The position numbers and the translations under genes are program-made. From the NCBI RefSeq assembly GCF_024372725.1, contig NZ_VOUA01000002.1, forward strand, positions 248,001-312,000: 64,000 bases of DNA, read 5' to 3'. This document shows positions 1 to 64,000 of this stretch, in pieces (the first letter of the stretch is position 1; each line of letters begins with the position of its first letter). The notes under the pieces are model-generated. The model made no database searches. It was not told where the DNA came from and saw only the letters and a program-made list of their open reading frames with translations. This DNA is from Methanosarcina sp. KYL-1. GTDB taxonomy: Archaea > Halobacteriota > Methanosarcinia > Methanosarcinales > Methanosarcinaceae.

Positions 1-55
1 TCCTGCGGGATAAGTTAAAAGAAAAGTAAGGTCCCTGCAGAGGATGTAAGGAAGA

Positions 56-112
56 GTGAACTACCACTCCCTGTCTCCTTCGGAGTCAAGGATGGGGGTT
101 TCCAGCCTGCGG
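56..112 (+). mobile_element. IS200/IS605-like element end (relic)
   Basis: The stretch starts GTGAACTACC, has a small CTCC-TTCG-GAG hairpin, and continues GGGGGTTTCC then GCCTGCG. A second copy of the same layout lies at 8894-8950 (GTGAACTAAC, TTCGG, GGGGACTTC, GCCTGCG). This layout resembles the right ends that follow tnpB genes of IS200/IS605/IS1341-type elements in archaea. No tnpA or tnpB is visible beside it, though the left side is cut by the window. The assignment is by pattern only. Confidence 0.4.
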
Positions 113-153
113 AGACAAAAAAGGAGATTTTGAGAGAAAAATCAATCATTGGT

Positions 154-188
154 GCCCCTGAATTCCGGAATACGGATTTTTCAGGGGC
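154..188 (+). terminator. Hairpin, possible terminator of an upstream gene
   Basis: GCCCCTGAA (154-162) pairs with TTCAGGGGC (180-188) across a 17-nt loop; the AT-rich CTTTAAATATTC follows. It would fit a transcript end or a processed RNA element. Weak evidence because no upstream gene can be seen. Confidence 0.35.
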
Positions 189-610
189 CTTTAAATATTC
201 AGAGAAGATTTTTTCTTTTTTATTCCCCTGTTATTTTACGGTCCATTATAGCCTTTTAATCCCCGCCCGAACCGGATGAGGAACTTTTCACATCATTTGG
301 GAGTTTTGGAATGTTATGTGCAAGGAACTCATACAGTTAGCACGGAATATGGTTTTTCGGCTTAACTCCACGGCTTCCCGAAAATAAAAAAAATATAATA
401 GAAAAGAAGTGAATTTACAATTTCAACAAATTTAATATACTTATTCGACGATAATAGAAGTGCATTATTGCCCTAATTTTCGGGCCCAAAAGAAGAGGCT
501 GTTTAGCCTCGATTAAGGTCCCTTTTTATATAACTGTTTCACTTGTAATCAGAGGATTCCCCAAGTTTCAAAATTTTTTGAGATCCTCTAGGCAAACTGT
601 GAGGTATAAA

Positions 611-1678
611 ATGAGTAAAAATATATGTTTCATAGACGGGTTGGAGGGTATCCTGAAATACAGGGAAATCGACGTCAACGAATTAGTTGACCTTCCCTAT
701 GACGCAATTTCCTATTTGCTTATCCAGGGAGAACTCCCGGGGGAGCAGGAGCTTGCCGAGTATTCAGCCCGCCTGCGTGGGGAGAGAAAAATAGATGGGA
801 GGGTAGTGGACGTTATACGCATGTGCAATTTCGATATTGATGCCATGGAAGCGCTGCGTACAATAGTATCGTTCATGTCACAATTCGACCCGGACCTGAA
901 CGACAACTCCCCTGAAGGGAACATGCGAAAAGCCGTACGGTTAATTGCCAGGATCCCTACCATCGTTGCGACATACTACAGGATGGCAAACGGAAAGGAA
1001 CCGATTACTCCTGACCCTGCCCTTTCCCATGGGGCCAATTTCCTCTACATGATAAGGGGAAGCAAGCCGGATGCACTGGAAGCAGAAATTCTTGAAAAGG
1101 ACTTCATTCTCAGTGCCGAGCATGAACTGAACGCTTCTACGTTTTCGTCAAGAATTACGGCATCGACCCTTTCCGACCTTTATTCGGCCATTGTTTCCGG
1201 GCTCTGTACCCTCAAAGGCCCGCTCCACGGAGGAGCCAGGACAGAGGTTATGACCATGCTTGAGGAAGTCGCCTGCCCTGAAAATGCCGAGGAGTTCGTC
1301 CTCGGGAAGATCGAAAGGAGAGAAAAAATTATGGGCTTCGGGCACAGGGTTTACAAGACCTACGACCCGAGAGGCAAGATCTTCAAACAGCTTGCAAAAG
1401 AACTTGCGGAAACAAAGGGAGACATGCACTGGTACGAGACAGCCGAAGCAATCGAAAATGTTGCTATCCGCGAACTTGTGGAAAAGAAGGGAAAACCGAT
1501 CTACCCGAACGTTGACTTTTACTCGGGAGTCATTTACAAGTACATGGAAATCCCTCCCCAGCTTGCAACCTCGATCTTTGCCATAGGCAGGGTCTCAGGC
1601 TGGATCGCTCACTGCTTCGACCAGTACGAGAGGAAAAAGATCATCAGGCCGAGGGCTTTTATGCTTGACGAATGTTAA
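611..1678 (+). CDS. gltA: Citrate synthase
   Basis: Condenses oxaloacetate and acetyl-CoA to citrate, in methanogens the entry to the oxidative half-pathway to 2-oxoglutarate. The 355-residue protein has the archaeal/bacterial type II-like length. The family's catalytic residues are visible: His206 in PLHGGA, His245 in GFGHRVY and Asp302 in NVDFYSG; AEHELNAS lies near 169-176. I chose ATG 611 because GAGGT sits just upstream; an in-frame TTG at 578 would add a non-conserved N-terminus. The C-terminal part (IGRVSGWIAHCFDQYE) is typical. The gene stands alone with its own upstream AT-rich region; no aconitase or isocitrate dehydrogenase is adjacent (the aconitase-like genes downstream are aconitase X, a different enzyme). 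Confidence 0.93.
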   Translation: MSKNICFIDGLEGILKYREIDVNELVDLPYDAISYLLIQGELPGEQELAEYSARLRGERKIDGRVVDVIRMCNFDIDAMEALRTIVSFMSQFDPDLNDNSPEGNMRKAVRLIARIPTIVATYYRMANGKEPITPDPALSHGANFLYMIRGSKPDALEAEILEKDFILSAEHELNASTFSSRITASTLSDLYSAIVSGLCTLKGPLHGGARTEVMTMLEEVACPENAEEFVLGKIERREKIMGFGHRVYKTYDPRGKIFKQLAKELAETKGDMHWYETAEAIENVAIRELVEKKGKPIYPNVDFYSGVIYKYMEIPPQLATSIFAIGRVSGWIAHCFDQYERKKIIRPRAFMLDEC

Positions 1679-1982
1679 AATTTCGCCAGGAAATCCCTAC
1701 CCTGAAAAAGAAGAGTAACATAAAACCAGGTAAAATAAAACCAGGTAAAATAAAAACTGAAAACCAGAACAGGGCAACCGAAAAACCATAACGGAATTTC
1801 GGGCAGGAAATCCCTGTTCCCATGTTTTTATCTCTCATAATTTTGAATTTTTTGAAAATATGATCCTGAACCCCATAGAAAAGGAGAACATCAGGACATT
1901 ATTATCCCACAACCGGATAAATTTAGATCTCAAATCAGATAACCTTTTTATCATCTGACAGCTTTTTGGAATCCAGATACCC
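1679..1982. other. Intergenic, short A-rich direct repeats
   Basis: Just after the citrate synthase stop, AAAACCAGGTAAAAT is repeated twice (about 1722-1757). The remainder is AT-rich and probably carries the promoter of the decarboxylase gene. No coding sequence seen. Confidence 0.5.
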
Positions 1983-3251
1983 ATGAGTTTTAGAAATTTC
2001 ATCCGCCAGTTGAAAGAAAGCGGAAAACTGGTAGAAATTCAACACCCCGTTTCCCCCAGATTCGAAGCTTCGAGAATCGCAAAACAAACGAAAGCCCCTG
2101 TCCTTTTCCATGACGTTTCCGGCTCAAAGGTCATCATGAACCTGCTTGGGTCGAGGGATGAACTGGCTTCCATGCTTGGAGTCCCAAAAGAAGAAATTAT
2201 CCGGAAGCTATCGGAAGTTTCCCCCGAAGGCGAAGTCAGACTCGTATCCGGGTCTCCTACCCTTGAGGTTGTGGAAGAGGAAGTGGACCTCACGAAACTT
2301 CCCATTCTCACCCATTTTGAAAAAGACGGCGCCCCCTACATCACGGCAGGCATTGTTGTGTCCGAATACGGGGGCACGATGAATGCCTCCATCCACCGCC
2401 TCATGCTTGTGGGAAAAGACAGGCTCGCAGCCCGCCTGGTCCCCCCGCGGCACACCTACATCCTGCACAAAAAAGCTGTGGAAAAGGGCGAGCCCCTGCC
2501 TGTTGCGATCGTGCTGGGCTGTGACCCGACCATCATCTACGCAACGTCTACTCGGGTTCCGGTCGGAAAAGAGTTTGAGTATGCAGCAGCCCTCCGGGGA
2601 GCCACTGTGGAACTTTTCGAATGCGAAAACGGGGTAAAGGTTCCCCATTCCGAGATCGTGCTCGAAGGCTACATCGATCCCGTAGAAAGGGTCAACGAAG
2701 GGCCCTTCGTGGACATCACCGGGACCTATGACCTGGTCAGGAAAGAGCCCGTGATCAGGATCACCCGCATAATCCACAGAAAAGACCCTGTCTACCACGG
2801 GATCCTGCCCGCAGGTCCCGAACACCTCCTGATGATGGGCGTGCCTTACGAGCCGAGGATCTTAAGGGCTGTCGGGGAAGTCACCACTGTCAAAAACGTG
2901 GTGCTGACCGAAGGAGGATGCTGCTACCTCCACGCAGTGGTCCAGATAGAAAAACAGACGGAGGGGGATGGGAAAAATGCCATCATGGCAGCCTTTGCCG
3001 CCCATACGAGCCTGAAACATGTGGTAGTGGTGGACGAGGACATCAACATCTTTGACCCAAATGACGTCGAGTTTGCGGTAGCCACACGGGTCAAAGGGGA
3101 CATGGACATCCTTATCATCCCCAACGTCCGGGGCAGTTCCCTTGACCCCCGGGGAGCCCCTGACGGGACGACAACTAAAGTGGGGATTGACGCCACAAAG
3201 GTCCTTGTCGAAAAAGAGAACTTCGAAAGGGCAGGAATCCCGGAAGAATGA
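1983..3251 (+). CDS. UbiD-family decarboxylase, likely anhydromevalonate phosphate decarboxylase
   Basis: A 422-residue UbiD-family enzyme; the family uses prenylated FMN made by UbiX. Immediately downstream lie both subunits of aconitase X (phosphomevalonate dehydratase). In the archaeal modified mevalonate pathway the dehydratase makes trans-anhydromevalonate 5-phosphate and a UbiD homologue decarboxylates it to isopentenyl phosphate, so the context points strongly to that role rather than ubiquinone or menaquinone synthesis. Visible family features are the INMN-like cofactor region (GTMNASIHRLML, about 130-141), RLAARLVPPRHTY, LEGYIDP, the EGPF motif and a C-terminal RGSSLDPRG segment. ATG 1983 starts the recognisable N-terminal helix (SFRNFIRQLKESGKL). 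A tandem repeat begins at the stop codon. No ubiX is visible in this window. Confidence 0.85.
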   Translation: MSFRNFIRQLKESGKLVEIQHPVSPRFEASRIAKQTKAPVLFHDVSGSKVIMNLLGSRDELASMLGVPKEEIIRKLSEVSPEGEVRLVSGSPTLEVVEEEVDLTKLPILTHFEKDGAPYITAGIVVSEYGGTMNASIHRLMLVGKDRLAARLVPPRHTYILHKKAVEKGEPLPVAIVLGCDPTIIYATSTRVPVGKEFEYAAALRGATVELFECENGVKVPHSEIVLEGYIDPVERVNEGPFVDITGTYDLVRKEPVIRITRIIHRKDPVYHGILPAGPEHLLMMGVPYEPRILRAVGEVTTVKNVVLTEGGCCYLHAVVQIEKQTEGDGKNAIMAAFAAHTSLKHVVVVDEDINIFDPNDVEFAVATRVKGDMDILIIPNVRGSSLDPRGAPDGTTTKVGIDATKVLVEKENFERAGIPEE

Positions 3252-3340
3252 GCTTTTTGAAAAATGAACTCTTGAAAAATGAGCCTCTTGATGAATGAGC
3301 TTCTTGATGAATGAGCTTCTTGATGAATGAGCCTCTTGAT
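3246..3340 (+). repeat. Six-copy 15-16-nt tandem repeat at a stop codon
   Basis: Units of the form GAATGAGCTTCTTGAT repeat about six times, starting over the last codon and stop (TGA at 3249-3251) of the decarboxylase gene and running almost to the next gene. Outer copies are degenerate; inner copies are near-identical. Confidence 0.9.
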
Positions 3341-3356
3341 AACAGAGTGAGTTTCC

Positions 3357-4580
3357 ATGTACCTTACTAAAGAAGAAGAGCAGACCTTAAACGGGGAAGC
3401 CGGCGAGACCCTCAGGCAGGCTATTGAGATCCTGGTGGCTCTCGGGGATATCTACGGGGCGGACCGGCTGATCCCGATCAAAAGCGCCCAGATTGCAGGC
3501 GTCTCCTACAAGACCATAGGGGATGCCGGCCTGGAATGGATTTCGGACCTGGAGGGCAGGGTAAAGGTCCCGGCAATCCTGAACCCTGCAGGGATGGACC
3601 TGGAAGATTGGAAAAGGCTCAGGATTTCCCCTGAATTTGCAGAAAAACAAAAAGCAATTGTCAGGGCTTACGAAAAGCTCGGGATCCGCTGCGAATGCAC
3701 CTGCACTCCCTATACCCTTGAAGGCTTTTCCGTGGGCTACGGCGACCACCTTGCCTGGAGCGAGTCCTCGGCTGTCTCGTATGCAAACTCCGTGATAGGA
3801 GCCCGGACAAACCGGGAGGGAGGGCCGTCAGCCCTTTCGGCAGCCCTCCTGGGAAAGACTGCAAACTACGGCTTTCACCTGGACGAAAACAGGGTTCCTG
3901 CAGTCTCAATAAAAGTGGAGTGCCCGCTTGAGGGGTCTGATTACGGAGCTCTCGGGTATGCGGCAGGCAAGGTCGTGGGGAGCAGAGTGCCTCTCTTCTA
4001 CCTCCGGGACACGCCGGGAAAAGACGAGTTAAAAGCCCTCGGAGCGGCAATGGCCGCATCCGGAGCCGTTGCCCTCTACCATGTTGACGGAGTTACCCCC
4101 GAGGCAAAAAAAGTTACCTTTGAAGTCCCTGAAGAAACAATCGTAATTGAAAGAAGCCAGATAGACGAGGTTTATGAAAGCAGGGGAGGGGCAGGAAAAG
4201 AGCCCGAACTTATTACTATCGGCTGCCCCCACTGTTCCGCAGCCGAACTCAGGCGAGTGGCCGAACTCCTGGAGGGGAAAGCCGTTTCAAAGGAAACCTG
4301 GATTTTTACCTCACGGGAAATTGCAAAACGCTATCCCGAATATGTTGGGACCATTGAAAAAAGCGGAGCAAAGGTTGTCTGTGACACCTGTATGGTGGTC
4401 TCGCCCGCTACCAACAGCTACTCCTGCGTTATGGTAAACTCTGGGAAGGCCTTTGCCTACGTCCCCGGGATGTGCGGCGCAGAAGCCGTGTACGGAAGCA
4501 TGGAGACCTGTATAGAAGAAGCAACCTGCACGGAAAAGGCAGCTGGAAAGAAGGAAAAAAAGGCAGGTGGTTCCCATTAA
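3357..4580 (+). CDS. Phosphomevalonate dehydratase large subunit (aconitase X catalytic subunit)
   Basis: A 407-residue aconitase X (AcnX) catalytic subunit. In archaea this protein, with a small swivel subunit, dehydrates (R)-5-phosphomevalonate to trans-anhydromevalonate 5-phosphate using an Fe-S cluster. Visible features are the AcnX signature block YGDHLAWSESSAVSYANS (around 124-141), TNREGGPSALSAALLGKTANYGFH (around 151-174), and cysteines in CECTCTPYT, IGCPHCSAAE and CDTCMVVSPA that are candidates for cluster ligation. ATG 3357 follows GAGTGAG. The end overlaps the small-subunit gene by 14 nt, indicating translational coupling, and the partner decarboxylase lies just upstream, so the three genes look like one functional unit of lipid precursor synthesis. 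Confidence 0.88.
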   Translation: MYLTKEEEQTLNGEAGETLRQAIEILVALGDIYGADRLIPIKSAQIAGVSYKTIGDAGLEWISDLEGRVKVPAILNPAGMDLEDWKRLRISPEFAEKQKAIVRAYEKLGIRCECTCTPYTLEGFSVGYGDHLAWSESSAVSYANSVIGARTNREGGPSALSAALLGKTANYGFHLDENRVPAVSIKVECPLEGSDYGALGYAAGKVVGSRVPLFYLRDTPGKDELKALGAAMAASGAVALYHVDGVTPEAKKVTFEVPEETIVIERSQIDEVYESRGGAGKEPELITIGCPHCSAAELRRVAELLEGKAVSKETWIFTSREIAKRYPEYVGTIEKSGAKVVCDTCMVVSPATNSYSCVMVNSGKAFAYVPGMCGAEAVYGSMETCIEEATCTEKAAGKKEKKAGGSH

Positions 4581-5001
4581 GCTGAAAGGCAGGACGATTG
4601 CCCGGGGCTGTGCCGAAGGAGAGGTGCTGCTCTCAAAAGACCCGATCTCTTTCCTGGGAAGTGTGGACCCGAAAACCGGAATCGTGGTCGAAGAAAAACA
4701 CGCCCTGGCAGGAAAATCTATCAGGGGAAAGGTCCTCGTCTTCCCTCACGGGAAAGGTTCCACAGTGGGTTCCTATGTAATGTACCAGCTGAAGAAAAAC
4801 GGGGCGGCTCCTGCTGCGATCATCAATCTGGAAACCGAGCCAATAGTGGCTGTCGGAGCCATAATCTCGGAAATCCCGCTTGTGGATATGCTGGAAAAGA
4901 GCCCTTACGAAGTGTTAAAGGACGGGGACCTTGTCCGGGTGGACGGAAGCGGGGGATATGTAGAAGTCCTTGGCAGGAGTGCAGGTAATACGGAAAACTG
5001 A
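4567..5001 (+). CDS. Phosphomevalonate dehydratase small subunit (aconitase X swivel domain)
   Basis: A 144-residue swivelling-domain protein (DUF126 type) that pairs with the upstream AcnX catalytic subunit. Characteristic features are GRTIARGCAEGEVLLS at the N-terminus, GKVLVFPHGKGSTVGSYV in the middle (substrate phosphate-binding Ser loop in this fold) and LVRVDGSGGYVEVL at the C-terminus. The likely start is GTG 4567, inside the end of the upstream gene; an in-frame ATG is absent near the N-terminus, and GCAGGTGG places a purine-rich stretch at the start. It acts in the cytoplasm in the modified mevalonate route to isopentenyl phosphate. Confidence 0.87.
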   Translation: MVPIKLKGRTIARGCAEGEVLLSKDPISFLGSVDPKTGIVVEEKHALAGKSIRGKVLVFPHGKGSTVGSYVMYQLKKNGAAPAAIINLETEPIVAVGAIISEIPLVDMLEKSPYEVLKDGDLVRVDGSGGYVEVLGRSAGNTEN

Positions 5002-5047
5002 CCATGCTTTAACCCTGACCTTTTCGACTTCATATACAAAAAACATT

Positions 5048-5107
5048 TAAGAAGAAGAAGACGAAGAAGAAGAAAAGAAAAAGAAGAAGAAAAGAAAAAG
5101 AAGAAGT
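5048..5107 (+). repeat. GAA/AAG-rich purine tract
   Basis: About 60 nt made almost solely of AAG, GAA and AAAAG units between the aconitase X small subunit and the site-2 protease gene. No gene. A similar purine tract encodes the Lys/Glu tail of the larE-like gene at 11440-11475. Confidence 0.7.
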
Positions 5108-5234
5108 CGGCTCAAAACCCTAAAAATCTGGACCCGGACCCGAAATAAATAAGTCCCGGAAAAGAGTTGAGAACAAGCAATAGGAAAAGAGCTGAAAACG
5201 ACCAACTAAAAATAAAAACCTCAAACTCAGAGAT

Positions 5235-6365
5235 ATGAACCCTGAAATTAACCAGGAAACAGAAGACCGGACGAAGAACCCTGAAAAGTTCAATGCGCAA
5301 GAAACGGTTTCCCTTGCCTATCCTTTTATTAGAATGGTCTTTGACGTATACGAGATCCAGAACTCGGGAAAAGCCCTCTATTTCTACGGGACACCGAAAG
5401 CCGATGCTGAACGGGTCATGGGGGAGCTCTGGACGCCCTTCCAGAAGCTGGGGCTTGAGTTTACCCTGAAATACGAGCTTGGGGAACATGTCCTGATGGT
5501 GGCCCCTGCAAAAGAAGTGCGGGAGAAAATATGGGTTAACCTTGCCCTTCTCGTGGCAACCATCTTTACAACCATGATTTCCGGAGCCGTGATGTTCGGA
5601 GTTGACCTGGTAAACGAGCCCATGCAGTTCTTCCGGGGCTTTCCCTTCACCCTTGCGATCATGGCCGTGCTCGGGTCCCACGAAATGGCCCACTATGCAG
5701 CTGCAAGGTACCATGGGATGAGGACCTCCTTTCCCTATTTCATCCCCTTTCCCACATTCATCGGGACCATGGGAGCGGTAATCAAGTACAGAGGACCGAT
5801 TCCCAGCCGGAAAGCCCTCTTTGACGTGGGGATTGCAGGGCCCCTGGTGGGGCTGGTTGTCTCAGTCGCAGTCACCGTAATAGGGCTCACTCTGGAGGCA
5901 CCACAGATCACCCCGCTGCCTAACGTCCTGATGCTTGACCTCGGCCTTCCTCCCCTTTTCATGATCATCCAGAAGCTTGTCGGGGCCACTGGGGAGAGCC
6001 TGCACCCGGTAGCTTTTGCAGGCTGGGTCGGAATGTTTGTGACCCTTCTTAACCTGCTCCCTGCAGGCCAGCTTGACGGGGGGCATGTGCTAAGGGCAAT
6101 GCTCGGGAAAAAGGCAGCCACGATATCTTCCCTGATGCCGCGGGTCCTGCTCGTGCTGGGAATTTACGTAAGCTACGGGATGAAGGAGGACGGAGCTATC
6201 TGGATTTTCTGGGCACTCTTCCTCTGGGTTTTTGCGGCAGCCGGGCACCCATCTCCCCTCCAGGACAAAATAGAACTGGACAGGAAACGCGTCCTGGTCG
6301 GGGTCATTACCTTTGTACTCGGGCTGCTCTGCTTTACCCTGGTCCCGTTCAAAGCCATTGGCTGA
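5235..6365 (+). CDS. Site-2 protease family (M50) membrane metalloprotease
   Basis: A 376-residue integral membrane zinc protease. After an N-terminal soluble region of about 100 residues come hydrophobic segments near 101-122 and 138-150, with the zinc motif HEMAH at 149-153. The second metal motif, NLLPAGQLDGGH, lies at 273-284, and more membrane segments follow to the C-terminus. Family members cut membrane-embedded substrates, often anti-sigma factors or, in archaea, unknown regulators. The start ATG 5235 lies in an AT-rich context without a strong ribosome-binding site. It overlaps no other real gene; the next coding region starts 226 nt downstream. Confidence 0.88.
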   Translation: MNPEINQETEDRTKNPEKFNAQETVSLAYPFIRMVFDVYEIQNSGKALYFYGTPKADAERVMGELWTPFQKLGLEFTLKYELGEHVLMVAPAKEVREKIWVNLALLVATIFTTMISGAVMFGVDLVNEPMQFFRGFPFTLAIMAVLGSHEMAHYAAARYHGMRTSFPYFIPFPTFIGTMGAVIKYRGPIPSRKALFDVGIAGPLVGLVVSVAVTVIGLTLEAPQITPLPNVLMLDLGLPPLFMIIQKLVGATGESLHPVAFAGWVGMFVTLLNLLPAGQLDGGHVLRAMLGKKAATISSLMPRVLLVLGIYVSYGMKEDGAIWIFWALFLWVFAAAGHPSPLQDKIELDRKRVLVGVITFVLGLLCFTLVPFKAIG

Positions 6366-6591
6366 AGTTCTCTACGCATGGAGCGAAAAAGCCAGAGAAC
6401 AAAGAAAGTATATGGTTACAAAAACACATTGCTTCACAGCATATATTAAGAAATATGCAAAGTATCACAGGTTTGTTCAGGATATAAACTCTCAACCGAT
6501 TTGCTTGACAGCTTCGAATTTACTTGTTATTCTAAAACCTCCTATGATGCCCACCCTTTCCTTTGAACGCCCTGTAAAAAAGGTGAAAAAA

Positions 6592-7731
6592 ATGGACGTG
6601 AATTTCCGCTACAGCAAAAAGAACTCATACAGCTTTGCGGTTCTCTCACCCCTGCTCCCGGAAGCCGGGTTTACTGACAGCCCCAGGAACGGGGTAATGA
6701 TCTACAGCTTTACCACGCTGCAGGCGGCAAAAGTATTCAGAGAAGTGGAAAATGCCGGCACGGATTCCGTCTTCATTGCAGGGGGCCCTCACCCTTCGGG
6801 GGTTCCCGAGGAGACTCTTGAGTATTTTGATTATGTTGTGCTTGGAGAAGGCGAAGAAACCCTGCCGGAACTCGTAAGGGTGCTCCTGCAGGGCGGAGAC
6901 CCCGGGAACGTGAAGGGAATCGCATACAAAAAGCCCGGAGGCGAGGTTGTCAGGACCCCTGAAAGACCCCATGTGAACCTTGACGCCTATCCCTGTTTTG
7001 ACCCGCAAAAGCTCCGCGCCCCTATTGAAATCAGCCGGGGATGCCCGTGGGGGTGCAGGTACTGCCAGACCCCGCGGCTTTTCGGGCGGGAAGTCCGGCA
7101 CCGGAGTGTCGATTCCATCCTGAGAAATGCGCAGCACTACAATGACCTCCGCTTCATCGCTTCCAATGCCTTTGCCTACGGAAGCGACGGCATCAGGCCC
7201 AGGTTTGACAAAGTGGAAAAACTGCTTTCGGCCCTGCATACCCTGCCCGATAAAAAGATCTTTTTCGGGACCTTCCCTTCCGAGGTCCGCCCCGAATTCG
7301 TGACCGATGAGTCGGCGGAACTTGTGAGGAAATACTGCACAAACAACAGCCTGAGCCTCGGAGCCCAGTCCGGAAGCGAACGCATCCTCAAAGAAATCCG
7401 GAGAGGACATACTGTGGAAGATAGCATCGCAGCTGTTGAGTGCTGTCTTGAGCATGAGCTTGTGCCTGCAGTGGACTTTATCTTCGGGTTTCCCACAGAA
7501 ACCGAAGAAGACCAGGAAAAAAGCCTTGACCTGGTCCGCTGGATCTCCAAAAAAGGAGGCACAGTCAGGGCCCACTACCTGACCCCTCTTCCCGGAACCC
7601 CTTATGAATCCGCCGTTCCCACGGATGTCAGCGACAAAGTAAGGAGGGAACTTGGAAAACTGGCCCTTGAGGGTAAGCTTACAGGCTACTGGGAAAACAC
7701 AGGAAATCGAAAACGTAGAAAGTCTGGCTGA
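6592..7731 (+). CDS. B12-binding domain radical SAM protein
   Basis: A 379-residue protein with an N-terminal cobalamin-binding-like domain (about 1-110, including IAGGPHPSGVPEE and YVVLGEGEETLPEL) and a radical SAM domain with CPWGCRYC (cysteines 151, 155, 158) for the [4Fe-4S] cluster. Downstream SLGAQSGSERILKEIRRGH and FIFGFPTETEEDQE are typical of this superfamily. It resembles the archaeal MJ1487-type family, whose reaction is unknown to me. ATG 6592 is preceded by AGGTGA at optimal spacing; the open frame reaches back to 6313 but that part lacks conservation and overlaps the protease gene. Confidence 0.87.
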   Translation: MDVNFRYSKKNSYSFAVLSPLLPEAGFTDSPRNGVMIYSFTTLQAAKVFREVENAGTDSVFIAGGPHPSGVPEETLEYFDYVVLGEGEETLPELVRVLLQGGDPGNVKGIAYKKPGGEVVRTPERPHVNLDAYPCFDPQKLRAPIEISRGCPWGCRYCQTPRLFGREVRHRSVDSILRNAQHYNDLRFIASNAFAYGSDGIRPRFDKVEKLLSALHTLPDKKIFFGTFPSEVRPEFVTDESAELVRKYCTNNSLSLGAQSGSERILKEIRRGHTVEDSIAAVECCLEHELVPAVDFIFGFPTETEEDQEKSLDLVRWISKKGGTVRAHYLTPLPGTPYESAVPTDVSDKVRRELGKLALEGKLTGYWENTGNRKRRKSG

Positions 7732-7884
7732 AAAATAGAAGTATGCATGAAAAAGAGAAAAACTGGCAAGAAATAGAAAGAAGATTGTACCTTTCAGAAA
7801 AAGAAATCTTTGGCAAAAGGTAGGCGGCAAAGAAAATCTCTGAAGAAGTAAACCTTCGGCAAAGGAAAATCTGGAGGAAATTAA

Positions 7885-7947
7885 ATGAAAGGATTAGAAT
7901 TAGTGCCGGCAATTGCAGGTCTGTGGAAGGAATGCCAGCATTCCTGA
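7885..7947 (+). CDS. Possible 20-residue microprotein
   Basis: ATG 7885 follows GGAGG at ideal spacing and opens a frame of 20 codons, MKGLELVPAIAGLWKECQHS, before TGA. The strong ribosome-binding site is the main support. It could be a leader peptide, the truncated start of a lost gene, or chance. No family recognised. Confidence 0.25.
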   Translation: MKGLELVPAIAGLWKECQHS

Positions 7948-8114
7948 TTCCAATCCCTTTCCGTTTTTGACTTAACACCCATTTTTGATCTGGGAGGCAT
8001 TATTCAGGTCTCTTTCGTTCCAGGCTTATTTTAGACCTGTTCATCATTTTTACCCTTAGTCATTTATTTAGCCGGATTCCTGCTGATTTCGGTTTTTGAT
8101 CCCGTTTTTACGAG

Positions 8115-8262
8115 TTATGTTCATTGATCCTGTATTCTGTTGTTACGAAGTCTGTTCATTGACCGTGTATTGTCTGTTTATTGATCTTGTATTGCAGGAG
8201 TTGATCCTGTATTCTGTTTTTACAAAGTATGTTCATTGATCTTGTATTGTTGGGTCTGCTCT
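8115..8262 (+). repeat. Imperfect direct repeats (GTTCATTGATCYTGTATT)
   Basis: Five diverged copies of GTTCATTGATCYTGTATT, some followed by CTGTTNTTACRAAGT, occur across about 150 nt. They are non-coding and lie 390 nt before the next small gene. Confidence 0.75.
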
Positions 8263-8650
8263 TTTGAGCATGTACATTTTGAGCTTTCTGCTGCTTGTTT
8301 AGTTTAGGAGGCGCTCATAATGGCATACTGATTTGCATGATATGTTTTGCGTTTCAGTCCCCAATAGTAATAAAGTGTCCAAAGTATTTATAATTTGTTG
8401 TTATTTATTTTAAATTATTACATACAGAACAATACAAAATGTATGAATACTTGCAGACAACTCCCTTCAAGTTCAAATGATAAAACCTAAAATGGAAGAC
8501 CGGAAAACTACAGGTAGCAGCAAAAAAAGGAAAAGAAAAGGTGAATCCGGTCTGGGAGCAACAGAGCTAATACGAAAGATAAAAAATATTCCAGATAAAA
8601 AATCAATTAATTTGAAAAACTATTTAAGATTTTGAGCTTAATTTCAGAAC

Positions 8651-8830
8651 ATGTCAAAAATGAAATTTGATCCAAGAATCATACTGGGAGCCTTAATGAT
8701 CCTGACAATGGGGCTCTGGTTTGCAGGAATCACTCTAGAAAAATATTTCTGGATTTCTGCGGGGTTGTTTCTACTGTATAACATATATTCATTGGCCAAA
8801 AAATTGAAACCTTTATACTCAAAAAAATAA
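8651..8830 (+). CDS. Small two-helix membrane protein
   Basis: A 59-residue protein starting MSKMKFDPRIILGALMIL. It has a hydrophobic helix at about 10-27 and a second at about 31-47, then a basic tail ending KKLKPLYSKK, so it is probably a hairpin membrane protein with the basic end in the cytoplasm. It is below common gene-calling length limits. A TATA-like tract (CTATTTAAG) lies about 30 nt upstream and the ribosome-binding site is weak, so the message may have a very short leader. Function unknown; composition and the clean two-helix pattern argue for a real gene. Confidence 0.6.
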   Translation: MSKMKFDPRIILGALMILTMGLWFAGITLEKYFWISAGLFLLYNIYSLAKKLKPLYSKK

Positions 8831-8893
8831 AGAAGAAAAGCCTTCTAAGCTTCAGGTCTTTTGAGTAAACTCTTCCTTCAGCCGAGGCTTCAC

Positions 8894-8950
8894 GTGAACT
8901 AACCCCCCTGCCAGTCTTCGGCTGTCGGTGACGGGGACTTCTTGCCTGCG
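8894..8950 (+). mobile_element. IS200/IS605-like element end (second relic)
   Basis: The same layout as 56-112: GTGAACTAAC, a TCTTCGG hairpin region, GGGGACTTC and GCCTGCG. It sits between the small membrane gene and the 3' end of glmM. No transposase or tnpB gene adjoins, so it reads as a solitary end or a miniature derivative. Confidence 0.4.
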
Positions 8951-8964
8951 AAGTTAAAGGAGTA

Positions 8965-10311
8965 TCAGGCCTCTTCGGCCCGGAGGACCATTTCAAGCCC
9001 CCGGTTCATGAGTTCTTCTGCCCTTTCCTGGGTTTTTGCTTCTGCGAAGATACGGAAAATAGGCTCCGTGCCCGAAGGGCGGATCAGGACCCAGCCTCCT
9101 TCATACCAGAGTTTTACCCCGTCGATGGTGTCCATTTTCAACCCCAGGCCTGCGGCCTCGGTTTTGACCATTTCCATAGTGACCGCCGGTTCCTTTGAAG
9201 GGGTTTTTGTCTTTGCATTGAAGTATTCGGGCACACTTTTTGCCAGCTCGGAAAGCTTTTTTCCTCCGGCAAGGATCTCCAGGATTTTGGCGCAGGCCAT
9301 GGCCCCGTCCCGGCAGTACTGGTGCTCGGGGAAGATAAGGCCACCGTTGCCCTCTCCCCCGAAAACTGCATCGATTTCCATCATTTTGCGGGCGACGTTA
9401 ATGGAGCCTACAGCGGTCCAGTGCAACTGTACCCCTGCTTCCTCTGCAACATCAGCCATGCGCTGGGAAGAGCTTACAGGGGTGACGATCGGGCCTTTTT
9501 TCTTTTCGAGTACGTACTTTGCCATCATGGCAAGCAGGACTTCTTCGTTTATGAACTCCCCGTTCTCATCCATGAAGACTATGCGGTCTGCGTCCCCGTC
9601 GTGCGCTGCCCCCAGGTCTGCCCCGGTCATTTTCACAAGTTCGGAAAGCTCGGGGAGGGATTCCGGGGTGGGCTCGGGGTTCCTCCAGGGGAAGGTCCCG
9701 TCGGGCTGGGCACCCAGGGTCAGCACCTCGCAGCCCAGGGCTTTGAGCAGGAAGGGAAGAGTAAGAGAGCCTGCTCCGCAGCCAGTGTCAGCCACGACCC
9801 TGAACCTCCGGCTGCGGATAGTTTCGGCATCCACGGAGCAAATGATGTTCCGGAGATAGTAATCATTGACCCCGGAATCGGTTTTGAAGTCCCCGGTCCT
9901 TTCCCAGGAGACAGTGGCATACTCTCCTGAAAAGTAAATTTTCTCGATTTCCCTTTCCCCGTCCCGGGGAAACTCCGAGCCGTCCCCTGCAATCAGTTTA
10001 ATCCCGTTGTATTCCCGGGGGTTGTGGGACGCCGTAATAACGATCCCCGCATCGGCATAGTCCCGCACATAGTACTGGACAGAAGGAGTGGGAGCCTCTC
10101 CCACATCAATCACGCTCAAGCCTGTAGAAAGAGCTCCTGCAATTGCGGCAGACTTCAGCATCTGGCCCGAAATCCGGGTATCACAGCCAATGGCAACCGT
10201 GCCTTTCGAGCCCATATAGGTCCCAAGGCTCCTTGCCACATTGACTGCCATTTCAGGGGTGATGTATTCGTTGGCGATACCGCGTACACCGTTTGTTCCG
10301 AATAATGCCAT
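8965..10311 (-). CDS. glmM: Phosphoglucosamine mutase (archaeal GlmM / phosphomannomutase family)
   Basis: Interconverts glucosamine-6-phosphate and glucosamine-1-phosphate (possibly also mannose phosphates), feeding UDP-GlcNAc and surface glycan synthesis. The 448-residue alpha-D-phosphohexomutase has the phosphoserine loop TASHNP with Ser95, the metal loop DGDADR at 238-243, a GGEGNGG sugar-binding loop and the C-terminal phosphate loop RPSGTEPIFR. I chose the ATG at 10311, giving MALFGTNGVRG, the normal family N-terminus; GGAG lies just upstream on the minus strand. An ATG at 10365 would add 18 non-conserved residues. It is transcribed divergently from the larE-like gene. Confidence 0.9.
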   Translation of the reverse strand: MALFGTNGVRGIANEYITPEMAVNVARSLGTYMGSKGTVAIGCDTRISGQMLKSAAIAGALSTGLSVIDVGEAPTPSVQYYVRDYADAGIVITASHNPREYNGIKLIAGDGSEFPRDGEREIEKIYFSGEYATVSWERTGDFKTDSGVNDYYLRNIICSVDAETIRSRRFRVVADTGCGAGSLTLPFLLKALGCEVLTLGAQPDGTFPWRNPEPTPESLPELSELVKMTGADLGAAHDGDADRIVFMDENGEFINEEVLLAMMAKYVLEKKKGPIVTPVSSSQRMADVAEEAGVQLHWTAVGSINVARKMMEIDAVFGGEGNGGLIFPEHQYCRDGAMACAKILEILAGGKKLSELAKSVPEYFNAKTKTPSKEPAVTMEMVKTEAAGLGLKMDTIDGVKLWYEGGWVLIRPSGTEPIFRIFAEAKTQERAEELMNRGLEMVLRAEEA

Positions 10312-10619
10312 GTAAGGTCTCCGTCTCCAATGATCTGCCTGTAAATTTAGCTCCATTTCAGGCAAATTACGTTATCGATAAATTCCAGATAGAAAAATTC
10401 CATATCTGTAAAATTGCATTAAGGTAGAAATCCACTAGAAGTAATTATGGAAACATTTCCGGGGCACTTTTATTTAAAGAGTCCGGTCAAACCTGAAAGG
10501 GAACCATTATCTAACCCCTCATGATTCCCTCCCCAAGTTTAGCTAATTCTGATTACTGTCAGGTATCTGATAATACGGCTGGCAAATACATATATCTTAT
10601 TAGTTAAAATCCGTTATTA
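10312..10619. other. Divergent promoter region glmM / larE-like gene
   Basis: Holds promoters for both directions. On the plus strand, AAATACATATATC (10584-10595) is a good TATA box about 30 nt before the ATG at 10620, so the larE-like message may be leaderless. No gene seen. Confidence 0.55.
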
Positions 10620-11492
10620 ATGGACATTGAGAAGATCAGGAAGATAAAAGAGGCAATTAAAGCTAAAGAAAGTGCAATTATTGCTTTTTCAGGGGGAGTG
10701 GACAGCACAACTCTTGCAAGCCTGGCCCTTGAAGTGCTGGGGGACAGAGCCCTTGCCATAACCATTGACTCCCCGCTTTTTCCCGGGCGCCAGCTTGAAA
10801 CCGCTGCCCAGACAGCCTGTGAAATCGGGATTCAGCACAAAGTCATACCTTTCTCCCAGTTGAGCGTCCCTTACTTCTCCGCAAATACGATTAATAGGTG
10901 CTATTTCTGCAAAAAAGCCCTGCTGGAGACCCTGATAGAATTTGCAGAAAAAACAGGGTATAAGGTCGTGATGGAAGGCACGAACGCCTCGGAAATAAAA
11001 GGAGAAAACCGTCCGGGCTACCGGGCCGTGCTTGAAGCCGGTGAGAAAGTCTCTTCTCCCTTTGTGGAATTCGATGTCACAAAAGAAGAAATCCGGGAAA
11101 TTGCTTCATCTCTCTCCCTTTCGGCTGCTCGAAGGCCTTCCGCAGCCTGCCTTGCCACGCGCTTCCCCTACGGGCATCCAATCACGACTGAAGAGCTCCA
11201 GAAAGTGGAAAAAGCCGAAGAATATCTCTTTTCCCTGGGTTTTACCCAGTTCAGGGTCCGGGTGCATGCAAAACTGGCCCGGATAGAGGTTATTCCCGAA
11301 GAATTCGAGGAAGCCCTGCACAGGAGAGAAAAGATTTCCAAACACCTGAAAGCCCTCGGCTTTGACTACATAACCCTGGACCTTGAAGGCTTCAGGAGCG
11401 GGAGCATGGACGAACCCTATCTAAAAAGGGTGACCGGAAAAGAAGAAAAAGAAAAAGAAGAAAAAGAAGAAAAGCCTGAGAGGAGAAATTGA
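10620..11492 (+). CDS. larE: LarE-like ATP-dependent sulfur transferase (PP-loop)
   Basis: A PP-loop ATP pyrophosphatase of the LarE family (290 residues). The ATP motif SGGVDS lies at 24-29. Three cysteines sit where the cluster-bearing LarE subgroup has them: Cys94 and Cys97 in NRCYFCK and Cys177 in SAACLATRFPYG, so this is probably the recycling [4Fe-4S] type rather than the sacrificial single-Cys type. LarE thiolates pyridinium biscarboxylic mononucleotide for the nickel-pincer cofactor. No larB or larC is nearby, so the substrate is not certain. The tail (about 271-290) is almost pure Lys/Glu from a purine repeat, and a 29-nt direct repeat spans the stop codon. A leaderless start at ATG 10620 is likely. 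Confidence 0.82.
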   Translation: MDIEKIRKIKEAIKAKESAIIAFSGGVDSTTLASLALEVLGDRALAITIDSPLFPGRQLETAAQTACEIGIQHKVIPFSQLSVPYFSANTINRCYFCKKALLETLIEFAEKTGYKVVMEGTNASEIKGENRPGYRAVLEAGEKVSSPFVEFDVTKEEIREIASSLSLSAARRPSAACLATRFPYGHPITTEELQKVEKAEEYLFSLGFTQFRVRVHAKLARIEVIPEEFEEALHRREKISKHLKALGFDYITLDLEGFRSGSMDEPYLKRVTGKEEKEKEEKEEKPERRN

Positions 11493-11532
11493 AAGGACAA
11501 GAGCCTGAGAGGAGAAATTGAAAGGACAAGAG
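11471..11532 (+). repeat. Two-copy direct repeat across the larE stop
   Basis: GAGCCTGAGAGGAGAAATTG followed by AAAGGACAA occurs twice in tandem (the first copy begins AAGCCTGAG), the first spanning the stop codon of the larE-like gene. Confidence 0.85.
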
Positions 11533-11596
11533 CCGGGGGAAAAACCTGAAGATCTTGATAAACCTGAAGAACCAGAATCGAAAACGGGATTATTTA

Positions 11597-12067
11597 ATGG
11601 ACATGACAGAAACTCTCATAAGAAAAGCTGAAAAAAAAGATTTACTGACCATCCAGAAGCTCCTTTCCACCTATTTTCTGGATATGGAAGAGCTTGAAGC
11701 AGAAGACTTCATCCTGGCGGAAAAAGACGGGAAAGTTATCGGGTGTGCCGCCCTGATAAAGAGGAGAGGAAATGAGACGGATTTTCAGGAGATCCATTCC
11801 ATTGCGGTCCATCCAAACTTCCGGGGAAAAGGGATAGGAAGAGAGCTTGTAGAACACCTTATTAAAAATGACCCCGAACCTGCCCTTGAATTATATGTCA
11901 GGACGACTGCTCCTGGCTTCTTTGAAAAACTCGGTTTTGAAAAACTGCCTGACCCTGAAAAGCTGCGGCTCTGGGAAGACTGCAAAAAATGTGAGCATTT
12001 TGGAAAATGTGCCCAGCAAGCGCTGAAATTTTCCTGCAGGTGTAAAGGAGAGGTAAAACAACCATAA
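11597..12067 (+). CDS. GNAT-family N-acetyltransferase with C-terminal cysteine cluster
   Basis: A 156-residue GNAT acetyltransferase. The acetyl-CoA pyrophosphate loop HPNFRGKGIGREL follows the strand IHSIAV, as in the family, and GFFEKLGFEKL marks the C-terminal GNAT part. Beyond the usual fold is a Cys-rich tail, DCKKCEHFGKCAQQALKFSC, that could bind a metal. ATG 11597 is preferred; the frame also opens at TTG 11555 but that adds a repeat-derived lysine-rich leader. The substrate is unknown; similar short archaeal proteins have been linked to ArgA-type N-acetylglutamate synthesis, but the sequence does not settle this. Confidence 0.75.
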   Translation: MDMTETLIRKAEKKDLLTIQKLLSTYFLDMEELEAEDFILAEKDGKVIGCAALIKRRGNETDFQEIHSIAVHPNFRGKGIGRELVEHLIKNDPEPALELYVRTTAPGFFEKLGFEKLPDPEKLRLWEDCKKCEHFGKCAQQALKFSCRCKGEVKQP

Positions 12068-12129
12068 AACAGACAAACATAAAACAGGCCGGCGCAGGTT
12101 AACGAAACATTATTTTACAAAAAAGCCCA

Positions 12130-12678
12130 ATGAAGCCCCTTATGCTCACCCTGGGAATCGTAAACACTTATGATAAGATCAAAATTCTCGACGCTCACTA
12201 CCGTGCAATCGCAAGAGCTGCACCCATCTGCCATGCCTTTGGCTTCCACCTGGCCCTCTATGACTTTCCTTTCAAGATGACTGCAGAAGAACTGGTGACC
12301 TTTGTGATGGATAAGACCACAATAGGAGAGTCGGGAAGCTATCTCAAAACCCTTTTTGAAACCAACCGCCTCTCAGTATCCGACCTCCCAAAGAAAGGTT
12401 TTCCGTCCCAGTTCGGAGAAATCGTAATCACCACCTCAAAGCCCGACCCTAAGAGACAGGTCACGCCCGTAAAAATTGCTGAAGAAGCTCTCAGAAACCG
12501 TTCTTTTCTCTTCCTGGTAGGGCTCGGGCGAAAAGGGCTTCCGAAAGAGTTGTTTGAAAGAGGAAAATACCACCTGGACATTACCAGCAAGGGGCTCTCC
12601 CTTGAGACCTGCACGGCAATCGGAGCGATTCCGGCTCATCTTTCAGGGCTAATGGCTAACCTGGAAGCAAAAAAGTAA
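12130..12678 (+). CDS. DUF531 protein, predicted SPOUT-type RNA methyltransferase
   Basis: A 182-residue archaeal protein of the DUF531 type. The opening LMLTLGIVNTYDKIKILDAHYRA and the C-terminal LFLVGLGRKGLPKELFE followed by SLETCTAIGAIPAHLSG match the pattern of a SPOUT fold, where the C-terminal knot binds SAM. An RNA target is inferred from the fold only. Start ATG 12130 lies after an A-rich stretch with weak ribosome-binding signal. Short A/G-rich repeats (GGAAAAAAGAAAGTAAGG) follow the stop codon. Confidence 0.75.
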   Translation: MKPLMLTLGIVNTYDKIKILDAHYRAIARAAPICHAFGFHLALYDFPFKMTAEELVTFVMDKTTIGESGSYLKTLFETNRLSVSDLPKKGFPSQFGEIVITTSKPDPKRQVTPVKIAEEALRNRSFLFLVGLGRKGLPKELFERGKYHLDITSKGLSLETCTAIGAIPAHLSGLMANLEAKK

Positions 12679-13140
12679 GTTAGAGAGGAAAAAAGAAAGT
12701 AAGGCAGGAAAAAAGAAAGTTAGAGAAGAAAACCTGAAAACGCCCTGAAGTCATTCATTAGAAAATTTTCCGGAATAATTATATATTACAATTACCAATT
12801 AATATTGTACTGTGGGAAAGACCGACGTTTGTTGTGTTCTTGCGGGGTTTTTTGCTTCCTTAGAACTGGAATTGTAACCCTGCGGGCCAGACGTACTCTT
12901 TGAAGAGACAGGATGAACTTTGTGAGTGAATTGAAATGAGTGAGTTAAATATAGAATACAGAAAACGGAACGAGTGTGGAAACAAGGGTCGTGCAAGCGG
13001 CTACCATACCGTTGTAAAGGGCTGTACTGACAGCCTGGACACAGATGAATTAGACCTTTACCGCTTTATGATAGGCGGGATGCAGGGAAAATAAAATAAC
13101 CTGCACAACCTTTTTTTATTTCTCATGCTTAGAAAAAAGC
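12679..13140. other. Leader-like region with promoter and small reading frame
   Basis: Repeats next to the DUF531 stop, then a TATA-like AATTATATATTAC near 12777-12789, about 145 nt of GC-richer DNA with the near-matching segments CTTGCGGGG and CCTGCGGG, and a 52-codon reading frame (12936-13094). The stretch between TATA and the small frame could be a structured leader or small RNA; nothing specific is recognised. Confidence 0.4.
12936..13094 (+). CDS. Small 52-residue hypothetical protein
   Basis: Frame starting MSELNIEYRKRNECGNKGRA and ending RFMIGGMQGK. It contains two cysteines (14 and 30) and is charged, without a hydrophobic segment. A GTGAG stretch lies about 9 nt upstream. It ends 46 nt before the cysteine desulfurase gene and could be cotranscribed with it, which would suggest, without proving, a link to sulfur metabolism. 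No family recognised. Confidence 0.4.
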   Translation: MSELNIEYRKRNECGNKGRASGYHTVVKGCTDSLDTDELDLYRFMIGGMQGK

Positions 13141-14322
13141 ATGTATGACGTATATGCGGTCCGTGAAGATTTTCCGGTTTTAAAAGAAGTCGTGTACCTT
13201 GACAGCACCGCGACAACCCAGACCCCGGTGCCGGCTGTCGAAGCCATGGTAGAATATTTTTATAAGTACGCTGGCAATCACGGGAGAGGAGCTCACCGCC
13301 TTGCCCGGGAGACTACAAACCGCTACGAAGACGCCAGGGAAACTGTTGCCCGTTTTCTCAATTCCGAACCTTCAAAGACCATTTTTACGAAAAATACCAC
13401 AGAAGGGATCAACCTCATTGCAAACAGCTACCCCTGGGAAGCAGGAGATCACATAGTAACAACCCAGATAGAACACCATTCAAACCTCCTTCCCTGGCTG
13501 CGCCTGCAAAAGGTAGGGGTAAACGTAACCATAGTGGGCCCGGACAGCAAAGGCAGAATCGACCCTTCAGTGATAGAAAGTGCGATCACAGACAGGACGA
13601 AGCTTGTTGCCGTAACCCATGTCTCGAATGCCCTGGGCTCCGTCCAGGACGTGGACAGGATTATAAAACTTGCCCACAGGAACGGGGCACAAATCCTTAT
13701 TGACGGCGCGCAGTCCGCAGGCCATATGCCTGTTGACCTGAAATCTCCTGGCTGTGACTTTTTTGCTACGGCAGGGCATAAAGGGCTCCTCGGCCCCCAG
13801 GGCACGGGCGTCCTCTATGTAAAAGAACCGGAAATGCTCGAAAGCGCCTCAGTAGGAGGCGGTACGGTCTCGGATGTCCGTGGACTTTCCTATCTACTTG
13901 AGCCGTCCCCTGCCTGCTTCGAAGCCGGGACCCCTAACATCCCTGGTATTATAGGGCTTGGAAGGGCAGTAGAATATGTGGAAAAGATCGGGGTAGAAGC
14001 CATCGAAAAACATGAGAAGAAACTTGCACAGGATACTGCAAAAAGGCTTTCAGAACTTGAGCATGTGGAAGTCTACGGGCCGAAAGACCGGGCAGGAGTG
14101 GTGCCCTTCAACGTCCGGGGGCTGCATTCCCATGACGTTGCCCTGATCCTTGACCAGAGCCGGAAAATCTGCGTCCGGAGCGGGCACCACTGTGCAATCC
14201 CGAGCATCCGCTTCCTGGGAGTGGACAGCACGGTCAGGGCTTCCTTTGCCCTCTACAACACGGAAGAAGAAGTGGATATCCTGGTGCGTGCAGTAGACGA
14301 GCTCAGGGCTCTTGTAAGCTGA
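13141..14322 (+). CDS. sufS: SufS-type cysteine desulfurase (class V aminotransferase)
   Basis: PLP enzyme that takes sulfur from cysteine as a persulfide, for Fe-S cluster or thio-cofactor assembly. It is 393 residues long, the normal SufS/Csd length. The PLP lysine is Lys214 in TAGHKGLLGPQGTG; the PLP-aspartate/glutamine block is LIDGAQSAGH (187-195); the persulfide cysteine is Cys351 in RSGHHCAIP. ATG 13141 starts MYDVYAVREDFPVL, the usual N-terminus. No sufBC genes are adjacent. A role with the nearby LarE-like sulfur transferase is possible but only inferred from the 1.6-kb distance. Confidence 0.88.
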   Translation: MYDVYAVREDFPVLKEVVYLDSTATTQTPVPAVEAMVEYFYKYAGNHGRGAHRLARETTNRYEDARETVARFLNSEPSKTIFTKNTTEGINLIANSYPWEAGDHIVTTQIEHHSNLLPWLRLQKVGVNVTIVGPDSKGRIDPSVIESAITDRTKLVAVTHVSNALGSVQDVDRIIKLAHRNGAQILIDGAQSAGHMPVDLKSPGCDFFATAGHKGLLGPQGTGVLYVKEPEMLESASVGGGTVSDVRGLSYLLEPSPACFEAGTPNIPGIIGLGRAVEYVEKIGVEAIEKHEKKLAQDTAKRLSELEHVEVYGPKDRAGVVPFNVRGLHSHDVALILDQSRKICVRSGHHCAIPSIRFLGVDSTVRASFALYNTEEEVDILVRAVDELRALVS

Positions 14323-14578
14323 ATAGGCTTTTTCCAGGCTACTTTTAGGAGCGTGGAAATCCCTCAAAAGGGGTTGCAATCCGTGCCATATCCGGGCGTA
14401 TAATCTCTTAATCTCTTTTTTTTAAAGGATTCCAGGGACATTTTCAGGGAAGCCTGTACTATACATTCACAGATTATATTTAATATGAGAATTTTATATA
14501 GAATTCCATACACATCAAAATTTATTGAATTTCTCCTTTAAAACTTTCCTTGAAAAATAAAATCACCGGAGCATTACA

Positions 14579-15283
14579 ATGGAGCGAATAACCAGCGGAA
14601 TAGAGGAACTTGACCCCCTCCTCGAAGGCGGCTATCCGAAAGGAAAAGGAATCCTGATCACAGGATCTACAGGTTCGGGAAAAACGATAATGGGAATCCA
14701 TTTCCTGTACAGCAACTGTTCCTCAGGAAAGAAGGGGCTTCTGGTTCTCACACGAGAACTTCTGGAGGACGTGCTCCTTCAGGCAAAGACCCTGGGGATG
14801 GATCTCGAGCCTTTTATTGATTCCGGGATGCTTGTGGTGGAGAATATTTTTCAGAGCAGGATTCAGGAAGCTATGCTTTCATCCCGCCTGGGAAAGGGGC
14901 TCGAACTTGCAGAAAAAGACAGGGTGGGCCGAATTAAAATCCTTTCCGAGAATGCCGATGCCGTGGTTCTGGACAGCCTTGCTGCCCTTTCCAGTCTGCA
15001 AAAATGCCCGGGAAACGAACCCCTTAGCAAATTCGGCCTTATTTACAGCGTTCTGGCAGAACATAAATGCACATCCCTTTTCCTCATGGATGAAAGCATG
15101 CACAACAGGGTCCACGGTTTTGCAGACAACCTTGTTTTTGGAAAAATCGAGCTTAAACTTAAGGAAGACAGCGCAAGCGGAAAACTCTCACGCTCTCTTT
15201 CAGTCACAAAGATGCGCGCAACAAAATCACCTCCGGGAAACGTCCTTTTTGAACTAACATCTTCCGGAATCAGAATAAAATGA
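14579..15283 (+). CDS. KaiC-like single-domain RecA-superfamily ATPase
   Basis: A 234-residue RecA/KaiC-like ATPase. Walker A is GSTGSGKT at 29-36 within ILITGSTGSGKT, Walker B is ADAVVLDSL near 135-143, and the fold opens with the KaiC-like SGIEELDPLLEGGYPKGKG. It is a stand-alone single domain like ArlH (FlaH), the regulatory ATPase of archaella, and sits directly before a secretion ATPase and membrane platform gene, so an ArlH-like role in filament assembly is a reasonable inference. CGGAG precedes ATG 14579. Upstream AT-rich DNA (TTATATTTAATATGAG) can act as promoter. Confidence 0.8.
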   Translation: MERITSGIEELDPLLEGGYPKGKGILITGSTGSGKTIMGIHFLYSNCSSGKKGLLVLTRELLEDVLLQAKTLGMDLEPFIDSGMLVVENIFQSRIQEAMLSSRLGKGLELAEKDRVGRIKILSENADAVVLDSLAALSSLQKCPGNEPLSKFGLIYSVLAEHKCTSLFLMDESMHNRVHGFADNLVFGKIELKLKEDSASGKLSRSLSVTKMRATKSPPGNVLFELTSSGIRIK

Positions 15284-15585
15284 AGCAAGAAGAGTCCCTG
15301 AATATTGAAGATTTTTAAATAATTTAGCTTTTCACACCTCAAAAAGAGATAGTTTAAATACGAATACAGAGATAAAAATTTTAATATAATACTGTAGAAT
15401 TGAAAATAGAACTTTAATCTGAAATAAGGCTCAAAAACGGGGACAAAAGAGAATCATCGATAGAAATTGAAGGATAAAGACGCGCAGGGTTATAAAGAAA
15501 TTTAATTGGATAAGCGGGCAGATCGAAAGATTTTATAAGATGTTCTTCTCTATATAACTGATGGAGACATCCGGAGGTAGAGAGT
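15284..15585. other. Intergenic with promoter of the pilus ATPase gene
   Basis: AT-rich; TATA-like GATTTTATAAGA near 15528-15540 and CTATATAACTG near 15549-15560 precede the strong ribosome-binding site GGAGGT. No gene seen. Confidence 0.5.
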
Positions 15586-17457
15586 ATGGATGATGGGAGT
15601 ATAGTTGGGAGTATAGATGAAAGAATAGAGAAAAGTAAAGATGGAATAATATACGGGAGTATAGTTGAGGGTATAGACGAAAACACAGACGGGAGTATAG
15701 TTGAGGGTATAGACGAAAACACAGACGGGAGTATAGGTGGGAGTGTAGACGAAAGCATAGGCGGGAGTATAGTCAAGAGTGCAGGCGACATTAAAGAAAC
15801 ACCTCAGAAGAACAGCTTTTTTTCGGGTTTATTTGGGAAATCAGGCAACATTAACTCGATATCAGAATTATTTGAAAAGGTTAAGAGCCATTTTGAAAAA
15901 CCCCTGAACACTCTTCCGGAATACGACCCTGAAAAGGATGGCCCACTTACGGTTTTTGAAGTGCCTGAAGGCATGAAGGAAATAGAGAGGTACTGGCTCC
16001 ATGAACCATATGCCTTTGTTTCGGTTCTCGAAGACCAGAGAACAAAATATTACAGGCTAATAGAACCTGCCCTGACAAAGTTTGAAAAAGAACTGCTTGA
16101 CCGGATCTATGAGGACTTCCAGGACATCATGATCCTGAACCCTACTACTTCCAGGTTCGAAAAAGAAGCACTTCTGATTGATAAAGCTCTCTACCTTCTC
16201 GAACGCTATAAGGCTGAGCTTTCGGTATCAGCCATTCACAGGATCATATATTACCTGCGAAGGAACCTGCTCGGCTATGAAAAAATCAACCCTCTTCTCT
16301 ATGACCCTTATATTGAAGACATTTCATGCGACGGGGTGCAAATCCCTATTTACCTTTACCATACAAGATATTTCAACATTGAAAGCAACATTGCTTTTGA
16401 AGAAGAAGAACTCGATTCCCTTGTCATCAAGATGTGCCAGCTGAACAACAAGCACATCTCCGTAAGCCAGCCCATCGTGGATGCGACAATCCAGGACGGG
16501 TCAAGGCTCCAGGCAGTCCTCGGAAGGGAGATTACACCCCGGGGCAGCACGTTTACGATCCGTAAGTTCAGGAAAGACCCGATAACTCCTATCGACCTTC
16601 TGAATTTCAAGACCTGCGACCTTGAGATGCTTGTTTATTTCTGGCTTGTCATCGAAAACGGGTATAACCTTCTTTTTGCAGGGGGAACGGCGTCCGGAAA
16701 AACTTCAATGCTCAACGCAACATCCCTTTTCATGCCTTCTACGGCCAAGATCGTTTCCATTGAAGACACCAGGGAACTTTTGCTCTATCACGACAACTGG
16801 GTTTCCGGGATCGCAAGAGAGAGTTTTACTGCTGATGCTGCAGGAGAAGTCTCCATGTACGACCTCCTGAGGGCTGCCCTCAGGCAGCGCCCGGATTATA
16901 TTATTGTGGGTGAAGTAAGGGGCAGCGAAGCCCTTACCTTATTCCAGGCAATGTCTACAGGGCACGCAACAAGTTCAACCATGCACGCAGGAGATGTCCA
17001 GACCGTTATAAACAGGCTTACCCACGAGCCAATCAACGTGCCCCACCTGATGCTACAGTCCCTGGACGTGCTCAGCATTCAGGAACAGGTGTATATCGAT
17101 GAAAAAAGGGTGAGGAGAAGCCGGAGCCTTGTGGAAGTCCTTAACGTCGACCCCGAAACCGGAGACCTGAGCATAAACGAACTATTCAACTGGGAACCTT
17201 CGGGAGACTGTTTTATCAAAGTAGGGGACTCTTACCTCCTGCAGGACATCATGCATGTTCGGGGCTGGGACACCGGGAAGCTGCGGAAGGAAATAGAGAA
17301 CAGGATGAAAATCCTGACCTACCTGTACGAGAAGAACATCAGGAATTACATACAGGTTTCACTTGTGGTCCAGGCATATCAGAGTTATCCGAAAATGGTT
17401 ATGGAATCGATTGAAAATGATACTCTGCAGGGTATGATCGAAAGTATGATGAAGTGA
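15586..17457 (+). CDS. Type IV pilus / TadA-ArlI-type secretion ATPase
   Basis: A 623-residue secretion ATPase of the GspE/TadA/ArlI superfamily that powers pilin assembly at the membrane. The core has Walker A GGTASGKT at 366-373, an Asp box (VSIEDTREL, 389-398), Walker B PDYIIVGEVRG (436-446) and the His box STGHATSSTMHAGD (457-470). The N-terminal domain is long, and residues 4-66 are a low-complexity repeat of GSIVEGIDENTD-like units encoded by two exact 36-nt tandem copies (15655-15726) plus degenerate ones. GGAGGT stands 7 nt before ATG 15586. It is followed after 15 nt by the membrane platform gene. Confidence 0.9.
   Translation: MDDGSIVGSIDERIEKSKDGIIYGSIVEGIDENTDGSIVEGIDENTDGSIGGSVDESIGGSIVKSAGDIKETPQKNSFFSGLFGKSGNINSISELFEKVKSHFEKPLNTLPEYDPEKDGPLTVFEVPEGMKEIERYWLHEPYAFVSVLEDQRTKYYRLIEPALTKFEKELLDRIYEDFQDIMILNPTTSRFEKEALLIDKALYLLERYKAELSVSAIHRIIYYLRRNLLGYEKINPLLYDPYIEDISCDGVQIPIYLYHTRYFNIESNIAFEEEELDSLVIKMCQLNNKHISVSQPIVDATIQDGSRLQAVLGREITPRGSTFTIRKFRKDPITPIDLLNFKTCDLEMLVYFWLVIENGYNLLFAGGTASGKTSMLNATSLFMPSTAKIVSIEDTRELLLYHDNWVSGIARESFTADAAGEVSMYDLLRAALRQRPDYIIVGEVRGSEALTLFQAMSTGHATSSTMHAGDVQTVINRLTHEPINVPHLMLQSLDVLSIQEQVYIDEKRVRRSRSLVEVLNVDPETGDLSINELFNWEPSGDCFIKVGDSYLLQDIMHVRGWDTGKLRKEIENRMKILTYLYEKNIRNYIQVSLVVQAYQSYPKMVMESIENDTLQGMIESMMK
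15655..15726 (+). repeat. Exact 36-nt in-frame tandem repeat in the ATPase gene
   Basis: Two exact 36-nt copies, each encoding GSIVEGIDENTD, with degenerate GGGAGTATAG-type copies on both sides (about 15596-15780). Because the unit is a multiple of three, gain or loss would keep the frame. Confidence 0.9.
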
Positions 17458-17472
17458 GGGGGGGGGTGAAAT

Positions 17473-19461
17473 ATGCCGTTTACTGCTGTGGATGATCTGG
17501 CGTACCGGGCTTTCGGGGATTTTTTTTATAAAAATAAGAAGAGCTTTGAAGATCTCAAAGTGAAGATACGCCACTCACACATTCCCATGACCGTGGACCA
17601 GTACCTGGCTTCTATCGTAATGTATTCCATATTTGCAGGCCTTATTGGAGGAATTTTTGGAGCATGGTTTGGCCTGAAAATCTTTGAAGAGCCGGGTTCC
17701 CGCCTCAGCCTCTTCGTGGACTCCCTGAGTGCAGGTTTCACAGCTGAACACCTGTATTTCCTTGGGTTTTTAAGTGCAATTCTGTTCTTTTTTTTGGGCT
17801 TCCTGCTGCTCTTCGGCCTGGCTTATATCTACCCGTATTTGCAGGCAGATATTCGAAATGCCTGCATCGAAAAATCAATGCTTTCGTCAGTAACTTACAT
17901 GTACGCCCTTACCAAGGGAGGTATGTCTCTCTTTGACGTATTCAGGTCCCTGAGCGCGTACACTCATATTTTCGGGGCAAGTGCCGAGGAAGTTTCCTAC
18001 ATTGTGAGGGATATGGACTGCCTGGGTAAAGACTTTATAAGTGCTCTTAAAGCTGCCAAGGAACGGACTCCCTCCGACCTCTTCAAGGATTTTATCGATG
18101 GCTTGATCCTTGTTTCGAGCAGTGGAAACGTGATGGAATACATCAAAAACAAGTCAGAACAGTACCAGGACATGGCCGAGATGGCAAACAAAAACCTGTT
18201 GAAGAGGCTTGATGTCCTGGCCGAAGTTTACGTGACAGTACTTGTGGCAGGCCCCCTTTTCATAATGACAACCCTTGTCGTGCTCCAATTCTTCCGGCCT
18301 GCTTCAGCCCAGATCCTCTATATGCTCATTTACGTGATCATACCTCTTGCAAGCCTGCTATTCATGGTGTTCCTCGACACCATAGGAGAAATTGCCCTGA
18401 ACCCGAAAAAGGTCAAACTCCCCAGATACTCTATGAACCTTTCCGATATTTCGGAGATTCCTTCAGGGCTCAGTGCAGAAGAAGAAGAAGAAAGGAAGAA
18501 AAAATTCCGTTTGTACGGACAGCTTCACAATATAAGGAACTACGTGTTCAACCCTTACAAGACTATAAGGGACGAACCCAGATACACTTTCTTCTTCGGG
18601 GTACCCCTGGGGTTATATTACCTGACCCAGGTCCCAAAGACCCTCCAGAATAACCTGAGCTTTGCCTTCAAGCTGAACCCCAACTTTTCCCACATCAGCA
18701 GCAACAGCGTTGAACTGATCAGCGGGCTTGATGATTATCTCGTCATATTTACTGCCGTCGCCCTGATTCCCTTCATTATTTTCTACGAAATAAGGGCCTG
18801 GAGGATGAGGAAAATTGACGAGAGGATGCCCGAATTGTTGAGGAACCTTTCCAGCATGAATGACTCGGGAATACTGCTTTCCAACTCACTAAAAATAATG
18901 GCAGACTCTAAAATGGGTATCCTGAGCAAAGAACTCAAAAAGCTAAAAGAAGACCTTGCGTGGGGGACTTCGGCCACAAGAGCCCTCCAGAAGCTTGAAG
19001 ACAATATAAGGACCGCTACGTCGAGCAGGATTCTCCATACCCTTATAAAGGCAAACGAGTCCACAAGCGACCTGAAAAACGTGTTATATATCACTTCGGA
19101 ACAGGTCAAGAACGATGAAAGGCTGAAAAAAGAACGTTCTTCTGAGATGGTGGTCTACATTGTCACCATTTATGTGGCTTTCTTCGTCTTCCTTTTCATT
19201 GTTTATATCCTGAGCGTATACTTCTTCCCGGAAAGTGCCGCATTTAAAACTTCTTCTGAGGGGATCGGATACGGAGGGATAGGAAACGGGCTCTTCAATA
19301 TAGAAGAGTATACCATGCTCATGTTCCATTCAGCCCTTGTCCAGGGTTTCACTTCCGGGCTGATTGCCGGGAAGATGGGACAGGGATCTGTATACATGGG
19401 CCTGAAATACAGTGTCAGCATGATGCTAATTACATACCTGGTATTCACGTTCCTGGTTTGA
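17473..19461 (+). CDS. TadC/ArlJ-type pilus membrane platform protein
   Basis: A 662-residue polytopic membrane protein with two type II secretion F-like cytoplasmic domains. Hydrophobic segments cluster near 48-66, 95-125, 253-300, 375-395, 420-440 and the C-terminus (about 560-582 and 620-660). The cytoplasmic parts are helical, for example YALTKGGMSLFDVFRSLS and LLRNLSSMNDSGILLSNSLK, the GspF signature arrangement. It is the inner-membrane partner of the upstream ATPase. The stop of the ATPase gene and this ATG are separated by nine Gs and GGTGAAAT, giving a strong ribosome-binding site. Confidence 0.88.
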   Translation: MPFTAVDDLAYRAFGDFFYKNKKSFEDLKVKIRHSHIPMTVDQYLASIVMYSIFAGLIGGIFGAWFGLKIFEEPGSRLSLFVDSLSAGFTAEHLYFLGFLSAILFFFLGFLLLFGLAYIYPYLQADIRNACIEKSMLSSVTYMYALTKGGMSLFDVFRSLSAYTHIFGASAEEVSYIVRDMDCLGKDFISALKAAKERTPSDLFKDFIDGLILVSSSGNVMEYIKNKSEQYQDMAEMANKNLLKRLDVLAEVYVTVLVAGPLFIMTTLVVLQFFRPASAQILYMLIYVIIPLASLLFMVFLDTIGEIALNPKKVKLPRYSMNLSDISEIPSGLSAEEEEERKKKFRLYGQLHNIRNYVFNPYKTIRDEPRYTFFFGVPLGLYYLTQVPKTLQNNLSFAFKLNPNFSHISSNSVELISGLDDYLVIFTAVALIPFIIFYEIRAWRMRKIDERMPELLRNLSSMNDSGILLSNSLKIMADSKMGILSKELKKLKEDLAWGTSATRALQKLEDNIRTATSSRILHTLIKANESTSDLKNVLYITSEQVKNDERLKKERSSEMVVYIVTIYVAFFVFLFIVYILSVYFFPESAAFKTSSEGIGYGGIGNGLFNIEEYTMLMFHSALVQGFTSGLIAGKMGQGSVYMGLKYSVSMMLITYLVFTFLV

Positions 19462-19487
19462 TCCCCGGATAAAAAAGAGGTGGCAGG

Positions 19488-20480
19488 GTGCCAAAAATGA
19501 AAAACGTCATTGTGAAAAACGAGGCTGTATCGGAAACATTGGGAGTGGTGCTCCTTATAGGTATTGCGGTCATCTTAATCAGCGCAGAGGGGGCATTCAT
19601 ATTTGCCAGGGAAGGACCCGATGACCTTCCCCATACCAGCCTCCGGGAGTGGATGGACACCTCGGAAGACGTTATTTACCTCAAGCACTGCGGGGGGGAA
19701 GCTATCAAAACCGACGAGCTTGAGATAATTGCGAATATCAACGGGGAAAAGTACGTCTACACCTCCCCCGAAATTCACGAAGAGCTTGGGAACAAAAGCT
19801 TTTGGGACCTGGGGGAAGTGCTGGCAATTGATGCAAGAAGTGAGTGGGGGCTCGATCTCAAGGACTACCATAATATCAACCTTTATCTCATCGATACCCC
19901 CACAGAGGAGCTGGTCCAGAAAGTTACCCTTACAACAGACTTCCGGAAAGCGCCGTATCTAACAAGGTGGATTACCCCTAAAGGGGAAGTAGTCGACACC
20001 TCAGGAGGAGAAGCGGAACTCTCCCATGTCCAGGTTGAGGACTGGAAAAGGTTAGAAGAGTTGAACATAAAAGATGAGGACGGCGCTTATACAGTATACC
20101 ATCCACCTAAGAAAATCGGGACCGAAACCGACCCGACCATATACCAGGAATTTGATTTCGGGATCAACCCCTGCCTTTATGGCTTCAGGCCTGGAGACAG
20201 CCTCACAAATGCGACTCTGAAAATAGTCTACAGGACAAATGACAACTCCCTCCTGAAAATAGAATTGAGGTTCTATGACACAGACAGCCCCCTGGGGTGG
20301 ACTGCCAGAGAGATAATGCTTCCTGAGAAAAATGCCTTCAATGTCACATATATACCCCTTATAAACTTCATCAATACTACGGAAGACCTGGCTGAGTTTA
20401 CGGTAAGGCTTGAAGCCGTAACGAATGCAGACTCCGAAAAAGAAGTGAATATCGATTATCTGGCATTATGGATAGAATGA
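19488..20480 (+). CDS. Pilin-like protein with C-terminal beta-rich module (1)
   Basis: A 330-residue archaeal type IV pilin-like protein. A short basic leader is followed by EAVSETLGVVLLIGIAVIL, a class III signal peptide and hydrophobic helix, then PHTSLREWMD and the conserved LKHCGGEAIKTDELEIIANINGE and LIDTPTEELVQ. After about residue 160 comes a second module (WITPKGEVVDTSGGEA ... ATLKIVYRTNDNS ... NIDYLALWIE) shared with neighbours. GTG 19488 is preferred because GAGGTG lies 5 nt upstream; ATG 19497 is an alternative. It probably serves as a minor pilin or adhesin exported by the adjacent machinery. Confidence 0.82.
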   Translation: MPKMKNVIVKNEAVSETLGVVLLIGIAVILISAEGAFIFAREGPDDLPHTSLREWMDTSEDVIYLKHCGGEAIKTDELEIIANINGEKYVYTSPEIHEELGNKSFWDLGEVLAIDARSEWGLDLKDYHNINLYLIDTPTEELVQKVTLTTDFRKAPYLTRWITPKGEVVDTSGGEAELSHVQVEDWKRLEELNIKDEDGAYTVYHPPKKIGTETDPTIYQEFDFGINPCLYGFRPGDSLTNATLKIVYRTNDNSLLKIELRFYDTDSPLGWTAREIMLPEKNAFNVTYIPLINFINTTEDLAEFTVRLEAVTNADSEKEVNIDYLALWIE

Positions 20481-20562
20481 TTTGACCCTATTTTTGAAAA
20501 AAGTTGATAGGTAAATATAAAGGAAGAGCTTTGAAGAAAAAACGTTGAAAAGAGGAATCGGT

Positions 20563-21495
20563 TTGCCGGACTCAAAAAAATTCACAAAAAACAGCGGAGC
20601 TATTTCGGATGTCCTGGGAGAAGTCCTCCTGACTACAATAGCAGTTATTCTTGTCAGTTCAATTGCTGTGTTTATTGTCTCTTATGACGGAGCTGCTGAC
20701 GTACCCCGTACCCAGGTGAAAGAATGGATGGATTTGCAGGCTGATACGCTCTATCTGAAACATAGCGGAGGAGAGTTTATTGATACCGAAACTCTTGAAG
20801 TTGCGGTAAATATCAACGGGGACAAGCATGTGTATCCTCAAGCTGCCATTTATGCAAATCTCGGGAACGTGAGCACATGGAAACTGGGGGATACTATTGA
20901 GATTGACACGAGAGACGAATGGGGAATCGATATCACGGATGAAGATGAAATAAACGTGTACCTGATAGATACCCCCTCAAAAGAAATAATCCAGAGGTTC
21001 AAATTTTCCTCTGAAGAGGTCACAAATTCAGGATGGATCACCCCCCAGGGTTCGGCTGTGGACACTTCGGGAGGGGATGCAACGCTCCTCGATGTCCAGA
21101 AAGCCGGAGATGGGCTTTACACCAGCTACTATCCTCCCACGAGTCCCGACCCCAGCATATACGAAGAGTTTAATTTCGGGATTAACCCCGCTCTCTGGGG
21201 GTTCTGGCCGGGGGACAATATTACGAGCGTGATTCTTAAGATCGTCTATCAGGTAAATGACAACTCCTGCGAACAGGTAAAGCTGAAGGTCCAGGAAGAA
21301 GATACCTCCAAAACCCTGTATGAAGAGAACCTCCCGGAGTATAATTCATTTACCGTTTACACTGTGGACCTATCCCCCTACATAAACAAAACGAACCTGG
21401 CAAATTTCAAGGTTAGGCTGGCAGCCACGGGAAATGCGAACGCAAGTGCTGAAAAAAGGCTGAACATAGACTACATAGCGGTACATGCCACTTAA
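20563..21495 (+). CDS. Pilin-like protein with C-terminal beta-rich module (2)
   Basis: A 310-residue paralogue of the preceding gene: leader SKKFTKNSGA, then ISDVLGEVLLTTIAVILVSS as the pilin helix, KHSGGEFIDTETLEVAVNING, LIDTPSKEIIQRF, and the same C-terminal module (WITPQGSAVDTSGGDA, NITSVILKIVYQVNDNS, LNIDYIAVHAT). TTG 20563 is preferred since GAGGA lies 6 nt upstream; TTG 20545 would lengthen the leader. The two paralogues probably arose by tandem duplication and may assemble as minor pilins. Confidence 0.8.
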   Translation: MPDSKKFTKNSGAISDVLGEVLLTTIAVILVSSIAVFIVSYDGAADVPRTQVKEWMDLQADTLYLKHSGGEFIDTETLEVAVNINGDKHVYPQAAIYANLGNVSTWKLGDTIEIDTRDEWGIDITDEDEINVYLIDTPSKEIIQRFKFSSEEVTNSGWITPQGSAVDTSGGDATLLDVQKAGDGLYTSYYPPTSPDPSIYEEFNFGINPALWGFWPGDNITSVILKIVYQVNDNSCEQVKLKVQEEDTSKTLYEENLPEYNSFTVYTVDLSPYINKTNLANFKVRLAATGNANASAEKRLNIDYIAVHAT

Positions 21496-21525
21496 AAAGT
21501 AAAACGAAGCCGAAAGGTGAAAAAC

Positions 21526-22446
21526 ATGAAAAACAAGGGCTTTGAAGCAATATCTGACTTTTGCAGATCCGAGACAGGGGTGTCCGCAGCCGTTGCAGCT
21601 ACCCTGCTCTTAGGTATCCTGGTTATTTTTATGACGACCGTCCAGGTCAATTACGTACCTGTCTGGAAAGAAGACGCGGAATACGCCCACATGTCCGATG
21701 TCTGGCAGGACATGTCCAGGCTCAAGTCAAACATCGACATCCTGTCCGCAGGGCTAGAAATAAACCCGAATGCAAGGATAGTAATGAACAGCCCTATCCA
21801 GGTAGGAGGAGCCGAAGTCCCCTTCATAGGAGGAATGACGACCGGAGGCACCCTTTCCGTCAACAACGATATCTCAGGCCTTTCGATAATCGTGAGGACA
21901 GATAACCTGACCACAGAATACAACAGCGGAACAGCCCTTTTTTACACAGGAACTGTATCGTACCGCCCGAACAACATCCACTACGTGGACGAGACCTACT
22001 GTTACGAAAACGGAGCCCTGATTGTCGCCCGGGACGGAAGGTCCCTGATGAAACTCACTCCCGAGATCGTGCTCGGAAAAGACACGGAGTCCGTAAACCT
22101 CTCCGTGAGGGCAGTGACCCTGGACGGAAACCGCGGAGTAATGGCCAGCAACACCGTAGAAGACATCAGGCTGACCTCCGAGTCTTTCACCCCTCTATTC
22201 GACCTCACCGGACTTGAAGAATACTTCAACGTCACCTCGGTAGACCTTACAGTCTATACGGAAAACACGGAAGCCTGGGAAGAGTATTTCGAAGACTCAG
22301 CCGAAGACCTCAACCTCCAAGAGGGCACGGACTATAACCTCAGCACCGGCACCTACACAGTCACCTTTTCCCTTTCCCCGGAAGATGAAGACCTCTATGT
22401 AGACGTCTACGAAGCCGTGATAAAAATCGAAACCGGGATTCAATAA
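21526..22446 (+). CDS. Large pilin-like protein of the VPVWKEDAEY family (1)
   Basis: A 306-residue protein with a pilin-type helix (SAAVAATLLLGILVIFMTTVQ) and then VNYVPVWKEDAEYAHMSDVW, a block repeated in four proteins of this locus. Other shared blocks are the VGGAEVPFIGG-type segment, GTLSVNN, YCYENGALIV and LMKLTP. The rest is beta-rich with several N-glycosylation sequons (for example NLTTEY, NVTSVD), fitting an exposed surface subunit. AAAGGTGA precedes ATG 21526; GTG 21517 lies within that site. It resembles archaeal DUF7289-type proteins by memory; no function is established to my knowledge. Confidence 0.78.
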   Translation: MKNKGFEAISDFCRSETGVSAAVAATLLLGILVIFMTTVQVNYVPVWKEDAEYAHMSDVWQDMSRLKSNIDILSAGLEINPNARIVMNSPIQVGGAEVPFIGGMTTGGTLSVNNDISGLSIIVRTDNLTTEYNSGTALFYTGTVSYRPNNIHYVDETYCYENGALIVARDGRSLMKLTPEIVLGKDTESVNLSVRAVTLDGNRGVMASNTVEDIRLTSESFTPLFDLTGLEEYFNVTSVDLTVYTENTEAWEEYFEDSAEDLNLQEGTDYNLSTGTYTVTFSLSPEDEDLYVDVYEAVIKIETGIQ

Positions 22447-22786
22447 GAGGGGGGAATATTAGCAAAAATATTTAAGTGTTGATATGAAATTATTCATACA
22501 AAAATCTATTTTTTGCCTGTTTTTCCTTCGAGTAGAGTAATAGAAATTTCAATAGATAGCCGACAATATTTTTAGTTCAGGAAATATAAGAGTAAAAAAA
22601 TAGTTTTGACATTTACTTTTCAATAATTTTAATGCAAGAAATGATTTAATTGAAACTATAATTCATGATTCAGAAAGTATTCAGGACAAAAAAAACTAAA
22701 GATCATCAAATAATACAAATCAACAGGAAACAGAAATGAATAAAAAAGAAAGTCAAAGCACCTAAAAAAGGTGCCTCGTACTGTGT
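22447..22786. other. Intergenic, convergent; pilin terminator at one end
   Basis: Very AT-rich, no gene seen. Near 22758-22774 lies the terminator-like hairpin of the minus-strand pilin gene. Confidence 0.5.
22758..22774 (-). terminator. Hairpin terminator of the minus-strand pilin
   Basis: GCACCT/AGGTGC with a 5-nt loop, 13 nt after the pilin stop on the minus strand, followed in that direction by a T-rich tract (CTTTGACTTTCTTTTTTA). Confidence 0.6.
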
Positions 22787-23272
22787 TTAGAACCTTACAT
22801 CCTTGTCGCAGATAAGCTGCTTTGTCTGGACATCAATGATCTTGATGTTGACGGTGTCACCGGAAGAAAGATCGTCAAATGGATAATCCGAAGTAGTATT
22901 AGTATACTTCCTCATGTCGATTGTAAGCATATCGCCAACATCCAAAGTTCCGAGGCCGGTGACGTCAAGTTCCTCAGAAGTGCCGCCAAGAGCAGCCATA
23001 ACCTTTGTTGTAGAGTTAGATTCAAAATAAATTGGGTCTCCACCAAGGTGTTCGAATTTGATGTATCCTTTTCCTATGTCATCGTCTGCATTGGCACTAA
23101 CGTTGACAGCGGTAATATCGAGGTTCGCCTGCGGTGCTGATCTTGCAGGGCCCTGTCCGAAGACGGATGATCCGATTGCTGCGGCGAGGATGACGGTGAT
23201 TGCGACCATCAAAACCACACCTATAACCGGGGACACTGCGCTATTGTTCTTGAAAATGTTCTTGAGATCCAT
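22787..23272 (-). CDS. Archaeal type IV pilin (major-pilin-like)
   Basis: A 161-residue classic archaeal pilin. The class III leader MDLKNIFKNNSA is followed by VSPVIGVVLMVAITVILAAA, the near-invariant haloarchaeal/methanogen pilin helix; cleavage is expected just before VSPVIGV. The globular part is beta-rich (GYIKFEHLGGDPIYF, DVGDMLTIDMRKY). It is the smallest and most canonical pilin here and the best candidate for the main filament subunit. It is the only gene of the locus on the minus strand, with its own promoter and terminator, so it is probably expressed separately and more strongly than the others. Confidence 0.9.
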   Translation of the reverse strand: MDLKNIFKNNSAVSPVIGVVLMVAITVILAAAIGSSVFGQGPARSAPQANLDITAVNVSANADDDIGKGYIKFEHLGGDPIYFESNSTTKVMAALGGTSEELDVTGLGTLDVGDMLTIDMRKYTNTTSDYPFDDLSSGDTVNIKIIDVQTKQLICDKDVRF

Positions 23273-23569
23273 ACTTTTATCCCTCCTGCATAGAGGACTT
23301 CAGGCCATAGCCTGACGTACTATAACTGTCTTAAATATATTTACGTACAATCCTTAAATTTTATAACTGCAGTTAAAGGTTATTCGTCGTTCGTATATAT
23401 ACTTTGCTAAAGACACAAAAAATATATTAATAAATATATGAGGAGATACATTTAAAAGAGAGGATTTATATTTTTATTGGATCTCTGAATAATATCCCAC
23501 AGTCAAGTTAATATTAGAGAAATAACAATACACGAAGTGGAAGAACAATTTTCTGGAAGGTGAATATAC
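23273..23569. promoter_or_regulatory. Divergent promoter region between pilin genes
   Basis: On the minus strand a TATA-like AAATATATTTAAGA (about 23327-23340) lies some 60 nt before the major pilin ATG, leaving a leader with the strong AGGAGGGAT ribosome-binding sequence. On the plus strand GGATTTATATTTTTA (about 23463-23477) precedes the 23570 gene. Confidence 0.55.
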
Positions 23570-24052
23570 GTGGAGGGGAACAAAAAAAAGCGTGCACTTA
23601 GCCGTGACTGTCTGGCCGTGTCGGAAGTGATAGGGCAGGTACTCATGGTTGCAATAGTGGTACTTGCCTTCTCTTCAATCTCGCTTGCCGTATTTTCGGA
23701 TGGTGGGGCTATGAATCCGCCTCATACGCCGCATACGGATCTGCAGGAGAAAATAGATACTAAGGAAAATACCGTGCAGATATTCCACAGCGGAGGAGAG
23801 GCTATTGACCTTGAGTACGTAAAGATTATACTCAATGTCGACGGGCAGCAGGCAGAATTCAATATGTCTGAACCTGCTGTCGAAGTCTTTGATCCTAAAG
23901 GCAACCAGCTTTCCTCTGACGACGTCTTTATGCTCGGAGATTACATCGTAATCAACGCCAGCAGTAAAATTAATATTACAGGTGGAAACGCCACTGATCT
24001 CTACTTCGTGCACACGGAGTCTCGCCAGGTGATTAAGAAGGCAATGCTCTGA
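23570..24052 (+). CDS. Pilin-like protein, short form (3)
   Basis: A 160-residue pilin-like protein: leader MEGNKKKRALSRDCLA, helix VSEVIGQVLMVAIVVLAFSS, then PPHTPHTDLQEKIDT, FHSGGEAIDLEYVKIILNVDG and a final FVHTESRQVIKKAML. It is the N-terminal domain of the larger paralogue downstream, without the extra C-terminal module. GTG 23570 is preceded by AAGGTGA. It starts the second pilin group of the locus and is probably cotranscribed with the next two genes. Confidence 0.82.
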   Translation: MEGNKKKRALSRDCLAVSEVIGQVLMVAIVVLAFSSISLAVFSDGGAMNPPHTPHTDLQEKIDTKENTVQIFHSGGEAIDLEYVKIILNVDGQQAEFNMSEPAVEVFDPKGNQLSSDDVFMLGDYIVINASSKINITGGNATDLYFVHTESRQVIKKAML

Positions 24053-24089
24053 AGAAAATCGGGATATAATTTTGCAGAGGGTGTGTTCA

Positions 24090-25049
24090 GTGGAGGGAAA
24101 CAAAAAGCACAAGAAACTTACCCGGGACTGTCTGGCGGTTTCAGAGATAATAGGGCTGGTTCTCATGATAGCGATAGTGGTACTTGCCTTTTCTGCTGTA
24201 TCGCTTGCCGTATTCTCAGACGGGGGAACAATGAACCCCCCGCATACGCCGCATATCAACCTGCAGGAAAACATCAACACGTCAGATGACACCGTGCAGG
24301 TCTTCCATAGAGGGGGAGAGACTATCGACCTTGAAGACATCACGATAATACTCAACGTTGGGGAGGAGCAGGCAGAATTCGATATGTCTGAATTCCAGGT
24401 CCTTGACCCCGAAGGCAACCGGTCCGATGACAGCGTCTTTACGCTCGGGGATTGCATCGTCATCAACCCCGTCAACAGTAGTGTGGATATCACAGATGGA
24501 GACGCTATTAATATCTACGTCGTGCACACAGAGTCCAGCCAGGTGATTCAGAAGACAGTACTCTGGATAGATTCCGGGGATTTGCCTGAATGGATAACGC
24601 CTTATCCTTATGGAAGTGTATATGATAGTCTCGGAGGGTGGCAGGATGAAGAATTAGTCGATAAAATCGGTGACGGGCTGTTAACAGAGAATGAATTTCC
24701 ACAAGATGAATATGTATACGAAAACTTTACCTTTGGCACAGGTGCAGAGGAGCTAGACATTCCAGAAGGCACATCGTTTATCGAAGTTCGCCTGAAAGTC
24801 GTTTATATAAAACACGACAACAGTCCGGAGATTATGTCACTGAAAATCTATAATGGATCCCAATGTATCACAATAATGGAAGAGCTCCCCACAAATCTGA
24901 ATACTGTAGAAATGCCCATTACTGAACACGTAAAAACCACTGCAGAACTTGAAAATCTCTTAGTCCAGATATCAACTATAGGGAATGCGGCAGATTCAGC
25001 TGATAAAGTGGGCTGGATTGATTTTGTAGGCATCCACCTGGAGTATTGA
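24090..25049 (+). CDS. Pilin-like protein with C-terminal beta-rich module (4)
   Basis: A 319-residue paralogue of the preceding gene. The first 150 residues match it closely (VEGNKKHKKLTRDCLAVSE at the start, RGGETIDLEDITIILNVGEE, VVHTESSQVIQKTVLW). The C-terminal half carries the shared module (EWITPYPYGSVYDSLGG, FIEVRLKVVYIKHDNS, WIDFVGIHLEY). GTG 24090 is chosen by alignment with the short form and by AGAGGGTG upstream; TTG 24072 is also in frame. Probable minor pilin or adhesive subunit. Confidence 0.82.
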   Translation: MEGNKKHKKLTRDCLAVSEIIGLVLMIAIVVLAFSAVSLAVFSDGGTMNPPHTPHINLQENINTSDDTVQVFHRGGETIDLEDITIILNVGEEQAEFDMSEFQVLDPEGNRSDDSVFTLGDCIVINPVNSSVDITDGDAINIYVVHTESSQVIQKTVLWIDSGDLPEWITPYPYGSVYDSLGGWQDEELVDKIGDGLLTENEFPQDEYVYENFTFGTGAEELDIPEGTSFIEVRLKVVYIKHDNSPEIMSLKIYNGSQCITIMEELPTNLNTVEMPITEHVKTTAELENLLVQISTIGNAADSADKVGWIDFVGIHLEY

Positions 25050-25090
25050 AACATGAAGAAGGGAATCCGAATCCGGAGGTTTGAAGACAT

Positions 25091-26020
25091 ATGAAAGAAA
25101 AGAATCCGAAAAGTTCACAGGTAAACAAGCCCCTTTTTCTCCGTTCGGAATCTGCATCGTCAACCGTTGTGGGGGCAGTTTTGCTACTGGCGATCATTGT
25201 TATGGTATTATCGGTAATCAGACTTAGCTATATCCCGGAATGGAAAAACGATGCGGAATATTCCCACATGAATGATGTGTGGGGGGACATGGCAGACCTC
25301 AAATCAAAAATCGACTTAATGACCATAATCCTGGCATCAGACCCAGCTACCTCGAATACTGAAATTACAATGAGTATACCTTTTCACATGGGAGGAGGGG
25401 ATGTTCCGCTTATAGGACCAATAAAGTCCAGCGGGACTCTTTCGGTAAACAAGGACAACTGCAATATGACCGTGATCCCTAACGAGGGGAACAAAACGAA
25501 AATCCGTTGCGGCACTATAAGCTACAGCTCACAAAACAGGTATTACGTGGACCAGAACTTTGTATATGAGGGAGGAGCTCTGATCCTTTCCCAGGGAGAA
25601 CAGTCTTCCATGATGCTTTACCCTTCGATTCGCTTCTCCAGAGTATCAGCAAAGAAATACAATGTTTCGATACATGCCGTGGAGATCTATAAACAAGGAT
25701 ATATCCCCTCGGACATCGTTTCATCGAATACCGGATGTTCTCTCCGCCTTACTGGCAGGGAGTTTAAACCCCTCTATGACAGTATGGAAAGCTCCAACGA
25801 CACAGACTCCTTCACTTTAACGATTAATACTAACTATCCCGATGCTTGGGACCTGTACCTCAAAGAAACAATGGCAGATGCAAGGGTAACAGATTATGAT
25901 ATTGATAAAAGAGGAAACAGCGTGAGTTTAACTTTCCCCTCTGGATCAAGTGGAGAGAGCCTGGAAAGGCTCCAGGTGAGTAAGACAGTGATCAAGGCAG
26001 AACCGGGAATAGGGATCTAA
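25091..26020 (+). CDS. Large pilin-like protein of the YIPEWKNDAEY family (2)
   Basis: A 309-residue relative of the 21526 product: pilin-type helix ASSTVVGAVLLLAIIVMVLS, then YIPEWKNDAEYSHMNDVWGD, IPFHMGGGDVPLIGP, SSGTLSVNKDNCNM, NRYYVDQNFVYEGGALIL and SSMMLYPS. Two cysteines flank the IRCGTISYSS segment. It ends within a hydrophilic beta-rich region without the extra module. CCGGAGGT stands upstream of ATG 25091. Follows the two small pilin-like genes as in the first group. Confidence 0.8.
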   Translation: MKEKNPKSSQVNKPLFLRSESASSTVVGAVLLLAIIVMVLSVIRLSYIPEWKNDAEYSHMNDVWGDMADLKSKIDLMTIILASDPATSNTEITMSIPFHMGGGDVPLIGPIKSSGTLSVNKDNCNMTVIPNEGNKTKIRCGTISYSSQNRYYVDQNFVYEGGALILSQGEQSSMMLYPSIRFSRVSAKKYNVSIHAVEIYKQGYIPSDIVSSNTGCSLRLTGREFKPLYDSMESSNDTDSFTLTINTNYPDAWDLYLKETMADARVTDYDIDKRGNSVSLTFPSGSSGESLERLQVSKTVIKAEPGIGI

Positions 26021-26142
26021 GCTGAAATTCCTGAGATGTCCGTTTATCCGTAAGGTCCGTTATCCGTAAGTGAAAATATAAGAAATCAAAGAGCAAACCG
26101 GAGAGAGTCCTGACTCGGACAATTATGTAGCAGGATCTAAAC

Positions 26143-27582
26143 ATGCTCACTTGCATCATTATGAACCAGGAAACAAAAAGAAAAGAAATGGCTCGGAAAA
26201 GCCTTTTAAAATCAGAATCTGCCGCCGCAGTTGTAGTTGCAGCTGTGCTGCTTTTGGGGCTTGCATTTACTTTAATCTCCGTGGTCAAACTAAACTATGT
26301 CCCGGAATGGAAAATTGATGCGGAAAAAGACTATAGTTATGATGCATGGAGCAATATGGAGGACGTGAAAACCAGAGCCGATCTATTCACCCGGTTCATG
26401 GATTCGGATAGCAATTATCCATATGGGCTTTCAGCAACTGTTCCTTTCAGCATGGGAGGGGGAGAAATCCCGGTATTCGATCCCTCTAAATCTAACGGTA
26501 AGCTTGCAGTAAACACCCAAGGGTGTACAATGAGTATAACTCTTGCCAATCATTCAAATGATCCTCGCCCAGTTGACTGCGGAGGCATCACCTATTATTC
26601 AGAAAACAGGCAATACCCCGACCAGGTTTTCAGGTACGAGAACGGAGCCCTTATCCTTGCTCAGGGAAACAATTCTCAGATGAAGCGCGACCCCTTATTT
26701 AATATAAGTAAATATATGGGTAATTATACAGTTACCATTAATGCCATCAACCTTACTGGAGAAACTGCATCCATATCCTCTAGCACCTTCACCGCCCTGC
26801 GTCTTACCGGAGAGTCAATAAAACCTGTTTTCAACAGTAATGACTATGGCTACCTGAACGAAAGCATAAACTCTTTTAACCTGACCATTTCCACCCACTA
26901 TACGGATGCCTGGAGTACTTACCTTAACAATACGGCAAAAGAAGCAAAACTTGAATATGGCATTGATTACAAGATCACCTACCCGGATTCCGACTACGTG
27001 TGCCTCTCTTTCCTCCCCACAGACAATAATACTTACAACATCTACATCAATCAAACCGTAATCTGTACGGAACTTGGAGGAGGATTCCTGACGGGAGATA
27101 CCGTTATGAAGCTGGGTAAGTGGTATAACTTCAACACAGTATCCGATAATGGAGCTGATAGTGGAGTGGATTTATTATCCTTTAAGGATTATGGCACCGT
27201 AGTCAGCTTTCCAGCAAATGATCCTTATGATGGCGTTCTGAACCCCTACTCCAAAGATAATAATGTATTTTATTATGATGATAAGAACACACTGGAACTA
27301 ACATTTGGTTTTAACGGTTACACGAAACTCGAATCCAAACCCACATCAGCAACGATTCGAATGATTTATCACTATACATTTACTAATACTGACCCTGGAA
27401 GCGTGCAGGTGGCTGGAGAAAACCTTAGCCCACTGACAGGACCGAATAATGAGTGGTGTTTATACAACAAAACGACTCCAATAGACATAACCGACCCTTC
27501 AGATCTTACACTCGATCTTCAACTCAATTATCAAAACCCAAAATACATAGAAATCGATTACCTTGCAGTTCGCTTAGACTGA
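26143..27582 (+). CDS. Large pilin-like protein with C-terminal module (3)
   Basis: A 479-residue protein. The N-terminal two thirds match the YVPEWK family (helix AAAVVVAAVLLLGLAFTLIS, LNYVPEWKIDAEKDYSYDAW, VPFSMGGGEIPVFDP, GKLAVNTQGCTM, FRYENGALILAQG). From about residue 325 it carries a second domain (LGKWYNFNTVSDNGADS ... SATIRMIYHYTF ... IEIDYLAVRLD) equivalent to the C-terminal module of the small pilins. AGGAT precedes ATG 26143; ATG 26161 is an alternative. A decayed fdhD start lies just downstream. Confidence 0.8.
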   Translation: MLTCIIMNQETKRKEMARKSLLKSESAAAVVVAAVLLLGLAFTLISVVKLNYVPEWKIDAEKDYSYDAWSNMEDVKTRADLFTRFMDSDSNYPYGLSATVPFSMGGGEIPVFDPSKSNGKLAVNTQGCTMSITLANHSNDPRPVDCGGITYYSENRQYPDQVFRYENGALILAQGNNSQMKRDPLFNISKYMGNYTVTINAINLTGETASISSSTFTALRLTGESIKPVFNSNDYGYLNESINSFNLTISTHYTDAWSTYLNNTAKEAKLEYGIDYKITYPDSDYVCLSFLPTDNNTYNIYINQTVICTELGGGFLTGDTVMKLGKWYNFNTVSDNGADSGVDLLSFKDYGTVVSFPANDPYDGVLNPYSKDNNVFYYDDKNTLELTFGFNGYTKLESKPTSATIRMIYHYTFTNTDPGSVQVAGENLSPLTGPNNEWCLYNKTTPIDITDPSDLTLDLQLNYQNPKYIEIDYLAVRLD

Positions 27583-27986
27583 CGGAAGAGAAAAAGGCAT
27601 ATGGACACCTATCTTCGGTAACGAAAAGGCGGAAATAGATCCACATGCCTGAGCGATACACCACTCCTTACCCTGCAAAAAGAATTCATTCAGACGGCAG
27701 CCCTGAAAATACGGGGTTTTATCGGATTTCCGGCAAAGAAATGCCCTATAAAATATTTTTGAAGCAGAAAAATTTACTCTTTTTAAGTCTTCAGAATTAG
27801 TTTAAAAAATGAAGGTTGTAAAAGCTTTGTCCCCCAATATCCCCTTTTTTAATATTACTGCGCACAATAACTGGAAGTGAGCAGAATTACAGAATAAAAA
27901 AGTTAACAATTCGACGAATGAACTAATATATAACTTTATTAAATAAAACTCCTTGAATTTTGAGTGGAGTTTTAGGCGGCACTGGT
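27583..27986. other. Intergenic region holding the fdhD relic
   Basis: Apart from the fdhD relic (27645-27800) it is AT-rich. CTAATATATAACTTTATT (about 27922-27939) is TATA-like and probably drives the 27987 gene. No other gene seen. Confidence 0.5.
27645..27800 (+). pseudogene. Decayed 5' fragment of fdhD
   Basis: Reads MPERYTTPYPAKRIHSDG at its start, against MPEKYTTLYPAKRIHSDG in the intact fdhD at 30663; 16 of the first 18 residues agree. Similarity fades but remains traceable (KEMPYKIFLKQK versus KEYPVKLFLDGK) until a TAG after 51 codons. It lies after the 26143 pilin in the same position that intact fdhD holds after the 28674 pilin, so it is the relic of a tandem duplication. Confidence 0.8.
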
Positions 27987-28463
27987 ATGAATAAAAACGG
28001 TAACTTACAGTATTTTTCCCGGGATTCGAGAGCCGTTTCCGAAGTGATGGGAGAAATTCTTCTTGTGGCAATTGTGGTGATACTCCTTTCATCAGTTGCT
28101 GCTGTCGTGTATGGCGAGCTGGGAGTGACAGACGTCCCGCATGTGGAAATTCACGAAAGAGTGAATACCACATATAACAGGATAAAGATCGAACATGCCG
28201 GAGGAGAGCCCCTGAAGCTTGACTCCATAAAAATAACCCTGTACCGCAACGGGGAAAAGTATGATTTTCTGCCCTCTGACCCGGATGTAACATGCAGTTC
28301 CGATAACGGGGCCTGGAAATTCGGAGACACCATTGTCATCGATACGGACCAGGTACGGAGCATAAAGATGGAAGAAAACGATACTGTAGACCTTTTTTTT
28401 ATCCATACCCCTTCCAGGCAGGTGCTCCACAAAGTAAGGCTTTCTGATGCCTGGAAAAGGTGA
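27987..28463 (+). CDS. Pilin-like protein, short form (5)
   Basis: A 158-residue pilin-like protein: leader MNKNGNLQYFSRDSRA, helix VSEVMGEILLVAIVVILLSS, DVPHVEIHERVNTT, EHAGGEPLKLDSIKITLYRNG, WKFGDTIVID and FIHTPSRQVLHKVRL. It lacks the extra C-terminal module. ATG 27987 is chosen as it gives a leader of the right length; the frame opens at TTG 27960. It is followed by the large PKD-bearing pilin, repeating the short-then-large gene order. Confidence 0.8.
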   Translation: MNKNGNLQYFSRDSRAVSEVMGEILLVAIVVILLSSVAAVVYGELGVTDVPHVEIHERVNTTYNRIKIEHAGGEPLKLDSIKITLYRNGEKYDFLPSDPDVTCSSDNGAWKFGDTIVIDTDQVRSIKMEENDTVDLFFIHTPSRQVLHKVRLSDAWKR

Positions 28464-28673
28464 GCAGGCATAAAAAAGAATAAAAATTTTAAAAAGACCT
28501 TCAGATTCCGGAAAAACGGAAACAGGACCGGATAAAAGCAGAAGCAGTTGAACAGAAAAACGGGATAACTGCGCTGCAGCCATTCTTGATAAGACTGAAA
28601 AACGGAAGCAGGAAAACAGCCATTGAAAAATAAAATTTGGATTTATCGGTTCCAAAAAAAGGCAGGAAAAACT

Positions 28674-30650
28674 ATGAAGGCCAGGGCTTCAATCAGGAGG
28701 ATCGGAGAGTTGGGATCCTCTTTTAAAAAGTCAGAAAATGCCGCTGCAATTGCACTTGCAGGCATCATATTGTTTGCAATTGCATTTACAGTTTACACCG
28801 CAGTTCAGGTACAATACGTGCCTGAATGGAAAACCGACGCTGAGTACGCTCATATGAACGAGGTGTGGGGAGACATGGGGATGGTAAAATCAAGCGTTGA
28901 CACCCTGGCCGTGCTTATGGACTCGGACAGCTCCGCGGCTGAGGCAGGGACCTCGATAAGTATCCCTATCAGCATGGGAGGCGGGGCCCTCCCGGTTGTC
29001 GGAACCCTTAAATCAGGGGGAACGCTCGCGGTAAATGAAGACCATTGTTCCGTTGAAATCGATTTTTTTGATGAAAACATACAGGATGAAGAGTGCGACT
29101 GCGGAACTGTCGCTTTCCTTTCGGACAACCATTACTATATTGACCAGGCTTTCTGCTACGAAAACGGAGCCCTGATCTTTGAGCAGGACGGCCTATGCTC
29201 CATGAAACTCACACCTTCATTCATCAATTTCCAGATAAAAAATAATGAATCGGAGATTTACCTTAACCCGGTCGAAATACGCGGGGATGCAAACTCCCTG
29301 TCAGGAAACACCAGGGGAGGAATCAAACTCTCCACGAAAAGCTTTACTAAAACCCAGAGCACCACCTCAGAAGGGTTCAGGCTCACAATCACGACTGAAT
29401 ATCCCACCGCCTGGGAAAACTACCTGGACAGCACAGCCAGGGGAGCCGGCCTCACTTACGGGGACGAGTACGAAATAAGCCGGACAAGCAACTCCGTGAT
29501 CTTCGCTTACCTGAACCTTGATAATTCGAACGTAACAGTCCACTGCCGCAACGCCGTAGTTGAGGCTGAAGTCGTAGTAGGCGACGAAGGGAACTCAGCC
29601 TGGGAATACGATGAAGAAGACCTGATACTCCCGATTGCCGACTTTACGGCCAACCGGACATCCGGGACCTCTCCCCTCACAGTCAGGTTTACGGACCAGT
29701 CCGAAAATACAGCCTCCCGGGACTGGGACTTCGGAGACGGCAACACGTCCTTCAGCAGGAACCCGGTCCACACCTTTACGAGCCCTGGTGATTACACCGT
29801 CGAGCTGACAGCCCGCAACGAAAACGGCACGGACACCAAATCCTTGAGAATCGAAGTTTCGGGTATCCCAAAAATTTACCCTGTAGCCAACTTTACCGCC
29901 AAACCCACTAACGGCCCGATACCACTTATAGTGCAGTTCAACGACACTTCCACAGGAAACCCGACCTCCTGGCTCTGGGAATTCGGAGACGGCAGCACGT
30001 CCAACACCAAGAACCCCATGCACGCCTATTCCGTTGGAAATTTCCCAGTAAGGTTGACAGTAACCAATGCTAATGGAACTGATACGGAAATCAAGGAGAA
30101 TTATATTAATGCGGGTATTCTGCTGACCGAAAAATGGTACACCTACAACAACGTTTCCATAAGTGGAGACTCGACGATTGATGTGGAAGCTCTTAAGGAC
30201 TACAATTCAAGCATTGAAAGTTACTTTGTGCCCGGAGGAGCAGAAATAAATGAACTTATAGAAGGGTATGTGCCTGTAAACAACACTAATTCTGCTTACA
30301 TAGATAAAGAGGGAGATCTTGAATTGAACTTTGATTTCGTAAACTTCTACGAAACGGGTTCAAACATCTCAAGTGCAACGATTGTGATAGTTTATGCATA
30401 CGATAGAGCAGATGACACGGGCAAAAACAATCCGATGCCAGAAATTGTAATAAAACTTCAGAATGAAGTGCTGACTACAATAAGACAGAATACATTAGTA
30501 GACAGCAAGTGGTATGTATTTAGAGATACGCTTTCTTTTGATACTCCACCTACCGCTTCAGAAATAACATCCCAACTGAAAATCGACATAAATGGAGAAG
30601 CTAAAGAAGGGGTATTCCTAATTGATTACATAGGAGTGTATCTGAGCTGA
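28674..30650 (+). CDS. Large pilin-like protein with two PKD domains (4)
   Basis: A 658-residue surface protein. Order: pilin-type helix (AAAIALAGIILFAIAFTVYT), YVPEWKTDAEYAHMNEVWGD, ISMGGGALPVVGT, FCYENGALIF; then two PKD domains, each with the typical WxFGDG motif (RDWDFGDGNTSFSRNPVHTF and WLWEFGDGSTSNTKNPMHAY); then the C-terminal module (KWYTYNNVSISGDSTIDVEA ... SATIVIVYAYD ... LIDYIGVYLS). PKD domains are common in Methanosarcina surface proteins and mediate protein or glycan contacts. ATG 28674 has AGGA at good spacing; TTG 28623 also in frame. fdhD starts 12 nt after its stop. Confidence 0.83.
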   Translation: MKARASIRRIGELGSSFKKSENAAAIALAGIILFAIAFTVYTAVQVQYVPEWKTDAEYAHMNEVWGDMGMVKSSVDTLAVLMDSDSSAAEAGTSISIPISMGGGALPVVGTLKSGGTLAVNEDHCSVEIDFFDENIQDEECDCGTVAFLSDNHYYIDQAFCYENGALIFEQDGLCSMKLTPSFINFQIKNNESEIYLNPVEIRGDANSLSGNTRGGIKLSTKSFTKTQSTTSEGFRLTITTEYPTAWENYLDSTARGAGLTYGDEYEISRTSNSVIFAYLNLDNSNVTVHCRNAVVEAEVVVGDEGNSAWEYDEEDLILPIADFTANRTSGTSPLTVRFTDQSENTASRDWDFGDGNTSFSRNPVHTFTSPGDYTVELTARNENGTDTKSLRIEVSGIPKIYPVANFTAKPTNGPIPLIVQFNDTSTGNPTSWLWEFGDGSTSNTKNPMHAYSVGNFPVRLTVTNANGTDTEIKENYINAGILLTEKWYTYNNVSISGDSTIDVEALKDYNSSIESYFVPGGAEINELIEGYVPVNNTNSAYIDKEGDLELNFDFVNFYETGSNISSATIVIVYAYDRADDTGKNNPMPEIVIKLQNEVLTTIRQNTLVDSKWYVFRDTLSFDTPPTASEITSQLKIDINGEAKEGVFLIDYIGVYLS

Positions 30651-30662
30651 GAGGGAGGAAAT

Positions 30663-31397
30663 ATGCCTGAAAAATACACCACCCTATACCCTGCAAAAAG
30701 AATCCATTCCGACGGCAGGACCGAAGCCACGGAGGTATTGCTTGCAAAGGAATACCCCGTTAAACTTTTTCTGGACGGGAAAGTATATACCACTCTTTTT
30801 GTCTCACCCATGGAGCTGAAAGAACTTGCTGTGGGGCACCTTATCACGGAGGGGGTTATCAGCTATGGAGAGATTGCAGGAATTGAAGTGCAGGGCAATG
30901 AAGTTCATGTCCTGACCCGGAAAGATGCAAAAACTCCCCATTCCCGGACAACAAAGACCGAGACAGAGATTTTCATAAACTCAGATGCTGTTTTTGATGC
31001 CAAGGCCATCTTTGCAGGCATCGAACACCTTGAATCCGATGCCTACAAGCTCACCAGAGGGACCCACCTTGCAGCCCTTGTGGATGGGCAAGGAAAACTC
31101 GTAATCCAGATAGTCGATGTCGGAAGACACAACGCCGTGGACAAGGTTGTGGGTGCTGCATTTCTCAGAGGGCTTGACCTCTCAAAGCTTTACCTGCTCT
31201 CAACCGGCAGGCAGCCCGCGTACATGGTCACAAAAGCTGCAAGAGCCGGAATCCCACTTGTCGCCACAAAAGCCGTGCCCTTTGATTCGGGAGTTGAAGC
31301 CGCAAAAAAAGCAAACATGGGCCTTGTGGGCCAGCTAAGGAAAGAGTCAATGCTGGTATTTGCCAGCGAGTGGCGGGTAAGGGTTCACAAAAATTGA
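30663..31397 (+). CDS. fdhD: FdhD-family protein (formate dehydrogenase accessory), cysteine-free
   Basis: A 244-residue FdhD-family protein. FdhD passes sulfur to the molybdenum/tungsten cofactor of formate dehydrogenase. Family landmarks are ELAVGHLITEGVI (about 52-64), VDVGRHNAVDKVVG (about 151-164) and GRQPAYMVTKAARAGIPLV (about 178-196). The protein contains no cysteine: the CxxC of the bacterial sulfurtransferase loop is replaced by HSRTTKTETEIF. It may therefore act differently, for example only in cofactor or nucleotide binding. GAGGGAGGAAAT precedes ATG 30663. It follows the PKD pilin gene after 12 nt; no formate dehydrogenase gene is in view. Confidence 0.82.
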   Translation: MPEKYTTLYPAKRIHSDGRTEATEVLLAKEYPVKLFLDGKVYTTLFVSPMELKELAVGHLITEGVISYGEIAGIEVQGNEVHVLTRKDAKTPHSRTTKTETEIFINSDAVFDAKAIFAGIEHLESDAYKLTRGTHLAALVDGQGKLVIQIVDVGRHNAVDKVVGAAFLRGLDLSKLYLLSTGRQPAYMVTKAARAGIPLVATKAVPFDSGVEAAKKANMGLVGQLRKESMLVFASEWRVRVHKN

Positions 31398-31453
31398 AGA
31401 AAAAATGATCAGTCCTCTTGAGGGAGCGAAGCGACCGAAAAGGACCCCGTGCT

Positions 31454-31557
31454 GTTGCACTTGCAGTGCAACTCCCAGTAAATCTTCGATTTACTGTGCT
31501 GCCGAAGCGGAATTCGGCTGCTTCAACTCTGCGTTTAGAGCACGCCCTTTGTGCTCT
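31454..31557. repeat. Array of four short palindromes between fdhD and hisB
   Basis: Four hairpins in a row: GTTGCACT-TGC-AGTGCAAC (31454-31472), AGTAAATC-TTC-GATTTACT (31477-31495), GCCGAA/TTCGGC (31501-31518) and AGAGCAC/GTGCTCT (31537-31557). The last overlaps the stop end of hisB. The genes converge, so the array may end transcripts from both sides. Confidence 0.8.
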
Positions 31558-32110
31558 TCACTTCTTTTCCTTCGATCTTCACTGCCCTTTTGAGAGCATA
31601 GGCAAAGGCTTTGAAGAGAGCTTCGATCTTATGGTGATCGTTTTCCCCGTAGACATTTGCATGCATGGTGATTTTTGCGTTTGAAGCAAGGGTCTCGAAG
31701 AAATGCCGCACAAGCTGGGTGCCGAACTGCCCCACCTGCGGAGACGTAAACTCGGCTTTGAGGACAAGGTAGCTCCGCCCTCCAACATCCAGGGCAACCT
31801 CTGCCAGGGCTTCGTCCATGGGGATCCTGGCTTCCCCGAAACGGGCAATCCCGGCCATGTCCCCGAGAGCATCGAAAAGAGCCGTACCAAGAACGATCCC
31901 CGTATCTTCCACAAGGTGGTGCTCGTCAACGTGGAGGTCACCTTCGGCATGCACTTTAAGGTCAATGTCTGCATGCCTTGCAAAGGAAGTCAGCATATGG
32001 TCGAAAAACCCGATACCTGTGCTGATCTCCGCAGTGCCTGTCCCATCGAGGTTAAGCTCAAGCTGGATGTCGGTTTCCTTTGTTTTGCGGGAGATTCTGG
32101 CTGTTCTCAT
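31535..32110 (-). CDS. hisB: Imidazoleglycerol-phosphate dehydratase
   Basis: Histidine biosynthesis: dehydrates imidazole glycerol phosphate to imidazole acetol phosphate. The 191-residue protein shows the metal-binding motifs [33 protein letters not shown] and [16 protein letters not shown] and ends with the family's usual STKGVL. The ATG at 32110 gives the standard [15 protein letters not shown]; the frame opens farther upstream at 32236 but overlaps hisA. It is the last gene of a minus-strand hisG-hisA-hisB set, 88 nt after hisA. Confidence 0.93.
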
Positions 32111-32198
32111 AAGTATCCCATTCTTTTTAAATTTATTAAATACTTTGTCCCGTATACCTTGTCCCGTATACTTTATCCAGTTTACTCCACCCCGGACT

Positions 32199-32939
32199 TC
32201 AACGAGTGGTTCTGACGGCTTCAATAGCCCCTTCAAGGGTAAACCTGCCCGTATAAAGAGCGCTTCCCACTACAACCCCTGCAGCCCCGGTCTGTTTCAG
32301 GACATGAAGGTCATCTAAGGAACTTACCCCACCTGAAGCAATGACAGGGATGCTGACCGACTCTACAAGTTCTTTAGTGGGGAGGGGGTTTACGCCCTGC
32401 ATCAGGCCTTCGGTATCGATGTTCGTGAAAAGCAGGCTGCCTGCACCCAGGGCCTCAAACTTTTGGCCCATCTCCACGGGAGTATGGGCACACTCCTCGG
32501 TCCAGCCCTTGATCGAGATTTTCCCGTTCTTTGCGTCCAGGGCCACGGTTACACATTCATTCCCGAAAGAGTCGGCAAGCTGCTTTACAAGCCCGGGGTC
32601 CTGGAGGGCAGCAGTCCCGAGGATTACCCTGGAAACCCCGAGTTCAAGGAGGGAGGCTGCATCTTCAAAGCTCCGGATGCCGCCCCCTACCTGGATGCTC
32701 ACCCCTATTTTGCTGCATGCCTCTACAATTTTTTCTATAATGGGGGCGTTTTTGCGCTCCCCTTCGATTGCCCCATCCAGGTCTACAAGGTGCAGGGTTT
32801 TTGCTCCCTGCCCGACCCACTCGAGAGCGACCGCGAGAGGGTCGTCAAGGGACACGATTTCACTTCCCGGAACGCCCTGCACGAGCTGGACGCATTTGCC
32901 TCCCCTCATGTCCACCGCAGGAATTACTTCAAATGCCAC
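32199..32939 (-). CDS. hisA: ProFAR isomerase (HisA)
   Basis: Histidine biosynthesis: Amadori isomerisation of ProFAR to PRFAR. A 246-residue (beta-alpha)8 barrel with the catalytic aspartates in [15 protein letters not shown] (Asp10 region) and [13 protein letters not shown], and the phosphate-binding loops VQVGGGIRS-type ([13 protein letters not shown]) and [13 protein letters not shown]. The start codon is GTG at 32939 on the minus strand. It lies between hisG and hisB in the same direction. Confidence 0.93.
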
Positions 32940-33038
32940 AGCATACCACTTCTCCGGGATAATGTGCAGTACAGCACTTACACGAAAAACTCATCCTTAA
33001 AGCACATCCTTAAAGCACAACCTTAAAGCACAGCCTGC

Positions 33039-33908
33039 TCAAGGCATGATCCTTTCAATGGGCACTACAAGGATATCCCTTGCCCCAACCTTTTTTAATT
33101 TGTTCACGATGGTAAAGATCAGGTCTGCGTCTACAACTGCATGCACCGCAAGAATCGAGTCTTCGGAGGATTTGCTGGACTCAACCTTCATGACTGTGGG
33201 CCCTGACATTCCCGGAAGCACTTCTTTTACTGCCTGGAGGGAAGATTCGGGGACGTTCATCATGAGATAGCGGCGTCTTTTTGCATTGAGCACACTTTCG
33301 AGCGCTGTCTTGATGTCCAGGATCTTTTCCTTTGTTTTCAAACTTTCCTTGTTGGCGATCAGGTAAACAGTGGAAGAAAAAGCCCTGTCAATGGCCTTCA
33401 GGCGGTTGATCATGAGGGTGGTCCCGGAACTGGAGATGTCCACTATGGCATCGGCAATCCCCACATGGGGAGTCATCTCACAGGCGCCGGTGACTTTTAT
33501 GACCTCAACGTTAACTCCCAGCTTTTCGAAATACTGGCCTGTGATCACGGGAAACTCGGTGGCAACCTTCTTGCCTTCCAGGTCTTGAGGCCCCTGGAAC
33601 TCCGAATCCTCGGGGACGGCCAGGACAAGGTTTGCTTTCCCGAACCCGAGGTCCAGAAGCGTCTCGACGTCTGCCCCTCGTTCGGTAATAAGGTCAAGGC
33701 CGGTGACGCCGACATCTGCAGCCCCGTCCTGTACGTACTCGGGGATGTCGGCAGCCCTGGCAAAGAGAATGCTGATTTCGGGATCTGTTGTTTTTGCAAA
33801 GAGTTTTCGGCTCTCGGCCCCACCGCTGATGTGAAGCCCTGCATCGTTGAAAATAGAGATGGTGGGTTCGTGAAGGCGCCCTTTGTTGGGTATTGCAATG
33901 CGAATCAT
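33039..33908 (-). CDS. hisG: ATP phosphoribosyltransferase, long form
   Basis: First step of histidine synthesis: joins ATP and PRPP. The 289-residue length and the C-terminal ACT-like domain (MSGPTVMKVESSKS ... ILAVHAVVDADLIFTIVNKLKKVGA) identify the long, feedback-regulated hexameric form that does not need HisZ. The PRPP loop is DAIVDISSSGTTLM. The ATG at 33908 gives MIRIAIPNKGRLHEP, the family start; GAGG lies about 10 nt upstream. TATA-like ACTCTATATTATACAAG lies upstream on the minus strand (about 33992-34008). Confidence 0.93.
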   Translation of the reverse strand: MIRIAIPNKGRLHEPTISIFNDAGLHISGGAESRKLFAKTTDPEISILFARAADIPEYVQDGAADVGVTGLDLITERGADVETLLDLGFGKANLVLAVPEDSEFQGPQDLEGKKVATEFPVITGQYFEKLGVNVEVIKVTGACEMTPHVGIADAIVDISSSGTTLMINRLKAIDRAFSSTVYLIANKESLKTKEKILDIKTALESVLNAKRRRYLMMNVPESSLQAVKEVLPGMSGPTVMKVESSKSSEDSILAVHAVVDADLIFTIVNKLKKVGARDILVVPIERIMP

Positions 33909-34422
33909 CTGCTCTGTCCTCTGAAAAGTACTCTGCTGGAAATCTTCGCCCAGCTTATGCTCATCCATATAAAACGTATATCCAGAATAATCTTGTATAA
34001 TATAGAGTTCACGGTAAAAGGTTTCCTGTTGTATTGGTGTTAACTTGCTTTTGTTGCATTTTATCTGCTTTTTGCTGCCCCTTACACATCCGGGAACAGG
34101 GGATGCATTTTACAGGAGGGAAAGGGATGCCGGAAAACCTGCAAGCAAAATTTGCCGATAGTGGTTATTACCTGCAGTAATTATGGGATGGGAACAATTA
34201 TATAGCGGGAGTAATTTAATAGAAAAAGAAGTCCGAGTCATAAGCACAATAATATTAAAGTGATAGAATAATATTTGAAATTTATCCCGGATCTGAACCA
34301 ACAGACTGATAATATCAAGAAACGGATAATACCGACAATTAATCCCGACAATTAAGCAATAACATTGACAAAACCCTATAACTGATAGATATCATCAATT
34401 GTTTTGAAAAAAGAGGATTCAA
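33909..34422. other. Divergent promoter region hisG / MAT
   Basis: No gene seen. Carries the hisG promoter (minus strand) and AT-rich DNA for the MAT gene. Tandem GACAATTAA-type phrases occur at about 34332-34355. Confidence 0.5.
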
Positions 34423-35619
34423 ATGGCCCGAAATATCAAAGTGGAAGAGCTTCTGCAAACCCCGATTGAAAAGCAGCGGATAGAGCTTGTAGAGCGTAAA
34501 GGGATAGGGCACCCAGACAGCATATCTGACGGGCTGGCAGAAGCCGTAAGCCGCGCTTTATGCAGGGAATACATCAACAAGTGCGGGGCCGTGCTCCATC
34601 ACAACACCGACGAAACCCAGATCGTAGCCGGAAGGTCCAGCCCAAAATTCGGAGGCGGGGAAGTCCTGCAACCGATTTACATACTCCTTGTAGGCAGAGC
34701 CACAAAAGAGTTCGAAGGAATTGAACTTGCCACTGAGTCCGTAGCCCTCCAGGCTGCCCGGAAATACCTGAAGAACACACTTGTGAACATCGACCTTGAA
34801 AGGGATGTGATCATGGACTGCAAACTCGGGACCGGGTCTTCGGATCTCAGGGATGTCTTCAAGCGGGACAGGGTTCCGGTTGCGAATGACACATCCTTCG
34901 GGGTGGGGCATGCTCCGTTTTCCGAACTTGAAAATCTTGTCTACCACACTGAAAGGCAGCTTCTTACAGACCTGAAATCACGCCTCCCGGCAATCGGGGA
35001 AGACACCAAGGTCATGGGGTTCAGGGACGGAGACGATATTACCCTTACCATCTGCAGCGGCATGATCGGGAGGTACATCGACGACCTGAACAGTTATGTA
35101 AACATGACTGAAGAGATGAAGGTCTACGTTGAAGAACTTGCAACCCGCTACACCGAAAGGAACGTAAACGTTTGCATCAACACCGCCGACGACCTGAAAA
35201 CTGGCAGTGTCTTCCTCACCGTCACCGGGACCTCAGCTGAAATGGGAGACGACGGGTCCGTAGGGCGTGGAAACCGCTGCAACGGGCTGATCACCCCGAA
35301 CAGGCCCATGAGCATGGAAGCTACCAGCGGAAAGAACCCGATTAACCATATCGGAAAGATCTACAACCTCCTCTCCACCCAGATGGCCAGAGACATCGTG
35401 CAGGCTGTCCCCGAGGTGCAGGACATTCACATCAGGTTGCTCTCCCAGATAGGAAAACCAATTGACCAGCCGCTTGTGGCAAGTGCCCAGATCATACCCC
35501 ATGAAGGCAACTCCTTTGAGAAGGTCAAAGCCGAGGCTGAAACTGTAATAGATGACTGGCTTTCCAACGTGACTAAGATCACTGAAATGGTGATAAAAGG
35601 AGAGCTGGACACTTTCTAA
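34423..35619 (+). CDS. mat: Archaeal S-adenosylmethionine synthetase (MAT)
   Basis: Makes S-adenosylmethionine from ATP and methionine. The 398-residue protein belongs to the archaeal MAT class, distinct in sequence from bacterial MetK. Visible conserved blocks are [19 protein letters not shown] (about 25-43), [43 protein letters not shown] and [22 protein letters not shown] precedes ATG 34423 by 6 nt. A strong hairpin terminator follows 30 nt after the stop. SAM from this enzyme supplies the many methyltransferases and radical SAM enzymes of a methanogen. Confidence 0.95.
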
Positions 35620-35949
35620 AGGGAATAAAGAAATAAAAAAACGAAAAGAAGAAAAACTCTGAGTTTTTCTCTTTTTCCAACCTTTTTTTGCCGGATCTGC
35701 CCACCTTGCCGGACCTGCCACTCTAAACCCGACTGATGCCGTCAAACAATTTCAGGCCACGTCCAAATTTACAAATATCATTGTAATTGTCGGGCGTTTT
35801 TAGCGGGCGTTTTAAGATTTTTAATTTGTTTATATTCAAGCCCGATATTTTCAAGCCACTTATTTCACTTCAGATCTATTTAAGCCTTCAAAAACAGAAT
35901 ATGGAATGTCAAGAGAGTTTCAGGCTTTGGCAGAATATTCATACTGCTT
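35620..35949. other. Intergenic between convergent MAT and inhibitor genes
   Basis: Holds the MAT terminator, then AT-rich DNA with a GCGGGCGTTTT duplication near 35789-35815. No gene seen. Confidence 0.5.
35650..35670 (+). terminator. Hairpin terminator after MAT
   Basis: AGAAAAACT/AGTTTTTCT, 9 bp with a 3-nt loop, followed by CTTTTTCC and a further T7 run. Confidence 0.75.
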
Positions 35950-36291
35950 TCAGACGACTTTAACCGTCAGCTTGAACTTTTCTTCTCCTCCGAAACGGTA
36001 AATGGTATATTTGCCTTCAATTTCCCAGGTACCGGGCTTTATTGCTTCATACTCCCATTCATGGACACCGGGCACGGTTGTCGTATCCGGAATGTCGGGA
36101 ATGAAGCGTTCCTTGAGCAGTTTGAGGCCCCCACCTGCCTTCATTTCCCAGACAGTTTTCGCAGAGTGCTCCTTTTCCTTACTGTATATATGCTCTGCCG
36201 GCTCATCCCTGAGTTTGACAAGAAAAGTTTCTCCCTGTTCGACAGTGACCGTATCAAAGTTATTGGCGTTTGTAAAGATTTGAGCCACCAT
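35950..36291 (-). CDS. Chagasin-like (I42) protease inhibitor family protein
   Basis: A 113-residue all-beta protein. The C-terminal half VPGVHEWEYEAIKPGTWEIEGKYT... has the spacing of chagasin-family inhibitors (G-x-H-x-W ... A-x-KPG ... Y), and the N-terminal VTVEQGETFLVKLRDEP fits the first strands. The signature loop NPTTG is replaced by EPAEH and the RPW loop is not clear, so inhibition of cysteine proteases is not certain. No signal peptide is visible, so a cytoplasmic place is likely. A 15-nt palindrome (36313-36327) lies just upstream of the start and could be an operator. Confidence 0.55.
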   Translation of the reverse strand: MVAQIFTNANNFDTVTVEQGETFLVKLRDEPAEHIYSKEKEHSAKTVWEMKAGGGLKLLKERFIPDIPDTTTVPGVHEWEYEAIKPGTWEIEGKYTIYRFGGEEKFKLTVKVV

Positions 36292-36312
36292 GATTTCCTA
36301 TCCCCTGAGATA

Positions 36313-36327
36313 TGTGCATTATGCACA
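36313..36327. promoter_or_regulatory. Perfect 7-bp-arm palindrome upstream of the inhibitor-like gene
   Basis: TGTGCATTATGCACA lies 22 nt before the minus-strand ATG at 36291, between it and TATA-like DNA (ACATAATACATTATTG on the minus strand). The position fits an operator or a leader hairpin. Confidence 0.45.
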
Positions 36328-36516
36328 GTTTCTTACTTCAATAATGTATTATGTTCCCGTAATATAGAAAAGTATTTTCGAGAAATATTGAAAATGTTAT
36401 AAATGTGACCTCCATTATACCCCGATCTAGCGAAAACAATAAATACCATCACCATATATGGAGATGGTGCATTAAAGCAGTGCAGCACCATGCAGCACTT
36501 GACACGCATACATCGT

Positions 36517-36630
36517 CCCGCCTTAACTCAGTGGTAGAGTGCGCGGCTGTAGTTCGGCTCGTGCGGGAAACATCCCGTACATCTCTGCGCAGGCACCGCG
36601 ATGCCCCCGGTTCGAGTCTGGGAGGCGGGA
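36517..36630 (+). tRNA. tRNA-Tyr (GUA) with intron
   Basis: Cloverleaf: acceptor CCCGCCT/AGGCGGG with discriminator A; anticodon stem CGCGG/CCGCG; loop CTGTAGA with GTA at 36549-36551; T arm CCCGG-TTCGAGT-CTGGG. A 42-nt intron (36553-36594) splits the loop one base 3' of the anticodon (position 37/38), the canonical archaeal intron site. C1-G72 and A73 agree with archaeal tRNA-Tyr identity. Confidence 0.93.
36553..36594 (+). other. Intron of tRNA-Tyr
   Basis: 42 nt from TTCGGCTC to CTGCGCAGGC between G37 and A38. It has an internal hairpin (TGCGGGA/TCCCGTA, around 36562-36580) and should be cut out by the archaeal splicing endonuclease. Confidence 0.85.
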
Positions 36631-36742
36631 CCTAAAACATCCACTAAAAAAGAGAAGCGTCAACGGGAATCTTTATATACCCGAAAGGCGTTTAAGGATT
36701 GCTCACAACGCGAGCAAGAAAAACAGCTAAAGAGACCGAAGT

Positions 36743-36815
36743 GTCCGGATAGTGTAGAGGCCTATCATGGAGCCCTGTCGAGGCTCCGACTCGGGTTCGA
36801 ATCCCGGTCCGGGCG
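36743..36815 (+). tRNA. tRNA-Asp (GUC)
   Basis: Acceptor GTCCGGA/TCCGGGC with discriminator G; D arm GTGTAGAGGCCTATCAT as in archaeal tRNA-Asp; anticodon stem-loop GAGCC-CTGTCGA-GGCTC with GTC; T arm TCGGG-TTCGAAT-CCCGG. CCA is not encoded. TATA-like CTTTATATAC (about 36671-36680) and 112 nt of spacer separate it from tRNA-Tyr. Confidence 0.95.
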
Positions 36816-37241
36816 CTTCCTTTTTTTTCAATCGTTTAACTTTGGAGATTTTGCACAACTGTTCCTCAAGGACTGTTTGCATCCAACTGTTTCTACCCAA
36901 CTATTCATATGATTTACGATTTTATCCGAAGGATATCTGTTTCTTTTTTATGATTTGGGTATAATGATCTTTTTATTACAACCAGGTTAAACCTTTAGAC
37001 CACTTACAAGCCCCGTACGCGATTTAAGGCCCTGATTATATAAGTCAGACAAAGCTTACGATCTGATCCTATACGATTCCCTATTAGGGCCCCTTTGATG
37101 CCAGCAATTTTTAATTTACCCAGAAACTTCCGGAGTCATCTCGTTTTTCACTCAAAAGAAACTCTATGTAACTTGAAAAAACATATACGAAGTATACAAA
37201 TAATGATGGGAAAAGACAGACAAACTGGAGGTACAGAAAAG
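36816..37241. other. Intergenic after tRNA-Asp
   Basis: A T-rich tract immediately follows tRNA-Asp and can end transcription. The rest is AT-rich; an open frame from 37095 into the next gene is not supported as coding before 37242. Confidence 0.5.
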
Positions 37242-37850
37242 ATGGATGCAGCCCCGGGCATTCAGGATGACGCAGAAGAAAGGGCCAACCGGCTGGACCT
37301 GCAGGTAAAGCAAACTAAAGGAAAAATGGAGTTGGAAACCCGTTCCTTTATCGAAGCAGCTAAAACTTTCACCTGCGAGTGGGTCATGAGAGAAGCAAAA
37401 AGGGCGGAATTTTTCCCTGAGAATGTGACTTCTCCTGAGTACGCAAAACCCGCCCCGGAAAAACTTAATGGCTTAAAACCCGGCCTGAACGAGATAATCA
37501 CGCGCATTCCGGCCATTGTAGAAGACCAGCTCAACCTTGATGAGCTCTGGATACATAGAAACAAACTGCCGCACCCGGGCATTTCCAGAGACTACCTGGA
37601 ATATAAAAAAGAAAAAACCCGCCGGGAATTGACTGCGCGCATCCGCATGATCCTGGGCTGCGCAGGAGAACTCCTTAGTGAGCAGGAAAATGTTGCTCTG
37701 GGAGATAAGGAGTGGGTGAGAGAACGGGGCAGGAGAAAGTATGCGTGCTTACTCAGGTTCTCGGAGGAAATGACATCTTCTCTGAGCCGCTATTTTGCTT
37801 TGCTTGAAGAACTCCTGTTTTTAGAATACGAGCTGAAAGAAGAGAGATAA
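37242..37850 (+). CDS. Hypothetical helical protein
   Basis: A 202-residue, highly charged, predicted all-helical protein without signal peptide or membrane segment. The segment DDAEERANRLDLQVKQTKGK (about 10-29) could form a coiled coil, and the C-terminus (about 165-202) is another long helix. I recognise no family. The start ATG 37242 is chosen because GGAGGT lies 9 nt upstream; earlier in-frame ATGs (37095, 37203, 37206) lack such a site. Confidence 0.6.
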   Translation: MDAAPGIQDDAEERANRLDLQVKQTKGKMELETRSFIEAAKTFTCEWVMREAKRAEFFPENVTSPEYAKPAPEKLNGLKPGLNEIITRIPAIVEDQLNLDELWIHRNKLPHPGISRDYLEYKKEKTRRELTARIRMILGCAGELLSEQENVALGDKEWVRERGRRKYACLLRFSEEMTSSLSRYFALLEELLFLEYELKEER

Positions 37851-37928
37851 GGGAACTACAAAACCGGAGAACAACATAAGTAATTATTTATATCAGATGA
37901 AATTTAAAGAAATGAAATTAAAAGAGTT

Positions 37929-38456
37929 GTGCCTGAACCCGGGGGTATCAATACGGAAAAAAATAAAGCCGTTTTCTTTTTGTTCCTTTTCCTTATGGCC
38001 GCACTGGCAGGATGTGGGTGCCTGGACCAGGAATACGAAGACTACAGTTCAAATATTGAGAGTGGTTACTTCAGCATAAAAGATGAAAGCATATGTGAGT
38101 TTACCGGGGCAGAACCGGATTTAAAAATACAATATGAACTTGATACATACTATGATTTGATTGGGAATGAAATAACCGCTACAGGCAAAATAACAAACAA
38201 TGAAAGCAATCTTACACTGGTCAATCCCACAGTAAATGTGGAATTTTTTGGGGAACAGGGCGAACAAATTAACTACAATATACATTCACAAAGAATCGCA
38301 ACTTTACTGAACCCTAATGAAACCGCAGAGTTCCAGGTAAAATATAAAGCGGGCCTGCTAACATTAAATTTTCGGGACATGATAAATTACTACAGGATCA
38401 AAGACTGTAAGATGAAAATTAGCTGGGCGGAAATTAATTCAAATAATGAGAAATAA
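37929..38456 (+). CDS. Predicted lipoprotein
   Basis: A 175-residue exported lipoprotein. The hydrophobic signal FFLFLFLMAALAGC ends in a lipobox with Cys29. The mature part is beta-rich; NEITATGKITNNESNLTLVN and LNPNETAEFQVKY resemble the FxLYD-type or DUF3426-like sandwich found in secreted archaeal proteins. GTG 37929 is the likely start; in-frame TTG 37927-type alternatives do not exist. Function unknown; anchored outside the membrane. Confidence 0.65.
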   Translation: MPEPGGINTEKNKAVFFLFLFLMAALAGCGCLDQEYEDYSSNIESGYFSIKDESICEFTGAEPDLKIQYELDTYYDLIGNEITATGKITNNESNLTLVNPTVNVEFFGEQGEQINYNIHSQRIATLLNPNETAEFQVKYKAGLLTLNFRDMINYYRIKDCKMKISWAEINSNNEK

Positions 38457-38515
38457 CAAAAACTTATGCAAGAACCTGTCTGCGAATACCCTTAGCTACT
38501 TTTACTTACTCACCT

Positions 38516-38669
38516 TTCATCCCCTATTCATCCCCTATTCATCCCCTATTCATCCCCTATTCATCCCCTATTCATCCCCTATTCATCCCCTATTCATCCC
38601 CTATTCATCCCCTATTCATCCCCTATTCATTCCCTATTCATTCCCTATTCATTCCCCGTTCATTCTCAT
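38516..38669 (+). repeat. 11-nt tandem repeat, about 14 copies
   Basis: TTCATCCCCTA repeats in perfect register about 10 times and then as TTCATTCCCTA variants to 38669. It lies between the lipoprotein gene and the Xaa-Pro peptidase gene. An open frame through it merely reflects the repeat. Confidence 0.95.
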
Positions 38670-38753
38670 TTACTCCCTGTGAACACCGGGCTCCCACCGG
38701 CAGGCCCCTATCAACAATAACAACTTTATCCACGAACACCAGAATAACCTTCC

Positions 38754-39923
38754 ATGACAGAGCCAGACTTCAGCATAAAAAAGGCGCTTGAGGAAGCAGG
38801 GGCAGACACCTACCTGATGACAGGCGACATTCATTCCGCGGACATCTACTATGCAACCCGCTTCCTGGCTTCCGATGACTTCGTGTACCTGCAGACCGAA
38901 GCAGGAAAAGAGGTCCTTTTTATTTCGGAAATGGAGCATGGGAGAGCCGAACTTGAGTCAAGGATTTCTGAGATCCGGACAACCCAGGACTTTGGGTACC
39001 GGGAGAAGATCAAGGAGAAAAAAGACGTTTCTCTTGCCTACGCTGCATGCATATCCGAACTGCTTTCGGAAGAAGGGGCAAAGAAAATTGCAGTGCCCTA
39101 CGATTTTCCGGTTTTTTACTCGAACTTTCTCACTGAGGCCGGCTTTTCCATAATGCCGGTAAAAAGCCCGTTCAGGAAGATGAGGAGCCTGAAAAGGGCA
39201 GAAGAGGTCGAGGCTGTAAAGTATGCCCAGAGAGCCGGAGAAAGGGCCATGGAGGCGGCGATAGAGCTGATCAGGGGAGCTGAGGAAAAGGGCGGCTTCC
39301 TCTACCATGAGGGAAAGGAGCTTACGGGGGAGAAAGTGCTCTCTGTTATCGACCATGCCCTGCTCGACTTCGGCTGCGAAGCAGAAGAGACCATTGTCTC
39401 CTGCGGAGAAGATACAGCGAATCCTCACGGGACCACCAGCGGCCCGCTCAGGGCAGGTGCACCCATCATCCTGGACATTTTCCCAAGGAGCAAGAAGAAA
39501 CGCTATTTTGCGGACATGACGCGAACCGTCCTCAGGGGAGAGGCTTCGGAGGAACTGAAAGCGATGTACGAAGCGGTGCTTGCAGCCCAGGAAAAGGGAC
39601 TTGAACTTGTAAAGGCAGGAGTGCTTGCTTCCGATGTACATAACGCGGTCTGCGATGTGCTTGAGGCAAAAGGTTATGACACTTACAGGAGCGGGGCAAA
39701 AGCCGGCTTTATCCATTCCACGGGGCACGGGGTCGGACTCGATATTCACGAACTGCCCGGAGTAGGGGAAAACGGCACCGTACTCGAAGCAGGCAACGTA
39801 ATTACCATCGAACCGGGGCTTTACTATCCTGGAATCGGGGGAATCCGGCTCGAGGATATGGTGCTGGTTACGGAAAACGGGTGTGAGAACCTGACAGGAT
39901 TGGAAAAGAAATTTGTATTATAA
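38754..39923 (+). CDS. pepQ: Xaa-Pro peptidase (M24 family)
   Basis: A 389-residue creatinase-fold metallopeptidase that cleaves X-Pro bonds, probably as a cytoplasmic dipeptidase. The N-terminal domain spans about 1-150. The catalytic domain shows the metal ligands of the family: Asp in ILDIFPRSKKKRYFADMTRT, His in FIHSTGHGVGLDIHELPGV, Glu in TIEPGLYYPGIGGIRLEDMV. ATG 38754 starts MTEPDFSIKKALEEAGAD. A second M24 enzyme, methionine aminopeptidase, follows 144 nt downstream. Confidence 0.88.
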   Translation: MTEPDFSIKKALEEAGADTYLMTGDIHSADIYYATRFLASDDFVYLQTEAGKEVLFISEMEHGRAELESRISEIRTTQDFGYREKIKEKKDVSLAYAACISELLSEEGAKKIAVPYDFPVFYSNFLTEAGFSIMPVKSPFRKMRSLKRAEEVEAVKYAQRAGERAMEAAIELIRGAEEKGGFLYHEGKELTGEKVLSVIDHALLDFGCEAEETIVSCGEDTANPHGTTSGPLRAGAPIILDIFPRSKKKRYFADMTRTVLRGEASEELKAMYEAVLAAQEKGLELVKAGVLASDVHNAVCDVLEAKGYDTYRSGAKAGFIHSTGHGVGLDIHELPGVGENGTVLEAGNVITIEPGLYYPGIGGIRLEDMVLVTENGCENLTGLEKKFVL

Positions 39924-40066
39924 CCCTGTTATATTTTTATGCTGGACTTCATTATAGCCCTTATATATTAACCAGGAAATATTCAACGACTACTCAATAC
40001 GGAAGTTATTCAACAGAAATTCAATCTGAAAGTTATTCAATCCTGAATATTCAAGCTGGAGTAAGC

Positions 40067-40957
40067 ATGACCGATAACGTGCACAACAGGGAAGATATCC
40101 TTGAAAAATACAGGGAAGCGGGCAGGATCCTGAAAATTGTCAGGGCCGAGGCCGCAGACATGATCCGGGTAGGAGGCAGCCTGCTTGAAGTTGCGGAATT
40201 TGTGGAGAACAAAACCATCGAACTCGGAGGAAGACCGGCTTTCCCCTGCAACATCTCAAGAAACCAGGAGGCTGCGCATGCAACCCCAAAAGCAGGGGAT
40301 ACGGACGTCTTCGAAAAGGACATGGTAAAGCTGGACCTGGGGGTCCACGTTGACGGGTACATTGCGGATTCTGCTGTGACCATAGATCTCTCCGGAAACC
40401 CGGACATCGTAAAAGCCGCCGAAGCTGCCCTTGCTGCAGCAATCGACCATGTCAGGCCCGGGGTCAGCACAGGAGAGATAGGAGCTGCAATCGAGGACAG
40501 CATCAGGGGCTACGGCCTGAGCCCGATTATGAACCTGACAGGACACGGGCTTTCCGAATACGTGGCCCATGACGAGCCTTCAGTCCCTAACAGGCATGTG
40601 GAGGGTGGAGCCATCCTTAAAGTAGGAGACGTGCTTGCAATCGAGCCTTTCGCAACGGACGGGGAAGGCATGATCCACGACGGCCCCTGGACAGAGATAT
40701 ACAGCCTGATAAGGAAAAAGCCGGTCCGCATGCCTGCAGTCCGGAATGTCCTGAAACAGGTAGAAGAATACAGGGGGCTTCCTTTCGCAAAACGCTGGCT
40801 TGAATCCGACAAACTGGAATTTGTAATGCTCCAGCTTGAAAAGGCAGGAATCCTCCACGGCTATCCCGTGCTCCTGGAAAGTGCGGGCGGGCTGGTTGCC
40901 CAGGCTGAGCACACTGTAGTCGTAACCGAAGACGGCTGCGAGATCACAACAAAATGA
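40067..40957 (+). CDS. map: Methionine aminopeptidase, type II
   Basis: Removes the initiator methionine from new proteins. The 296-residue archaeal type II enzyme has the pita-bread fold with metal ligands Asp in VKLDLGVHVDGYIADSAVT, His in LTGHGLSEYVAH, Glu in LAIEPFATDGEG and Glu in AQAEHTVVVTEDG, plus the type II insertion (about 190-255). GGAGTAAGC precedes ATG 40067. TTATTCAA-type short repeats lie just upstream (about 40000-40050). Confidence 0.93.
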   Translation: MTDNVHNREDILEKYREAGRILKIVRAEAADMIRVGGSLLEVAEFVENKTIELGGRPAFPCNISRNQEAAHATPKAGDTDVFEKDMVKLDLGVHVDGYIADSAVTIDLSGNPDIVKAAEAALAAAIDHVRPGVSTGEIGAAIEDSIRGYGLSPIMNLTGHGLSEYVAHDEPSVPNRHVEGGAILKVGDVLAIEPFATDGEGMIHDGPWTEIYSLIRKKPVRMPAVRNVLKQVEEYRGLPFAKRWLESDKLEFVMLQLEKAGILHGYPVLLESAGGLVAQAEHTVVVTEDGCEITTK

Positions 40958-41028
40958 GACGGCAAAGGCAGGAAAATAAATAAAGGTTAAAGGTTGAGAG
41001 ATAAACAAAAGAAAAGAGTTGAACACCT

Positions 41029-41808
41029 TTGAAATTGCAGCACCTCCTTTCAGCCTGCTCCCTAGCGGCCCTCATGATACTGGTTCTTATTCCGGGGCCC
41101 TGTACAGCTGCCTTCATACCTGGCAACAATATCACACTGGAAAACAGGGGAATGGCCTGGGATTACGAAGAACACATAACGGGCCGGGAGGCGATCTTTT
41201 TCAGGGAGGTTGCGGACCGGGAAGCAGGCAACAATGACAGCTTCGTCAATGCCTGGGAACTCCTTAACATGGAGCTGCAGCTTCAGAAAAAGCTGGGAGA
41301 ATCCATAGAAAGAAAACCCGATGTAAAACTCAACGGGTCTTCAAACGCAGTAAAAGTGCAGGATGTTGAGTTCTGGCTCTCGGAAGAGGCCCTGGGGAGG
41401 GTCCTTAAGATCTCGCCCCTCACAAACACCGCCAGGGTCAAGTACAGCTTCGAAAAAGAAGCCGGGCAGGACACAAGCCTCTGGTTCCTGGGAACGCCGA
41501 AATCGGAAGTTACCATTACCCTCCCCGAAGGGTTTGATTCAAACAAAACAGAAGGGCTGGAGAACAAAAGCACGATGTATGAAGATAACCGCATGGTGCT
41601 GAAAGGCCGCTTCGACTCCGGCGGAGAAATCACCCTCTGGCTTTCGGAAAATGACAGCTTTAAAGCAGCATACCTTATGGAAGCGGTAAATGAAATCGAA
41701 GCCGCAGAAAACGAGACCATTCCAGCTGAACCCGAGCAGGAAGAAACCGAAACCTCCGGGTTTTTCAAGATATTCCTCAGGCAGCTTTGCCTGAGCCCAA
41801 AAGCTTAA
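41029..41808 (+). CDS. Secreted hypothetical protein
   Basis: A 259-residue protein with a Sec signal peptide (LLSACSLAALMILVLIPGPCTA) and an extracellular beta-rich region containing N-glycosylation sequons (NITLEN, NGSSNA, NDSF, NETIP). Segments such as VKVQDVEFWLSEEALGRVLKISP and LWFLGTPKSEVTITLPEGF suggest a beta-sandwich. The tail is Glu-rich (EPEQEETETSG) followed by a short hydrophobic FFKIFLRQLCLS, too short for a clear anchor. TTG 41029 is the apparent start. Function unknown. Confidence 0.65.
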   Translation: MKLQHLLSACSLAALMILVLIPGPCTAAFIPGNNITLENRGMAWDYEEHITGREAIFFREVADREAGNNDSFVNAWELLNMELQLQKKLGESIERKPDVKLNGSSNAVKVQDVEFWLSEEALGRVLKISPLTNTARVKYSFEKEAGQDTSLWFLGTPKSEVTITLPEGFDSNKTEGLENKSTMYEDNRMVLKGRFDSGGEITLWLSENDSFKAAYLMEAVNEIEAAENETIPAEPEQEETETSGFFKIFLRQLCLSPKA

Positions 41809-41835
41809 TCTGGCTTGAAGCTCATTTTGAAAAAC

Positions 41836-42123
41836 ATGCTCATCGAACAGATTCGGCTTGAAAACGGATGCGCCCTCGGGCTCCGTTTTGAAATGCAGAA
41901 ATACCCCCTGCTGCTGATAAGGGCAGAGAAAGGGTTCCTTATGTGCGGGTACCTGGACGTAAAGGCCGCAGAGGCTCTTGGGGATGCTGCGGCAAAGGTA
42001 AAAGGTGTGCAGAACTTTGAAGACGTGCTTGAAGCCAGGATTGTAGAAGCAACGCCTGCTGCCAGGGAACTAGGGGTTGAGCCCGGGATGACCGGCAGGG
42101 AAGCCCTGGAGAAAATGTTTTAA
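41836..42123 (+). CDS. DUF1805 (YunC-like) protein
   Basis: A 95-residue protein of the DUF1805 type: LENGCALGLRFEMQKYPLLLI, RAEKGFLMCGYLDVKAAEALG and a C-terminal GVEPGMTGREALEKM. Bacillus YunC is the bacterial relative, of unknown function. ATG 41836 is preferred over the in-frame TTG 41815. It ends with TAA 79 nt before trmG10. Confidence 0.78.
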   Translation: MLIEQIRLENGCALGLRFEMQKYPLLLIRAEKGFLMCGYLDVKAAEALGDAAAKVKGVQNFEDVLEARIVEATPAARELGVEPGMTGREALEKMF

Positions 42124-42171
42124 ATAAAGGGATTTCTGCAAATCCGCTTATTTTTCGGGAATTTTAATCAG

Positions 42172-42182
42172 CCTATATTTAT
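42172..42182 (+). promoter_or_regulatory. TATA box of trmG10, leaderless start likely
   Basis: CCTATATTTAT is centred about 27 nt before ATG 42203, so transcription should begin at or next to the start codon. Confidence 0.5.
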
Positions 42183-42202
42183 CAACCTATTCCGGATCAT
42201 CG

Positions 42203-43252
42203 ATGTTATACGCTTTTGAACTCTCTGGAGAACATGAAGAACTGCCTGTGGCCGAAGTCCTGGCCTGCCTCAAGATAGAGGGGCTGGACTGTCGGCCCCG
42301 AATACGGGTCGACCAGTGCCTGGTACTGGAAGTTGCAGGCAACGAAGAAGATGTGGAAAGAGCCCTGAAAGGCCGGGTAACGGAAAGGCTTGCAATGACC
42401 CACCACATCCTGAAAGTCGTAGGGACTTCCGAAAACACCCCTGAAGCTGTCATGGAGCTTGCCGAAACCTTTGAGCCTGAAGGTTTTATCCGGGAAGGAC
42501 AGAGTTTTGTGGTCAGGGCAAAAAGGATTAAACATCACGTAGACTTTCCCGGCGAACTCCTTGAACGGAAAATAGGAGGCTGCATCTACAGGAAGGGCTT
42601 CCGGGCAAACCTCAAAAGCCCTGACGTGGAATTCCGGCTGATCCTGAGCGAGAAAGCCGTGCTTGGGACCCTGATCTCATCCGTGGACAGGAGCACATAC
42701 GAAGCCAGGACCCCCCAGAACAAGCCCTTTTTCCATCCAGGCGTCCTCATGCCCAGGATAGCCCGCACCCTTGTAAATCTCTCGGGAATAAAAGAGGGAG
42801 AACTTTTCCTGGACCCCTTCTGCGGCACTGCCGGCATCCTTGTGGAAGCAGGGCTTATCGGAGCCCGGGTCATGGGAATTGACGCCCAGGAAAAACTTGT
42901 CCTGGGAGCCCGCATGAACCTTGAAGCCTTCGGAGTTAACTACGCCCTGATGGAAGGAGACGCCTGCAGGATCCCCTTAAAAGAGGCATCTGTAGATGCG
43001 GTCGTCACGGACCCCCCCTACGGGAGGTCGGCAGCCATCCTGGCAGAGTCCCTTGAAACTCTCTATGCCGGAGCCCTGGAAGAGACCTTCAGAGTCCTGA
43101 AGCCGGGAGGAATTGCCATCGTGGTCTCGGACAAGGCGGCGTTAGAATATGGAGAAAAGGCAGGTTTCAAGGTGCTTGATATCTATGTCCAGAGAGTGCA
43201 CCGGAGCCTTACCCGGACAATCACGATATTTCAGAAAAATCAGACTGCCTGA
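42203..43252 (+). CDS. trmG10: tRNA (guanine10-N2)-methyltransferase (TrmG10)
   Basis: Methylates G10 of tRNA, usually to N2-dimethylguanosine in archaea. The 349-residue protein has an N-terminal THUMP domain (about 45-150) and a Rossmann methyltransferase domain: SAM loop FLDPFCGTAGILVEAG, acidic strand VMGIDAQ, and the N-MTase motif DPPYGRSA. Ends with HRSLTRTITIF as in the family. A leaderless start at ATG 42203 is likely. It faces truA, another tRNA-modifying gene, across a bidirectional terminator. Confidence 0.9.
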   Translation: MLYAFELSGEHEELPVAEVLACLKIEGLDCRPRIRVDQCLVLEVAGNEEDVERALKGRVTERLAMTHHILKVVGTSENTPEAVMELAETFEPEGFIREGQSFVVRAKRIKHHVDFPGELLERKIGGCIYRKGFRANLKSPDVEFRLILSEKAVLGTLISSVDRSTYEARTPQNKPFFHPGVLMPRIARTLVNLSGIKEGELFLDPFCGTAGILVEAGLIGARVMGIDAQEKLVLGARMNLEAFGVNYALMEGDACRIPLKEASVDAVVTDPPYGRSAAILAESLETLYAGALEETFRVLKPGGIAIVVSDKAALEYGEKAGFKVLDIYVQRVHRSLTRTITIFQKNQTA

Positions 43253-43383
43253 AAAATGACTTTTGAAAAAGAGCTTCTGTAAAAAAGAATTTCTGATTAA
43301 CTTCTTAAAAAGATTTTTGAAAGGAGCTCCTAAAAAATACTTTCTGGAGAGCGACTGTTTAAAATAACCAGAAGGATGAAGAA

Positions 43384-43435
43384 TGCCCTTAAGAGGGCAG
43401 TTCTCATTTCAGGGAAATTCCTGATTCCCTGAAAT
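43384..43435. terminator. Convergent terminator between trmG10 and truA
   Basis: Two hairpins: TGCCCT/AGGGCA (43384-43399) and ATTTCAGGGA/TCCCTGAAAT (43406-43435, 10 bp), with T-rich DNA after the second on the plus strand and A-rich DNA on the other side. Confidence 0.7.
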
Positions 43436-43438
43436 TTT

Positions 43439-44248
43439 TCAGTCCTTGAAAATAAGTTCCTCAAGCACTTCGGCCATAACCCTTTGCCTGAGAATGTGTT
43501 TGTAGTTCTGCTCCCCGGCTCTCCGAACGGAATAGCTGTCTACGGTCCATTCAATGGCATCCGGATACTTGACTTCCATCAGGGTCAGCCCGTAAGCCGG
43601 AGCAGGTTCGATGCCTTCTTCATAGATTTCGGGATTGAGCATCTGGAGCAGCCAGTCCTCGTCCCGGACCCCATTTCCTATCATGGTAAGAGCAGTTACG
43701 ATTTTCCTTACCATGTTCCAGAGGAAACTGTTGCCCACTACATCGATTTTGGTAAACTCGCCGTCCACCCGGACATCGATCCTCTCGAGGGTACGGACCG
43801 TGCCTTTATCCCCGTCAGCTTTGGAAAAGTTGGCAAAGTCGTGGGTCCCGAGCAGCAGTTTTGAAGCTTCCCGGATCTTCGAGATGTCGTAGTCTTCCCC
43901 GCTCATTACATAGCGGTAGTGCCGGGAAACCGCATCACGCCGGGCATCAAAATCTGAGGGGACTTCCGCATGGGCCCAGGCCCAGATTGTAGGGGGAAGT
44001 TCGGAGTTGATGACCCGGGGGATTGCCAGGTTCGGTTTGTCAGTGTCAAAAGCTATGACCTGTTCAAGGGCATGCACCCCTGCATCAGTCCGGCCTGCAC
44101 AGGTGTAATTGGCAGATTTGGGGCTTTCTATGATCCCGAGTTTACGGAGGGCCTTGAAGAGCTCCCCTTCAACGGTCTCGACGTTGGGCTGGATCTGGGA
44201 GCCGTGAAATTCGGTACCAATATATGCAATCTTTAAAGCGACTCTCAT
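43439..44248 (-). CDS. truA: tRNA pseudouridine synthase A
   Basis: Makes pseudouridine at positions 38-40 of tRNA anticodon arms. The 269-residue protein shows the catalytic aspartate in CAGRTDAGVHA, the RNA-binding HGSQIQPNVETVEGEL and the C-terminal GNSFLWNMVRKIVTALTMIGNG. ATG at 44248 begins MRVALKIAYIGTEFHGS, the family start. It is 12 nt downstream of the membrane-anchored regulator gene on the same strand. Confidence 0.93.
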   Translation of the reverse strand: MRVALKIAYIGTEFHGSQIQPNVETVEGELFKALRKLGIIESPKSANYTCAGRTDAGVHALEQVIAFDTDKPNLAIPRVINSELPPTIWAWAHAEVPSDFDARRDAVSRHYRYVMSGEDYDISKIREASKLLLGTHDFANFSKADGDKGTVRTLERIDVRVDGEFTKIDVVGNSFLWNMVRKIVTALTMIGNGVRDEDWLLQMLNPEIYEEGIEPAPAYGLTLMEVKYPDAIEWTVDSYSVRRAGEQNYKHILRQRVMAEVLEELIFKD

Positions 44249-44260
44249 ACCAATCCCTGA

Positions 44261-45349
44261 TTACTTGGTCTTTTTCTTATAATAGACTTCTCTTATGACT
44301 AGAAGAAATATGACAAAGATGCACCCAAAAAGGAACCAGACTCCCGGATGTGCCGAAAAGACATCATAAAGCCCGTGGGTCCCGGTAAACCCGGTAAACC
44401 CTTCGGCAGGGACCGGAGGAATCCCCTGCACCACATCCGAGGGCTCAAACCCTTCCATGGGAGCATCAGGAGTGTCGGTTATAGTATCCGTTTCCATGAC
44501 AGATCGTTCAGGCATGGGTTCTTCAGATACAGCTTCTTCCATCGGGACTTCTTCCATTGAAGGCTCTTCCATTATGGTTTCTTCCATTGGAGCCTCTTCG
44601 ACAGAGTACTCTTCGGGTAAGGCCTCTTCCGTTGGAATCTCTTCCGTTGGAATCTCTTCCGCTGGAACCGCTTCATCAGCCTCTTCTCCCGCATAGGTCC
44701 CGGGATCTGGATTTACTGCTTCATTCTCCTGCATCTCCTCATCATAAGCAGGTACAGAGTCCGACATTTTGGGGTCGGGATTATCACTTTCATTTCCTCC
44801 TGCCATCATGGATTCCGGATAGGGGTACTCCATAACCCCCATCCTCATAGGTGCCGTAGCGTCAAAGATTCTTTTTGCCTTCAGGTACGCAGAGAGGTAT
44901 TCTATCCCTGCGGCTGCAAAGACTGCGGCTGCAATTACCCCTATGTACTGCTGCAGCAGGTTCATGATGGAGATTTTATCAACAGGGCTCCGGGAAGGGA
45001 CCAGGACGATCAGCTTTTCCAATGCCTCGTAGACCTTAACCTCCCGGCCCTTGCGGCTCCATTTTATCTGCTTGACCTTAATCAGGTCAGAGTCCACCAG
45101 AGAGTCAAGGTTGTACTTGACGGTGGTAAGGGGGATTTTCAGCTCCTCTGCAATACCGGTTGCAGACATGCTCTTTTTCCCGAGAAGTTCAAGGATCTTA
45201 AGTGATGTTTCATTGGAAAGCGTCTGGGTGATCTTTCGTGAGTCTTCATTTACGGGGAGCACCAGCACCCTGTCCTGGTCCCGCAGTCCGGGACCCTCGG
45301 GGAGCTTTTCATCACCTGGAAACCCGTCTTTATCTTCAAGCCCGTTCAT
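44261..45349 (-). CDS. Membrane-anchored winged-helix regulator with acidic repeat
   Basis: A 362-residue protein. Residues about 35-115 form an ArsR-like winged helix (SNETSLKILELLGKKSMSATGIAEELKIPLTTVKYNLDSLVDSDLIKV). A membrane segment follows at about 135-152 (IGVIAAAVFAAAGIEYLSAYL), then about 170 residues of acidic Glu/Pro repeats (AEEIPTEEIPTEEALPEEYS, MEEPSMEEVPMEE), and a second membrane segment close to the C-terminus (GVWFLFGCIFVIFLLVIREVYY). The predicted topology puts DNA-binding and C-terminus inside and the acidic loop outside. Such archaeal one-component membrane regulators sense surface signals; the signal here is unknown. AGGATG precedes the ATG. Confidence 0.75.
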   Translation of the reverse strand: MNGLEDKDGFPGDEKLPEGPGLRDQDRVLVLPVNEDSRKITQTLSNETSLKILELLGKKSMSATGIAEELKIPLTTVKYNLDSLVDSDLIKVKQIKWSRKGREVKVYEALEKLIVLVPSRSPVDKISIMNLLQQYIGVIAAAVFAAAGIEYLSAYLKAKRIFDATAPMRMGVMEYPYPESMMAGGNESDNPDPKMSDSVPAYDEEMQENEAVNPDPGTYAGEEADEAVPAEEIPTEEIPTEEALPEEYSVEEAPMEETIMEEPSMEEVPMEEAVSEEPMPERSVMETDTITDTPDAPMEGFEPSDVVQGIPPVPAEGFTGFTGTHGLYDVFSAHPGVWFLFGCIFVIFLLVIREVYYKKKTK

Positions 45350-45618
45350 AGATACATCCTGAGTAAAATCGTTTGGTAATTGTGATAACTCTCTTATAGT
45401 TGTGATCTTAGTGTGACCCTGGTTGATCTTAATTGTGGTCTTAAGTCCCGACTTTTCTGCGCCGAACTCTATACTCTACTTTGAACCGATCTTTATTTAT
45501 AAGTTTTAGTTTTCACTTTTTATTATACTTTCACTACTATATTTATATATAGAATCCAGCCCTTAATCTTAAATATAACATTGTATATTCTAATCTAAAT
45601 TTTCCGTTGGTAGCCATC

Positions 45619-46689
45619 ATGATAACAAAACAGCAGGTTCTTGAAATTCTTCAGAACTATGATTTAGATAATATCACTATTGCAACTGTCTGTTCTCATT
45701 CAAGCCTTCAGATCTTTGACGGGGCCAGAAAAGAAGGTTTCAAGACCCTGGGGATCTGCGTAGGCAAACCTCCAAAATTTTACGAAGCGTTTCCCAAGGC
45801 GAAACCGGATGAGTACATGATTGTCGAAAGCTATGCGGACATCATGAACAAAGTAGAAGAGCTCAGAGAGAAAAACGTCATTATCATCCCCCACGGCTCT
45901 TTTGTTGCTTACCTTGGTACGGATAATTTTGCAGAAATGGCTGTTCCGACCTTTGGGAACCGGGCCGTGCTCGAATGGGAATCGGACCGCGACAAAGAAC
46001 GGGAATGGCTACTTGGGGCAAACATCCACATGCCCGGGAAAATCGATGACCCTCATGACATCAACGGGCCTGTAATGGTCAAGTACCACGGAGCAAAAGG
46101 AGGCAAAGGGTTCTTCGTTGCAAAAACCTACGAAGAATTCGACGGGCTTATAGACAGGACCCAGAAGTACACCATCCAGGAATTTATCACCGGGACCCGC
46201 TACTACCTGCACTACTTCTACTCCCCCATCCGGAACGAAGGGTACACCCTGAGCAAAGGCAGCCTTGAACTCCTGAGCATGGACCGGAGGGTAGAGTCCA
46301 ACGCCGACGAGATCTTCAGGCTCGGCTCTCCCCGGGAACTCATAGAAGCAGGCATCCGCCCGACATACGTGGTTACCGGAAACGTCCCCCTCGTCGCCAG
46401 GGAATCCCTCCTGCCGCTGATCTTTTCCCTCGGGGAAAGGGTCGTGGAAGAATCCCTCGGCCTCTTCGGCGGGATGATAGGGGCTTTCTGCCTGGAAACC
46501 GTTTTCACGGACGAGCTGGAGATCAAGGTCTTTGAAATCTCAGCCCGGATTGTGGCAGGGACAAACCTTTACATTTCGGGTTCCCCTTATGCGGACCTGA
46601 TTCAGGAAGGCCTGTCCACGGGAAGAAGAATTGCCCAGGAAATCAAAATTGCAGCTAAGGAAGGAAAACTGGAAGAAATTATCTCCTGA
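45619..46689 (+). CDS. purP: FAICAR synthetase PurP (formate-dependent)
   Basis: Archaeal purine synthesis: ATP- and formate-dependent formylation of AICAR to FAICAR. The 356-residue ATP-grasp protein shows ATVCSHSSLQIFDGARKEGF at the N-terminus, IIPHGSFVAYLG, VMVKYHGAKGGKGFFVA (ATP lid) and metal ligands in FCLETVFTDELEIKVFEISARIVAGTN. ATG 45619 gives the usual MITKQQVLEIL; TTG 45607 is in frame. TATA-like TATATTTATATATAG (about 45539-45553) lies upstream. Confidence 0.92.
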   Translation: MITKQQVLEILQNYDLDNITIATVCSHSSLQIFDGARKEGFKTLGICVGKPPKFYEAFPKAKPDEYMIVESYADIMNKVEELREKNVIIIPHGSFVAYLGTDNFAEMAVPTFGNRAVLEWESDRDKEREWLLGANIHMPGKIDDPHDINGPVMVKYHGAKGGKGFFVAKTYEEFDGLIDRTQKYTIQEFITGTRYYLHYFYSPIRNEGYTLSKGSLELLSMDRRVESNADEIFRLGSPRELIEAGIRPTYVVTGNVPLVARESLLPLIFSLGERVVEESLGLFGGMIGAFCLETVFTDELEIKVFEISARIVAGTNLYISGSPYADLIQEGLSTGRRIAQEIKIAAKEGKLEEIIS

Positions 46690-46862
46690 GAATTCAGTTC
46701 CTTTATCCTGAAAACTCAGGCCCCTGAATTCACTATTTATTTGAGGTTGAAAGCTTTCCGGCTTCAACCTCCAGCCCCTTTCAAAAACCCGGTAATTCCC
46801 TCTATTTCTTAAATTCCTCCGGATGATGTCCTCTATTTTTTAATTCCTCCAGGTGATATCCT

Positions 46863-47681
46863 CTATTTCTTTAATTCCTCTAGATTCTCACCTGTTACTT
46901 CCCTGGACTGGTCCAGGAGATGCAGGAACATTTCTTTTCCCCATTCGATTGCCTTCTCCTCAAAGCTCAAAAGAAGCCTCTGGTCAAGTTTTCCTCTTTT
47001 ATCGGGGAGGAGCAGCGCCATGAACCTCTCGGTAACGGTGAGGGAGGCAAGGGTCGTGCTCCCGTTAAAAATGAATAGTTTCGAATTTTCAGGCCGCAGG
47101 AATTTATCAAGTTCTTCCGGGTGATCACTTACCACCCTTTCGAAGAAGCCGCTGGTAACGATAAGGGAAACAGCAGCCTTGTTCCGGATGACTATATCAT
47201 GAATGCTTTTGAAAGAAGGCTGGAAGTAAGAGGTAAACCGCATTACCTCCCCGGATTTAAGGAGGTTGTCTACAAATTCCTCGGGAGGTTCAAAGATCCG
47301 GGAAAGCTTGGGCTCGATCAACCTGCAGGACCCGATTTTTCCGAGATTCACGCGCAGGGAAGGAGGAATCCCGGTTAAGTCCCTCTCTGTCCAGTAATCA
47401 AAGTGGTCCTCAAAAACCTCAAGGGTCCCAACCAGAGGCTGCATTTTTTCAGTTACAATCAACCCTATTTTGGAAAGTTTGTAAGTTTTTCCATCCTGCA
47501 AGACCAGCCCATTCTCTTTAAGCTTTTTGACCTGGGGAAGGACCGAAGTTGCAGGGGCGTCAAGTACCTCTGTGATTTCATCAATTCGTTTCGGACCTTC
47601 TGTTAACAAAAGCAGCAACTTCTTTCTTTTGTCAGATCTTAAAAGCAGATCTACTAAGGAGGATTTAGGGGGTTGATCCAC
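46863..47681 (-). CDS. Winged-helix regulator, FilR1 family (1)
   Basis: A 272-residue methanogen-type regulator. The N-terminal winged helix (about 6-75) reads KRKKLLLLLTEGPKRIDEITEVL then ATSVLPQVKKLKENGLVL; the C-terminal FilR1/DUF1724 domain includes LIVTSGFFERVV, SKLFIFNG and RFMALLLPDKRGKLDQRLL. Its relative at 60592 has the same layout. FilR1-type proteins regulate methanogenesis or filament genes in some Methanosarcinales; the ligand here is unknown. The start is GTG with GGTGA upstream. Confidence 0.82.
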   Translation of the reverse strand: MDQPPKSSLVDLLLRSDKRKKLLLLLTEGPKRIDEITEVLDAPATSVLPQVKKLKENGLVLQDGKTYKLSKIGLIVTEKMQPLVGTLEVFEDHFDYWTERDLTGIPPSLRVNLGKIGSCRLIEPKLSRIFEPPEEFVDNLLKSGEVMRFTSYFQPSFKSIHDIVIRNKAAVSLIVTSGFFERVVSDHPEELDKFLRPENSKLFIFNGSTTLASLTVTERFMALLLPDKRGKLDQRLLLSFEEKAIEWGKEMFLHLLDQSREVTGENLEELKK

Positions 47682-48079
47682 GGATATTCACCATAAAAAA
47701 CTATAAAGCCACTTGAGGATTTGTCTGGTTGGGATCTGTACAATTTCATGGGTTCAAGAGATTCCTTATCTCCCGGTTTTCAACCAGGTAAGGAGTGCTT
47801 CAGCAGACCCGTCAGCATACCGCAGGTATAAACACATAGAAAGTTTAAAGCCCATGCAAAAAGAGCATATGTGAGCATCAGAGTATACATTTTCACATCT
47901 AAATAAACATTTCGCTTATAAGAAAAAAGATTTTACTTAAATTCACGTTCTTAAAAGAGTGGGTCGGACACTGACCCCAAAATATTCTTTCCCGGCCTTT
48001 AGATGCCTAAATTCTGCTTTTACTTCCCATGAGGCCATGTAAATTATCTTAAATAGTAATCCCTCGATATTATTAAAAG
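47682..48079. other. Divergent intergenic region
   Basis: Promoters for the FilR1 regulator (minus) and the HerA-like gene (plus; AATTATCTTAAATAGT near 48037-48052, about 35 nt before its ATG). No gene seen. Confidence 0.5.
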
Positions 48080-49414
48080 ATGTCAAAAGGGGAGAATGAA
48101 ACCTTAAGGCCTGCTTTCGGAGGGAAAACTTCCGGAAAATGCCGTGTGCTCGGAAATGAGGAGAACCCCGGAGAAGGGCTCCTCTTCCTTGGAAACTATC
48201 TGGCGCTTGACCGCTCAAAAGGAGCCGCCGTCTACCTGGACGCCCTGAAACCCCATGCAGTGCTTATCTGCGGGAAACGGGGGTACGGGAAGTCCTATAC
48301 CATGGGCTGCATACTGGAAGAACTTGCCCTGCTTCCTCCTGCCCTCAGGGAAAAACTTGCAGCTTTTGTCATTGACACCATGGGAATTTTCTGGACAACA
48401 ACCCAACCCAACACACTCGAAGCCGGGAAACTCAAAAGCTGGAACCTTGCACCTGCAGGCCTAGATGTCGAAGTTTTTGTGCCTGCAGGGAGAGTTGAGG
48501 CTTACAGAAAAAGAAACATCAGGGCCAACCCATTCTCAATCTCAATCCGGGAACTTTCCGGGAGCCAGTGGTGCAGGGTCTTCGGGACCGAAGAGATATC
48601 CCCGCTGGGAGTCCTGGTGGTAAGGACTATTGAGACCCTGAGAAAGGAAAAGGAAAAATATTCCTTTGAGGACATCGTAAGCGGAGTGCTCCGGGATGAG
48701 CGCTCGGACCAGGCTTCGAAAGGGGCCGCAGAAAATTATTTCAGGGCTGTGGATGCCTGGGGAGTGTTTTCGGAAGAGGGGACCCCCCTTTCGGAACTCG
48801 TATCCGGGGGAAAGACCTCGGTCCTTGACGTAAGCACCCTTGAAAACGAAAACGTCTGTGCCGCCGTGGTATCCATCATGGCAGGCAGGCTTTATGCAGA
48901 GCGGCTTGAGGCCAGGCGGGCGTATGAGAAGAAGCTTATGGGAGAAAAACAGGAGGGAAAAGAGTTCCCTATGGTCTGGCTCTTTATAGACGAAGCCCAC
49001 CTCTTCGTGCCCGCAGGGGGTGAGAGCCTTGCCTCGGAGGTGCTGATCAACAGGTGCCTCAGGCAGGGCAGGCAGCCGGGCCTGTCCCTTGTCCTGGCAA
49101 CCCAGAGGCCCTCAGGCCTGCACACGGACGTGGTCTCCCAGAGTGACCTCCTGATCTGCCATCGCCTCACCGCAAGCGACGACATCCTGGCGCTTGAGGC
49201 TTCCCGCCCCCTTTACATGCAGGAAGGCATCCAGGCATATATCAAAAAAATGGGAAGCGAAAGGGGAGCTGCCCTGATAGTGGACGACCACTCCGAATCC
49301 GTCCACCTGGTCCGCATCCGCCCCAGGAGGAGCTGGCATGGGGGAGGAGACCCGGGAGCTTTTGTGCCCGGAAAAGAGGGAAAACAAAGAGAAACAGCAC
49401 CAATCGAACCATAA
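48080..49414 (+). CDS. HerA-like / DUF87 ATPase
   Basis: A 444-residue ATPase of the HerA-FtsK superfamily. Walker A is GKRGYGKS at 65-72, Walker B is MVWLFIDEAHLF, and the sensor motif is LSLVLATQRPSGL followed by SQSDLLICHRLTA. A central insertion (about 140-255) is helical. HerA proteins move DNA in repair or segregation, and DUF87 relatives act in other DNA transactions. No NurA-type nuclease gene lies beside it, so the exact role is open. The gene is preceded by its own promoter. Confidence 0.82.
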   Translation: MSKGENETLRPAFGGKTSGKCRVLGNEENPGEGLLFLGNYLALDRSKGAAVYLDALKPHAVLICGKRGYGKSYTMGCILEELALLPPALREKLAAFVIDTMGIFWTTTQPNTLEAGKLKSWNLAPAGLDVEVFVPAGRVEAYRKRNIRANPFSISIRELSGSQWCRVFGTEEISPLGVLVVRTIETLRKEKEKYSFEDIVSGVLRDERSDQASKGAAENYFRAVDAWGVFSEEGTPLSELVSGGKTSVLDVSTLENENVCAAVVSIMAGRLYAERLEARRAYEKKLMGEKQEGKEFPMVWLFIDEAHLFVPAGGESLASEVLINRCLRQGRQPGLSLVLATQRPSGLHTDVVSQSDLLICHRLTASDDILALEASRPLYMQEGIQAYIKKMGSERGAALIVDDHSESVHLVRIRPRRSWHGGGDPGAFVPGKEGKQRETAPIEP

Positions 49415-49608
49415 GTATTTATTTTAAAGAGTTTAGAGGCATAAACCCCGGGGGAAATGAGTGGGATTGTCAACCAATTTTTATAGCCTGCCAGAAAATA
49501 ATTTAAATATTACCTGCAATACTTCAACCCTGTGAGTACAGGCTGGGTTACAGGCTGTAAATTTCCAAGAACAGCTTTTAATTACAGCAAACCAAAAGTG
49601 GTGATGCC

Positions 49609-50097
49609 ATGAAAGGAAGAGCCTGGAAATTCGGAGATGACGTGGACACGGATGCGGTTATTCCCGGAAGGTATTTGATTTTCAATACCCCCGGAGAACT
49701 TGCAAAGTACACCTTTGAAGGCGTCCGCCCAGATTTTGCAAAAAACGTTCATGAAAACGATATCGTGGTCGCAGGCAGCAACTTCGGCTGCGGATCCTCA
49801 CGCGAACACGCGCCCCTGGCCCTGAAAGGGTCAAAGGTAGCCTGCGTGATCGCAAAGTCCTTTGCCCGGATCTTTTTCAGGAACGCAATCAACATAGGAG
49901 TCCCGGTCCTGGAATGCCCTGACACGGACAGGATCGACGACGGAGACGAGCTTGAAGTTGACCTCGCAAGCGGGGTCATTGAAAACAAAACGAAAGGTGA
50001 GACCTACCAGGCAACGCCCCTCCCTGACTTTGTCCGCGAGATCGTGGATGAGGGCGGGCTGATCGAGTATGCCAGAAAACTGGTCTCCGAGCGCTGA
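49609..50097 (+). CDS. leuD: 3-isopropylmalate dehydratase small subunit
   Basis: Swivel subunit of an aconitase-family hydro-lyase, 162 residues. Key motifs: [15 protein letters not shown] near the N-terminus, [14 protein letters not shown] (56-69) and [11 protein letters not shown]. The substrate loop is YLIF. In the Methanocaldococcus pair, isopropylmalate isomerase has YLVY and homoaconitase YLRT, so this copy looks like the leucine-pathway enzyme (established motif rule, recalled from memory). The next gene, leuB, is the following step. The large subunit is not in the window. Confidence 0.87.
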
Positions 50098-50204
50098 ATA
50101 GCGGAAAACCTGTTGAAAAACGGGCTGTTCACGTTCGACATCTCTCAAACAAAAAAGGCAGTTTTGCAAGGCAAGTTGCCTGTAAATTCGAAAGGAGAAC
50201 AAAC

Positions 50205-51332
50205 ATGACGCAGTATAAGATTCCGGTCCTTCCCGGTGACGGGATAGGCCCAGAAATCATCGCAGAAGGCCGAAAAGTTATAGACGCCGCAGGCGAGAAA
50301 TTCGGCTTTGACGTGGAATGGATAGAGTACCCTCACGGGGCAGACCATTACCTGGAAACGGGGGAACTGATTTCGGAAGAGACCTTAAAGGAATTATCCG
50401 GCTACCCTGCCATTTACCTTGGCTCCATCGGGGACCCGAGGATTGCCCCCGGCATTCTTGAGAAAGGGATCTTATTAACTGCGCGCTTCTACTTCGACCA
50501 GTACATCAACCTGCGCCCGATAAAACTCCTGGAAGGAGTCTGGACTCCCATCAAGGACAAGACCTCAAAGGATATCGATTTCACCGTGGTCAGGGAAAAC
50601 ACCGAGGACTTCTACATAGGAATCGGCGGCAGGGCAAAGAAAGGAGTGAGCAAGGACCTCCTTGAAGTCAAAAGGACACTCTACTCCGCAAAGTTCGGGC
50701 TGGACATCGAGACCGACAGCGAGGAAATTGGGTACCAGATCGGCCTGATCTCCAAGGAAGGGACAAAGCGCGTGATAGAGTACGCTTTCGACCTTGCAGA
50801 AAAGAGCAAGAAACACGTCTCTTCGGTGGACAAGGCAAACGTCCTCTCCGACATCTACGGTTTCTGGAGAGAAGAGTTCAACGCAGTCGCCGCATCCCAC
50901 CCGGACGTTAGCACGGACTTCAACTTCGTTGACGCCATCACCATGTGGTTTGTTAAAAACCCCGAATGGTTCGACGTGGTCGTAACCCCGAACATGTTCG
51001 GAGACATCATAACCGACCTCGGCGCCATGATCCAGGGCGGCCTCGGCCTTGCCCCGGGCGGGAACATAAACCCGAACGGCACAAGCATGTTCGAGCCAAT
51101 CCACGGCTCAGCCCCGAAATACAAGGGCTTGAACAAGGTAAACCCGATTGCCACAATCTGGGCAGGGGCCATGCTCATCGAACAGCTTGGAGAAAAGGAA
51201 GCAGCAGACACCATCGTAGGCGCAATCCAGAAAAACATTCTGGATGCAAAAGTCAGGACCTACGACATGGACGGATCCAGCGGCACCTCCGACGTCGGGG
51301 ACGACATCGCAAGGCTCGTAAAGGAAGCATAA
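50205..51332 (+). CDS. leuB: 3-isopropylmalate dehydrogenase
   Basis: NAD-dependent oxidative decarboxylase of the isocitrate/isopropylmalate family, 375 residues. Motifs: [14 protein letters not shown], substrate arginines in [14 protein letters not shown] and [15 protein letters not shown], catalytic Lys in [16 protein letters not shown], the metal aspartates in [17 protein letters not shown], and the cofactor loop [16 protein letters not shown]. Adjacent leuD favours 3-isopropylmalate over isocitrate or homoisocitrate as substrate. AGGAG precedes ATG 50205, and a good hairpin terminator follows. Confidence 0.9.
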
Positions 51333-51338
51333 GCGAAA

Positions 51339-51364
51339 ATGCCCTTTCGGGCATACTTTTTTTA
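51339..51364 (+). terminator. Hairpin terminator after leuB
   Basis: ATGCCC-TTTC-GGGCAT (51339-51354) followed by a run of eight T residues, six nt after the leuB stop. Confidence 0.8.
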
Positions 51365-51486
51365 AAAATTCCTTAAATTGCAGGCCCTGGAAAGATTCTT
51401 TTTCCGGGGATTTTTCCTTTTGCAGGTTTTTCCTGCTTACCATATTTCTTTTCGATTAATCCTTCCTGCGGGTTTTTTCTACGAGT

Positions 51487-52227
51487 TCACTTCTTTCCCT
51501 GATCACTGGTTTTTTCGTTTTCGGACTTATTCATTCTGCCGGATTTAAACCTCAGGCATTCTTTCAGGTTCTCATCGTTGTACATTAAAAAAATCGCCAC
51601 CCCCAGCAAGAAGTAAAGCGCAGAAGCGAGATACCTGAACCACAGGCTGCCAATAAGGGCAAAACTGCCTGCACCGAAATCGGAGGATAAAATCCCGTAT
51701 ACACACAGAAGATAGATACAGAAAACGCAGAAAGTGGAAACCAGTTCCGTGAAAGCGTACACAGCACACCTTTTAGGGCTTTTTAGAAGCCATCTTTCCC
51801 AGCCCAGTTCGGGGTATTCCTTGATGAAAGAAGATTCCAGTTCACGGATATATTCCCCGGCATTAATTATGGAAAGCCGCTCCCAGTGGTAGAGGCTCAT
51901 GAAAGAAAGGATAATAAGAGGCAGGATCAGGAAGAGGGGATACAGGCTGTATTGAAAGGCAAGCCCGAGCAAAGTACCCGTGCCTGTGACTTCGAGAGCC
52001 AGGATCTTATATTGCTTATCCATCTTACCCAGTTCTTCTGCCCGCAGGGACCTGAACTCCTCAAGGATAAGGTCATGCTCAAAACTCTTTTCCTTATCTC
52101 CCCTCTCATCCTTTTCATCTGCTCCCCACCCTTTCGGAATTTCCTCTTCTGGGATGTTCCACCCCCCCTTTCGCTGGAATAATCAGGGAGTATTTTCTGT
52201 CTTTGAAGATAGATTATTTCTATCCAT
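51487..52227 (-). pseudogene. Multi-pass membrane protein with an in-frame TGA at codon 15
   Basis: The frame starts with an ATG at 52227 that overlaps the upstream gene by 8 nt, reads MDRNNLSSKTENTP, meets TGA at 52183-52185, and then stays open without further stops for 231 codons. The part after the TGA starts with a hydrophilic stretch (about 16-68, PEEEIPKGWGADEKDERG and HDLILEEFRSLRAEELGK) and joins an in-frame ATG at 52023 (MDKQYKILALEVTG). Four hydrophobic segments follow as two hairpins (about LGLAFQYSLYPLFLILPLII, TELVSTFCVFCIYLLCVYGI, FALIGSLWFRYLASALYFLL). Either a nonsense mutation, readthrough, or restart at 52023 (178 residues). Function unknown; part of the cassette with the next two genes. 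Confidence 0.6.
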
Positions 52228-53431
52228 AAAAATCAAGACACTTATATTTTCTACACAGATTGTAATCAATATCATAGCATTTTGGCTCTGAAAACAATCC
52301 ACGAGTTTTCAGAATCGGCTTTCCATCTTTGACCTCAAGGTAAAACACTGTATTGGCAAACCATAGAAGATATTCTTCGAAAAACTTATTTTGTAGGGTA
52401 TTGAGTCGAAGAATATAAAGCGAAGATACTTTGTTTTTTTCCTCCCAAAACATATTATGCCTGAGATACTGGATGGCTATCTTTTCATCTGTAAAGCACA
52501 AAAAATCTGACAATGCGTCATAGACTACACAAATACTTTCACATCTTTTGTTCTTGAGGAACAGGAGTGATTTTTCGTAGAATTCGTTTAAAAGATGAGG
52601 GTTTCTTGGATCAGCGACTAAATAACCTTTATCAATTGTGCCCCCCCTCAACCGATTTGTAGAAAAAATAGAATTGATAAAACTTTTTAATGAGCCGGGG
52701 TTTTCGGAGCTTTTTAGTGACAGAGGGGTAAAGCAGTCAATAATGACTACATTATTGAGCGGAAGAGAACTGGCTACAAAATTGGGATTCTTCTGCTTAA
52801 TTTTATTTATTATCTGATCACTTATATGCTCATGCGGCCTGGTGAATGTGAAATATATTACACCGGTGCGTCCATTATTAAGAATAGCGTTTGCAACGAA
52901 TTTTTGTGCGATGCTCCACGGCCTCCAACATTCATCGGCTGCCAGGATTAACGGATACAGGCCCTTCTTCTTTCCTGGCTGTTTATTATGGGTTGCCCCA
53001 GGCCACCCTTTTTCAGACTCATCATTTGCTTCATTGATTGCAGCGTCAATGCAGTCTGACCCAAAAGAATCCTTGATAAAATCGTGGAATTCAAGCCCAT
53101 CCCTTTTGGAGAATTGAATGAGTTCAAGATTTAGTACATTGTAAAATATTCTTACAACAACAAAAAACACAATCACCCATGTAATCAGCCCAATTATAAA
53201 GAAAATAGCTGCTACATCCAAATTAAGTATAAGCTTCAAGTGGATGAGAATAGAGGAAAACCACAAAAAAATCAAACAGGTGGATAAATCTTTTCTCCAT
53301 CTCACAAATGCCTGCCTGCCCAGTACAAATGCAATTAAAAGCGTCAAAATAGAGGTGATAAGTTCCACCAGGTCTGTAAGAGCTTCATAATTAATATCCA
53401 GAGCTTGTAAAGTTTCGATGACTGATATCAT
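52220..53431 (-). CDS. Membrane-anchored RecA/KaiC-like protein with degenerate P-loop
   Basis: A 403-residue protein not assigned to a named family. Three membrane segments occupy about 22-42, 50-70 and 73-97. The soluble domain follows the KaiC/RecA strand pattern: LYPLILAADECWRPWSIAQK where the P-loop should be (no GKT/S), FVANAILNNGRTGVIYFTFTR, a strand NNVVIIDCF, a Walker B-like ESICVVYDALSDFLC, and a final LLWFANTVFYLEVKDGK like the KaiC C-terminal strand. ATP hydrolysis is therefore doubtful; it may be a sensor or scaffold. ATG overlaps the upstream gene's stop (ATGA), so translation is coupled. Composition is AT-rich compared with flanking housekeeping genes, hinting at transfer. Confidence 0.6.
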   Translation of the reverse strand: MISVIETLQALDINYEALTDLVELITSILTLLIAFVLGRQAFVRWRKDLSTCLIFLWFSSILIHLKLILNLDVAAIFFIIGLITWVIVFFVVVRIFYNVLNLELIQFSKRDGLEFHDFIKDSFGSDCIDAAINEANDESEKGWPGATHNKQPGKKKGLYPLILAADECWRPWSIAQKFVANAILNNGRTGVIYFTFTRPHEHISDQIINKIKQKNPNFVASSLPLNNVVIIDCFTPLSLKSSENPGSLKSFINSIFSTNRLRGGTIDKGYLVADPRNPHLLNEFYEKSLLFLKNKRCESICVVYDALSDFLCFTDEKIAIQYLRHNMFWEEKNKVSSLYILRLNTLQNKFFEEYLLWFANTVFYLEVKDGKPILKTRGLFSEPKCYDIDYNLCRKYKCLDFYG

Positions 53432-53976
53432 TGAATTTTCACTTCTATTTTCCCTTCTGTCTTACATGCACCAGCTTCACTAGGACATGCTGAGATGGCA
53501 ACTGTGCAATTTTTGAGGACGTAAAAGCTTACCGAATCACCTTCCTTTACCCTTGATGTTCTGGTCTTGAACGAAAAGTCCTTGCAATCAAGCTCGAAAT
53601 CCATGAACAGGTTTATTGTGCTGGGAAGATTTGGGAAAGGAACCCCGAGAGCAGAGGCTAAAAGATCCCTGCAACCATTCTTATCTTTTCCAAATTTTTC
53701 AGCATACAATTTTCTTCTGCAACCTGGATACAGAATATTTGTGTCAGCATCAGAATTTATTGACGTGACCCGAAGAACCCCTTCCTCGTTTGAATCGAAC
53801 AATTCATCCCCGCACTTCAGAACGAACCTGCGTAGCCTGTCAAGGGTTATACCCTGGTGATAACCAAGAAAAACCAAATCAGCTAACTGCCCCGCACCAA
53901 TACAAGAAATTGATATGTTCTGGCCCTTTAATACTACAACTGCCCTTGCTTCTCCTTTATCTAAAGTGAACTCCAA
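53428..53976 (-). CDS. DUF1989-like protein
   Basis: A 182-residue protein that fits the DUF1989 (urea carboxylase-associated) pattern: VVLKGQNISISCIGAGQLADLVFL near the start, then CGDELFDSNEEGVLRVTSIN, CRDLLASALGVPF, INLFMDFELDC, RVKEGDSVSFYVLKNCTVAISACPSEAG. The family is a beta-sandwich with conserved cysteines; its reaction or ligand is not settled as far as I know. The apparent start is TTG at 53976 with GAGGTTGG upstream. It is the first gene of a three-gene minus-strand cassette and overlaps the next gene by 4 nt. Possibly the soluble sensor or enzyme that works with the membrane proteins. Confidence 0.62.
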   Translation of the reverse strand: MEFTLDKGEARAVVVLKGQNISISCIGAGQLADLVFLGYHQGITLDRLRRFVLKCGDELFDSNEEGVLRVTSINSDADTNILYPGCRRKLYAEKFGKDKNGCRDLLASALGVPFPNLPSTINLFMDFELDCKDFSFKTRTSRVKEGDSVSFYVLKNCTVAISACPSEAGACKTEGKIEVKIQ

Positions 53977-54415
53977 CTTTCCAACCTCAAGGCATTTATT
54001 AGCATTTTTATTAGAAGATATAACAATAAAGTTACTTATACTGACGCGCCGATTTTAAATCTGACATTTCTGGTCTTCAAAAAAATACAGACTCAATCCT
54101 AAGCACTTGAGAATGGATCGTGAGTTATATATATGAGTATATATAAAAACCATTTAAAAATAGTTTTTGTAACAGTGTTTCTAAAGACAAATCCTGATAA
54201 ACACTATCATTGAATTCAAATATATTTATCAAAACAAGGATGAAACACCGTTGGTGATAGGAGAGCTTCTGGCTCGCCCGGGAGAAGCATGAGCAGAATC
54301 TGGAGGGGCACTGCCTCAGTTCAGAGACTGCAATAATCTTTAATTATATATCTCGTGAATTTAAATATAGAAAAATACAATTTTCAAGTAACCGTCAATT
54401 AGTGTGGGGGAGAAA
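53977..54415. other. Divergent intergenic region with repeat-like and leader-like DNA
   Basis: AT-rich, with TATA-like TTATATATATGAG and GTATATATAAAAAC (about 54124-54150), a CRISPR-repeat-like piece (54230-54246), then a GC-richer segment (54250-54330) able to form GCTTCT/AGAAGC and GCTC/GAGC stems, and TATA-like AATTATATATCTC before the flavin reductase. No gene seen. Confidence 0.45.
54230..54246 (+). CRISPR. Possible third CRISPR-repeat remnant (3' half)
   Basis: CAAAACAAGGATGAAAC matches the 3' half of the repeat-like copies at 55126 and 55193 (AAAACAAGG, then TTGRAAC) with one base missing. Too short to be sure on its own. Confidence 0.3.
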
Positions 54416-55114
54416 ATGCCTTTTGAAACCTGTGTAGTTGAGACTATCCAGAGAACGCCTGATATAAAGAGTATAAGATTTGAAAAGCCTCAGGGGTTTC
54501 GTTACCTTGCAGGCCAATACATATTCATAACTCTGGGCGGCGGTCCTGAAAAGATGACAAAACATTTTACGTTATCCAGCAGCCCTACTGAAGGCTTCCT
54601 TGAGATAACCAAGAGGCTGACAGGCCATCCCTTTTCAGATGCTCTGGCAGGCCTGAATTCAGGTGATAAGGTTTCCATAAGGGGACCTTATGGCGAGTTC
54701 ACCTTCCAGGGTGAGTATGATAAGGTAGGAATGCTTTCGGGAGGCATAGGCATAACTCCACTGCGAAGCATGATCAAATATTCGATCGATAAGGAGCTAG
54801 GTACCAGCATAATCCTGCTTTACTCAAACAGCCGCGAGAGTGATATAGCCTTCATGGATGAGCTGGAAGGTATGCAGAGGGAAAAACCTGACATAAAAGT
54901 AATTGAAACAGTCACCCGACCCGGACAGGAATGGAAGGGAGTGACCGGGAGAATCAATGCCGAAATGGTAAAAAAATATATGCCGGATTACATAGAACGC
55001 ACATTCTATACCTGCGGCCCACCGAAGATGGTAGAGGCAATGGTTTCTCTTATGAGGGAGCTGGGAGTGCCGGAGGAGCAGATAAAGCAGGAAAATTTTT
55101 ACGGCTATGATTGA
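54416..55114 (+). CDS. Ferredoxin-NADP reductase-like flavoprotein
   Basis: A 232-residue FAD/NAD(P)-binding protein of the FNR superfamily. The FAD domain has AGQYIFITLG and the flavin-binding HFTLSSSP (the RxYS motif is changed to HFTL); RGPYGEF follows. The nucleotide domain has LSGGIGITPLRSMI and the C-terminal TCGPPKMVEAMVSLM. No 2Fe-2S domain is attached, so it needs a partner electron carrier such as a ferredoxin or rubredoxin-like protein. GGGGGAG lies 4 nt before ATG 54416; the frame also opens at GTG 54404. CRISPR-repeat-like sequences lie on both sides of the gene. Confidence 0.85.
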   Translation: MPFETCVVETIQRTPDIKSIRFEKPQGFRYLAGQYIFITLGGGPEKMTKHFTLSSSPTEGFLEITKRLTGHPFSDALAGLNSGDKVSIRGPYGEFTFQGEYDKVGMLSGGIGITPLRSMIKYSIDKELGTSIILLYSNSRESDIAFMDELEGMQREKPDIKVIETVTRPGQEWKGVTGRINAEMVKKYMPDYIERTFYTCGPPKMVEAMVSLMRELGVPEEQIKQENFYGYD

Positions 55115-55125
55115 TTCCTTAGCAA

Positions 55126-55229
55126 TGTCCTGAACAATATCCACCAAAACAGGATTGAAATTCTTTTTTTTAAGACGCAGAAATCCTGAGATATCCGCGA
55201 GCAATATCCACTAAAACAAGGTTTGGAAC
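55126..55229 (+). CRISPR. Degenerate two-repeat CRISPR remnant
   Basis: Copy 1 (55126-55161) and copy 2 (55193-55229) share CAATATCCACYAAAACA and GGWTTGRAA and are separated by 31 nt, a spacer-like distance. Copy 2 is 37 nt long, starting ATCCGCGAGCAATATCCAC. I recall that Methanosarcina arrays use 37-nt repeats of similar sequence ending AAAACAAGGATTGAAAC; this was not checked. The copies differ from each other at several sites, so the array is inactive or a relic. No cas gene is in the window. Confidence 0.55.
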
Positions 55230-55302
55230 TCGGGAAGTCATACAACCCTCCTTTTCAGTTGCCTTTAAATCCCATAAACCTCCTACTATTTCCCAGATCG
55301 AC

Positions 55303-56343
55303 GTGGCACGGAAAAAGCAATTTGAAAAGCCCCTTCATGGGGATAAGGAAAGCCTGCGCTTTGCGACCCCCGAACCGATTGCCCGCTACAGGGCACAGCG
55401 CCTGAGATGCAGGGCCCTGGCGGACATCAGCTGCGGGATAGGAGGGCAGACGGTTTTTTTTGCACAGCAGTGCGAGTTTGTGTATGCAGTGGAAATCGAC
55501 CCTGAGAGGATCGAGTATGCAAAGCAGAACTGCGAGATGTACGGGCTCGACAACGTGAAGTTCATATGCGGGGATGCCCTTGACCCGAAAGTCATCGAGC
55601 AGATCCCGGCAGTCGATGTGGTTTTTTCGGACCCCTTCCGCCCTCCGGAGGAAGATGAAAGGCAGGTCTCATGCCTGGAACCCGGGATCCCGAACGTGCT
55701 TTCGGCTTACGGGGAGAAGACGAAAAACTTTGCCTTCGAAGCCCCGCCCCAGATGCCTCCCGAGAGGATTCCCTTTGACTGCGAAAAAGAATACATCTCC
55801 TTGGACGGGCAGCTCAACCGCCTTACCCTCTACTTCGGCGGGCTCAAACAGTATGAACGGCTGGCTGTGGCCCTCCCCGCAGGCGAGGGGCTCATATCAA
55901 AGGCCCTCCCGCTTCCACCCGTGAGGGAAAGCGAAAAGATGAAACTCTACGCCTACGAGCCCGAGCCTTCTGTTATGGCGGCAGGGCTGCTTCCGGAACT
56001 TGCAGACTCCATGATTGAAACCGTGGGGCCCTTTGCCGGGGGCTTCGAACTCTTCAGGGTGGATAAAAAAAGGCTTCTATTTACCTCGGACGCCCTGGTC
56101 AAGCAGCCCATGATCAAGCACCACTACCTTGTCCTGAAGGTATGTCCTTTTGAACCCGGGGAAATTAACCGGTTTTTGAGAGACAGGAACGTGGGGAGCG
56201 TTGTGCTGAGGGCCGGAGTGAAACCCGAGGACTACTGGGAAGTCCGAAAAGAGGTAGAAAAAGGCCTTGAAGGGAAAAAGACAGTGCACCTCTTTGTAAA
56301 GGAAGGCAGGGCAATTCTCTGCGAAGTGATCTTTCAGGATTGA
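55303..56343 (+). CDS. SAM-dependent methyltransferase with THUMP-like C-terminus
   Basis: A 346-residue class I methyltransferase. The N-terminal part TPEPIARYRAQRLRCRALAD leads to the SAM loop ISCGIGGQTVFFA, acidic strand VYAVEIDPERIEYAKQN and motif VVFSDPFRPP. The C-terminal domain (about 265-346: KHHYLVLKVCPFEPGEINRF, VVLRAGVKPEDYWEVRKEVE) is the THUMP-like domain linked to such enzymes. The substrate, probably RNA, is not known. GTG 55303 is the first start codon; the frame stays open upstream (ISQID) without any canonical start, so the N-terminus is uncertain. A 16-nt tandem repeat begins at its stop codon. Confidence 0.78.
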   Translation: MARKKQFEKPLHGDKESLRFATPEPIARYRAQRLRCRALADISCGIGGQTVFFAQQCEFVYAVEIDPERIEYAKQNCEMYGLDNVKFICGDALDPKVIEQIPAVDVVFSDPFRPPEEDERQVSCLEPGIPNVLSAYGEKTKNFAFEAPPQMPPERIPFDCEKEYISLDGQLNRLTLYFGGLKQYERLAVALPAGEGLISKALPLPPVRESEKMKLYAYEPEPSVMAAGLLPELADSMIETVGPFAGGFELFRVDKKRLLFTSDALVKQPMIKHHYLVLKVCPFEPGEINRFLRDRNVGSVVLRAGVKPEDYWEVRKEVEKGLEGKKTVHLFVKEGRAILCEVIFQD

Positions 56344-56472
56344 AATGTTTCAGAATTGAAATGTTTCAGAATTGAAATGTTTCAGAATTGAAATGTTTCA
56401 GAATTGAAATGTTTCAGAATTGAAATGTTTCAGAATTGAAATGTTTCAGAATTGAAATGTTTCAGAATTGAA
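56339..56472 (+). repeat. Eight-copy 16-nt tandem repeat at a stop codon
   Basis: ATTGAAATGTTTCAGA occurs eight times without change, plus a partial ninth copy. The first copy contains the TGA stop of the methyltransferase gene (56341-56343). Each unit can fold on itself (TGAAA-TG-TTTCA). Confidence 0.97.
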
Positions 56473-56485
56473 AATAGAAAAAAGA

Positions 56486-56504
56486 ACCGGGCCTTAGACC
56501 CGGT
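56486..56504 (+). terminator. Hairpin terminator
   Basis: ACCGGG/CCCGGT with a 7-nt loop followed by GTCTGTTTTATT, downstream of the repeat and upstream of the alaS stop end. Confidence 0.55.
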
Positions 56505-56594
56505 GTCTGTTTTATTGTCCACTTTTAGTTATATTCTTATATTTTTGACTGAATCAGCCGATTATTCAGGTCGATTCATTCAAGCCGAATTAAT

Positions 56595-59375
56595 TCAAGC
56601 CTTCTTCCCGCATGCCTCTTTCACGAGTTCAAGCCCGCGGGCAAGGGCGTCTTCGATCCTGGTAGGATCGGTCCCGCCGCCCATGGCAAGGTCCGGCTTT
56701 CCTCCACCGCCTCCACCGACGACTTTTGACATTTCCCGGACAAGGGACCCAGCATTAATTCCGCACTCGAGGGCTTTCTTGCCGGCAGATGCCACGATCT
56801 TGACTCCCCCGGCCTCGCTTATGAGGAGGGTGACAACATCCTCGTTTTTAAGGAATTCAGTGGCGATCTTCTGAAGTTCCAGGGCATCGGCGCCAGGTAC
56901 GGACTCGGCAATAACCCTGAGGCCCGAAAGTTCTGCGGCGTTTCCGAGCATCCGGTAGACCCTGGCACGGGCGAGTTCTTCCTTGAGCCGCTCGTTTTCT
57001 TTCTTGAGGTCCTTCCATTCCCCGAAGAAGCGCTCGACACTTCCGGGGAGGTGATCGGGGGGTACGCTCAGGGTCTTAGAGGAATCGACCAGAAGGGACT
57101 CCATCTTCTGCATGGCCCTGACAGCAGCGGTTCCGGCTGCAAACTCGACTCTTTCCACCCCGTCCTGGATCCTCTCGGTCTTCAGGATCTTGATAGGGCC
57201 TATTATGCCCGTACTCAGGCAGTGGGTCCCTCCGCAGGCTTCCACGTCATCGCCCACTTTTACGACCCTGATCTTCTCTCCGGGGGGCACTCCGCCCTGG
57301 TAAAGCCCGAACCCATATTCCTGCTCGGCTTCGGTCCTGGGCATCCATTCAGTGACCACGCGCTTGTTTTCCATCACGGTCCTGTTTGCCAGGAGTTCGA
57401 TCTGCTTCAGTTCTTCAGGGGAGATGTGCTTGTAGTGAGAAAGGTCAAGCCTGGAATGGTCCTCAAACTTCTGGGCACCGGCCTGCCAGATGTGCTTCCC
57501 GAGGACTTTCCTTGCGGCATCGTTTACGATGTGGGTTGCGGTGTGGTGCCGGGCAAGGGTCATTCTCCGCTCTTCGTCCACATTTCCTACGATGATGTCG
57601 CCTTTACCGATCTCCGGTTCCCCTTCGGGACTTTCCAGGGTATGGACTATGACCCCGTTGTAGACCTGGACGTCCACCACTTTATACACAGTATAACCGG
57701 CAGTGATTGTCCCGAGGTCAGCAGGCTGGCCGCCGCCTTCCGCATAGAAGAAGGTGCTGTCCAGCACGACGTGCCTGTCAAAGACATCCAGGACAACCGC
57801 TTCGAACTCCAGGCGTGTAGGCTCGTCATAGAAGCGGCGCTTGGTTTTGGGGAGGTGGCTGAGCCGCTCGGCAAAGGGGATTTCTTCAGCTGCCTTTTCC
57901 TCTGCCTTGTTGTGCAACTCGCCGATGATTGAATAGAAGTTGTCCGGGAACTCTACTCCCACCCCTAGTTCGGATGCAACGTCCTTTGCCATCTCGGGCG
58001 GGATGCCGTGAGAATCGTAAAGTTCGGTTAACTGGGACAGGGGAATCTTTTCCCCGCTCTTCTTGAAATGGGATGCCGACTTCTGGATAATCCTGCGGCC
58101 CCTCTCCATGGTGCTGTTGAACTTTTCTTCTTCAGACTCCAGAATGTCCTGGATGACCGGGAAGTTTTCCCTGAACTCGGGATATTCGGGCATGTTCCTG
58201 ATGTGCATGTCCACGATTTCGGAGAGCGGGAGCCTGATATCCAGGTCATTCATCATGCGCAGAGTCCTTCTAAGGACCAGGCGAGCCAGGTAGCCGCCCT
58301 TGACGTTTGAGGGGATGACGCCGTCGCCCAGCATGAAAGTCAGGCAGCGGCTGTGGTCCGTGATCGCATAGACCTTTTCTACGGGTTCCATGATGGCCGA
58401 GAGCTTGTCCACGGTCATCCCTATGTTTGATGCCACCTGTTTCCGAAGTTCCAGCAGGTTTGCCTTTTCGCTTACGTCCATGAGCCCTGCAAGCCTTGCG
58501 TTCTGGGCCAGGATGTTTGCATATTCGGAGTCGTTCAGTTCGTGTTCGATCCCCGCAAGCCCCATGAGTTCGTTTACGATGCCCGGGAAAAGCGCATCAT
58601 AGATGGTGGGGGAACCCTTTGAAGCCCAGACAAAACGCTCGAGCCCGTACCCGGTATCCACGATATAGTTGTCCATTTTGGAGTAGGTCTCACCCTTGAT
58701 CGGGATGTCCCCGTTCTTATCAACCCGCAGGTTCATGAACACAAGGGTTGCAAGCTCGAGCCCGTGTACGATAACTTCCACACAGGGTCCGGCATTGCCG
58801 CCGCCTGCCCAGGGCTCTTCCTTGTAGGTTACGGCGAAGGGATCGACCTTAAGCGAGTTTAAAAGCTCGTCGCAGAGTTCAAGGGTATGTTCCTTCCAGT
58901 AGATCTCGTTGTCCTTCTTGTTGAAGGCGTGGTGCGCCATCATTTCAAAGGTTGTCAGGTGGCGCCCACTCCTGCCCACAGAGTCCAGGTCGTTTAAGCG
59001 GATGCAGGGCTGGGAAATTGTGAGGGGGTTTGCCGGGGGAGGGACCTGCCCTGAGGTAACGAAAGGCTGGAAGTCTGCAATGGAAGCTATGGTCAGGTAA
59101 ATATCGTCCCTCCAGCGGGCAATAACGGGATAGCGATCGATCCGGGTGTGCCCACGGGCCTCAAAGAAGGAAAGGTAATACTCGCGCATCTCTGAGATAT
59201 TGAATTCCCGGGAAAAAGCAGAATTCCCGATAAAGGAATAGGGGTCGCAGGGCGCATCTCCGCATGTCTCTCGGTCAAGGTCTCGCGTCCAGAAGAACGT
59301 TCCACATTTGGAGCACTGCTTCCGAACGAACCCATTATTTTTGAAAAAGTCAAGTTGATACTCATCTTCAAGCAT
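56595..59375 (-). CDS. alaS: Alanyl-tRNA synthetase
   Basis: Charges tRNA-Ala. The 926-residue archaeal form has an N-terminal zinc-ribbon-like start (RKQCSKCGTFFW, CGDAPC), the class II core with motif 1-3 blocks (QPCIRLNDLDSVGRSGRHLT, GLERFVWASKGSPT), the editing domain HHTATH with CGGTH as zinc-binding sites, and a C-terminal C-Ala domain with the Gly-rich VVGGGGGGKPDLAMGGG. GGAGAG lies before the ATG at 59375 on the minus strand. It is transcribed toward the convergent methyltransferase gene. Confidence 0.96.
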   Translation of the reverse strand: MLEDEYQLDFFKNNGFVRKQCSKCGTFFWTRDLDRETCGDAPCDPYSFIGNSAFSREFNISEMREYYLSFFEARGHTRIDRYPVIARWRDDIYLTIASIADFQPFVTSGQVPPPANPLTISQPCIRLNDLDSVGRSGRHLTTFEMMAHHAFNKKDNEIYWKEHTLELCDELLNSLKVDPFAVTYKEEPWAGGGNAGPCVEVIVHGLELATLVFMNLRVDKNGDIPIKGETYSKMDNYIVDTGYGLERFVWASKGSPTIYDALFPGIVNELMGLAGIEHELNDSEYANILAQNARLAGLMDVSEKANLLELRKQVASNIGMTVDKLSAIMEPVEKVYAITDHSRCLTFMLGDGVIPSNVKGGYLARLVLRRTLRMMNDLDIRLPLSEIVDMHIRNMPEYPEFRENFPVIQDILESEEEKFNSTMERGRRIIQKSASHFKKSGEKIPLSQLTELYDSHGIPPEMAKDVASELGVGVEFPDNFYSIIGELHNKAEEKAAEEIPFAERLSHLPKTKRRFYDEPTRLEFEAVVLDVFDRHVVLDSTFFYAEGGGQPADLGTITAGYTVYKVVDVQVYNGVIVHTLESPEGEPEIGKGDIIVGNVDEERRMTLARHHTATHIVNDAARKVLGKHIWQAGAQKFEDHSRLDLSHYKHISPEELKQIELLANRTVMENKRVVTEWMPRTEAEQEYGFGLYQGGVPPGEKIRVVKVGDDVEACGGTHCLSTGIIGPIKILKTERIQDGVERVEFAAGTAAVRAMQKMESLLVDSSKTLSVPPDHLPGSVERFFGEWKDLKKENERLKEELARARVYRMLGNAAELSGLRVIAESVPGADALELQKIATEFLKNEDVVTLLISEAGGVKIVASAGKKALECGINAGSLVREMSKVVGGGGGGKPDLAMGGGTDPTRIEDALARGLELVKEACGKKA

Positions 59376-59919
59376 AATAATCTCTCCGGATGCGTGGGGG
59401 TACCGTTCTGCCCCATTATACGTGAAAATAAAAGGAAAGCAGAAAAACCCCGCTCAACCGTTTCAAGGGATTTCCAAGCGCTTTAGTGTGCTTATCCGGT
59501 CATGTCATCCGATCATTAATCAGACTATTCAATCGATTATCCTGATCAGATCATCTGAACCCGATCATTCATTGGGTACGATCGCTCACTAAATACGATC
59601 ATCCGTTAATCCGATGTCAGTTTACGGGAATTTACATGGACTCCGGAATGTTAACGGGTTATGTGTAAATAATTTGTATAGTTCAAATCGCTCTTGCAGC
59701 ACAAATAACTTACACAACATTGGATAAATTATATAATAATTTGCATAAAGATAGCCCCATATTTACGGGCTCTAACCTATAAAAGTCAATTCTACAGAAA
59801 AACCTTATTCTTTTTTTTAAAGATAAGAAGTTTTTTTTAGCGGATGAGCGGGACCTCTATCCGCACTTTCCCCGGAAAACGGGATTCAAGGGTATGGCAT
59901 CCTTACTGCCAGAACCCAT
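59376..59919. other. Intergenic between alaS and the CRM protein gene
   Basis: A 115-nt segment (about 59503-59617) is filled with diverged copies of CGATCATTNAT-like phrases, including a perfect 13-nt palindrome TCAGATCATCTGA (59546-59558). The rest is AT-rich with TATA-like tracts. No gene seen; the repeats may be binding sites. Confidence 0.45.
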
Positions 59920-60180
59920 TTACCTGTACAGCACCACGGTCCTTCCACGCACCTCTATCAGGGTGGACTGGGTGGCTTCTGCCAGTTCTTCAGCTATGGT
60001 TTTCAGGTCTTTTCCGGCTTCGGCGCTTTTGAGCACCTTTACCTTTACAAGCCTGTTAGCCTTTATCTGCTTCTTCAATTCTTCGATCACAGAGTCACTT
60101 ACACCGAACTTCCCTATATTGAGAATCGGGGAGAGTTTGTTTGCTTCAGCTTTCAACTGGTATAGTTTGTCTTTGTCCAT
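59920..60180 (-). CDS. CRM/YhbY-type RNA-binding protein
   Basis: An 86-residue single-domain protein of the YhbY/CRM family: LYQLKAEANKLSPILNIGKFG with the GKxG loop, VSDSVIEELKKQIKANRLVKVKVL, and the final TQSTLIEVRGRTVVLYR. Bacterial YhbY binds pre-50S ribosomal subunits; archaeal homologues are thought to act on ribosome or RNA assembly. GAGGAAGGGCA precedes the ATG at 60180 on the minus strand. Confidence 0.87.
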   Translation of the reverse strand: MDKDKLYQLKAEANKLSPILNIGKFGVSDSVIEELKKQIKANRLVKVKVLKSAEAGKDLKTIAEELAEATQSTLIEVRGRTVVLYR

Positions 60181-60591
60181 TGCCCTTCCTCATATCTGAA
60201 TCAAGATGAAAATAACGGCCTCTCTTCGAAGCTATTTTGGAAATTATTTTGGAAATTATTTTGGAAACAATTTACCCTGGGTCATGGGCTTTCCCCTTCT
60301 CTCATCTCAACCCCTATATCAATATTTCCCGGTCAACCACCCCCTACTTAAAGTAGAATGCTCCCCCCATCTCCCAGCTACCTGAGCCGTGTGCCATAAA
60401 ATGGCTGACAACAGCCCTAAAATAACGCGGCTTCCGGCCTGCTTTCTCGTGAACAAACTCTAATTAAAAAAAATTCGAAATCTTTATCATAGTTAGGTAT
60501 CCACATACTACTTAGAATATAAACTCCCGTTTTAGAGCATAATCTAGAGTATAAAAACCCCATTCCGAAAAATTCTGGCTGGCGAAGGCAA
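60181..60591. other. Divergent intergenic region
   Basis: Next to the CRM gene lies TATTTTGGAAAT repeated three times (about 60234-60267). Near the other end, GAGTATAAAAACC (about 60548-60560) is a TATA box for the FilR1 regulator. No gene seen. Confidence 0.5.
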
Positions 60592-61407
60592 ATGAACCCC
60601 GGCTTAATTGACCTGATCTTGTTTTCTGAAAAGAGAAAAGCGTTTCTCTTATTCCTGAGAGAGGGACCAAAAAGCAGCAAAGAAATCCTCGACCAGCTCC
60701 AGGTCCCCCGTACTTCCATTCTCCCCCAGATAAAGAAACTAAAAGAACAGAACCTGGTAATCCACGAAGATGGAATGTACCGCCTCACCCAGATAGGAGA
60801 AATTATTGTAGAAAAAATGAAGCCCCTTCTGGAAACCCTCGATGTGTTCGAGAAGGACGAGGAGTTCTGGATTGACAGGAAACTCTCTTCGATCCCTCCC
60901 CATTTGATAAAAAGGATTAACGAGCTGGAAGACTATAACCTCATAGAACCTGACCTGAGCCATGCCTTTGACCTGAATCCCGAATTCATAAAGTACGTCT
61001 CAGACTCAAGCCGGATCCATATGCTCCTCTCCTACTTTCACCCGCAGCTCCCGATTTTGTTCCTGGAGCTCGCCGGGAAGGGCATTGAAATTTCCCTTGT
61101 CTTAAGCGAATCCGTATACTCAAGGTTTGCAGAAGATTTCGGAAAAGAAGGGGAAGAATTCCTTAAAATGAACCACACCGGCCTCTTTGTTCTGGATAAA
61201 AAAGCAACAGAAATCCCTGCAGTCATCGTGGCCTCAGACAACATAATGATCCTCGGGTTGTTCAATGAAAACGGGAGATTCGACCGCCAGTACTTAACAA
61301 GCTTTGAGCCCGATGCCATAAAATGGGGAGAAGAGCTGTTCGAGTACTATATGGGAATGGCCAGGGAAACACAAGCATGCAGGAGAAATCAAAGGTTAAG
61401 TGAATAG
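60592..61407 (+). CDS. Winged-helix regulator, FilR1 family (2)
   Basis: A 271-residue paralogue of the 46863 product. The N-terminal winged helix contains KRKAFLLFLREGPKSSKEIL and RTSILPQIKKLKEQNLVI; the C-terminal FilR1 domain includes GIEISLVLSESVYSRF, LFVLDKKATEIPAVIV and LGLFNENGRFDRQYLTSFEP. The ATG is preceded by a weak GGCGAAGGC. It lies 339 nt upstream of feoB in the same direction; a role in metal control is possible only by position. A two-copy repeat spans the stop. Confidence 0.82.
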   Translation: MNPGLIDLILFSEKRKAFLLFLREGPKSSKEILDQLQVPRTSILPQIKKLKEQNLVIHEDGMYRLTQIGEIIVEKMKPLLETLDVFEKDEEFWIDRKLSSIPPHLIKRINELEDYNLIEPDLSHAFDLNPEFIKYVSDSSRIHMLLSYFHPQLPILFLELAGKGIEISLVLSESVYSRFAEDFGKEGEEFLKMNHTGLFVLDKKATEIPAVIVASDNIMILGLFNENGRFDRQYLTSFEPDAIKWGEELFEYYMGMARETQACRRNQRLSE

Positions 61408-61435
61408 GAAGGTACCAGTGAATAGGGAGGTACCG
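61398..61435 (+). repeat. Two-copy repeat across the stop of the FilR1 gene
   Basis: GTGAATAGGAAGGTACC and GTGAATAGGGAGGTACC in tandem, the first containing the TAG stop codon (61405-61407). Confidence 0.85.
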
Positions 61436-61679
61436 GAAAATTTCAGGAAATCTGCGGGCTGGCTGCAAACAGCTGAGAGGGGCAGCAGGGCGGACCCAGC
61501 AGGGAAAGGGTTTCGAATGGACTTTTTTCAGACTTATCCTTGAGTTTTCAAACAACATTCTGAATTTTTATGAGGCTTCCATGGCACCCATACTTATAGA
61601 GATTCACAGTTAACAGCGTGAATGAGGAAGAGTGGGGCTAAACCAAAGGAGTGAAGTTGGATGAACATCAGGGCGTGAT

Positions 61680-61688
61680 CTTTAAATA
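61680..61688 (+). promoter_or_regulatory. TATA box of feoB
   Basis: CTTTAAATA about 60 nt before the feoB ATG and directly next to the first operator-like palindrome. Confidence 0.55.
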
Positions 61689-61731
61689 TTAGGTATACCT
61701 AAATACGAACAAAAAAGTTAGGTTGCCCTAA
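61689..61731 (+). promoter_or_regulatory. Two DtxR/IdeR-type palindromes upstream of feoB
   Basis: TTAGGTATACCTAA (61689-61702, perfect palindrome) and TTAGGTTGCCCTAA (61718-61731) share TTAGG-N4-CCTAA, the half-site layout of DtxR-family metal repressors. They lie between the TATA box and the feoB start, so a bound repressor would block transcription when iron is plentiful. Confidence 0.7.
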
Positions 61732-61746
61732 AAAAGAGAAAGGAAC

Positions 61747-63870
61747 ATGAAATTGCCGTTCATTTATCCCGGAGCAGAGTGCTCCTGCAGGAAAAAGGGA
61801 TGCAAACAGGAAAGCCGGATGCCGAAAATAGTACTTGTGGGGAACCCCAACGTAGGCAAAAGCAGCCTCTTCAACTCCCTCTCCGGGAGTTACACAGTGG
61901 TCTCCAACTACCCGGGGACCTCCGTAGAGATCAGCAGGGGAAAAGGCAGGACAGGAGAAAAGGAATACGAGATAATCGATACCCCCGGGATGTATTCCCT
62001 GCTTCCTGTAAGCGAAGAGGAGAGGGTTTCCCAGCGCCTGCTCTTTGAGGAAACACCTTTTGTCTGCCTGCACGTGGTGGACGCCAGAAACCTCAGGCGT
62101 ATGCTTTCCCTTACACTGCAGCTTCTTGAGGCGGAGCTCCCCCTTATCCTCGTGCTGAACATGATGGACGAAGCAGAGGAAAGGGGAGTTGAAATAGACA
62201 GCCGAAAACTAAGCCAGCTCCTCGGGGTCCCGGTTGTTGGCACGGTCTCGAACGAAGGTAAAGGCATAAAGGAACTTAAAGCTGCAATTGAAGAGTTCAG
62301 CCCCTCAAAAACCGTGAAAAAAATCGAGTATGGTGCAGAGATCGAGCCATATCTTGCGGAAATTGGGAACCTGCCGGAAACGGGAGGAGAATCCCGCATC
62401 TCTACAAGAGCGCTGGGGGCCCTGCTGCTCCAGGAAGACAAAACAGCCCTCGAATGGGTTTGCAGGGACGAAAAATTAACCAAAGAGGCCGGATGCCCGG
62501 AAAAAAGTTTTTCCAGGCTGCAGCAGCTCACGGAAGAGGCTTCAAGAAAGGCAGGAGCCCCCCTCCACTACCTGATAGCCCTTAAGCGCCAGGAATATGT
62601 GAATGAGATCGTGGAGCAGGTGATGACCTTTTCAGGAACCAAGAATGAGACAGGAAAGGAAAAAGAAGAGGAAGAAGAGGAAATTTACGGCCCCCTTACC
62701 GGAAAAGCAAAACACGGGGCTAAAAAACTCATGCTTGCGGAGAAGGTAGACAGCATACTCACCCACCCCGTGCTCGGGATCCCGGTGCTGCTCCTGGTCC
62801 TGTACTTCGGGCTCTACCGCTTCGTAGGGGTCTTTGCAGCCGGGACGGTAGTGGATTTCCTGGAAAATACGGTTTTCGGGGAACACATTAACCCGTGGAT
62901 AACCTCCCGGTTCACAGCCCTTGTGCCTTTCCCCCTGCTGCAGGACCTCTTTGTCGGGGAATATGGGATCATTACCCAGGCCGCAACCTATGCAATAGCG
63001 CTTATCCTCCCTATCGTGGGAGCGTTTTTCCTGGTGTTTTCCATTATCGAAGACACAGGATACCTCCCCAGGCTCGGCCTGCTCGTGGACGGCATGTTCA
63101 AAAAAATAGGGCTTAGCGGAAGGGCAGTAATCCCCATGGTCCTGGGCTTTGGCTGTTCCACCATGGCAACGATGGTTACCCGGACCCTTGAGACAAAGCG
63201 GGAGCGGCTCATCGCAAACCTCCTGCTCGCCCTTGCAATCCCCTGTTCGGCCCAGCTGGGAATCATCCTTTCCGTCCTTTCGGGAAGCCCGAGGGCGCTT
63301 CTGGCCTGGGCAGGCGTGATCTGCCTTGAGTTTGTCCTCATAGGATACCTGGCTTCAAAGGTCCTGCCCGGCAGGAACCCCACTTTCATCCTCGAACTTC
63401 CCCCTCTCAGGTGGCCGAAGCTTTCGAACATAGCCGTAAAGACCTACTCAAGGATGCACTGGTACTTCCTGGAAGTCCTGCCCCTCTTCGTCCTGGCCAG
63501 CGTCCTGATCTGGATCGGAAGGCTCACGGGCCTCTTTGCCCTGGCCCTGAAAGTGATGGAATACCCGACCCTCTGGATAGGCCTGCCCCCTGATGCGGCA
63601 GTGGTCTTTCTCTTCGGGTTTTTCAGGAGAGACTTCGGGGCAGCCGGGCTCTACGGGATGTATGATTCCGGAGCCCTGACGGCAGTCCAGCTCCTGGTTG
63701 CCGCAGTCACCCTGACCCTGTTCATGCCCTGCATCGCCCAGTTCATGATGACGGTAAAAGAAAGGGGGCTGAAAACCGCCCTTGCAATCTCTGCCTTCAT
63801 TTTCCCCTTCGCCTTCCTCTCAGGCTATATGGTCAGCACCCTGCTGGCTGCCCTGGGGGTGAGCATGTGA
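61747..63870 (+). CDS. feoB: Ferrous iron transporter FeoB
   Basis: Membrane transporter for Fe(II), 707 residues. The N-terminal G domain has GNPNVGKS (32-39), SNYPGTSVE, DTPGMYSLLP and LNMMDEAEERG. A variable linker with a Glu run follows (about 300-315), then the Gate and core membrane region (IIEDTGYLPRLGLLVDGMF, VLGFGCSTMATMVTRT, IPCSAQLGI, FRRDFGAAGLYGM). The start adds a Cys-rich leader ECSCRKKGC before the G domain, unusual, possibly metal-sensing; Met25 is an alternative start. The message is controlled by two DtxR-type boxes. The stop overlaps the next gene's start by 3 nt. Confidence 0.95.
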   Translation: MKLPFIYPGAECSCRKKGCKQESRMPKIVLVGNPNVGKSSLFNSLSGSYTVVSNYPGTSVEISRGKGRTGEKEYEIIDTPGMYSLLPVSEEERVSQRLLFEETPFVCLHVVDARNLRRMLSLTLQLLEAELPLILVLNMMDEAEERGVEIDSRKLSQLLGVPVVGTVSNEGKGIKELKAAIEEFSPSKTVKKIEYGAEIEPYLAEIGNLPETGGESRISTRALGALLLQEDKTALEWVCRDEKLTKEAGCPEKSFSRLQQLTEEASRKAGAPLHYLIALKRQEYVNEIVEQVMTFSGTKNETGKEKEEEEEEIYGPLTGKAKHGAKKLMLAEKVDSILTHPVLGIPVLLLVLYFGLYRFVGVFAAGTVVDFLENTVFGEHINPWITSRFTALVPFPLLQDLFVGEYGIITQAATYAIALILPIVGAFFLVFSIIEDTGYLPRLGLLVDGMFKKIGLSGRAVIPMVLGFGCSTMATMVTRTLETKRERLIANLLLALAIPCSAQLGIILSVLSGSPRALLAWAGVICLEFVLIGYLASKVLPGRNPTFILELPPLRWPKLSNIAVKTYSRMHWYFLEVLPLFVLASVLIWIGRLTGLFALALKVMEYPTLWIGLPPDAAVVFLFGFFRRDFGAAGLYGMYDSGALTAVQLLVAAVTLTLFMPCIAQFMMTVKERGLKTALAISAFIFPFAFLSGYMVSTLLAALGVSM

Positions 63871-64000
63871 TCTGCCTCCTCTGCGGACACGAATTCGAGA
63901 AAGCGGATGAAACGAAATGTACCGGCTGTGGGAAATTCAGGAACTGCAGTAAGCAGTGCTGCCCCTCCTGCGGGTACGAAGTTGTAAAAGAAGCAAAGGT
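63867..64000 (+). CDS. Cysteine-rich zinc-ribbon protein, partial
   Basis: Cut by the window end. The visible 44 codons read VICLLCGHEFEKADETKCTG and continue with CGKFRNCSKQCCPSCGYEV, giving four CxxC pairs that could bind zinc or Fe-S. GTG 63867 overlaps the feoB stop (ATGTGA), so it is translationally coupled to feoB and should act with it in iron uptake. A FeoA-like domain could follow beyond the edge, but this cannot be seen. Confidence 0.7.
   Translation, partial: MICLLCGHEFEKADETKCTGCGKFRNCSKQCCPSCGYEVVKEAK

Follow-up and report, generated by a model that had tools for sequence, protein, structure and literature searches.

The minus strand of the window (the whole 64,000-nt stretch of Methanosarcina sp. 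KYL-1 DNA analysed here) carries two overlapping genes, here called A and B, which form a pair that is rare among methane-producing archaea and moves horizontally. We tentatively assume, with a probability of roughly one in three (about 0.35), that they constitute a mobile two-gene accessory module, in which a zinc-binding protein (A) would act as a sensor and a membrane protein (B) as an effector, likely in defence or stress. This reading draws on the adjacency and overlap of the two genes in four loci, on their conservation at the protein level, on their AT-rich composition relative to their hosts and on their differing, variable surroundings. No described system that pairs a DUF1989 protein with a membrane KaiC-like protein appeared in the literature that was searchable (most subscription journals were outside reach), in agreement with the earlier note, which knew of none for its trio.

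Organization of the gene pair in the window

The open reading frames considered are as follows.

53428..53976, minus strand: gene A, DUF1989-family protein of 182 aa, TTG start at 53976, stop at 53428
52220..53431, minus strand: gene B, membrane protein of 403 aa, ATG start at 53431, stop at 52220
51487..52023, minus strand: gene C, membrane ORF of 178 aa lying outside the cassette, ATG start at 52023

According to the open reading frames of the window, B starts before A stops and the two genes share 4 nt (ATGA, 53428-53431), exactly as the earlier note had it. The same note placed a third gene, C, in the cassette with an 8-nt overlap with B, which the sequence contradicts. The upstream ATG of C at 52227 is followed by MDRNNLSSKTENTP and then by an in-frame TGA (52183-52185), so that the overlap would require read-through of this stop, and the real distance from the end of B to the start of C (ATG 52023, the first standard start in the C frame after the TGA) is 196 nt. 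Moreover, a homolog of C in genome G007 has a conserved N-terminal segment (KESFALEEYKSLRG...) which aligns upstream of ATG 52023, where the frame of C back to the TGA offers no standard start; C is thus probably a truncated or decayed gene. A real three-gene system would need C to be read through the TGA or to begin at a non-standard start codon; the location of C, which follows B and shares its strand, would agree with it. We give such a system hardly any credence, since C was not found beside the pair in the other three loci (G034, Methanocrinis and G018), its one clear homolog stands alone in G007, a genome without A or B, and the TGA blocks the upstream start. C was therefore rejected as a third member, and what is left of the proposed cassette is the recurring A-B pair. 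In G007, the C homolog (locus L031, 1667-5771) converges on a gene for a 1134-aa protein, whose HEAT-like repeats match the HEAT models of PADLOC and whose N-terminus looks NTPase-like by reading of the sequence.

Distribution, conservation and mobility

The genomes compared were 31 from the genus, 238 from the class and a sample of 393 from the phylum. B is present in 4 of the 238 class genomes, namely that of the window (G000), G034, G018 and G199, the last being Candidatus Methanocrinis natronophilus (hereafter Methanocrinis), and close relatives of A (>360 bits) are found in the same four. The chance that two independent sets of 4 in 238 coincide is about 1 in 10^8 (hypergeometric, with shared ancestry ignored), and the co-occurrence of the two genes is far beyond chance. 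The holders belong to three genera in two families. A and B overlap by 11 nt in Methanocrinis and by 4 nt in the three other loci (window, G034 and G018). Between loci the proteins share 67–76% identity for A and 46–54% for B; dN of A is 0.15–0.26 with dS above 1 or saturated, and both genes are under purifying selection. The recurrence with variable flanks that the earlier note set as a check on a trio holds for the A-B pair and fails for the trio with C.

The GC content of A (42%) and B (37%) in the window is well below the 54–56% of the neighbouring core genes, which bears out the AT-rich composition reported earlier, and it is low in all three intact hosts (34–42% for A and 31–37% for B). 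The locus in G018 is in decay, since several stops interrupt B and the open frame of A begins at CTG, with no standard start at the usual place.

In the phylum sample there is no further full-length B, and only distant DUF1989 proteins were found. Matches to B in G051, G241 and G416 were weak and partial and do not represent A-B loci; the G241 match is to an ORF of the RecA type whose Walker A motif is intact. One scan of the genome contigs used peptide patterns of the window B, a design that would miss distant relatives. The phage records and viral contigs searched held no relative of A or B, and a search of PHROGs with both gave chance-level matches only. In PADLOC, neither A nor B of the window had a match, and the Methanocrinis B had one weak match. 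Furthermore, none of five plasmid DUF1989 regions (halobacterial DUF1989 loci being left out) is annotated with a B-like partner.

Gene A encodes a DUF1989 protein without the usual His-Asp motif

The sequence GAGGT lies at 53988-53984, seven bases before the TTG start of A, and in alignment this start coincides with the ATG of A in Methanocrinis. The assignment of A to the DUF1989 family, already made from the letters alone, was confirmed by its match to PF09347 (47.4 bits in the window and 56.4 bits in Methanocrinis, against a Pfam gathering score of 27). The model of A superimposes on DUF1989 crystal structures with VIA Z scores of 16–17. In alignment with outgroups, the zinc-site cysteines C86, C102 and C164 are invariant, and so is D33. 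The three cysteines of A correspond to C263, C279 and C343, the zinc-binding cysteines of TMAO demethylase (PMC12560246). A therefore has in common with the family (PF09347; PDB 3siy, 3oru and 3di4) the fold, three similarly spaced zinc cysteines and D33. In contrast to family members such as TMAO demethylase and the carboxyguanidine deiminase subunits, all four A proteins have Thr-Asn where a His-Asp motif occurs in all five aligned outgroups and in PDB 3oru, a motif typical of the DUF1989 members aligned and not formally defining the family. In addition, A has a Lys three positions ahead of the second cysteine, where TMAO demethylase has H276, it ends after the DUF1989 domain and so lacks the C-terminal GcvT-like domain, it has no urea or guanidine operon around it, and it is always paired with B.

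Within the class, the sequences closest to A are stand-alone DUF1989 proteins of a sister genus (g4), found in five genomes with E-values of about 1e-20 to 1e-22. They have the same cysteines and likewise miss the His-Asp motif. At the two loci viewed (L147 and L149) they have no B partner and adjoin ilvC-type and other genes for branched-chain amino acids, whose order is the same at both.

These features bear on a possible, though doubtful, metabolic reading, according to which the substrate of A, as a zinc enzyme, would be a guanidino- or amine-type metabolite, and B would serve it as a regulator or scaffold bound to the membrane. Small nitrogen compounds are the substrates of those DUF1989 proteins whose function is known, carboxyguanidine deiminase being one of them. 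The DUF1989-containing TMAO demethylase is another (PMC12560246). The accessible parts of the literature on DUF1989 proteins and carboxyguanidine deiminase deal mostly with metabolism, and those parts contain nothing on archaeal defence. Plasmid relatives of A adjoin genes for amidase, arginase-family protein, isochorismatase and polysaccharide deacetylase, and D33 as well as all three zinc cysteines are retained in A itself. However, A has lost the His-Asp motif of the five outgroups and 3oru, there is no metabolic operon around it in any locus, and its scores come nowhere near the curated cut-offs of the UAAP2/UAAP1 and TMAO demethylase models: 15.0 against 284.7 for TIGR03424 and 12.4 against 205.95 for TIGR03425 (carboxyguanidine deiminase/UAAP), and, for the Methanocrinis A, 24.6 against 1100 for the TMAO demethylase model NF053776.

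Gene B encodes predicted membrane helices followed by a putative pseudo-KaiC domain

The features of B predicted from its sequence and model are listed below.

53123..53389, minus strand: three predicted membrane helices, residues about 15-38, 43-68 and 74-103
52268..53065, minus strand: KaiC/RecA-type soluble domain, residues about 123-388
52916..52945, minus strand: invariant segment L-A-A-D-E-x-W-R-P-W, residues 163-172, at the Walker A position

The helices followed by a KaiC/RecA-type fold sustain the previous description of B as a membrane-anchored KaiC-like protein. Judging by the positive charge of the loop that joins helices 1 and 2, the C-terminal domain probably faces the cytosol. 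With a model of low confidence (mean pLDDT 50, built with 3 sequences), the best Foldseek E-value is 1.5e-5, and the VIA Z score is about 15 over 180–207 residues to KaiC, PH0321 and PH0284; since this alignment covered only chains ranked by Foldseek, the absence of other folds from it is uninformative. A sequence search of the PDB with B gave no match. As judged from the model, B would share the fold and the order of strands and helices with KaiC and the archaeal RadA-like ATPases (KaiC, PH0284, PH0321 and FlaH). It differs from them in the three membrane helices in front and in the loss of both Walker A and the catalytic Glu pair: the pattern GxxxxGK[ST] has no match and GK[ST] occurs nowhere in the three B proteins, while Thr-Arg or Ala-Arg stands at what we take to be the position of the catalytic glutamates of KaiC.

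A toxin-antitoxin-like pair, in which B would be a membrane toxin and A its upstream, translationally coupled antidote, would agree with the position of A before B and their 4-nt overlap. The G018 locus, where B is destroyed by stops and the frame of A is open, shows the order of decay expected if B were harmful. This is, however, one decayed locus only, the A of G018 also lacks a standard start (CTG), and we know of no antitoxin that carries a DUF1989 domain; we regard this reading as unlikely.

Genomic surroundings of the pair

In much of the genus, a 3-isopropylmalate-dehydrogenase-like gene, a tRNA-methyltransferase-like gene and alaS are kept in this order (the names of the flanking genes were read from their sequences, without database matches). 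The spacing between the first two, which is the interval 51333-55302 in the window, ranges from 0.23 to 5.5 kb among congeners and its contents differ by species, which makes this site a genus-wide insertion hotspot. The interval also contains the following element.

55132-55230, beside the tRNA-methyltransferase-like gene: degenerate CRISPR-like remnant, two repeats 67 nt apart

The earlier note took this remnant as a hint of an accessory or defence/signalling island. The remnant does exist, but it lends no support to that reading: at least four relatives without A and B (L118, L119, L123 and L126) carry it on the same side of the methyltransferase gene, so that it predates the insertion of the pair, and as an ancestral element it was rejected as a hint. 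A fifth relative (L120) has a single repeat of it. The two-repeat element is a conserved vestige across several related genomes. Elsewhere in the window, a near-perfect tandem repeat of about 8 copies of a 16-nt unit (ATGTTTCAGAATTGAA) occupies 56345-56473, between the converging tRNA-methyltransferase-like gene and alaS, and a stand-alone gene for a HerA-type ATPase (DUF87; HerA and mad8 models of PADLOC) lies at 48080-49414.

In G034, the pair adjoins a type I methyltransferase gene, and a transposase-like ORF and a phage-portal-like ORF, both named by eye, lie within about 11 kb. In Methanocrinis, the order is cmr1-cmr6-cas10c-cmr4-cmr5-cmr3, then the pair, then a CRISPR array, cas2 and cas1. 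The view of the pair as an accessory cassette stands, since its loci are variable or defence-rich.

Relation to type III-C CRISPR-Cas

The Methanocrinis locus raises the question of whether the pair could be an ancillary membrane effector of type III-C CRISPR-Cas. Here the pair follows cmr3 of a complete III-C operon by about 200 nt on the same strand and precedes the CRISPR array and cas2-cas1. This locus (L018 / L007), with its complete operon, array and nearby cas2-cas1, is unlike most III-C loci, which are reported to be without arrays (PMC12669027). Type III membrane effectors such as Cam1, Csx23 and Cam2 combine membrane helices with a cytosolic domain (PMC11229360), as B is predicted to do, and one A-B locus likewise lies beside a type III operon. 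In contrast to these effectors, the pair has no CARF or cOA-sensor domain in family searches, no cyclase-active Cas10 nearby (the Methanocrinis Cas10c lacks the GGDD motif) and no consistent link to CRISPR. Cas10c occurs in 19 of the 238 class genomes, among which Methanocrinis alone also carries the pair, and no A or B lies near Cas10c in the other 18 III-C genomes (19 loci examined). Moreover, the other three A-B genomes have no Cas10c, that of the window shows no match to the Cas10 palm domain, and cas1 loci are far from the pair in G034 and on other contigs in the genome of the window. With one of the four A-B loci linked and none in the III-C loci of the 18 other genomes, the link to III-C is a single case, and a role as III-C effector is unsupported and quite improbable. 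III-C loci are reported to have neither cyclase active sites nor known effectors (PMC11229360), for which reason the Methanocrinis locus had deserved this test.

A possible sensor and membrane effector

Defence or stress is the most likely single purpose of the pair, and a defence role is put forward here as a hypothesis. It is only moderately favoured over a metabolic one because the surroundings of the pair are variable and sometimes defence-rich. In the sensor-effector module that we prefer, the pair would move horizontally among Methanosarcinales-type archaea, and A and B would be produced together. A may be a cytosolic zinc-binding protein working with B. Both proteins have lost the catalytic motifs of their families, which suggests binding rather than turnover; A would more likely bind or sense a ligand, or carry out an altered chemistry, and for B an assembly gated by a ligand or a partner would be more likely than a motor driven by ATPase activity. 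The KaiC-like domain of B could receive a signal from A, assemble and relay it to the three membrane helices, which may anchor B or, on activation, disturb the membrane, by analogy with the membrane effectors of defence systems. Counting against this module are the weak model of B, the total of four loci, in one of which (G018) B is broken by stops, the scarcity of PADLOC matches (none for the window and a single weak one for the Methanocrinis B), the lack of relatives in the phage records and viral contigs searched, and the metabolic appearance of the characterised and plasmid-borne DUF1989 proteins. The more specific proposal of a two-component membrane immunity module, made of a DUF1989 zinc sensor and a membrane pseudo-KaiC, mobile in methanogens and occasionally beside III-C, is in our opinion a long shot.

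To our knowledge, neither a DUF1989 protein nor a membrane-anchored pseudo-KaiC has been described in immunity. Should the pair prove to act in defence, immunity would gain these two protein types, together with a two-gene archaeal system that is small and testable. Should it prove metabolic, a DUF1989 protein missing the motif of its family would be tied to a membrane partner. Either way, the reading of the window is corrected from three genes to two, which lie in an insertion hotspot with an older CRISPR-like remnant.
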